Source of the DNA: a virus
Strand: one strand, 5' to 3'
Virus record (IMG/VR): IMGVR_UViG_3300030117_001852
Location: 3,097 to 29,646 of that record
DNA: 26,550 nt
The translations under genes were made by a program, and so were the position numbers. Below, piece after piece: positions 1 through 26,550 of the stretch; the first letter of the stretch is position 1, and every line of letters begins with the position of its first letter. A model generated the notes under the pieces. It did no database searches and had not been told where the DNA came from. It was given only the letters and a program-made list of their open reading frames with translations.

Positions 1-189
1 TGTTGTGGTTGCACCTTGTATCTGTTCAACAGTTTTATCAAATCTTGGCAAGTTATATTCGTTGTGAACAGACATAATCTGTTTAGCTTCTTGCTCTTTG
101 ATTATTTTGTTATTTTCTATAATTTTTGCATTGTATTCTGCTGCTTTTTGTTCAGCTTTACCCGCAAATATATCTCCAAAAAAACTCAT
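1..189 (-). CDS. Internal virion protein, gp14-like, N-terminal part (cut by window edge)
   Basis: An open frame starts with ATG at 189 and runs off the left edge, giving 63 residues (MSFFGDIFAGKAEQKAAEYN at the start). Its ATG overlaps the TGA stop of the gp13-like gene by four bases (ATGA), so the two are translationally coupled. The visible part is alanine-, glutamate- and lysine-rich and looks helical. In T7-like phages the gene after gp13 encodes internal core protein gp14, which is ejected into the cell envelope with the DNA; the assignment rests on that position and the helical start, not on a recognised motif. Start is sure, function is inferred. Confidence 0.6.
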   Translation of the reverse strand, partial: MSFFGDIFAGKAEQKAAEYNAKIIENNKIIKEQEAKQIMSVHNEYNLPRFDKTVEQIQGATTT

Positions 190-638
190 TTTAAAATCCT
201 CGCAAATCTGTAAAAGTCAGCACCATCTGGCCCGTAGTTTTTCATTAATCCTTCTTCTTTCATTCCCATAAATTTTGCAAATCTGATAGCAACATCACAA
301 TCTGCTTTGACGCTTGTTTGAAATCTTTTAAAATTATTATTTTTTAAAAGCATATCGCACCGAAATTTAATAACTTTTGAAAGTGTTATTGGAAAGTTAT
401 TTATTTCTTTTGTAGCCAAGACCCACCCTTCGGCTACGCCATCCCAGAGTGGAAACACTCCTCCAGCCGCTATCGGTTTGTTATCTAACATTCCTGTAAA
501 CGACATCCCTATTTCTTTTAAGTAATAAGCATATTTTCTGTGTTCGGGTCTTAACTCTAATAATTCTTGATTTAATCCTTTATCTAAAATGTATTGCGCG
601 TGTTCATTTTCAAAAGGAACAAATTCTATTTTAGACAC
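186..638 (-). CDS. Internal virion protein A-like (T7 gp13-type, GNAT-like fold)
   Basis: 150 residues. The middle (about 45-140) reads like the T7 gp13 / DUF2833 family, a GNAT-like fold: a strand with IAAGGVFPLW, then W-V-L-A-T, a long amphipathic helix (ITLSKVIKFRCDMLLK) and a late AIRFAKFMGMKEEG segment typical of acetyltransferase-like folds. T7 gp13 is a small virion protein needed for particle assembly and is not known to acetylate anything. The likely start is GTG at 638, overlapping the end of the tail tube B gene by eight bases with a GGAAA stretch just upstream. Order (gp12-type, this gene, gp14-type) supports the call. A real acetyltransferase is the alternative. Confidence 0.75.
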   Translation of the reverse strand: MSKIEFVPFENEHAQYILDKGLNQELLELRPEHRKYAYYLKEIGMSFTGMLDNKPIAAGGVFPLWDGVAEGWVLATKEINNFPITLSKVIKFRCDMLLKNNNFKRFQTSVKADCDVAIRFAKFMGMKEEGLMKNYGPDGADFYRFARILK

Positions 639-3396
639 TTTCTGTTTCCAATCTTGGATAAATACCTAATATAGTCATAGGTAATGCTTGAGGTTGTTGA
701 ACATAAACTAATCCTTCTGTTCCATATCCAGTATCAAATTCTATTGTTTTATCTCCAGTAAATAATGGAATAGGTAAATTCATTGGAGATCCACTAGCTC
801 TAAAATCTATTGCTGTTAAATTAGCTGCGCCTGGCCCAACGCTAGCTCCAACAGTATCTTGAAATCTTATAGATAAATCGTAAATTCTTTTTGTTTTGGT
901 TTGTGTTGTTTCGGTATAACCTTCATCTAATCTCATAGTTTGTAAGTCAGATGTAAATAATAATCCTACTTTTGCTTGTTCAGTTGCATTGTCTAAAGTT
1001 ATTCCACCAGAAGCTGATACAGTTTTTGAAGTTTGAGTTGAGCCTTCTCCTATAACATCTACAACTTCGCCAACTAAATGATCTAAACCAGATAAGGTAG
1101 ATGTATCATCGCCAACATAACTTAAACCACTATCTAAATAATGAAATGCAGTAACATCTTTTGAAAAATCAAATGGTGTAAAATATTCAACATATCTTCT
1201 TACAGCTCCATTAATCCATCTTTGAACTATAACCCAAACTTGATCTTCATCTGTATCACCGTCAATTACAGCAACACTTTCAACTTGAGCATGGGTTAAA
1301 ATATTATCTGTTTGTTCAGATGTGTGAGCAGAAGTTAAACTTACAACTGTTTCTAATGTTCTGTCAGAATAAAGTTTAAATTGGTTATTATCTATTTTTT
1401 CAATATAATATTTTGTATTTTCAGATAATCCACCAATTGCTGTTCCCGTATTATCATAATAAAAAATATCTCCACTGTTAAATCCATGATTTTCTGAATA
1501 AATAAAATTTGAAGATATATTTACACCTTGATAAATAAATTGATCGGTGTCGGATCCAGGAGCCGAGGTTAGGCTGATTGCAGTACCAGCTGTTGCTGCC
1601 GTTGATGTCGTTGCTAATTTGATAGTATTGCTGTCAGTTGCAATAACGTAATACAATGATGAAATATTTAACCCACCAATAACATTAGACGCAGCATAAT
1701 AATAAACTGGATCTCCAGTAGATAAGCCATGAGAAGATATTGTGATTGTATTGCTTGCTGTTGATACATTTGAGGAATTTGCTGTAAAAGAAATTTTTTG
1801 TTGAATTATATTTTTTGTTGTATCTGATTTTCCACCTAGTATGTGTCTGTGCCAGGCTACGACATTTTCTAATCTATTATAAGTTAAACCTGATAACACT
1901 CCATCATTTTTTACGGCCCATACAATACTGTGAGGTTCTTGTTGGTAATCCATTTGTGTAATTCCACTTTCAGAAATATGTCCAGCTAAAATAGTTAAAT
2001 CTGGAGCAACATAACCATCCGTATCAAAATTATAAGCAAGTTCTCTTATTTTTCTTTTAGCTCTTTGTAAAAAAATAGTGGCGTTACCAATTGATAAAGC
2101 GTCTACACCAGCGGATCCATAGTTTGATTGTTTTATAATAGAAATGTTTGTAGGAGTAATTGCAGAAGCATTTCCAGCCGAAACAGAATATTCACCACCC
2201 GTTGTCATTACAATTAAAGTTCTTGTAGCTTTCATTGATTTAATTGCGTTTACTTGGTTTGATGCAATTGTGTAAATCATAGCATCATCATCATTTACAC
2301 CCGCTGTCATATTTTCATAATCACCAGATTTTGAAAAAAATATTGCTTGAGGTTGATCGTTGGTAGCTGCAAATACTAAGCGTTGTTCAAAGAAAGAAAC
2401 AGAAGATGGAAAACCAGTGGTATTAGAAAATGAACCAAGTTGCCAAGTATCTTTTGCATCAGTATTTGCAAAAGCGGTTAAGATTGTGCAAACAACAACT
2501 GTGGTATTTGTTCTTGCGGTAATTTTGGCAACTCCAGAATTAAAAGTAATTAATCTTCCAACGTCTGTTGTTTGAAATCCATCTCCATTATTAATACCCG
2601 TTACGCCAGATGCTGTTATATTTACCCCCGTTCCAACGCCAGCAGATGCTGGAGTTAAAGTGGTTGCTGTGGTGTTGGTATCCATGTATGGCCCATTAGT
2701 AAAATCAACTTCATCTAAGCTCCAGGAAGTGTGGCCAGTTCTGGAAAGTTTTGTAGGTTCGTGATCGGGATGGCAAATGTACATCACGTCAGCTGATTGT
2801 GCAAATTTCAAATCAAATAATTGAGCAGTAGTATAATCAGTTGTGATTTGATAAATTCTATTTGCTACACCAGCAGATGAATAAGTAGTGTAACCAGATG
2901 AATTAACATTGTTACCATCAACGTCTTGTAATTCAAATGTATTGGTAGTTTTGTTGGCAATTTTAAAAGTTTTATTATTAACTTCTGTCATTCCTACAAC
3001 AGCAGATATAGTTACAAAATCTCCATTAGAATAACCATGGCTACTTGATGTAACAACGGCTGGATTAGCTTTTGTAATAGCAGTTATAGTTTTATTGCTT
3101 TCGACTATTTGACCACTATCTTTAAAAAATCTGATATAATTATTGCCGAACTCTAAAACGTAAGTTTGTTCTGTTGAAAATGTAAATGGTATTAATCTAG
3201 TTTTTTGTGATGATGTTTTAATTTCAGAAACAAAATAAGTTCCTGGTCGTCTTGTTACTGGCCCATGAGGTAATACAACAAAATTTTCTATATTTGTTGC
3301 GCCATTAAAATATTTGGCGAAGTCTGTTCTACCCTCCATAGAGGATGAAAGCTCCCCAGCCGTAAAGCTGGGTATGCTTAAAAGTTGTTTAGGCAT
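631..3396 (-). CDS. Tail tubular protein B-like (T7 gp12-type tail nozzle) with FCCH-like repeats
   Basis: 921 residues, longer than T7 gp12 (about 794). The N-terminus (SFTAGELSSSMEGRTDFAKY, then a VLPHGPVTRRPGT segment) is the usual opening of podovirus tail nozzle proteins, which form the distal tail tube through which DNA leaves. Three small beta domains with the pattern H-G-(L/F/Y)-x-(S/N)-G-D are inserted, at about 105-178, 545-610 and 625-690; similar inserts in phage tails are often labelled ubiquitin-activating-enzyme FCCH-like. The C-terminus returns to beta-rich nozzle-type sequence. It lies two bases after tail tube A and overlaps the gp13-like gene. Confidence 0.88.
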   Translation of the reverse strand: MPKQLLSIPSFTAGELSSSMEGRTDFAKYFNGATNIENFVVLPHGPVTRRPGTYFVSEIKTSSQKTRLIPFTFSTEQTYVLEFGNNYIRFFKDSGQIVESNKTITAITKANPAVVTSSSHGYSNGDFVTISAVVGMTEVNNKTFKIANKTTNTFELQDVDGNNVNSSGYTTYSSAGVANRIYQITTDYTTAQLFDLKFAQSADVMYICHPDHEPTKLSRTGHTSWSLDEVDFTNGPYMDTNTTATTLTPASAGVGTGVNITASGVTGINNGDGFQTTDVGRLITFNSGVAKITARTNTTVVVCTILTAFANTDAKDTWQLGSFSNTTGFPSSVSFFEQRLVFAATNDQPQAIFFSKSGDYENMTAGVNDDDAMIYTIASNQVNAIKSMKATRTLIVMTTGGEYSVSAGNASAITPTNISIIKQSNYGSAGVDALSIGNATIFLQRAKRKIRELAYNFDTDGYVAPDLTILAGHISESGITQMDYQQEPHSIVWAVKNDGVLSGLTYNRLENVVAWHRHILGGKSDTTKNIIQQKISFTANSSNVSTASNTITISSHGLSTGDPVYYYAASNVIGGLNISSLYYVIATDSNTIKLATTSTAATAGTAISLTSAPGSDTDQFIYQGVNISSNFIYSENHGFNSGDIFYYDNTGTAIGGLSENTKYYIEKIDNNQFKLYSDRTLETVVSLTSAHTSEQTDNILTHAQVESVAVIDGDTDEDQVWVIVQRWINGAVRRYVEYFTPFDFSKDVTAFHYLDSGLSYVGDDTSTLSGLDHLVGEVVDVIGEGSTQTSKTVSASGGITLDNATEQAKVGLLFTSDLQTMRLDEGYTETTQTKTKRIYDLSIRFQDTVGASVGPGAANLTAIDFRASGSPMNLPIPLFTGDKTIEFDTGYGTEGLVYVQQPQALPMTILGIYPRLETESV

Positions 3397-3398
3397 AT

Positions 3399-3980
3399 TT
3401 AGTATCTACTATTTATAAAATCGTCTGTTATTACTTGATCTGTATTTCCTAGAGTTGGATCTGTATTATATCCTTCGCTAGCGTCTGTGTGTTTTGCTTC
3501 TGATAATTTTGCTTGATATTTATCAGACATTAATTTTGAAACTTGTAAATTAGAAGTTATAGCATAAGAAATATCTTGAGCTAGATGAGCTGATATTGTT
3601 TCTCTTAATAAAACATCTAATTCATTAACATCGGTAATTTGAGCTAAATAAATTAAATAAACTTGACTTTCGTTAATTAATAATTTTCTTCCTTCAATTT
3701 TATAATCACTGTCATAATCTTTAATTTGCAAAACTCTTAAACAATCTGAAGGCAATGTATATTGATATGTAAAACCCCAAGCTGGTGTTGCGGTATCTTG
3801 AGCTAATTGAACTCTTTTAATTAAACAATTCCATGGATGAGATCTAAATACAGCATCCCTTACTGTTTCATATCTTTCATTACAAAGTCTAGCATTTTTA
3901 GAATTTTCAGTAAGAGCTGTAATTGAACTTGCTCCTAATTGATTTAATGCTGAATTACAAATTTGTATTACCGATGCCAT
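3399..3980 (-). CDS. Tail tubular protein A-like (T7 gp11-type adaptor/gatekeeper)
   Basis: 193 residues, the usual size for T7 gp11 relatives. The start MASVIQICNSALNQLGASSI and the later CNERYETVRDAVFRSHPWNC motif are hallmarks of podovirus tail tube A / head-completion adaptor proteins: two helices whose copies ring the portal exit, followed by a beta section (YTLPSDCLRVLQI) and a long C-terminal helix (ETISAHLAQDISYAI). It binds the portal above and the nozzle below. It follows the 48-residue gene by three bases and precedes tail tube B by two, so the three are one cotranscribed set. Confidence 0.9.
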   Translation of the reverse strand: MASVIQICNSALNQLGASSITALTENSKNARLCNERYETVRDAVFRSHPWNCLIKRVQLAQDTATPAWGFTYQYTLPSDCLRVLQIKDYDSDYKIEGRKLLINESQVYLIYLAQITDVNELDVLLRETISAHLAQDISYAITSNLQVSKLMSDKYQAKLSEAKHTDASEGYNTDPTLGNTDQVITDDFINSRY

Positions 3981-3983
3981 TTA

Positions 3984-4130
3984 TTATGCCTTTGCTGTTT
4001 TTGCAGATCTTCTAAAATTTGCTGCTGTTGGTGCGCCTTTTGATCCTGGTTTTCTCATTTTCTCACCAGAGCCAGCGGATATTCTTTTTCGTTTTGCGTG
4101 GATATTTGCGTATAAACCTTTTTTGGCCAT
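3984..4130 (-). CDS. Small basic protein, 48 aa, between capsid and tail genes
   Basis: A 48-residue frame starting MAKKGLYANIHAKRKRISAG and ending in AKTAKA, very rich in Lys, Arg and Ala. An AAGGAAAG Shine-Dalgarno lies just before the ATG. Its stop is followed three bases later by the ATG of tail tube A. Short proteins of almost this wording (MAKKGLYANI, then G-S-G-E-K-M-R-K-P-G) are widespread in marine phages at this position; no function is established as far as I know. The charge suggests binding to DNA or to an acidic surface in the head, but that is a guess. Confidence 0.75.
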   Translation of the reverse strand: MAKKGLYANIHAKRKRISAGSGEKMRKPGSKGAPTAANFRRSAKTAKA

Positions 4131-4166
4131 AACTTTCCTTTTTGATTAATTATTTTTTTTGCATCC

Positions 4167-4198
4167 TAGGCGAGTTCCACTCTCGCTTCCCTCGCCTA
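4167..4198 (-). terminator. Stem-loop after capsid/decoration genes (possible attenuator or processing site)
   Basis: TAGGCGAG (4167-4174) and CTCGCCTA (4191-4198) form an 8-bp G+C-rich stem with a 16-base loop in otherwise AT-rich DNA. A second GCGAG inside the loop can compete for the same CTCGC arm. It sits between the putative decoration gene and the 48-aa gene, the place where T7 puts its main late terminator behind gene 10. On the minus transcript the stem is followed by GGATGC and then A residues, not U residues, so a classical Rho-independent terminator is not supported; a partial attenuator or RNA-processing hairpin fits better. Confidence 0.4.
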
Positions 4199-4210
4199 AA
4201 ATTTTATTTG

Positions 4211-4690
4211 CTAGTTGCAAACGTAGTTAATGCAGAACGACATATCGCCTTCAGTTCCACCAGCAGCAGCCATAGTAGCTGCTATGTAGTAGTAACCTCC
4301 AGGATCTGAACTTGCTCCAGCCATTTCCCACATTGCTTTTCCAGCAGTGTTGATGTCAGCAGCTTCGTGTCTTACATCTGCAATTGCACCAGCATCAGCT
4401 ACTGTGCTTGCAAAGTAATCTTCGTCAACTACTGTTCCGTCACTTTGATAGATACCAACATTGAAAGTACATGAACCTCCAAGTGTGTCTGATCCGATCC
4501 AGATTTGTGGAACGACAGCGTTACTTGGAATTGGTGCAAGCATAACAATATCATTATCGTCACTATCACCAGCTGCTAAAACAATAGTTCCTTGAGCTAC
4601 ACGCATTACGCCATGTAGAAGGCTACTGTCATTAAGCACTGGAGGAGTAGCTTCATAATTTGCTACTAGATCTGAGTTTTTAGTTCCCAT
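4211..4690 (-). CDS. Putative capsid decoration/head protein, 159 aa
   Basis: 159 residues, acidic, beta-rich and full of Gly, Ala, Ser and Asp, with no basic patches, signal peptide or membrane segment. It starts 18 bases after the capsid stop, so it is expressed with the capsid protein. Small beta proteins directly behind the capsid gene are commonly head decoration or fibre-like head proteins. I do not recognise a defined family; the call rests on position, size and composition. Base composition is more G+C rich than the tail genes around it, as is the capsid gene, in keeping with codon selection for high expression. Confidence 0.6.
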   Translation of the reverse strand: MGTKNSDLVANYEATPPVLNDSSLLHGVMRVAQGTIVLAAGDSDDNDIVMLAPIPSNAVVPQIWIGSDTLGGSCTFNVGIYQSDGTVVDEDYFASTVADAGAIADVRHEAADINTAGKAMWEMAGASSDPGGYYYIAATMAAAGGTEGDMSFCINYVCN

Positions 4691-4708
4691 AATTTATTCT
4701 CCTATTGA

Positions 4709-5584
4709 TTATGCTTCATGACACGGAATTTGCACTACTTTTTCTTCTTGCATACGAACTGCGCCCAAACTCATACAGTAATAAACCTGTGTACTGTAAG
4801 ACTTGTCAGCTCTTTCAGAAATTTTTGCAGAAATATCCTTACCGATACCTAATTTAATAGCATCTTCAGTATATGCAAAAACTAATCTGTCAGTAGTATT
4901 AGTTGCATCCATGTTAAGTCTTGTTGACATTATAAATTCAAATCCAAGGAAGGAATTTACAGAACCTTCTGCCAATGCTTTTACAGTTGCAAAGTCAGAT
5001 GAAGTTACTTGTGTTGTTCCTAATAGATCTGATATTTGTTGTGGCCCGCAAACAATGTATCTCTTTAAAGATGGATCTACATCGTTATTATCTAGGATCT
5101 TCTTCGCAGACAAAAGTTTAGCAATTGTCAAACCATCTGATTGGTCTGAAGTTGCAGTCTTTTGACTTGAAGGTAAAGGCGTAGATGAACCACCAGCTAC
5201 ACCAGTTGATGCAGACGCGTTGAATGCTGTTATAATAACATCATCCATTGCTCTATTCATCGCTGCTGCCGCTGCTTTAGCGTAAGAACTTGTAGGATCC
5301 ACAAGCATTCTAACCTTGTCAACATCGTCAACAAGATCAGCCCACTCGTAATCTGCCAAGCTCAATCTTCTCCGTGAGTGGGGAGTATCAATTTGTGGTG
5401 TATCGCCATGCCTGCTAGTTCTTAATTGTGCAGCAGTAACTCCGACTTGATCGAAGAATGCGTTTTTACCATTGATATTTTCCACATCCACAGAACCTCT
5501 AAGTTTACTTCCCATTTGTTGAGAAAGCATAGATACGTTAGAACTATACTGTTCAACAAAAGAAGTAGTAATTTGAATAGACAT
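4709..5584 (-). CDS. Major capsid protein
   Basis: 291 residues, lying between scaffold and tail genes. The opening (MSIQITTSFVEQYSSNVSML), then QLRTSRHGDTPQIDTPHSRR, a WADLVDDVDKVRMLVDP helix and the late AYTEDAIKLGIGKDISAKIS are typical of the HK97-fold capsid family found with 'head-to-tail connecting' portals in marine podoviruses. A strong Shine-Dalgarno (AGGAGAATAGT) precedes the ATG. A long structured leader lies upstream. No protease gene is nearby and the N-terminus begins directly with capsid-like sequence, so assembly probably uses the separate scaffold protein without a processed delta domain. Confidence 0.92.
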   Translation of the reverse strand: MSIQITTSFVEQYSSNVSMLSQQMGSKLRGSVDVENINGKNAFFDQVGVTAAQLRTSRHGDTPQIDTPHSRRRLSLADYEWADLVDDVDKVRMLVDPTSSYAKAAAAAMNRAMDDVIITAFNASASTGVAGGSSTPLPSSQKTATSDQSDGLTIAKLLSAKKILDNNDVDPSLKRYIVCGPQQISDLLGTTQVTSSDFATVKALAEGSVNSFLGFEFIMSTRLNMDATNTTDRLVFAYTEDAIKLGIGKDISAKISERADKSYSTQVYYCMSLGAVRMQEEKVVQIPCHEA

Positions 5585-5724
5585 ACTATTCTCCTCTTGG
5601 TTATGTTTATGTTTAAGTTAAACGGCTGATTATCCTTGCGGGTCGAAACCTGGCTTTTACATCTTTTAGATGTTAGTCTTTCCTAATGTCTTTCGGGGTC
5701 TTGCGATTATCCCGATATTTTCAG
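5585..5724 (-). promoter_or_regulatory. Structured 5' leader of the capsid gene
   Basis: The 140-base gap between scaffold and capsid holds no gene. In the minus-strand transcript it contains a CGGG...CCCG stem (5694-5697 with 5711-5714), a 6-bp hairpin ACATCT/AGATGT with a 3-base loop (5659-5673), a short GGT-TTCG-ACC tetraloop hairpin (5641-5650) and the palindrome GTTTAAcTTAAAC (5611-5623), followed by the capsid Shine-Dalgarno. Such clustering suggests RNA processing, mRNA stabilisation or an internal promoter that boosts capsid synthesis. I see no clear -35/-10 pair, so an RNA role is more likely. Confidence 0.4.
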
Positions 5725-6570
5725 CTATACTTGATTTTTTTTTTCTCGTAAAGCTAAAACTTCGTCAACAGCTGCTTGATGGTTAGGATGATTTTTATCC
5801 CAATAAGCAGAACCAACTTGAGTTAAATTACCAATCTCTTTTTCTATTTGAGCTGGTGTTTGATAAATTGGCCCAGATGATTGAGTAATACTATCTTCTC
5901 CCATCTTGCTTGCTAAATCTGCAAATGCTTTTATCATAACTGGATGATCTCCAAGTTTTGTTCCATCTGCTAAATTTGTATCGAATAAAGCACTTGCACC
6001 TACTGAAGTTGCTAAATTAGCTGCTTGAGTAATTTTTTGTTCGTATGCTTGACCCCATTCTTGTTTTAATTTTGTTGTGCTTTTTTCTCTTGCTGCAACT
6101 GCTGTTGTTTCAGCATCTTGTTGAATTTTTTCAATTGCATCATTATAAAATTTGACAACTCCATTTGCTTGTCCAGGCAATAATCCAAGTTTATGAGCTT
6201 GTTCTGAAAATGTATTTAAAGCCTCTGGATCAAGATTTCTATCTTCTGGTAAATCATATTTATATTCTCCAGGAGTTTTTGGTCTACCAAGTTTTTCATA
6301 AACTGCATTCCAATCATCTTCTGTTGCATATTTATTAGGAACTGGAATTTTATCTGCTCCTACTAATTTTTGAGCATGAACATAAGATTTAGCCAAACCT
6401 TCAACATCTTTAATATTTTCTAAAGATTTATCAGATTTTAATTCATCAGAAAGACTTGCTTTCCAATCAGTTGCTATTTGTTCTCCCGTTAATGTTGTGT
6501 TATTTGTTGGTGTTTCCGCAGACACTTGACCCGTAGGTTCAACTGCTACCTGGTTTGTTTCACTACTCAT
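5725..6570 (-). CDS. Capsid assembly (scaffolding) protein
   Basis: 281 residues, acidic, with a disordered Thr/Asn/Glu-rich N-terminus followed by charged helices. The segment NKYATEDDWNAVYEKLGRPK (about residues 80-99) and the following P-G-E-Y-K-Y-D-L-P are the signature of the T7 gp9-type scaffold family in podoviruses. The C-terminal third (IEKEIGNLTQVGSAYWDKNH then P-N-H-Q-A-A-V-D-E-V) is the helical region that contacts capsid subunits. Scaffold guides capsid assembly around the portal and leaves before or during packaging. Its ATG overlaps the TGA of the preceding Bbp19-like gene by four bases. Confidence 0.88.
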   Translation of the reverse strand: MSSETNQVAVEPTGQVSAETPTNNTTLTGEQIATDWKASLSDELKSDKSLENIKDVEGLAKSYVHAQKLVGADKIPVPNKYATEDDWNAVYEKLGRPKTPGEYKYDLPEDRNLDPEALNTFSEQAHKLGLLPGQANGVVKFYNDAIEKIQQDAETTAVAAREKSTTKLKQEWGQAYEQKITQAANLATSVGASALFDTNLADGTKLGDHPVMIKAFADLASKMGEDSITQSSGPIYQTPAQIEKEIGNLTQVGSAYWDKNHPNHQAAVDEVLALREKKNQV

Positions 6571-6788
6571 TTATCCTCCGTTGGTTTTTTGTTGAGCATA
6601 TTATTAATAAACAAGACGGTAAATCTTGTTCCTTCTAAAAATGCGCTTTCATGGCTATCGCCTTTAGTGTGCGTAGTCGTATAAAAACCGCATCTTTTTT
6701 TTAGATCTTCCAAAACTAATTTTCCAGTTTCTGAGCTGAAAGTTTGTTTATAAGCAAGTTCTAATTCTTTTAAGTCTTTACTGTTCAT
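6567..6788 (-). CDS. Small Bbp19-like phage protein, 73 aa
   Basis: 73 residues. The pattern F-x-S-E-x-G-K-L-V-L-E-D-L-K-K-R-C followed by T-x-x-E-G-x-R at the end of the core matches the short Bbp19-like proteins that sit between portal and scaffold in many podoviruses; their biochemical role is unknown to me. It overlaps the end of the portal gene by 11 bases and the start of the scaffold gene by four, so translation of the three is coupled. A role in head or core assembly is inferred from position only. Confidence 0.65.
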   Translation of the reverse strand: MNSKDLKELELAYKQTFSSETGKLVLEDLKKRCGFYTTTHTKGDSHESAFLEGTRFTVLFINNMLNKKPTEDK

Positions 6789-8379
6789 TTAATACCTTTA
6801 ATGCTGGAGCTACCTTTCCAGCACTTTCGGCAACTTGTTGCGCTTGTTGTAATTGCATTTGTTCCATTTCTGCTTGTTGTTTTTGTTGTTGCATTTGTTG
6901 TACTTCAGCTTTTGATCTCATAATTTTTGCTGGTAATCCTAAAACTTCCTGGATGTGTTTTACTAAACCATCAATATCAATGTAATCAAAAACGGGAGCA
7001 ATATTTTGCATAGAGCCAAATATTTCTATACCCCTCATAACAGAAGATAGCTCTTGAGATTTTTGAGCTTTTGCTAATGGAGATACATATTCTATTTCTA
7101 TATCTTGATCTCCTAATTCTTCTGGTATTGGAGGAAGTTTATTATTTTTAAATAATAAATTAAATGATCTTGTAATTAATGGCTGCAATAATTCAGATTG
7201 CAATCTACCTAGCACTGGGCCTAACAATCTCATTTTTTCTTCAGTTCTTTGCAAAACTTCAGTTGCTGTCATGTTTTGATTTCCAACTGTCATTAATTGG
7301 TCAACAAAAAAGTTTTCTCTAATAGCTTTTCTTCTTTGATCTTCCATGTTTAAACCAAGTGGATTGTTTGATCCTATTTGTAAAGGTTCAATTCTTTCTC
7401 TAGTTCCTGATCTAAAAAAATTTAACCCTCCAGGTACAGTTCTAATTGGTAAAATAAAACCATCATCAGGAACCATCAAAGGTGGATCTATTTGTTTTTG
7501 AGCTGCTTTGATAGTTGTCTTAGACATTGTGTTTAACATCTTTGTATCAGGTAAAGCGTTCATTGCTGGAGATCTACCATAAACTTCGTTAGATGAAGAT
7601 TTTAAATATCTAGGAACAACGTATGGAAATTCTTTAAAACCACTTTCTCTTAACAAAGTTCCAGTTTTTTCGTGAACATGGCAAGAGATCCAATCCATAT
7701 TTTTATTATTGTCATAACCCATTGGTTTATCATTTGGATAAACAGAGTGAATAATTATTGTATCGTCAAAAGGAGATTTATCTATGTCGGTTAAAATAGA
7801 TCTAGGAAGATCTGCATCAGCATACATAGCTGGAATATTTTTATTTTTTATTTGAAATTTTCTAGTTAAGCTATCAACTAATCCTTTTTCGTTTTCAGTA
7901 ATAAATATTTCTGAAATATGTAAAGTTTTAAATCTTAAATCATCTTTTACATCATCTGTAATAAACATAGCTGAAGTACCAAAAGCTAGAAGCTCATGGT
8001 ATAATTCAAAAATTTCTTGTTGAAAATTAGATCTTGCAAAAACTTGCTGCATAATTTTAGCGCAAGTTTCCAACCATTCATTAGCTGCATCATTATCAGC
8101 AGCCATTTGATTTCTAAATTTTAAAACAAACCATGGTGATATTGTATTTGTCAACATACCATTTAAAGAAGATGATAATAATTCTAAAGCGTGAGTAGCT
8201 GTACCATCAAATATCTGGTCATGTCTTTTATCACCTTTAGTATGTTTTTCTGTAATGTTAGCTTTTCTTGGTAAAAAATAATCTGCAATTTCTTGCCAAT
8301 GATCTTCCCAAGTTACCCTTTGAGCTTTGAGAGTTTTATATCTCTCTAATACCATTTTTGCTTTTGGATCTTGTGCCAT
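6778..8379 (-). CDS. Portal / head-to-tail connecting protein
   Basis: 533 residues, the normal size for the T7 gp8-like head-to-tail connector family. The start (RYKTLKAQRVTWEDHWQEIA then DYFLPRKANI), the DGTATHALELLSSSLNGMLT segment and the later GSNNPLGLNMEDQRRKAIRE stretch are characteristic. The protein forms the dodecameric ring at one capsid vertex through which DNA enters and leaves and to which the tail tube binds. The last 45 residues are strongly Gln-rich (QQMQQQKQQAEMEQMQLQQA) and likely coiled-coil, the crown that projects into the head. It starts one base after the stop of the 214-aa gene. Confidence 0.93.
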   Translation of the reverse strand: MAQDPKAKMVLERYKTLKAQRVTWEDHWQEIADYFLPRKANITEKHTKGDKRHDQIFDGTATHALELLSSSLNGMLTNTISPWFVLKFRNQMAADNDAANEWLETCAKIMQQVFARSNFQQEIFELYHELLAFGTSAMFITDDVKDDLRFKTLHISEIFITENEKGLVDSLTRKFQIKNKNIPAMYADADLPRSILTDIDKSPFDDTIIIHSVYPNDKPMGYDNNKNMDWISCHVHEKTGTLLRESGFKEFPYVVPRYLKSSSNEVYGRSPAMNALPDTKMLNTMSKTTIKAAQKQIDPPLMVPDDGFILPIRTVPGGLNFFRSGTRERIEPLQIGSNNPLGLNMEDQRRKAIRENFFVDQLMTVGNQNMTATEVLQRTEEKMRLLGPVLGRLQSELLQPLITRSFNLLFKNNKLPPIPEELGDQDIEIEYVSPLAKAQKSQELSSVMRGIEIFGSMQNIAPVFDYIDIDGLVKHIQEVLGLPAKIMRSKAEVQQMQQQKQQAEMEQMQLQQAQQVAESAGKVAPALKVLNEQ

Positions 8380-9024
8380 CTATACTCCCAATGTTTTCTT
8401 TTTAGTATTTAAAATATTGCTTGACCCTAAACCAGATGCGGTAGTCATTATATTTTCTGTTCTACCTTTTTTTTTGTTAGCAACAGATATTTCGTCAGCC
8501 GACATTGTTGTTGATTGTGCTTGTGTAATTTCTGAGTTTGTTGGAGCTGTTGTATTATTAGTAACTAAGCCAGCGTTTGTTATAATTCCTGAAGTAGGCA
8601 CTGCGTAGTTGGTATTATCATCATCTCTTCCACCCATTTTAGGATTTCCATAAGCATCAGTTAATCCCTGGTTTCTTCTAGTTCTAAAATTTTTAGCAAC
8701 TTCATCTTGTTTAACTGGTGACAATGCTGCAAATTCTTCTTTTGTATAACCAATATTTTTTTTAGCATTTTTTGAATCTAAAACTTTTTCAGTAAAATAA
8801 TCTAAATCATATTTATAACCACCTCTTAAAAGTTTAGATGCACCACTTAAAAGCATATTTGGATGTTTTTTAGTGTCATATATTCTTAAATTTCTATTTT
8901 TAAAATCATCTAAAGATTTATTAGTCTTTTTTTTATTAGCTTCAAATTGAACTGTTCCTTGTCTTAAATTTGGGTTTGATCCTTTATCATTATTGTTATT
9001 GTTATTGCTACTTGCTCCACCCAT
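8380..9024 (-). CDS. Unknown 214-aa protein with Asn-rich start and TKKK-LG tail (possible gp7.3-like tail protein)
   Basis: 214 residues, low complexity at both ends (poly-Asn near residue 6; Thr/Ser/Asn-rich 140-185). The C-terminus KKGRTENIMTTASGLGSSNI followed by L-N-T-K-K-K-T-L-G-V closely resembles the C-terminus of the next upstream protein (9025-9249). No enzyme motif is visible. In T7 the small gp7.3 protein, needed for tail function and adsorption, lies just before the portal gene and also has a basic Ser/Gly-rich tail, so a gp7.3-like role is plausible by position. The gene is tightly packed between its neighbours. Confidence 0.6.
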   Translation of the reverse strand: MGGASSNNNNNNDKGSNPNLRQGTVQFEANKKKTNKSLDDFKNRNLRIYDTKKHPNMLLSGASKLLRGGYKYDLDYFTEKVLDSKNAKKNIGYTKEEFAALSPVKQDEVAKNFRTRRNQGLTDAYGNPKMGGRDDDNTNYAVPTSGIITNAGLVTNNTTAPTNSEITQAQSTTMSADEISVANKKKGRTENIMTTASGLGSSNILNTKKKTLGV

Positions 9025-9249
9025 TTATCCTCCTAATAATTTCTTTTTGGTTGTTAATTCATTATCTTCTAATCCGTCAGCCGTAGTTAATATTGTTGAA
9101 CTTCTACCTTTTCTATTTCTTCTAATCTTTGCTCTTTTCCTTTTTGCTTCTTCTGCTCTTTCTTCATCTTCATAAGAAGGTGGATCTGGCAAAGGCTTTG
9201 GCTCTGGTATCGCTGGCATTGCTGGTGGCGATGGTTTTAAAAATCCCAT
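9025..9249 (-). CDS. Small Pro-rich protein with TKKK-LG tail (possible gp7.3-like)
   Basis: 74 residues: a Pro-rich N-terminus (MGFLKPSPPAMPAIPEPKPL), an acidic-then-basic helix (DEERAEEAKRKRAKIRRNRK) and a C-terminus GRSSTILTTADGLEDNELTT followed by K-K-K-L-L-G-G. Short phage proteins ending in a G-R-x-S-T-I-L-T type motif and L-G-G are common beside terminase and portal genes in T7-like marine phages. It lies between large terminase and the 214-aa protein whose tail it shares. Function unknown; a tail- or DNA-associated virion protein is the best guess. Confidence 0.65.
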   Translation of the reverse strand: MGFLKPSPPAMPAIPEPKPLPDPPSYEDEERAEEAKRKRAKIRRNRKGRSSTILTTADGLEDNELTTKKKLLGG

Positions 9250-9251
9250 AG

Positions 9252-10532
9252 TTATTTCTCCTGATGTATTGCGTAATCATTCTCAGCTGTTTTCTGAGCT
9301 GAGATATTTTGTTTTGGTAAATCTGATAAAGATATAGCCATGTATCTTGCAGCATCGCAAGCGTGTGAGCTAAAATCTTTGACAGGCTTTGCACTAAAAA
9401 TTTTCATCTTATCGTTATATTTTCGATGGTGATGTCTTAATGCTGTTAATAATGATTTTGTTGCTTCTGCATCGAACCAACATTTAGGCAGAACCATTTT
9501 TAAACTGTGTATACCATCTTCTAAAGGAAGTTTTGGTAATACCCTAAATCTTATTCCTAATTGATAAGCAATTTCTCGTCTTGTCTTACCATTGCTAAAT
9601 TCTGTAACTTCTATGTCATGTGGCGCGTAGTGTTCACCATAAACATAATCTTTATCTTTTATGTACTGAACATAATGCGGTAAACCTTCTTTGTTGTTTT
9701 CATAGTAATCAATAATCATTATTTGATTACCAACTTGCTGAAAAAAAACTATTGCCGTATTATCTCCGTAACCTAAATCCCAAGCTGTATTTACTAACAA
9801 ACTTGGATCATAACCAACTTTGGTTATTTGATTTTTTTCTTCAATTTTTTTAATTATATCTCCATAAATGCTTCCACTTACATTGGCCACCCAATCGCAC
9901 TCAAATTCCTGGAGATATTTACTCTCCCCCATCTGAGCTTTAGCAGCGTCTAGTTCTTCTTGATCTACTAATTTTGTTTCACTTGCTTTAGCAGTGTACG
10001 CTAGCCAACTTGGATCACCTAAAGCATACTGATATAATTCATAAAATATATTACTCATCCCAGCGGGAGTAGAAATAAAATATGCAAACCCGCGTCTGTC
10101 AGATATAGCGGGTCTTAAAATTTCGTGCCAAAGTTTTGGGTTCATTTGGCTAACTTCATCTACGCAAATTCCGTCAGCATAAATTCCTCTTATTCGATCT
10201 GGATCCTCTCCAGACATTAGAGTAATTCTTGCACCATTCGGAAAATCACAACGCAGCTCCGTTTCATTAAAGGTTGTGCCTGGAATACATCCAGCGTATT
10301 GCTTTAGATAATCCCAACAAACTCTTTTGATAGAAACAAATGTTGGCCCAATTAAATAATATCTTGGGTTCTTTTTATCATTTGTAAGAGCTTTCTTAAT
10401 CAAATGAAGAATAACAAGAATTGTTTTCCCAAAACGCCTGTGGCAGTTAAGTACCGCAAATCTATGCTTATCAAGATCCTCATGCAATTTAGCTTGTAGT
10501 GGCCGAGGTGTATAAGGGATCTGTATGTGCAT
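9252..10532 (-). CDS. terL: Terminase large subunit
   Basis: 426 residues, a compact member of the family. The ATPase domain shows Walker A CHRRFGKT (30-37), Walker B GICVDE (121-126) followed by VSQM, and a coupling-motif candidate FISTPAG. The nuclease domain begins with WDLGYGDNTA, the first metal-binding Asp of the RNase H-like fold, and a late HACDAARY motif carries another acidic residue. The enzyme pumps DNA into the prohead at the portal and cuts the concatemer. Its ATG shares bases with the stop of the 32-aa membrane gene (TAATG). Note that the small-subunit gene is about 600 bases upstream rather than adjacent. Confidence 0.95.
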   Translation of the reverse strand: MHIQIPYTPRPLQAKLHEDLDKHRFAVLNCHRRFGKTILVILHLIKKALTNDKKNPRYYLIGPTFVSIKRVCWDYLKQYAGCIPGTTFNETELRCDFPNGARITLMSGEDPDRIRGIYADGICVDEVSQMNPKLWHEILRPAISDRRGFAYFISTPAGMSNIFYELYQYALGDPSWLAYTAKASETKLVDQEELDAAKAQMGESKYLQEFECDWVANVSGSIYGDIIKKIEEKNQITKVGYDPSLLVNTAWDLGYGDNTAIVFFQQVGNQIMIIDYYENNKEGLPHYVQYIKDKDYVYGEHYAPHDIEVTEFSNGKTRREIAYQLGIRFRVLPKLPLEDGIHSLKMVLPKCWFDAEATKSLLTALRHHHRKYNDKMKIFSAKPVKDFSSHACDAARYMAISLSDLPKQNISAQKTAENDYAIHQEK

Positions 10533-10630
10533 TAGAATAATATTGCTAAAACAATAATTACAGCAACAACAGCAACTACTTTTTTATGATCTCTCCAATA
10601 GTGTTTTGCTTCGTCAATTATTTTTTCCAT
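10532..10630 (-). CDS. Tiny single-pass membrane protein, 32 aa
   Basis: A 32-residue frame with an excellent Shine-Dalgarno (AGGAGGATGA) before the ATG at 10630. It begins MEKIIDEAKHYWRDHKK, an amphipathic charged segment, followed by one hydrophobic helix (VVAVVAVIIVLAILF) to the end: a cytoplasmic head with a C-terminal membrane anchor. Its stop overlaps the start of the large terminase gene (TAATG). Very similar tiny proteins occur beside terminase in marine podoviruses. The membrane anchor could fit a holin-like or envelope role, but nothing proves it. Confidence 0.7.
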   Translation of the reverse strand: MEKIIDEAKHYWRDHKKVVAVVAVIIVLAILF

Positions 10631-10638
10631 TCATCCTC

Positions 10639-10833
10639 CTAGTGTAGAGTGGGTAGTTCAGACAAATCCAATATAGACTTGTATTCAATCCCACTATTTT
10701 TCATTAATTTTTTTACAAAACTGCTCGCGTGTCTTTTGTCGTCAAAACCATTTAAATGGATAACCATGCCGTTTGTATCTTCAGCAAGGAAAACCATTGC
10801 GGTTATCATTTTATTTTTTAAATCTTTATCCAT
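10639..10833 (-). CDS. Hypothetical protein, 64 aa
   Basis: 64 residues with no recognised family: a first half of beta-like hydrophobic segments (MITAMVFLAEDTNGMVIHLN) and a basic helix (RHASSFVKKLMKNSGIEYKS). The layout, strand-turn-strand-helix, resembles a small ferredoxin-like or PII-like fold, but this is only pattern reading. It is the first gene downstream of the 300-base non-coding block and ends eight bases before the 32-aa gene, sharing its operon with the large terminase. Confidence 0.55.
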   Translation of the reverse strand: MDKDLKNKMITAMVFLAEDTNGMVIHLNGFDDKRHASSFVKKLMKNSGIEYKSILDLSELPTLH

Positions 10834-11129
10834 GTTGTTCTTATGTGTGTGTGGCTGTGTGTGCCAAACTCCCTATTTATATATTCTTAAATTTCGCGGG
10901 TCATTTTTCGGCTATACCCCACCTTTGTTCTCCTCAATACTGCATTTTTATATGCAGCAAATTAAGTCGATAAGTCTAAATCCTACCGATTAATAAGGTA
11001 AACTCTATCTTATTTATCCAGTAAGAGAGTAACCAGGGAGTTGATAGCCTATGTTCTTGTTTTGTTCCGCACTCATACGCGCGCACGAGGATCCACTTTC
11101 GCACTACGGAAACACGGAAAAACTACCAC
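10834..11129. other. Non-coding block between small and large terminase genes (candidate packaging site / promoter region)
   Basis: About 300 bases with no supportable gene. It contains a GT-rich run (10846-10864), the inverted pair aactccct (10867-10874) / agggagtt (11035-11042), a 6-bp hairpin CTGCAT/ATGCAG (10940-10957), and a G+C-rich island (11066-11110) with CGCACT twice (11068 and 11100) around an alternating CGCGCGC core. Small and large terminase genes flank it, the usual place for a cos or pac site. On the minus strand the stretch AATATATAAAT could be a -10 but lacks a good -35 partner. The packaging role is inferred from position only. Confidence 0.4.
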
Positions 11130-11561
11130 TTATCCATTTGATAAGCTCGGTACAGATGTTGTTTGTACTTCTTCCACAATCTTTTTAGCTTCAACCATAT
11201 CATTTGGATTTCCCCAACTCACGGTAATTGTTGTATCTTGTTTCACGTCTTGTTGAATTTTGTCGCCAAATGTTTTAGCTGCAAGTTTGCTCGCAAGCCA
11301 ACGGATGTGCGAATATTTCTCCCTCAAGAAATGTGTTTCTTGCGGTGTCTTTGGTACTTCCATATCTTCAGCTATTTTATCAAGTAATGTCCACACTCCA
11401 GTTTGCCTGGCGTTCATAACTCTTTCATGTAAATCTTTATTTTCTCTACAATATTTATAAACAGTTGATTGATCTGGTAAATTTTTATCTTTTGTTATTT
11501 TTGATAAAGGCTCGCCAAGTTCTAGGCGTTTAATAATTGTTTCGATTTGTTTTGTATCCAT
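11130..11561 (-). CDS. terS: Terminase small subunit (Sf6-type)
   Basis: 143 residues. The N-terminal half is a homeodomain-like HTH (IETIIKRLELGEPLSKITKD then LPDQSTVYKYCRENKDLHER), and the central REKYSHIRWLASKLAAKTFG followed by D-K is the hallmark of Sf6/phBC6A51-type small terminases. It recognises the packaging site and hands DNA to the large subunit. The ATG overlaps the end of the HGGxSTG gene by 40 bases and lacks a clear Shine-Dalgarno, so reinitiation or coupling is likely. The C-terminal tail is short and polar. Confidence 0.85.
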   Translation of the reverse strand: MDTKQIETIIKRLELGEPLSKITKDKNLPDQSTVYKYCRENKDLHERVMNARQTGVWTLLDKIAEDMEVPKTPQETHFLREKYSHIRWLASKLAAKTFGDKIQQDVKQDTTITVSWGNPNDMVEAKKIVEEVQTTSVPSLSNG

Positions 11562-11776
11562 ACTAATAATTGTTCATCTGTATAATTTTTAAATTGTTTT
11601 AAATTTTTGTATGCTTTTATTTTTCCTTCAATTGATGTTGCACCAGTTGAAGCTCCGCCATGGAAGCGGCAGCGATAATGGCCCGATTTCATTAAATACC
11701 CTTTTGCTCTACATCTTAACCCTGATGTTCTCGCGATACTTTCGCATTGGATTTTTTTAAGCGGATGACCAGCCAT
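11522..11776 (-). CDS. HGGxSTG-motif protein, 84 aa
   Basis: 84 residues with the layout C-x-S-I-A-R-T-S-G-x-R-C-R-A-K-G followed by YRCRFHGGASTG, the signature of the short HGGxSTG family found next to terminase or HNH genes in phages. Three Cys and a His could hold a zinc ion in a treble-clef-like way. The second half is a helical, basic stretch. It directly precedes and overlaps the small terminase, so it may assist packaging, but no function has been shown that I know of. Confidence 0.75.
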   Translation of the reverse strand: MAGHPLKKIQCESIARTSGLRCRAKGYLMKSGHYRCRFHGGASTGATSIEGKIKAYKNLKQFKNYTDEQLLVWIQNKSKQLLNA

Positions 11777-11817
11777 AATTTAGGATAAATTTATATCCAA
11801 CTGTACTCTCCCAAATA

Positions 11818-12198
11818 CTAAATATTATCAATCTTGTCTATAAGAGTTTTATCTAGCTTACTTTCAAGATTGAATATCGCGTTAATATATTTTTTCTTTA
11901 TCGTAACCCGATGACAACCAAACATTTTACCTAAAGCTACCCAAGAATGTCGCCTGGATCTGGCCCACAATATCTTTCTATCCTCTAATTCAACCAAAGG
12001 TAATAATCTTGTAATTGTCAATTCCCAGCAAGTAATTTGTTTGTTGTTTGCTCTTAATTTAAGTTTTTTAGCATTATAAAAGCCAAAATCCTTTGGATCA
12101 TAAGTAAATTCAAGAATATCATACATTGATGCAGCTTTTGGGATCTTTGGCTTTGGCATAAATCTTTCAGCAGATCCAGCTTCATCCAGTATATCCAT
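11818..12198 (-). CDS. HTH protein, DUF6362-like, 126 aa
   Basis: 126 residues. The second half holds a sigma-like HTH (WVALGKMFGCHRVTIKKKYI) preceded by ITCWELTITRLLPLVELEDR and K-I-L-W-A-R-S-R-R, the pattern of DUF6362 proteins in alphaproteobacteria and their phages. The first 55 residues are poorly conserved and charged. A DNA-binding role is likely; its place just upstream of the packaging genes suggests a late-gene regulator or terminase accessory factor. The gene sits 41 bases upstream of the HGGxSTG gene. Confidence 0.65.
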   Translation of the reverse strand: MDILDEAGSAERFMPKPKIPKAASMYDILEFTYDPKDFGFYNAKKLKLRANNKQITCWELTITRLLPLVELEDRKILWARSRRHSWVALGKMFGCHRVTIKKKYINAIFNLESKLDKTLIDKIDNI

Positions 12199-12218
12199 TA
12201 ATTTTACGCATCTTAGCT

Positions 12219-12809
12219 TCAGCTTGCCTCCTTCACTGAGGCATCAAACTTTTTTATAGGTTCATTCTTCTTCCATTTATGTTTGGCAATTACCTCCCCT
12301 TTTTTATTCCTATATTCAATGTATTCGCCAAATTCTCCAAAATACTCATATTGATCGCCATTATAATCTAATTTTGTTTTAGAATGATTAGCGGTAGTGG
12401 GGGGAGAGTATCTTGCTCTTTGATAGTTATTATATCCTCTATTCCTAGAATAGTTAATATTATTAGTTTTATTAATACCAGTCGAATTTGAAACATCTGT
12501 TGTTGCAAATTTGGAACTTATGTTTTTTTTTCGTAATTCCTGGAGATTAAGCTGCTGCGATAAATAATATTCATTTGTAGAAGATCTGCGTTTTACTGTT
12601 ACATAACCCAGCTTGGCAAGGTGTTTAATGCACCTATAAATAGCCGTACGTGACATCCCAATAGCTTTGGAGATAGTTTCATGCCTTGGGTAACAAATTC
12701 CAGTTTCCTTGTTCATATAGCTCACCAGGCAGCTATAAACTCTGAAATCTTGATTTGTTACTCTTACATCTTTTAAAATAGTATTATCACCAATATAAAA
12801 TAAACTCAT
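12219..12809 (-). CDS. Winged-HTH protein, replication-initiator-like N-terminus
   Basis: 196 residues from ATG 12809, which overlaps the TGA of the upstream gene (ATGA); a start 21 bases earlier is possible but has no better signal. Residues 1-80 form a winged HTH of the type found in phage replication proteins (VRVTNQDFRVYSCLVSYMNK, ICYPRHETISKAIGMSRTAI, then Y-R-C-I-K-H-L-A-K-L-G-Y-V). The rest is Asn/Tyr/Arg-rich and probably disordered, ending in a basic KWKKNEPIKKFD stretch. It could recruit host replication proteins to an origin or act as a regulator; the missing DNA polymerase in the window makes a replication-initiator role attractive but unproven. Confidence 0.7.
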   Translation of the reverse strand: MSLFYIGDNTILKDVRVTNQDFRVYSCLVSYMNKETGICYPRHETISKAIGMSRTAIYRCIKHLAKLGYVTVKRRSSTNEYYLSQQLNLQELRKKNISSKFATTDVSNSTGINKTNNINYSRNRGYNNYQRARYSPPTTANHSKTKLDYNGDQYEYFGEFGEYIEYRNKKGEVIAKHKWKKNEPIKKFDASVKEAS

Positions 12810-13201
12810 GATACAGCCTTCTTTAAACAATCTGGATAATGCTGCTCTTGTAATAAATCTAAAATTTCTAACCAGCCTTTAGGAAGCATAAGTGTTTCTT
12901 TGCCGCGTTCTGGTGTAAGCTGCGTAATTCTTAAACTTTCAACTTCACGGTTTTCATTAGCAGAATAAAAAACCAGGAATGAAGGTAAACCAGCTAATCT
13001 TGCTAGAGCTTCTGTTGTCGTAGTCGCCTTAAAAGATTGCCCGCGATCAAAACAAGTTTCAGCTAAATACAATGGAGTTTTACAAACTTTGCAAATCCCA
13101 ACCGCATCCATATCAATCATATAAACTTGATTATCTCTGCACCACTCAGAATATGGATCTCCAATATTAAAATAATTATCTTTAAAACTACCTCTGGCCA
13201 C
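12806..13201 (-). CDS. Hypothetical protein with a CxxC zinc-knuckle-like motif, 131 aa
   Basis: 131 residues. A compact metal-binding pattern C-K-V-C-K-T-P-L-Y-L-A-E-T-C lies at about 37-50, inside a beta-rich domain; the middle has an ALARLAGLPSFLVFYSANEN segment and a repeated strand pattern. I do not recognise the family; small zinc-ribbon proteins of this size next to replication genes in phages are often labelled hypothetical. It overlaps the coiled-coil gene upstream by 14 bases and the wHTH gene downstream by four, so it belongs to the same early minus-strand operon. Confidence 0.6.
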   Translation of the reverse strand: MARGSFKDNYFNIGDPYSEWCRDNQVYMIDMDAVGICKVCKTPLYLAETCFDRGQSFKATTTTEALARLAGLPSFLVFYSANENREVESLRITQLTPERGKETLMLPKGWLEILDLLQEQHYPDCLKKAVS

Positions 13202-13424
13202 TGGCTTTCCTTATTGATTTTTGTAAAATCTGCTTTTGTTTTTTTAGAGCTTCAATTTCATCTTTTAATGTTTTATTTATAGTTAAAATATTTGTGTTCT
13301 CCTCCGCAAGCCGATCTATTTCATTTTTTAAATCTTTAATATTATCTCTTAATTTTTGTTTTTCTTTTTCTCTTGCTTTGTTGCCATCTATAACTTCAAA
13401 ATGTTCTTCAGTTAATTCAGCCAT
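13188..13424 (-). CDS. Coiled-coil protein, 78 aa
   Basis: 78 residues, nearly all charged helix: KLRDNIKDLKNEIDRLAEEN then T-N-I-L-T-I-N-K-T-L-K-D-E-I-E-A-L-K-K follow a clear heptad pattern, so a parallel coiled coil is expected from about residue 18 to 70. No catalytic or DNA-binding motif. A single base is shared with the 94-aa gene upstream. The second exon of similar short coiled-coil proteins in phage early operons often serves as an oligomerisation partner; its partner here is unknown. Confidence 0.55.
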   Translation of the reverse strand: MAELTEEHFEVIDGNKAREKEKQKLRDNIKDLKNEIDRLAEENTNILTINKTLKDEIEALKKQKQILQKSIRKASGQR

Positions 13425-13708
13425 TAAAAAGTAATCTCCGTAACTTCTTGTATCCAGGCTCCAGGAATAGTGTTTGTGTTACCAACTGTTAAAGATCCAT
13501 CCTCTGCATCAACAGAGTAATCAGCAAAAATAGTAATTAAATTTTTAGTGTGTATTAATTTATGACCCTTAGATATGCAGACAGCTGGCTTTAACTTCTT
13601 TGCCTTATCAATACTCATCCAGGAATTATCAGCCAACGTGTCAAACCATTTAACCTCCACAAACGGATAATCATCAATGGTTCCAGATAATTTTTTTTTA
13701 TTAGTCAT
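13424..13708 (-). CDS. Hypothetical protein, 94 aa, early minus-strand operon
   Basis: 94 residues with a beta-rich pattern: FVEVKWFDTLADNSWMSIDK, then K-P-A-V-C-I-S-K-G, and IPGAWIQEVTEITF at the end. Short proteins of the form 'V-x-W-x-D-x-x...W-x-x-I-D...P-x-x-x-x-S-x-G' are frequent in phage early regions and usually carry no assigned role. It overlaps the Cro-like gene by eight bases and the coiled-coil gene by one. No membrane segment or signal peptide. Confidence 0.6.
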   Translation of the reverse strand: MTNKKKLSGTIDDYPFVEVKWFDTLADNSWMSIDKAKKLKPAVCISKGHKLIHTKNLITIFADYSVDAEDGSLTVGNTNTIPGAWIQEVTEITF

Positions 13709-13898
13709 AAAAACTTTGTGGAGTAACCTTACCTTTTGTTTTTTCTTTGATAATTTTCATCCAGTTTCGGCCTGGTATTCTGGATCCTTTGCACCATCTA
13801 AAGGTAGTAGTAGCTGAAGAAGCTCCAGTAATTCCTATTAGATCTGCTAGTTTTTTGTATGATAAACCTTTATCTATTCTAAATTTTTCTAATCCCAT
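13701..13898 (-). CDS. Cro-like HTH regulator, 65 aa
   Basis: 65 residues, one domain: KGLSYKKLADLIGITGASSA then T-T-T-F-R-W-C-K-G-S-R-I-P-G reads as the helix-turn-helix of the Cro/C1 fold, ending with a short helix. It is the first gene of the minus-strand (lytic) operon and is divergent from the repressor-like gene at 14059, the classical Cro/CI arrangement. A palindromic site (13922-13937) lies 24 bases before its ATG, so it is probably controlled by, or controls, that operator. Role as lytic-side regulator is inferred from size and context. Confidence 0.7.
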   Translation of the reverse strand: MGLEKFRIDKGLSYKKLADLIGITGASSATTTFRWCKGSRIPGRNWMKIIKEKTKGKVTPQSFYD

Positions 13899-13921
13899 GT
13901 GTTGTCAGTATGGAAAAAAAA

Positions 13922-13937
13922 CCTTATTGGCAATAGG
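13922..13937. promoter_or_regulatory. Operator-like palindrome TATTG-G-CAATA (site A1)
   Basis: CCTTATTGGCAATAGG contains TATTG and CAATA as inverted arms around one G. The reverse strand reads TTGCCAATAAGG, a 12-base string that recurs exactly at 14819-14830 in front of the nuclease gene. It sits just upstream of the Cro-like gene. A run of eight T residues on the minus transcript separates it from the start. Binding by one of the HTH proteins encoded on either side is inferred. Confidence 0.5.
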
Positions 13938-14058
13938 CTTAACCATATATGTTGTGTTTATGCCCGACTATATCCACAACCTACATAAGTTGTATAATAA
14001 TATAACCAGATAAATTAATTAATTGACAGATTTTGTTATTGATACTACCTTTGCCATT
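13938..14058. promoter_or_regulatory. Divergent control region between Cro-like and repressor-like genes
   Basis: AT-rich, gene-free. On the plus strand TTGACA (14023-14028) with TACCTT 17 bases later is a reasonable promoter for the repressor-like gene; transcription would start at about 14058, next to the ATG at 14059, so that mRNA could be leaderless. On the minus strand TATATG/TATTAT-like hexamers exist without a convincing -35. The plain TTAATTAATT before the -35 may act as an UP-like element. Confidence 0.45.
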
Positions 14059-14769
14059 ATGACAAAAACTGATAATGTAACTTCTATAAAAAAAAATACC
14101 GAAACAACTATTAAACCTAGAGATATGAATTTTTTAAAAGAAAAAATAACTCAAGTTGGAATATCTCAAAAGGAATTAGCAAATAAATTACATAAAAACA
14201 TTGTTACTGTTAATAGATGGGTAAATGAGGAAAGGCAAATTACAGCTGAAAATGCAATTGAGATTGCTAAAATATTAAAATGTGACCCAGCTGCTATATT
14301 ATTTCCACCAAAAAAATTAAATAAAATTACTTTAAAAAATTATACCGATGATAGTTACATGGTTAAAGATATGGATAAAAGATTTTGGCAGCAAATAGTT
14401 ATTCCTAATGGTTATGCTTCAGAGGGAACATTTCCAGTAAGATATTATAAAATTGGTAGCCAGCATCATAATCAAATACATTTATTTGAAAGATTAAAAA
14501 TTAATGGCCATTACGAAGGTTTTCATGAAGATAGCATAAATAAGATTTGCTATTTAGAACCAACGGCAAAAAAAGCAAAAGAAGGATGCAAACCAATTAT
14601 AGCTTTAGTTAAAATAAATGAAAGCAAATCAAACTACGCAATAGATTTACTTCATGTAAAAACTGAAACGCCTATAAATGAATTATCAATTGGAATTGAT
14701 CCAAGTTGGGTTAAAATTTGTGCGCCTTTAAAAATGACTTTTTTCGAAAAATATAATTCAAATATTTAG
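14059..14769 (+). CDS. HTH repressor-like regulator
   Basis: 236 residues from ATG 14059; ATG 14128 (MNFLKEKITQVG) is an alternative, and the upstream TTG at 14023 is rejected because it is part of the -35 box. The HTH (ISQKELANKLHKNIVTVNRW then V-N-E-E-R-Q-I-T-A-E-N-A) is XRE/C1-type. The C-terminal 150 residues are beta-rich but show no Ser-Lys dyad or G-D-S-M motif of the S24 (LexA/CI) peptidases, so RecA-stimulated self-cleavage is not supported. It faces the Cro-like gene and heads the plus-strand operon leading to recombination and integrase genes, which fits a lysogeny repressor. Confidence 0.75.
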   Translation: MTKTDNVTSIKKNTETTIKPRDMNFLKEKITQVGISQKELANKLHKNIVTVNRWVNEERQITAENAIEIAKILKCDPAAILFPPKKLNKITLKNYTDDSYMVKDMDKRFWQQIVIPNGYASEGTFPVRYYKIGSQHHNQIHLFERLKINGHYEGFHEDSINKICYLEPTAKKAKEGCKPIIALVKINESKSNYAIDLLHVKTETPINELSIGIDPSWVKICAPLKMTFFEKYNSNI

Positions 14770-14804
14770 TTATCCCCACTCTCCACAATCTCTGTTAGAA
14801 ACTT

Positions 14805-14860
14805 TTTTGGTATAATATTTGCCAATAAGGAAAATTATGTTTACCAATTGTACTAATTAA
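14805..14860 (+). promoter_or_regulatory. Extended -10 promoter with operator A2 and a 7-codon leader frame
   Basis: TGGTATAAT (14808-14816) is a perfect extended -10 element without a good -35. The operator string TTGCCAATAAGG (14819-14830) follows immediately and covers the expected start point, so repression by an HTH protein is likely. Its last bases, AAGGA, also form a Shine-Dalgarno for a minimal frame at 14837-14860 (MFTNCTN and stop), whereas the nuclease ATG at 14877 has no Shine-Dalgarno of its own. The leader frame may be chance. Confidence 0.5.
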
Positions 14861-14876
14861 GTATTTAATTTGTATT

Positions 14877-15839
14877 ATGATTACCAAAGACGCAGCAGCA
14901 GCAAAAAAAATAACAGACAATTGGCTTGAAAATATAAAAGATCTACCAGATTGGGTAGAAATTTATAAATTAAATCATTGGTCGCCATCACAATTAAATT
15001 CAATGGATTGTTTATGGAGCTATAAATATTTGTACTTATCTCAAGAGGAAAGAAGAAAACTTCCAATCAATTCTAAAATGTTTGCTGGTGTTTGCATCGG
15101 AGATTTAGCTCAATTAGTGTTTGGTGATTTTTTGTGGCAGCATAAAACTGGAGAAGGATTAATTAAAAAAGAAATTCCTCCTCAAAGAAAAGTATTTGAT
15201 AAAATTTTAGATAAATTTAATTTATATGAGCCAGCAGATGATACAGACAAGGCTCAACATAATGTTAATAGATTAGGATTAGCAAAAGCATTTTTAACAC
15301 TAAAAAAAGGTTTAAGAGAAATTAATTTAAAATCTCCAGTGGAATGTGAAAGATCTGTATCTTTATTTTTACAAGATTGCGTTCTTCCAACAATAGGTAG
15401 AATTGATGTGGAAGATAAAAATTCATTTATAGAAATTAAAACAAAGTGGAAGAAAAAAAATAGACCCAAAAAAGATGGTACATCAACTTATTCATTACCT
15501 AAAATAGATGATGGTTATTTAGGAATGGAAGATCATTTGGCCCAGGTAGCATTTTACTATTTTGCTAACCAGGAAAAAAAGAAACCATATTTATTTGTAA
15601 TGAATGAAGAAAATTACAATATTTTTACTTCAGATAATTGCGATGGGATGAAACCAGAAAATTTAAAAAGATTATTAAACAAATTAACTTTAGTAGCAAA
15701 AAGACGTGAAAGAATTATGAACAATCATGCTGGTAAAAACACCTGGCATCAAGATATAGCTCCAGATTTTGACCATTTTTTTTGGAAAAACATGGGAGAG
15801 CATAAAGATATTGCTATGAAATTATGGGGTTTACAGTGA
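14877..15839 (+). CDS. PD-(D/E)XK (RecB-type) exonuclease
   Basis: 320 residues. The core motif is G-R-I-D-V (Asp177), then IEIKTK (Glu186, Lys188) and a HLAQVAFYY helix (Gln223, Tyr227), the D-(E)xK-QxxxY layout of RecB-family nucleases such as phage exonucleases and Cas4. The N-terminal part has a W-S-P-S-Q-L-N-S segment typical of PD-(D/E)XK proteins that start with a SxL-x-x-Y/F motif. It lies two genes before an annealing-type protein and three before an SSB-like protein, so its likely job is 5'-end resection in phage recombination. The start lacks a Shine-Dalgarno, so it may be coupled to the leader. Confidence 0.85.
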   Translation: MITKDAAAAKKITDNWLENIKDLPDWVEIYKLNHWSPSQLNSMDCLWSYKYLYLSQEERRKLPINSKMFAGVCIGDLAQLVFGDFLWQHKTGEGLIKKEIPPQRKVFDKILDKFNLYEPADDTDKAQHNVNRLGLAKAFLTLKKGLREINLKSPVECERSVSLFLQDCVLPTIGRIDVEDKNSFIEIKTKWKKKNRPKKDGTSTYSLPKIDDGYLGMEDHLAQVAFYYFANQEKKKPYLFVMNEENYNIFTSDNCDGMKPENLKRLLNKLTLVAKRRERIMNNHAGKNTWHQDIAPDFDHFFWKNMGEHKDIAMKLWGLQ

Positions 15840-16084
15840 AAGAATTAAAACAAGATCCATCTGTTGTTAATGTGCAACTGTGGATGTTAAAAAAATTTAG
15901 CAAAGATGAAAAACCGATAAAGCGTAAATTGCTCCTTAACTTTTTAGCTTTAGTCTTTTTTTCCCTCGTAATAGTTAGCTTTGTTAAATATAGCCAGAGT
16001 AGTCATGCAGCGATGCTTGACCGCGTTTTAGGATCTTATGCAGCTCCCTTTATCGCGCATTCAGCTCTGGCTATTAAAAATTGA
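15836..16084 (+). CDS. Small membrane protein, 82 aa
   Basis: 82 residues from GTG 15836, which overlaps the TGA of the nuclease (GTGA); an ATG 12 bases upstream is an alternative. One strong hydrophobic helix (LLLNFLALVFFSLVIVSFVK) follows a basic segment (FSKDEKPIKRK), predicting N-in topology, and a second, weaker hydrophobic stretch (AAPFIAHSALAI) is at the end. No family recognised. A membrane protein placed between a nuclease and an annealing protein is unusual; an immunity or superinfection role would be possible, but nothing in the sequence shows it. Confidence 0.6.
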   Translation: MKELKQDPSVVNVQLWMLKKFSKDEKPIKRKLLLNFLALVFFSLVIVSFVKYSQSSHAAMLDRVLGSYAAPFIAHSALAIKN

Positions 16085-16091
16085 AGGATCC

Positions 16092-16676
16092 ATGGGTAAA
16101 GTTGTAAACATTAATAAAATTGATACTGAAATTCAAAAATTAAAAACCAATGGTGGTATGTGGAAAATTAAAAATGGATCTTATGCCATAAAACATTTGG
16201 AAGTAGAAAGATTAGCAAGGTTATACAATATTCAAACTAATATTGAATTAAAACATTGTGATTTAACTAATGGTTGTGCAGTTGTAAAAGCTGTTGCTAC
16301 TTACCAAGATAAAAATTTTTATAGTTTTGGAGAAGTATCTCCACAAAATAATGATTTTGAATATCCATTAGCAGTGGCAGAAAAAAGAGCTGCGGATAGA
16401 GCTATACTTAAAGCTCTTGGTATTCATGGCAATGTTTATAGTGCTGAAGAACTTCCAAACATAAAAAATAATAACAATGAAAATAATAATACGAGTACAG
16501 ACCAGGGGGATATTATTTTAGAAAAAATTAAAACTATTACGCATCAAGGTAATTTAGAGGAGCTAAAAAGCAAAAATAAAAAATTTTTAAATGATATTAA
16601 AAAAAAGAATTTACTAAGGTTTCAAGAATTAAAGCAAGCCTTTTTAAATAGAGAACAGCAATTAACGGAAGGATAA
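16092..16676 (+). CDS. Single-strand annealing protein (Rad52/Erf-type superfamily)
   Basis: 194 residues from ATG 16092, with GAAGGATCC in front; the frame extends upstream but that part overlaps the membrane gene. Residues 15-120 hold a beta-beta-beta-alpha pattern with YSFGEVSPQN followed by F-E-Y-P-L-A-V-A-E-K-R-A-A-D-R-A-I-L-K-A-L-G, close to the Rad52/22 and Erf-like annealing proteins, in which this helix carries DNA-contacting Arg/Lys. The C-terminal third is Asn/Lys-rich and helical. With the nuclease upstream and the SSB-like protein downstream it completes a phage recombination cassette. I am sure of the superfamily type, less of the exact family. Confidence 0.65.
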   Translation: MGKVVNINKIDTEIQKLKTNGGMWKIKNGSYAIKHLEVERLARLYNIQTNIELKHCDLTNGCAVVKAVATYQDKNFYSFGEVSPQNNDFEYPLAVAEKRAADRAILKALGIHGNVYSAEELPNIKNNNNENNNTSTDQGDIILEKIKTITHQGNLEELKSKNKKFLNDIKKKNLLRFQELKQAFLNREQQLTEG

Positions 16677-16682
16677 ACATTT

Positions 16683-16994
16683 ATGGCTGACTTTAAGAAA
16701 CCACAAGATCCAAACTGGGTGGCAACATTTAGTTTGAAACGTAATCCAGATAAAAAACCACAAGATCCAACGACAAGCAGTAGACCAGATCTTATTTTAA
16801 CTGATAGTGAAAAAGTTAATGAAAAAACTGGTAAACCTTATCGAAAAAACTTTACTATTGATGGTGTTTGGCATGAGGCATCTGCTTATATCCAGGAGGA
16901 TAAATCTTTAAAGATTACTATAAAGAAAACTGGAACTGGTGGAGGCGCACCTATAAAACCCGCAGCTCCAGCTCTTGAAGATGCTCCTTGGTAA
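16683..16994 (+). CDS. Single-stranded DNA-binding protein-like, with acidic C-terminal tip
   Basis: 103 residues. The middle (KVNEKTGKPYRKNFTIDGVW then H-E-A-S-A-Y-I-Q) is a short set of beta strands, as in an OB-like fold, and the protein ends in a Pro/Ala linker and ALEDAPW. An acidic tail closing with Pro and an aromatic residue is the hallmark of bacterial SSB (D-D-D-I-P-F), used to dock replication and repair enzymes. Two copies of K-P-Q-D-P are present in the N-terminal part. Position seven bases after the annealing protein strengthens the SSB assignment. No similarity to canonical SSB was seen outside the tail. Confidence 0.65.
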   Translation: MADFKKPQDPNWVATFSLKRNPDKKPQDPTTSSRPDLILTDSEKVNEKTGKPYRKNFTIDGVWHEASAYIQEDKSLKITIKKTGTGGGAPIKPAAPALEDAPW

Positions 16995-17000
16995 TTTTCA

Positions 17001-17219
17001 ATGCAGCAATATGGTTTAACTGAAAAGCAATTAAAACTTTTTAAGTTTATAAAAAACTATATTACAAAAAATAAAATATCGCCATCTTACGAAGAAATGA
17101 AGGTGGCGATAGGATTAAAATCTAAATGCAGTATTCAAAGGAAAATAGAACAGTTACAAGATAGAGGATGGCTAACAAAATTACACGGAAAATCACGCAG
17201 CATAAAAATTCTAAAATGA
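17001..17219 (+). CDS. LexA-type winged-HTH protein (DNA-binding domain only), 72 aa
   Basis: 72 residues that match the LexA N-terminal domain almost end to end: LTEKQLKLFKFIKNYITKNK, ISPSYEEMKVAIGLKSKCSI (recognition helix) and LQDRGWLTKLHGKSRSIKIL (wing). The C-terminal peptidase and dimerisation domain of LexA is absent, so the protein cannot self-cleave. It may compete with host LexA for SOS operators or regulate phage promoters such as the duplicated ones at 17.9 and 18.7 kb. Its TGA overlaps the DUF3310 gene's ATG. A truncated LexA remnant is the alternative, but clean ends argue for a genuine small regulator. Confidence 0.8.
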   Translation: MQQYGLTEKQLKLFKFIKNYITKNKISPSYEEMKVAIGLKSKCSIQRKIEQLQDRGWLTKLHGKSRSIKILK

Positions 17220-17461
17220 CACACAAAGATATTTTTAAAGAGTTTACTTATGATTGTTTGGCAGAACAAATTGGCGGAGATCATTATAAAAAAATGAAAG
17301 TATCTCCAGCTTATTTTATATCAGAAAATAAACTATTGTTTGCTGAAGGAAATGTTGTAAAATTAGTGTGTCGACACCAAGATAAAAATAAAAAAGAAGA
17401 TATTCAAAAAGCAATTCATTATTTAAACATAATTTTAGAAAGAGATTATCCTGATGGGTAA
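17216..17461 (+). CDS. DUF3310 protein, 81 aa
   Basis: 81 residues from ATG 17216, which overlaps the TGA of the LexA-like gene (ATGA). IGGDHYKKMKVSPAYFISEN, then LLFAEGNVVKLVCRHQDKNK and K-E-D-I-Q-K-A-I-H-Y-L form the full DUF3310 signature (G-G-D-H-Y, G-N-V-V-K, K-x-x-D-I-x-K-A). The family is a common phage nucleotide-kinase-region or replication-region protein of unknown mechanism, distantly reminiscent of all-alpha MazG-type nucleotide hydrolases. It sits in the recombination operon between regulators and unknown small genes. Confidence 0.85.
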   Translation: MTHKDIFKEFTYDCLAEQIGGDHYKKMKVSPAYFISENKLLFAEGNVVKLVCRHQDKNKKEDIQKAIHYLNIILERDYPDG

Positions 17462-17717
17462 AGTAGAAAAATTCTGGAATGGAAGTACAAACTTTACAGT
17501 GACTGAAACCTTCCCTTCCGTTTCGGCAGCTTTAAAACAAACTATACCGAGTGACGCTGCTGTTTATGAAGTTGATGGTAAAACTATCAGCTTTGAGTTC
17601 ACTCGAATAAAAGAGGTAAGTAATGATAAACCATTACGTACACCTGGAAAACAAAATCCAGGTAAAACAAAAGGAGAGAAAAAACTTGAACACAAAAATA
17701 ACAAAAATGTTAAATAG
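17454..17717 (+). CDS. Hypothetical protein, 87 aa
   Basis: 87 residues, overlapping the DUF3310 gene's stop by eight bases. The first half looks like short beta strands (FTVTETFPSVSAALKQTIPS, AAVYEVDGKTISFEFTRIKE), the second half is a Lys/Asn-rich, probably disordered tail with T-P-G-K-Q-N-P-G-K-T-K-G-E-K-K. No family recognised. The basic tail suggests nucleic-acid contact, and the operon context is recombination and regulation. Confidence 0.55.
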   Translation: MGKVEKFWNGSTNFTVTETFPSVSAALKQTIPSDAAVYEVDGKTISFEFTRIKEVSNDKPLRTPGKQNPGKTKGEKKLEHKNNKNVK

Positions 17718-17820
17718 TGATACAGTTAATCCAGCGATAGCTGCTCTCTCCAAACAAAGTCATTCAAAGCTAATTGATATAATTACTTTGAAGGATGAAC
17801 AAAGTAAAATACCAGGTTAA
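17686..17820 (+). CDS. Small hypothetical protein, 44 aa
   Basis: 44 residues from TTG 17686, preceded by AAAGGAGAG with suitable spacing; an internal ATG (17707) would give 37 residues, and the open frame upstream overlaps the 87-aa gene. The core NPAIAALSKQSHSKLIDIIT looks like one or two short helices. It overlaps the previous gene by 32 bases. Its last codons run into the inverted repeat TACCAG...CTGGTA. Coding is likely but not certain. Confidence 0.4.
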   Translation: MNTKITKMLNSDTVNPAIAALSKQSHSKLIDIITLKDEQSKIPG

Positions 17821-17828
17821 TCTGGTAC
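17811..17828 (+). repeat. Inverted repeat TACCAG / CTGGTA
   Basis: TACCAG, six-base loop GTTAAT, CTGGTA, across the stop of the 44-aa frame. The same ACCAG/CTGGT arms recur as ACCAGATTGGT (17889-17899) and ACCAATCTGGT (18655-18665), each at the upstream edge of a promoter copy. The stem lacks a following T run, so a protein-binding site or weak RNA hairpin is more likely than a terminator. Confidence 0.45.
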
Positions 17829-17888
17829 TTTATAACTATTCTAAACTAATTAATTTTAGTAATACCCCCGCTCCGCCTAAATAAACTT

Positions 17889-17959
17889 ACCAGATTGGTA
17901 AAAATATTTCTTGATATGGGTTGACTTATGCCAAATTGGCAACTATATATATTATATGG
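17889..17959 (+). promoter_or_regulatory. Promoter-operator block, copy 1
   Basis: Block starts with ACCAGATTGGT, continues through TGATATGGG to TTGACT (-35, 17921-17926), a 17-base spacer holding the perfect palindrome TGCCAAATTGGCA (17929-17941), TATATA (-10, 17944-17949) and an ATG (17956) exactly where transcription should start. An operator between -35 and -10 predicts tight repression. The mRNA would be leaderless. The whole block recurs with about 85 percent identity at 18655-18724. Confidence 0.7.
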
Positions 17960-18117
17960 TAAAAAACTTCAAAAGATACAAGTTCGCTACCTTCTCTGCT
18001 TTAGAGAAATACTTCACAAAAGTTATCCTTCCACAAAAAAATAAATCTTCAAAAGTTATCGGCAAGGTTTTGCTTGTGTGGGATAAAAAATCAAAAACAA
18101 ATAAGGAGGCTGCATAA
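17956..18117 (+). CDS. Small basic protein, 53 aa, leaderless, C-terminal KEAA
   Basis: 53 residues, very basic (MVKNFKRYKFATFSALEKYF at the start). ATG 17956 is chosen over the in-frame TTG at 17911 because the latter lies upstream of the -35 box and would require transcription through the promoter. There is no Shine-Dalgarno, in keeping with a leaderless message. The last codons AAG GAG GCT GCA form both the Lys-Glu-Ala-Ala tail and the AAGGAGG Shine-Dalgarno of the next gene. No family recognised; pI and size suggest a nucleic-acid or ribosome binder. Confidence 0.6.
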   Translation: MVKNFKRYKFATFSALEKYFTKVILPQKNKSSKVIGKVLLVWDKKSKTNKEAA

Positions 18118-18648
18118 ATGAGAAAACTTACTAACGCTGCGCAAGTTGCTAAATTGATAAAGCAACAAGCCAAAGAACTTGGTTTAAAGGTTACAGCAAA
18201 ATCTCAAAACTTTTCAATGGGTAATTCAGTTTCAGTTCATATTTTATCTGGAACTGATGCAGCTGTTGAACAGTTAAAAAAAGATACAGTGAAATATGAG
18301 TATGGTACTTTTGATGGCATGACCGACAGCTACCATGCTGATAATGTTAGAGAGGATATTCCTCAGACAAAATATTTAATGATTAATGATGATAGAGCAG
18401 AAAACATTATCAAAGATAATCTAGATCAAACTGAGAAAAGATTTTACGAACATAGATTTACTTACAATAATGTTAATTGCACTTCTTACCAATGGTTACA
18501 AAAATTAAAAGAGGAAGCTGAAGAAGATTGGCAAAATGTTTTAAAAACTTTACTCCAGGATTTCAATGCTGCTGGAGCAAATTCAGTTACAACTCAATTA
18601 AATGGTTTTGTTTTTCAAATAACTAAAAATAGAAAGGAGGCAGCATAA
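18118..18648 (+). CDS. LPD29-like protein, 176 aa
   Basis: 176 residues. The start (NAAQVAKLIKQQAKELGLKV then T-A-K-S-Q-N-F-S-M-G-N-S-V-S-V-H) followed by a YGTFDGMTDSYHAD segment resembles large polyvalent-protein-associated domain 29, in which a 'A-K-L-I-R-x-x-L-K', a small beta unit and an F-D-G-M-x-D motif occur in that order. LPD domains are found in phage and plasmid proteins that enter or act early in a cell; biochemical function is unknown. The second half is helical. Good Shine-Dalgarno (AAGGAGG, 8 bases before ATG). It ends in NRKEAA, and the Shine-Dalgarno encoded there has no gene behind it. Confidence 0.6.
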   Translation: MRKLTNAAQVAKLIKQQAKELGLKVTAKSQNFSMGNSVSVHILSGTDAAVEQLKKDTVKYEYGTFDGMTDSYHADNVREDIPQTKYLMINDDRAENIIKDNLDQTEKRFYEHRFTYNNVNCTSYQWLQKLKEEAEEDWQNVLKTLLQDFNAAGANSVTTQLNGFVFQITKNRKEAA

Positions 18649-18654
18649 TAAATA

Positions 18655-18724
18655 ACCAATCTGGTAAAAAAATATCTGATATGGGATTGACAATGCCAAA
18701 TTGGCAATTATATATATTGTATGG
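18655..18724 (+). promoter_or_regulatory. Promoter-operator block, copy 2
   Basis: ACCAATCTGGT (the exact reverse complement of the copy-1 edge), TGATATGGG, TTGACA (-35, 18687-18692), 16-base spacer with TGCCAAATTGGCA (18694-18706), TATATA (-10, 18709-18714) and an ATG at 18721 at the predicted start point. The -35 is the full consensus, so this copy may be stronger than copy 1. It lies directly behind the orphan Shine-Dalgarno of the 176-aa gene. Confidence 0.7.
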
Positions 18725-18759
18725 ATGATAAATTAAAAAATAAAAAAAAGGAGGCTGCA

Positions 18760-18960
18760 ATGACAAAATTTGCATTTAGATGGAGATCAAAACACTTTGT
18801 AGTTTTTGATAAAGATAATCCAATATTAAAAGACAATATAGAAGCTAAAGATTTGGATGATGCTTGGAAAATTTGGTTTGAAAAACATTTATTAGGCAAT
18901 ACAGACCAAATGAAAAATCTTAATCAAATTGAAATTATACAATTAAAGGAGGCAGTATAG
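18760..18960 (+). CDS. Small protein, 66 aa, C-terminal KEAV
   Basis: 66 residues from ATG 18760, which has AAGGAGG five bases in front. The frame is open from ATG 18721, giving 13 extra residues (MDDKLKNKKKEAA); these look like a remnant leader gene that has lost its stop, so either start may be used. The sequence FAFRWRSKHFVVFDKDNPIL and later LDDAWKIWFEKHLLG give a compact alpha/beta domain of no recognised family. The stop overlaps the GTG of the next gene (TAGTG). It is under promoter copy 2. Confidence 0.6.
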   Translation: MTKFAFRWRSKHFVVFDKDNPILKDNIEAKDLDDAWKIWFEKHLLGNTDQMKNLNQIEIIQLKEAV

Positions 18961-19205
18961 TGAACCACTTAACAAATGTTAATTTGTTCAAACAATTAGA
19001 TTACCCAAGTTGGAGTTTTAGTCAGTATGGAGATATGGGTATCACAATCAAAAAAGATAACGAAGTTACTAACTGGAAAAAATACATACAAGCCAATATG
19101 AATGCTGGTTTGTTTGGTACTGGTTATACAGTTGAGCCATACAAAAAAATAGATGGCATAAAAAAAACTGTTGTTAATAAATTTAACTTAAAGGAGGCTG
19201 CTTAA
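18960..19205 (+). CDS. Small protein, 81 aa, GTG start, C-terminal KEAA
   Basis: 81 residues, start GTG 18960 with AAGGAGG seven bases upstream, overlapping the previous stop by one base. Aromatic-rich (LDYPSWSFSQYGDMGITIKK, then N-W-K-K-Y-I-Q-A-N-M-N-A-G-L-F-G-T-G). No family, signal peptide or membrane segment. The last codons again encode L-K-E-A-A and supply the Shine-Dalgarno for the following gene. Expression is coupled to its neighbours on both sides. Confidence 0.65.
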   Translation: MNHLTNVNLFKQLDYPSWSFSQYGDMGITIKKDNEVTNWKKYIQANMNAGLFGTGYTVEPYKKIDGIKKTVVNKFNLKEAA

Positions 19206-19402
19206 TGACTAAAGATAATACTTATGATGATAAAACTGGATATTTAACAATGAATGATCCAGAAATTAATCCAGGTACAGCTCTTTATCCGTACACTAAA
19301 AAAGATAAACCAGAGGCGGGTAAAACTTATGCTTTAACTGGAACCAAAGATGACAAGTGTATTTTAAATGGCAACACATGGAAGGAAAGCGAGGTTAAAT
19401 AA
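19205..19402 (+). CDS. Small acidic/neutral protein, 65 aa
   Basis: 65 residues, ATG 19205 sharing one base with the previous stop and AAGGAGG seven bases upstream. Rich in Thr, Lys, Asp and Gly with two repeats of a T-G-x-K-D/T-G-Y style turn; probably a small beta protein. Unlike its neighbours it does not end in KEAA but in K-E-S-E-V-K, where the codons GAA AGC GAG G provide only a weak Shine-Dalgarno for the integrase one base after the stop. No function recognised. Confidence 0.6.
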   Translation: MTKDNTYDDKTGYLTMNDPEINPGTALYPYTKKDKPEAGKTYALTGTKDDKCILNGNTWKESEVK

Positions 19403-19403
19403 T

Positions 19404-20609
19404 ATGAAAGTTCAAGTTGTTACTGTTGATAGAGCTGGCGGTAAAAAATTAGTTGTCCAGGTAGTTTATAAAGTTAATGGTAAAATTAAAAAACAAAATA
19501 AAGAAGTTTTTGGATTAAATGAAAGAAGGAAAGCAGAAGCTCTTAGATCTAAATTACAAAATGCAGAAAAAATAGATGTAATAGATCAAAAAATAGATTT
19601 TGATTTTGCTTTTGAAGAATATTTTAAAGTTATAAATAAAGATCCAGATACAACATCTAAATATAAAGATATGCAGATTGCTTATATTAACAATCATGTA
19701 AGACCGCATATTAATAAACAATATTTATCAGACTATTTACTATCAGATTTTAAAGAAGTTACTTTAATTGGTATTAAAAATAGCAAATGTTTGCTTTGGG
19801 TTAAAAAAGATGGGTTCGGTAGTTATAAGAAAAAAAATGAAACCATAGGTAAAATTACTATTAGAGCTGCGGTATTAGAATTTAAAAAATTCGTAAATTT
19901 TTGTGCCAGCAGAAAATGGAAAATAGATTATTCTATTGCAAATTTTAAATTTGGAGCAAAATATTTTGCTGATTATAATAGTAAAATTAAGTGGATGCCT
20001 ACTACTCCAGAACTATTAGCTGTTGTAAATAAGGAACCAGATCTACAACTAAGAACTTTGTATAAAACAGCTGCTGAAACTGGTGCAAGATTAAATGAAT
20101 TGCTTGGTATTTGTTATGAAAGTGTGGATTTTGACCAGGGAGGTGTATTTTTAGACCACTCTATCAATGAAGAAAATACTTTTAGACCATACAAGGTAAA
20201 AACACAGAGAAGATTTGTTACAATTTCTGATGACTTATTAGATTTATTTGATATTTGGATGAAGGCTCAAATGTTTCCAATTACTCATAGAAATTTAACT
20301 TTTAAAAATCCAGATAGCAATCAAATGGAGAGAAGAACTTTTAAAAGAATGTTTAATATACCTATTCACGGAGCTAGAAAAAGAGTTAAAATTTCTGCAA
20401 AAAGATTGGGTATTCACTGGCCCAATGGTATGTCACCTTTTAGAAAATGGAGCATATCAAGAATGCAAGAGCTTAAAATTTTAACTGAAAAACAAATGGA
20501 TGATAGATTTGGTAACTCTAAAGATATTAGACAATCTAATTACATTAGAGATTTGAATTTGAATGAGAATGAAAGAAAAGCTGCTGTTAATCAACTAACC
20601 AAAGGATGA
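19404..20609 (+). CDS. int: Tyrosine-family integrase
   Basis: 401 residues from ATG 19404, two bases after the previous stop; an in-frame upstream ATG at 19368 is rejected because it lies inside the 65-aa gene. The catalytic domain shows TGARLNELLG with Arg229, a VKTQRRFVTIS beta segment with the expected Lys, SPFRKWS where HxxR is expected (Arg347, with Ser344 in place of His), a G-N-S-K-D-I-R-Q-S-N-Y stretch and the nucleophile Tyr380. N-terminal residues 1-60 are a basic arm-binding domain, 65-190 the core-binding helices. It integrates phage DNA at an att site, most likely in the tRNA-Pro gene 0.7 kb downstream. Confidence 0.9.
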   Translation: MKVQVVTVDRAGGKKLVVQVVYKVNGKIKKQNKEVFGLNERRKAEALRSKLQNAEKIDVIDQKIDFDFAFEEYFKVINKDPDTTSKYKDMQIAYINNHVRPHINKQYLSDYLLSDFKEVTLIGIKNSKCLLWVKKDGFGSYKKKNETIGKITIRAAVLEFKKFVNFCASRKWKIDYSIANFKFGAKYFADYNSKIKWMPTTPELLAVVNKEPDLQLRTLYKTAAETGARLNELLGICYESVDFDQGGVFLDHSINEENTFRPYKVKTQRRFVTISDDLLDLFDIWMKAQMFPITHRNLTFKNPDSNQMERRTFKRMFNIPIHGARKRVKISAKRLGIHWPNGMSPFRKWSISRMQELKILTEKQMDDRFGNSKDIRQSNYIRDLNLNENERKAAVNQLTKG

Positions 20610-20611
20610 TA

Positions 20612-21019
20612 ATGGCTAGAAAAAACACTGAAGAAGCTCTAAAAGAAAAAGCAAGACTATCAAAAATAGTTTACTTGCTTAGAGTTACTTCAAAAAAAAC
20701 CCAATCTTCAATTGCAAAAGCAATTGAAAAAACTTTCCAGCAAGTACAAAAATATGAAGGTGGAAAAAACAGTATGAGTTCACCCATGTTGTTTGCATTA
20801 GCAAAGGCTGAAGGATGGGATATTAATACTTTGTATTATGGAGATCCCGAAGAAATGATTAAGCAAATGCCGCTTGATTTTGACACTGGAAATGCGAAAA
20901 AACATTTTTTGAATGTAGACAGCCAGATAGAGGAAGAACGTAAATTACAAGCGCGCTATGAGCCTTTAATGCACCAATTAAACCAAGAGCTAGCTGGCCA
21001 AAATACTTTTAAAGGATAA
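20612..21019 (+). CDS. XRE-type HTH regulator downstream of integrase
   Basis: 135 residues from ATG 20612, with AAAGGA six bases in front; ATG 20606 overlaps the integrase stop and gives two more residues. The HTH is KTQSSIAKAIEKTFQQVQKY then E-G-G-K-N-S-M, the typical Q-S-x-x-Q-K-Y recognition helix of P22 C2/XRE proteins. The last 40 residues are a charged helix, perhaps for dimerisation. Being coupled to the integrase, it may act as an excision/integration regulator or as an alternative repressor. No peptidase domain. Confidence 0.75.
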   Translation: MARKNTEEALKEKARLSKIVYLLRVTSKKTQSSIAKAIEKTFQQVQKYEGGKNSMSSPMLFALAKAEGWDINTLYYGDPEEMIKQMPLDFDTGNAKKHFLNVDSQIEEERKLQARYEPLMHQLNQELAGQNTFKG

Positions 21020-21025
21020 AAATTT

Positions 21026-21048
21026 TGAGGGAGCTAACAACTCCCTCA
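21026..21048 (+). terminator. Hairpin after the integrase operon
   Basis: TGAGGGAG, 7-base loop, CTCCCTCA: an 8-bp stem directly behind the last plus-strand gene, with ATTTAC behind it rather than a T run. Its right arm is also the first TTACTCCC-type repeat, so it may serve both as transcript end and as integrase arm site. Confidence 0.45.
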
Positions 21049-21269
21049 TTTACTCCCCCGTTTACTCCCTGATGCTTTAGAATTATTGCTTATCAATAGG
21101 TAGCGGTAATATTCGAACCTACCGATCTTTTTTAAGTTTTTCGTTGATATATAACACTTACAACTTGAATTAGACAATTTTTATTTACCAAAAGTGTTGT
21201 AAAATAAGCGTTGATTTTATTGGATGTTTCACTTTCGGAATATCGTTTACTCCCTCATTACTCCCTGAT
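21040..21269 (+). repeat. TTACTCCC direct repeats: candidate integrase arm-type sites of attP
   Basis: Five copies of (T)TTACTCCC(T): 21040-21049, 21050-21057, 21061-21073, 21246-21258 and 21258-21269, the last four in two clusters 180 bases apart. The clusters flank an AT-rich stretch and lie between integrase/regulator genes and the tRNA-Pro. Short direct repeats beside the core are what tyrosine integrases use as arm sites. The same ACTCCCT occurs by itself elsewhere in the window, so only the clustering is significant. Confidence 0.5.
21099..21133 (+). terminator. Possible second terminator in the att region
   Basis: GGTAG (21099-21103) and CTACC (21119-21123) form a 5-bp stem with a 15-base loop, followed after four bases by six T residues (21128-21133). 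It would stop transcription from the integrase operon before the tRNA gene. The stem is short, so the call is weak. Confidence 0.3.
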
Positions 21270-21285
21270 AAAAGATTTAAAAATT

Positions 21286-21362
21286 CGGGGATTAGCGCAG
21301 CCTGGTAGCGCATCTGCTTTGGGAGCAGAGGGTCGCTGGTTCAAATCCAGCATCCCCGACCA
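21286..21362 (+). tRNA. tRNA-Pro (anticodon TGG), complete, CCA encoded
   Basis: A complete 77-base cloverleaf: acceptor CGGGGAT/ATCCCCG (7 bp, C1-G72 as usual for bacterial tRNA-Pro), D stem GCGC/GCGC, anticodon stem TCTGC/GCAGA with loop TTTGGGA (anticodon TGG, 21320-21322), T stem GCTGG/CCAGC with TTCAAAT loop, discriminator A and encoded CCA. It lies behind the integrase and TTACTCCC repeats and abuts the stop of the next, opposite-strand gene. It may be the attP copy of the host tRNA target, or a phage-carried tRNA reading CCA/CCT, common Pro codons here. Confidence 0.95.
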
Positions 21363-21590
21363 TTATTCGTATGTTTTATCTTCAGCAAGCACTTGATCTA
21401 TTTCATTTGTTATAATTGTCTGGGTTTCTGTGCGTAAATCATCGTCTTTTTTCATGCAATCGTAGTGTGCATAGGTTTTATCCATAAATGCAACAAAACT
21501 TTCATTATTAGTCATGTCAACTTTGCAATATTTACAACACCCAATATTCATAACTGGATTTGTATTTTTTTTCCAAAGTTTTTTAGTCAT
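21363..21590 (-). CDS. Small Cys-rich protein, 75 aa
   Basis: 75 residues. CCKYCKVDMT with a second half HYDCMKKDDD gives Cys-x-x-Cys and His-x-x-Cys, a likely small zinc-binding unit. The last third is an acidic helix (DDLRTETQTIITNEIDQVLA). Last gene of the leftward lysis cluster; the stop TAA begins on the base after the tRNA's CCA, so there is no room for a separate terminator. It overlaps the preceding gene by eight bases. No family recognised. Confidence 0.6.
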   Translation of the reverse strand: MTKKLWKKNTNPVMNIGCCKYCKVDMTNNESFVAFMDKTYAHYDCMKKDDDLRTETQTIITNEIDQVLAEDKTYE

Positions 21591-21783
21591 CCTTTTTTGA
21601 TATGCTTAGAATTTTTCCATCCTTGACTACTGCATTTACTTGCATACAAGCATATTGAGCATTTGAGTTTCTTCGAGCAATACGAGCCTTTTTCATGCAC
21701 TCAGACATCGTATTCATCAACAAGTGTTCTTTCAAAACTGGTGGATCTCCCAGGTACATAAGCAGCGCAAAAACTAACTCCAT
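21583..21783 (-). CDS. Small exported-looking protein, 66 aa
   Basis: 66 residues with a short hydrophobic start (MELVFALLMYLGDPPVLKEH) and two Cys in the mature part (S-E-C-M-K-K-A-R and Q-Y-A-C-M-Q), a layout shared with the 76-aa protein at 24345-24575. Such small proteins with a hydrophobic start, a 'C-M-x-K-A' helix and 'Y-x-C' are common in marine phage lysis regions; a periplasmic role is likely. Overlaps the coiled-coil membrane gene by one base. Confidence 0.6.
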   Translation of the reverse strand: MELVFALLMYLGDPPVLKEHLLMNTMSECMKKARIARRNSNAQYACMQVNAVVKDGKILSISKKDD

Positions 21784-22154
21784 TAATGACCCCCGTTTTG
21801 TCTTACTTTGTCTTTTAACATCTCAATAGTTTCTTTCATTTGTTCAATATCTTTCATGGCTCTATTAAGATTTACATTGTTGTTTCTCATACTTTCCATT
21901 TCAGCATCTGTTTTTTCCTGGGATGTCGTCAACATTTCCAGAAGAAGATATTGCTCTTGATCTGTAATTTTTTGATCTGATTTTGTTATTAGATCTGCCT
22001 CCATGATATGTCTGGAGTTCTCTAAACTTGTAAGCCTGGAGGTTATTTCTGTATAGGCAAAAATTCCAAATGCGACAGCTGCGAGTAATGCTATTAAATT
22101 TCTGACGGGTAAACTTATTTTGCTGCTGTCTGAAATAGATATATTATCTTTCAT
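21783..22154 (-). CDS. Membrane-anchored coiled-coil protein (possible spanin-like)
   Basis: 123 residues: a cytoplasmic start of 17, a membrane helix (VRNLIALLAAVAFGIFAYTE), then a long coiled coil (residues 45-118) with heptads up to a Gly-His end. An N-terminal anchor with a periplasmic coiled coil is the layout of inner-membrane spanins (Rz) that help breach the outer membrane. It lies in the same cluster as holin and lysozyme. No Rz1-type lipoprotein was found nested in or near it, so the spanin idea is tentative. ATG overlaps the previous stop. Confidence 0.55.
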   Translation of the reverse strand: MKDNISISDSSKISLPVRNLIALLAAVAFGIFAYTEITSRLTSLENSRHIMEADLITKSDQKITDQEQYLLLEMLTTSQEKTDAEMESMRNNNVNLNRAMKDIEQMKETIEMLKDKVRQNGGH

Positions 22155-22285
22155 TAACCCCTACCTTGCCTATTGTATTTTTTAAAATCTCTAGCTTCAC
22201 CTTTTGATAAATTTTTTTTATGTCGTCTTGGCCGTTTCTTTGGTTTCTCTCTTGGTACAAAGTGAGTAAATTTTTGTTTAGCCAT
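22154..22285 (-). CDS. Tiny very basic protein, 43 aa
   Basis: 43 residues beginning MAKQKFTHFVPREKPKKRPR and continuing R-H-K-K-N-L-S-K-G-E-A-R, ending R-Q-G-R-G: about one third Lys/Arg. The start overlaps the cupin gene's end by eight bases and the stop shares bases with the next ATG (TAATG). Near-identical tiny basic proteins recur in marine podoviruses, usually in this late region. A nucleic-acid or virion-DNA binding role is likely but unproven. Confidence 0.7.
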   Translation of the reverse strand: MAKQKFTHFVPREKPKKRPRRHKKNLSKGEARDFKKYNRQGRG

Positions 22286-22778
22286 TTAATTTAGCTTGTT
22301 CTGAATGGTTCTTACCCATAGATTTTCCATCCCAATTTGAACTAACATGAGTTGGATCTACGTCATTTAACCAATGTTGAATTGATATAAAAGCACCACC
22401 AAATTTTGATGCAGTTCCACCATGTAAATCGTTAGGCTTTACTCTGATTGTTTGATAGGCATTAACTGGATAACCATTGCTTTCCTCTAATGCTTGATCC
22501 TCTGTCATTACCACTTCTCCAGAATGGGTAAATTTCATGCCGTATAAAAAGCATTCATAACTGTCAACGTCTGGATGGGTATGTTCAGGTATAACTAAAT
22601 TAGGTTGACATATAAAAAGCTCTACTTGAAAAGGTTTTTTTCTATACAAAACTATACCACTTACACCTTCTATAAATAACAATGGATTTTTAAATGGTGT
22701 GTAAACTCTATTTATTTCACCAGAGTTTAAAAACCAATCAGCAAAATAAGATAATTTATCTTCTTTTGGATCTATCAT
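22278..22778 (-). CDS. Cupin-fold protein, 166 aa
   Basis: 166 residues, one cupin domain. Motif 1 is NLVIPEHTHPDVDSYECFLYG (shown here in part: EHTHPDVDSYE, His66, His68, Glu75), with a second metal ligand at His119 in RVKPNDLHGG, the usual H-x-H-x(n)-E...H set that holds iron, manganese or zinc. The family covers isomerases, dioxygenases and sugar or sensor proteins; no substrate can be told. It is out of place in a lysis cluster, but cupin-like genes of this kind are present in marine phages near tail and lysis genes. It could modify a surface sugar. Confidence 0.75.
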   Translation of the reverse strand: MIDPKEDKLSYFADWFLNSGEINRVYTPFKNPLLFIEGVSGIVLYRKKPFQVELFICQPNLVIPEHTHPDVDSYECFLYGMKFTHSGEVVMTEDQALEESNGYPVNAYQTIRVKPNDLHGGTASKFGGAFISIQHWLNDVDPTHVSSNWDGKSMGKNHSEQAKLNG

Positions 22779-23062
22779 TAAAATAAAAAATTTTTAATTT
22801 TTTGTATTATTCCAGGTTTTTCATTCTGTAAAACCAATGGTAAATAACTAGCAGCTATTTCTTTTCCAGATTTATTTTGTTCTTCTTCAGTTTTTTTGCT
22901 TCTTGAATTTATTTTATTGGGTCTAAATTTATCAACTAATACATACCGATACACATAATTATCACATCTAACACCATCAAATTGAAAGTGTAATGTATCT
23001 GGTGGATCTTGGTATTGTGAACCAAAACATTTAGGATCAAAATCTGATTTAGTTACTGTCAT
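22778..23062 (-). CDS. Hypothetical protein, 94 aa
   Basis: 94 residues, unknown family. The first half is beta-like (DTLHFQFDGVRCDNYVYRYV) and the second a charged linker with a short amphipathic C-terminal helix (IIQKIKNFLF), a shape that could touch a membrane. It overlaps the holin gene's end by four bases and shares one base with the cupin start, so the three are translated as a coupled set. Confidence 0.55.
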   Translation of the reverse strand: MTVTKSDFDPKCFGSQYQDPPDTLHFQFDGVRCDNYVYRYVLVDKFRPNKINSRSKKTEEEQNKSGKEIAASYLPLVLQNEKPGIIQKIKNFLF

Positions 23063-23427
23063 TTCTTTTTCCTATTCATTAGCTTGTCAGAAACTCTTGA
23101 ACCAAAACTTGCAGTAAATACAATAATAACTAAATACCATACGCTATCTGGCAGATCATTTATGATTGCTACCCACTCTCTAAAATTTTCTCTAGTAGAT
23201 GGAAACCAACCAGTAGTTAGCATTCCGATTAGCCAGAGCATTAAAATTTCATCTTTATAAGATTGATCTTGGCTTTTAATTCTAGTTATATCTACATCTT
23301 TGGCTGCTTCTATTTCAGCAGCTCTTATTGTTTTAATTTTTTCTGCTTTATGTTTGAAGTGATCTGTTGCTTTATTAATAACCATTTTAGTTAATGGATT
23401 ATTAAATAATTTTAATAGGTGTATCAT
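23059..23427 (-). CDS. Holin-like membrane protein, 122 aa
   Basis: 122 residues. A charged N-terminal helix (25-60) is followed by a membrane segment at 61-75 (ILMLWLIGMLTTGWF), an extracytoplasmic loop (PSTRENFREWVAIINDLPDS) and a second segment at 96-112 (VWYLVIIVFTASFGSRV), then a basic C-terminus (KLMNRKKK). This layout, with the W-Y-x-x-x-x...F-G motif, is that of the three-helix holin family found in alphaproteobacterial phages and gene transfer agents. It shares the ATGA overlap with the lysozyme gene, as holin and endolysin pairs usually do. Confidence 0.75.
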   Translation of the reverse strand: MIHLLKLFNNPLTKMVINKATDHFKHKAEKIKTIRAAEIEAAKDVDITRIKSQDQSYKDEILMLWLIGMLTTGWFPSTRENFREWVAIINDLPDSVWYLVIIVFTASFGSRVSDKLMNRKKK

Positions 23428-23849
23428 GCGCAGCTCCTAACTAATTCTGCCAGGCTTTCACATCTTGCGGTAGTTTGCTTATGCCAATTACTGTCGATCA
23501 TTTCTTCCGACATTTTTTTCCAATTACCAGCTTCTAAACCTTCCCACATTTTTTTGAATTTCATTACTCTTGGTTTTCCAAGCTGGAAACACATTTCACA
23601 AATGACACCTTTAATAGTTTCTGGTACTTCTATTTCTTCCAAAAGTTCTTCAGCAGATGTAAGAGCAATTTGAAAGTCATTGTCAAAAACAGCTTCAAGC
23701 TCCTCTTTAGGATACGCCACACCTTCAACAAAGTTATCGGTAGGTAGAACCAAATGGCCATACCCAATTGTAGCGAAACCCAGGCTATCGGAGTACACAG
23801 TATCCCTAAACCCCTCATGTTCTTTAATTCTTTGTTTAACATCTTCCAT
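23424..23849 (-). CDS. T4-type lysozyme (GH24 endolysin)
   Basis: 141 residues. The first 32 hold the family's catalytic set: Glu12 in KEHEGF, Asp21 in YSDSLG and Thr27 in ATIGYGH, equivalent to Glu11, Asp20 and Thr26 of T4 lysozyme. It cleaves the beta-1,4 link between MurNAc and GlcNAc in peptidoglycan at the end of infection. No signal peptide or SAR helix is visible, so it depends on the holin next to it for release. Slightly shorter than T4 lysozyme (164). Confidence 0.93.
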   Translation of the reverse strand: MEDVKQRIKEHEGFRDTVYSDSLGFATIGYGHLVLPTDNFVEGVAYPKEELEAVFDNDFQIALTSAEELLEEIEVPETIKGVICEMCFQLGKPRVMKFKKMWEGLEAGNWKKMSEEMIDSNWHKQTTARCESLAELVRSCA

Positions 23850-23855
23850 GATTTA

Positions 23856-24146
23856 TTAACCTCCTGGATCAAAATTGATAATTTTGACACCTAATTTTTT
23901 TTGTTCCCCAGTTCTAGCGCGGTAGATCTTTCCTTTATCTTTGCGATAGTTTTGAGTTTTGACATCATAGGCGGTGTACTTCCCAGTTTTAACATTCAGT
24001 ATTAAAATATCTATTGGCCCAGCTCCAACTGGAGTAAAGACTATTAGATTTGGATCCTTGGCAAATTTAGCAGCAGCTAATAGTTCATTAGATAAACCTT
24101 TAGCAGCTGTAATTCTATTTCGTAAAGTAGTAGAAGATTGAGCCAA
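23856..24146 (-). CDS. PD-(D/E)XK nuclease-like protein, 96 aa
   Basis: 96 residues from TTG 24146, chosen because AGGTGG lies five bases before it; GTG 24155 would add three residues but sits inside that Shine-Dalgarno. The core GLSNELLAAAKFAKDPNLIV, then T-P-V-G-A-G-P-I-D-I-L-I-L, and YTAYDVKTQN has the Glu, Asp and D-x-K pattern of small endonuclease-fold proteins such as Holliday junction resolvases. In DVK the usual Glu or Gln is Asp. It could trim replication intermediates before packaging; its location among lysis genes is unusual. It overlaps the previous gene by 32 bases. Confidence 0.6.
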   Translation of the reverse strand: MAQSSTTLRNRITAAKGLSNELLAAAKFAKDPNLIVFTPVGAGPIDILILNVKTGKYTAYDVKTQNYRKDKGKIYRARTGEQKKLGVKIINFDPGG

Positions 24147-24348
24147 GCAAACCACCTATAAGTATTATTATTGCAGCAGCTCCTTTACCCCTATTCATGT
24201 CAGCTTTTAATTCTTTAATATCTTTTTTCATTTCATCAATTGCTTTAAACAAAGTTTTCATTCGTTCAGCGCAAACTTTTTCGTGATAAGAAATCCTAAC
24301 ACCATTTCTATCTTCAATATTAGATGTTACAGATTTCTTTTTTTTCAT
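24115..24348 (-). CDS. Small C-terminally anchored coiled-coil membrane protein, 77 aa
   Basis: 77 residues from ATG 24348, which overlaps the TGA of the gene before (ATGA); an upstream TTG (24375) is rejected because it lies inside that gene. A charged coiled coil (MKTLFKAIDEMKKDIKELKA) is followed by a C-terminal membrane helix (AAAIIILIGGLLGSIFYYF). N-terminus in the cytoplasm is predicted. The layout is that of phage hemolysin/XhlA-like proteins that work with holins, which would suit the lysis cluster. Confidence 0.6.
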   Translation of the reverse strand: MKKKKSVTSNIEDRNGVRISYHEKVCAERMKTLFKAIDEMKKDIKELKADMNRGKGAAAIIILIGGLLGSIFYYFTK

Positions 24349-24575
24349 GATGTTTGAACCACTACTTGTTTGCAAGCAAATCTAACAGCTAATTTTTTTT
24401 TGTTAATTTGTTCTTCTGTATATGTTTCTGCTAAAGCGTTATGAGAAATTTTATATCCAGCAAATACGCAATCAGACCAGTTAGCAAATTCCAGAGGTTT
24501 TATACTATCAGGCTTACAATGAAAATGACCAGCTGTAAATGAACATAGGTGTAGTATTAAAACAAACTTAATCAT
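24345..24575 (-). CDS. Small secreted-type protein with Cys pattern, 76 aa
   Basis: 76 residues. A signal-like start (MIKFVLILHLCSFTAGHFHC) leads to a short mature part with W-S-D-C-V-F-A-G-Y and R-F-A-C-K-Q-V, so up to three or four Cys could pair in the periplasm. Proteins of this layout (hydrophobic start, W-x-D-C, A-G-Y, F-x-C) are recurrent in marine phage late regions with unknown role. Eighteen bases separate it from the gene before. It starts the lysis group behind the fibre genes. Confidence 0.65.
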   Translation of the reverse strand: MIKFVLILHLCSFTAGHFHCKPDSIKPLEFANWSDCVFAGYKISHNALAETYTEEQINKKKLAVRFACKQVVVQTS

Positions 24576-24593
24576 TAGATTGTTTCCTTTTTA

Positions 24594-24863
24594 TTATAAG
24601 ATTATTGTATTTGCTTCTTCTTCAGTAAGCGGTTGACCAGCGATTAGTTTAGCTTTAGCACTAGCTTTTAAATTTTCTCTAGCAGTTCTTTCTTCTTCTT
24701 CAGTAGGTAACTCTGCCATCTTAGCTTCTATGTCAGCTTTAGAAATTGGATTACCAACTATCCACTCAATAGTACAATTTTCTAATGTTTCTCCAACAAT
24801 TCTCATTTGAGCATTTTCATTTATTTTCCAAATTGCTTTTACTACTAATTCAATTTCATTCAT
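24594..24863 (-). CDS. Fibre-partner protein 2 (XkdW-like), 89 aa
   Basis: 89 residues, same length as and clearly related to the protein at 25367-25636: both share R-I...L...I-x-W...G...PISK(A/S)DIE(A/N)KM in the middle and K-A-S-(A/G)-K-x-K-L near the end. The W-x-x-G-x-x-P-I-S-x-x-D-I-E core is that of XkdW-like or tail-fibre-assembly-type proteins, which bind or fold the adjacent fibre. The ATG overlaps the stop of the fibre gene before it (TAATG), as in the other copy. Confidence 0.7.
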   Translation of the reverse strand: MNEIELVVKAIWKINENAQMRIVGETLENCTIEWIVGNPISKADIEAKMAELPTEEEERTARENLKASAKAKLIAGQPLTEEEANTIIL

Positions 24864-25366
24864 TAATTTGCTACCTCCAAAAGAGTAATGGTTGATTGCA
24901 TTGCTCCAGTTTGAAATGTTATTTGTTCTCCAGAAGTTTCTATTTGAGCTTGCATTTTGTAAGTCGTTGCAGAAGTTGTAGATGGACTATCAAGATGACT
25001 AAAAGCTGGCATCATCCAAATATTATCATTATTTGTATTTGCAAAATATAATCCAATAGAATTATTGTTACCTCCTCCATAAATTTGTGTGCTTCCTCTT
25101 AAAATATTTACACCACCTATTGCACTATTTCTTGAAGAACCAGATACTAACTTTGCAGATGCAGAAATTAAAATCAAAACTTTTGAACTTGTAGCTGAAG
25201 GTGTAATTGCTGCTGTTATATTAGTATCGGTAAAACTTTGAGCTGTTATATTTACAGCAGATGTTGTAGTACCTTGAACAACTTGCAAAACCTTACCAGT
25301 AGTAATAGCTGCTGGTAGAGCTGTTATCGCAGATATTGTATTATTGTTTGGTTTAATTATTGCCAT
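24863..25366 (-). CDS. Short tail fibre/tip protein, 167 aa (second copy)
   Basis: 167 residues, beta-rich. The segment SHLDSPSTTSATTYKMQAQI followed by a Gly-rich strand and L-L-E-V at the end matches the C-terminal third of the 294-aa fibre gene (YIDSPSTTSAQSYSI, L-W-E-I-L-P), the pattern of a jelly-roll receptor-binding head. It lacks the virion-anchoring N-terminal domain of that fibre, so it may be a tip subunit joining the fibre as a hetero-oligomer, or a variant receptor-binding module. It follows the 89-aa partner gene by one base. Confidence 0.7.
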   Translation of the reverse strand: MAIIKPNNNTISAITALPAAITTGKVLQVVQGTTTSAVNITAQSFTDTNITAAITPSATSSKVLILISASAKLVSGSSRNSAIGGVNILRGSTQIYGGGNNNSIGLYFANTNNDNIWMMPAFSHLDSPSTTSATTYKMQAQIETSGEQITFQTGAMQSTITLLEVAN

Positions 25367-25636
25367 CTATACTCCTATCAATGCTTGGATTTCATCATCG
25401 TCTAATCCTAAGTCTTTTAGTTTTTGTTTGCCTGATGCTTTTTTATTTGTTTTTTCTGTTTCAGCATTAGCAAATTCTGTTTCTATTACTTGCATTTTAT
25501 TTTCAATATCTGATTTAGAAATTGGAGTTGTTCCATTTAACCAAGTAATTTTATCTAAATTATTGTCATCAATTCTAAATTCTGCTGATGAATTTATTGC
25601 TTTTATAGAATTAAATATTTTATCTGCTAAATTCAT
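25367..25636 (-). CDS. Fibre-partner protein 1 (XkdW-like), 89 aa
   Basis: 89 residues from ATG 25636, sharing bases with the stop of the 294-aa fibre gene (TAATG); an earlier start inside the fibre gene is possible but unnecessary. Middle motif KITWLNGTTPISKSDIENKM and the later K-A-S-G-K-Q-K-L match its paralogue at 24594-24863. Family members are small alpha/beta proteins encoded directly after fibre genes and thought to help fibre assembly. Acidic end (LGLDDDEIQALIGV). Confidence 0.7.
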   Translation of the reverse strand: MNLADKIFNSIKAINSSAEFRIDDNNLDKITWLNGTTPISKSDIENKMQVIETEFANAETEKTNKKASGKQKLKDLGLDDDEIQALIGV

Positions 25637-26520
25637 TATGGTAAAATCTCCCAAAGTTGCAACATATTAGAAGCACCACAACCATATCTAACTGTACCAC
25701 TATATTGCGGACTTACTACAATAGAGTACGATTGAGCTGAGGTTGTTGATGGACTATCAATATATGAAAACGTGTAATGACATCTAATAGCATTACCAGC
25801 GTTATGAAAAAATACATCACCAGCATCAAAAACTTTTGAACCACTTGCAAGAGTTCCTCTATATATATCAACAGAACCATATTCATCATTATCTGGTTGT
25901 GCAACTATTGTTGACATTATTAAAATTGTTGATGAAGCTGAAGATGGTGTTATGCTTAGAGTTGCAACTTGCGTATCTGAGGAGTGAGAGCTATCAAAAA
26001 CTGTGCTTTGATAAACTACCTGACCTAATCTACCAAGACCTTTTATATAACTATAATCTACTCTTTTAAGAGTCCCTGCATCTGATACTAAAAATTCATC
26101 TGTGTTTGCGGGCTCGGCCGCTAATTCAGTTTGTCCAGAGATAACATTATCATTAAGGTGTTCACTTTCAACAGCATCATCTGCTATCTTTGCTTCTGTT
26201 ATTGCATCTGCTGCTATCGCTGCAGTGTTCACTGACCCTGCACCAGGTGCATTTGTTGCAGTTGCTCTACCTAAGAACACACAATACATTTCGTCCGTGC
26301 CATTTGTTAACGCTGCGGATAGTGTAAGAGTTGTGCCCGAGGCAGTGTATGCTTTACCTGATCCTGGCTCCTGAACAATGTTGTTAATTACAAGACGAAG
26401 ATCATTTTCGTTATTTACGGAATGATCTAAAGTGTACGCGGTTTGAGAATTGACAATAGTAAATACTTGTCTTTCAAAACTTATGAAACTTCTTGCTGGT
26501 GCGTTTCCTAAATATGCCAT
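25636..26520 (-). CDS. Tail fibre protein, 294 aa
   Basis: 294 residues. N-terminus MAYLGNAPARSFISFERQVF then a T-A-Y-T-L-D-H-S-V-N-N-E-N-D-L-R-L-V-I-N strand set and Y-T-A-S-G-T-T-L-T-L form the virion-attachment domain common to marine podovirus fibres; a short helical linker (AIAADAITEAKIADDAVESE) joins it to a C-terminal jelly-roll head from about 165, with YIDSPSTTSAQSYSIVVSPQ. It binds the host receptor. A good Shine-Dalgarno (TAAGGAG) lies before the ATG. Upstream, a few codons ending in TAA at 26529-26531 may be the end of the preceding late gene (outside the window). Confidence 0.85.
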   Translation of the reverse strand: MAYLGNAPARSFISFERQVFTIVNSQTAYTLDHSVNNENDLRLVINNIVQEPGSGKAYTASGTTLTLSAALTNGTDEMYCVFLGRATATNAPGAGSVNTAAIAADAITEAKIADDAVESEHLNDNVISGQTELAAEPANTDEFLVSDAGTLKRVDYSYIKGLGRLGQVVYQSTVFDSSHSSDTQVATLSITPSSASSTILIMSTIVAQPDNDEYGSVDIYRGTLASGSKVFDAGDVFFHNAGNAIRCHYTFSYIDSPSTTSAQSYSIVVSPQYSGTVRYGCGASNMLQLWEILP

Positions 26521-26550
26521 GAATCTCCTTACGTACTAATTGCATCGACA

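Follow-up and report, generated by a model that had tools for sequence, protein, structure and literature searches.

Introduction

In phage lambda, cI and cro are divergent, the PL promoter leads to int and carries the operators of the switch, and one operator covers the cI promoter. In phage P22, the ribbon-helix-helix repressor Arc has a palindromic operator between the -35 and -10 elements of Pant. The C1 operators of phage P1 are dispersed over its genome at 22 sites (PMC8546580). In N15 and PY54, repressor operators are found between cB or cI and cro and also at a distant promoter, which in N15 is that of repA, and the cI and cro genes of PY54 are leaderless (PMC4488713).

Here we analysed a window of 26,550 bases (the whole stretch of DNA under study), which is part of the 30,202-base IMG/VR virus record IMGVR_UViG_3300030117_001852. 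A sequence-only reading of this DNA had pointed to a promoter-operator block that occurs twice ahead of the integrase gene. Our comparisons indicate that the two blocks are very probably copies of one early promoter that resembles PL, was duplicated in this lineage and is repressed by the phage CI and/or Cro. That first reading had overlooked that each block holds a second operator, that similar sites occur in cI/cro control DNA, and that the promoter probably plays a PL-like part for the accessory-integrase operon.

The phage and its candidate regulators

The major capsid protein of the record is 60-66% identical over its full length to those of HTVC010P-type pelagiphages, which are ocean phages of SAR11, and its terminase is 58-60% identical to theirs. 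No integrase had been found in HTVC010P-related phages, and the group was called lytic (PMC6811365); an annotated integrase was likewise absent from the three isolates that we inspected, HTVC100P, HTVC203P and Lederberg. The present record does encode an integrase, together with a CI-like repressor and a protein resembling Cro, and it also has a tRNA-Pro gene, so most likely it belongs to the HTVC010P-type structural group as a temperate phage. The window's CI had no match in the phage collection, that is, no isolated phage with this CI was found, and the 176-residue accessory protein described below was found in none of the isolated phages. A search of 84,980 species genomes for hosts or prophages returned none with this cI and none with this integrase. 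A literature search combining pelagiphage, repressor and operator returned nothing on such a switch, as judged by title.

The CI-like repressor is encoded on the plus strand at 14059-14769 and matches HTH_3 (PF01381, E=1.1e-10) and PHROG 3, 'transcriptional repressor' (E=1.9e-12); the family search did not detect an S24 peptidase domain in it. The Cro-like HTH protein (13701-13898, minus strand, 65 residues) has no family match of its own and is 83-97% identical in close relatives. Two further HTH proteins are encoded near the operon studied here and are conserved in relatives that carry the blocks: one at 20612, and one at 17001-17219, a stand-alone LexA DNA-binding domain of 72 residues (PF01726, E=1e-13) that lacks the peptidase part. 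When the main regulators of the window were searched against families, the only domains returned were of the HTH_3 and LexA types.

A complete tRNA-Pro(TGG) gene at 21286-21362 follows closely on the integrase and an HTH gene and lies within the phage genome. It is possibly linked to an attachment site; a Fonsibacter phage that carries a tRNA-Leu offers a parallel for such a link (PMC6811365).

Two promoter-operator blocks

The two blocks, each of about 70 bp, lie at 17886-17958 and 18652-18723. They are 74% identical in an ungapped comparison and agree in 63 of 73 columns (86%) when five one-base gaps are allowed, in line with the 85 percent first estimated, and their alignment score of 48 compares with a maximum of 20 in 1000 shuffles. 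The elements originally described in each block, a TTGAC(T/A) -35, an identical perfect palindrome in the spacer, a -10 and an ATG close behind it, are all present. On the plus strand, the block 1 promoter (17921-17949) consists of TTGACT at 17921-17926, a 17-bp spacer and TATATA at 17944-17949, followed by ATG at 17956; the block 2 promoter (18687-18714) consists of TTGACA at 18687-18692, a 16-bp spacer and TATATA at 18709-18714, followed by ATG at 18721. In both blocks the ATG stands 6 bases past the TATATA, and a sigma-70 form is assumed for both promoters. The spacer operator of block 1 occupies 17927-17943, with the perfect 6+1+6 palindrome TGCCAAATTGGCA at 17929-17941, and that of block 2 occupies 18692-18708, with TGCCAAATTGGCA at 18694-18706. 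These are the only exact copies of TGCCAAATTGGCA in the 30.2-kb record.

Perfect 6+1+6 palindromes are at background frequency in the window (16 seen, 13.8 expected), and we rejected the idea that they are rare in themselves. Two perfect palindromes inside TTGAC-N16..18-TAT spacers, by contrast, are rare, arising in one case in total across 200 shuffles.

The first reading had also noted an ACCA...TGGT edge on each block. The edge is present, but it is not a mere edge: ACCAGATTGGT (17889-17899) is the exact reverse complement of ACCAATCTGGT (18655-18665), and we read the two elements as a second copy of the same operator type, one per block. We built a symmetric 17-base operator profile only from distinct 17-mers that occur in accessory blocks, those of the window and of four relatives; in essence it is TTRCC-N5-GGYAA. 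In a scan of the whole window the four block sites lead, with scores of 18.6-22.1. The upstream operator of block 1, CTTACCAGATTGGTAAA (17886-17902), has its centre 41 bp from that of the spacer operator; it is a training site and scores 22.05, the top of 26,534 positions; that of block 2, ATAACCAATCTGGTAAA (18652-18668), also a training site, is centred 40 bp from its spacer operator and scores 18.89.

An operator in the spacer could in principle be the target of an activator that switches the blocks on by MerR-like remodelling. MerR-family activators do bind between -35 and -10, but at promoters with long spacers of 19-20 bp, whereas the spacers here, of 17 and 16 bp, are near-optimal for an unaided promoter, and the candidate proteins match Cro/C1-type repressor families rather than MerR. 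We consider activation very improbable and a repressed promoter the better reading; the spacer operator is probably bound by a phage HTH protein.

Conservation and spacing of the operators in relatives

In relatives, the promoter geometry of block 1 is the same, and the spacer operator reads GCCAAATTGGC, ACCAAATTGGT (as in L134 and L137) or GCCAGATAGGT, with its centre always 21 bp before the ATG. The conservation check thus came out in favour of the palindrome, and its kept position between -35 and -10 supports the view of a duplicated promoter with an operator in its spacer. The upstream operator in relatives is again a TTRCC-N5-GGYAA-type site. The two operators of a block are 41 or 40 bp apart in the window's lineage and 31 bp apart in the group whose CI is 64-70% identical; the difference between 41 and 31 bp is due to a 10-bp insertion, which is one helical turn. 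Such a change would fit the requirement of two cooperating dimers on one face of the DNA. The architecture is not universal: in L140, a more distant relative, the homologue is preceded by promoter-like DNA that lacks the spacer palindrome.

The same comparison bears on an earlier suggestion that the two blocks are paired, with a repressor oligomer bridging them and looping out 765 bp. The identical spacer palindromes and the strong sites in both blocks would suit such a loop, and lambda CI is known to hold DNA in loops of about 2.3 kb (PMC5880393). However, the distance between block centres is 762, 765 or 1036 bp in different relatives, the complete operons of L137, L159, L167 and L172 have one block only, and a pair of operators, 40-41 bp apart, is already present within each block. 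Block-to-block looping is not supported, since the distance varies and several relatives are single-block, and we regard it as improbable; the proposed mechanism does not require it. A loop from the blocks to the cI region may form.

When unrelated phages were searched with the raw pattern TTGAC-N0..6-GCCAAATTGGC, many of the matches looked coding or due to chance. In one unrelated phage (L006, 54% GC), the reverse strand near 1200 has TTGACATTGCCAAATTGGCAACATATAAT, about 100 bp from an HTH repressor gene and with a second ACCAAATTGGT site close downstream. This is plausibly a spacer operator of independent origin but almost identical sequence.

Operator-like sites at the cI/cro switch

The four block sites lie 3.8-4.7 kb from the cI/cro switch. 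Outside the blocks, the best profile match in the window is TTTGCCAATAAGGAAAA at 14818-14834 (score 13.06), upstream of the recombination operon that starts at 14877, followed by TTTGCCATTATGACAAA at 14050-14066 (12.89), which lies over the cI start codon. Two more operator-like sites lie just upstream of the cro start at 13901-13934, scoring 9.53 (13901) and 11.35 (13918). Of the five non-training matches that score at least 9.5, four fall within control DNA of cI and cro that spans roughly 280 bp and makes up about 1% of the window. When the two control stretches were shuffled, the maxima seen in the real sequence were reached in 0.55% and 0.3% of the trials, and none of 2000 shuffles of the cI-cro stretch gave three matches of at least 9.5. 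The sites at the switch are weaker (9.5-13) than those in the blocks (18-22).

The fifth match, TCTACCAGATTGGGTAG (14942-14958, score 9.61), lies inside the start of gene 14877 and is kept as TTTACCAGAGTGGGTAG in several relatives. It may represent coding conservation or a further operator.

In relatives whose cI is 64-90% identical, matches again occur at the cI/cro control region, and the top matches outside the blocks are mostly the cI-start site and the cro site. In the 64-70% group, the cI-start site is of the GTTGCCATTATGGTAAA type, GTTGCCA(T/G)TATGGTAAA, with scores of 16-20, and the cro site ATAACCTTATTGGCAAT scores 14.3. The control regions of these relatives are homologous and are therefore not independent tests. 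Single matches of 13-17 also occur in genomes that lack this particular switch (14.9 in HTVC100P and 14.9 in Lederberg) and elsewhere in L138; the evidence is the concentration of matches in control DNA, not any single match. These sites point to CI as most likely the reader of the operators, with Cro as a possible second user, and the predicted CI/Cro target DNA is TTACCAGATTGGTAA and TATGCCAAATTGGCAAC.

The operator changes with the repressor in a distant phage

The distant phage L126/L127 has a homologue of the 18118 gene that is 61-62% identical. Its promoter, TTGACTATTAGCATTTAATGCTTATATTAT, has a different perfect palindrome, AGCATTTAATGCT, in the same spacer. The cI/cro control DNA of the L127 record has four AGCATTTAATGCT-like sites with at most three mismatches, at 1828, 1875, 2526 and 2557, against 0.33 expected, and none of 5000 shuffles reached four. 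The CI and Cro proteins of L127 are 27% and 35% identical to those of the window over the aligned parts. In this one divergent lineage pair, the operator word changes together with the repressor.

This change helps to weigh the proposal that the operators are read not by CI or Cro but by the LexA-type protein at 17001, the HTH protein at 20612 or a host factor. The genes of both phage proteins lie close to the operon, block-bearing relatives keep them, and the cI start of L127 also has a window-type palindrome, ATAACCATTATGGTTAT, so that one site class may have another reader. Against this, sites of the same type occur where cro and cI begin, as well as upstream of early recombination genes. 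A tblastn survey found no match to 17001 or 20612 in L127, yet the same arrangement is there with its own operator word. If a host factor were the reader, one would not expect the word to differ from phage to phage in step with CI. Another reader is thus improbable in our judgement, and CI, possibly with Cro, remains the preferred one.

In L126, the palindrome-bearing promoter is followed at 4503-5237 by an accessory gene whose product has a domain of the XF1762 family (E=2e-31) and matches Mom weakly; it is possibly a DNA-modification gene.

The accessory-integrase operon

The first gene behind block 1, ORF1 (17956-18117, plus strand, 53 residues), has a predicted ATG at about +1 of the transcript and no Shine-Dalgarno sequence. 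Its start and frame are conserved, and changes at third codon positions are in excess in the more distant relatives (6/5/14 in L137). Together with the ATG 6 bases past the -10, these features make a leaderless transcript likely. The gene order then leads into the integrase on the same strand, with starts that overlap or adjoin: an accessory gene for a 176-residue protein (18118-18648), a 13-codon mini-ORF, MDDKLKNKKKEAA (18721-18759), behind block 2, three small accessory genes (18760-18960, 18960-19205 and 19205-19402) and a tyrosine integrase (19404-20609; PF00589, E=1.1e-7; PHROG 1) in the same gene run. The 176-residue protein has a weak LPD29-like match (PF18847, E=0.022, below the curated cut-off; the best of seven homologues reaches 0.0044, and all seven are at E<=0.1), LPD29 being a domain from phage and plasmid conflict proteins (PMC5512222). 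Its structural model (pLDDT 88) had no PDB match at E<=0.001.

A linker, AAGGAGGC(A/T)G(C/T) with stop/start, precedes each of the three small genes. It occurs five times in the window, between 18105 and 19193, and on the plus strand in this operon only; because of the linker and its stop/start, many of the encoded proteins end in KEAA. Linker-joined accessory genes are also found in ten other genomes (L122, L123, L125, L130, L137, L141, L159, L167, L172 and L189), where different genes stand between the same linkers, and the gene content of the stretch differs strongly between relatives. Block 2 and the mini-ORF sit between two linkers; the mini-ORF, which in the window is in frame into the 18760 gene, has a stop codon at its end in L122. 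Block 2 is probably a later copy, since the four single-block relatives have complete operons without it, and it seems to have been carried as a cassette with a gene linker on either side. More tentatively, and with rather less than even confidence, we propose that a locked promoter heads a modular cassette array, in which the linker AAGGAGGCTGC with its stop/start would serve as ribosome site, translational coupler and exchange joint, and the second promoter would itself be a cassette. If so, genes could be swapped between the fixed first gene and the integrase, all of them silent in lysogeny.

Gene exchange also raises the idea that the repeats are kept mainly as a recombination substrate for gene swapping, with their promoter-operator features secondary. 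The strongly differing genes of the stretch would fit, as would the weakly Sak-like single-strand annealing protein that the phage encodes. However, this leaves the operator symmetry, the phasing and the match to the cI/cro region unexplained, and genes have been exchanged in the single-block relatives L137, L159 and L167 as well. We hold this idea to be extremely improbable and continue with the blocks as repressed, PL-like promoters.

Discussion

How might such a promoter work? A repressor dimer bound at the spacer operator, with the -35 on one side and the -10 on the other, would exclude RNA polymerase, and a second dimer on the upstream operator, three or four helical turns away on the same face, would probably bind cooperatively. 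The operon would be silent in the lysogen and switched on at infection or induction. Its transcript would begin with the leaderless 53-codon gene, continue through the exchangeable accessory genes and end with the integrase; because the operon reads through to the integrase, it would work like lambda PL/OL. Block 2 would give the distal genes and the integrase a start of their own under identical control. The matching sites at the switch suggest the master repressor as the protein that silences the integrase and the swappable genes in dormancy. Under this model, these genes should be off in the lysogen and active in an infection. The model also makes an exchangeable accessory region easy to find: its contents can be gathered by inspecting the DNA from the promoter block to the integrase.

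The likeness to lambda OL/OR lies in the divergent repressor and Cro genes, in a distant int-side early promoter that has the operators of the switch and in a site over the cI start. Unlike in lambda, the int-side promoter is duplicated and has two operators per copy, one of them in the spacer, and the CI has no detectable S24 domain. A palindromic operator centred in a promoter spacer is shared with P22 Arc and Pant, but Arc is a ribbon-helix-helix protein, whereas the candidates among the main regulators searched here are helix-turn-helix proteins only. As with N15 and PY54, operators occur both at the switch and at a distant promoter; those phages are plasmid prophages with a replication gene as the distant target, and the target here is an accessory-integrase operon. 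The many stoperators of mycobacteriophage L5 are asymmetric and lie outside promoters, whereas the sites in the blocks are symmetric and form part of promoters.

In P1, a single immunity repressor, C1, silences a number of distinct lytic or early promoters, each of which carries a copy of the same operator; the repressor here would act likewise. The sequence shares with such dispersed systems an HTH repressor gene, sites at the switch and sites at promoters outside it, and in the one lineage pair with L127 the operator changes with the repressor. The P1 operators are 17-bp and asymmetric, unlike the symmetric TTRCC-N5-GGYAA sites found here, which are paired and helically phased, and the phage most likely represents a temperate branch among the pelagiphages of HTVC010P type. 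Dispersed immunity operators are already known from P1 and N15; what this locus adds to them is an operator in the promoter spacer, a phased partner upstream and the duplication of the promoter.
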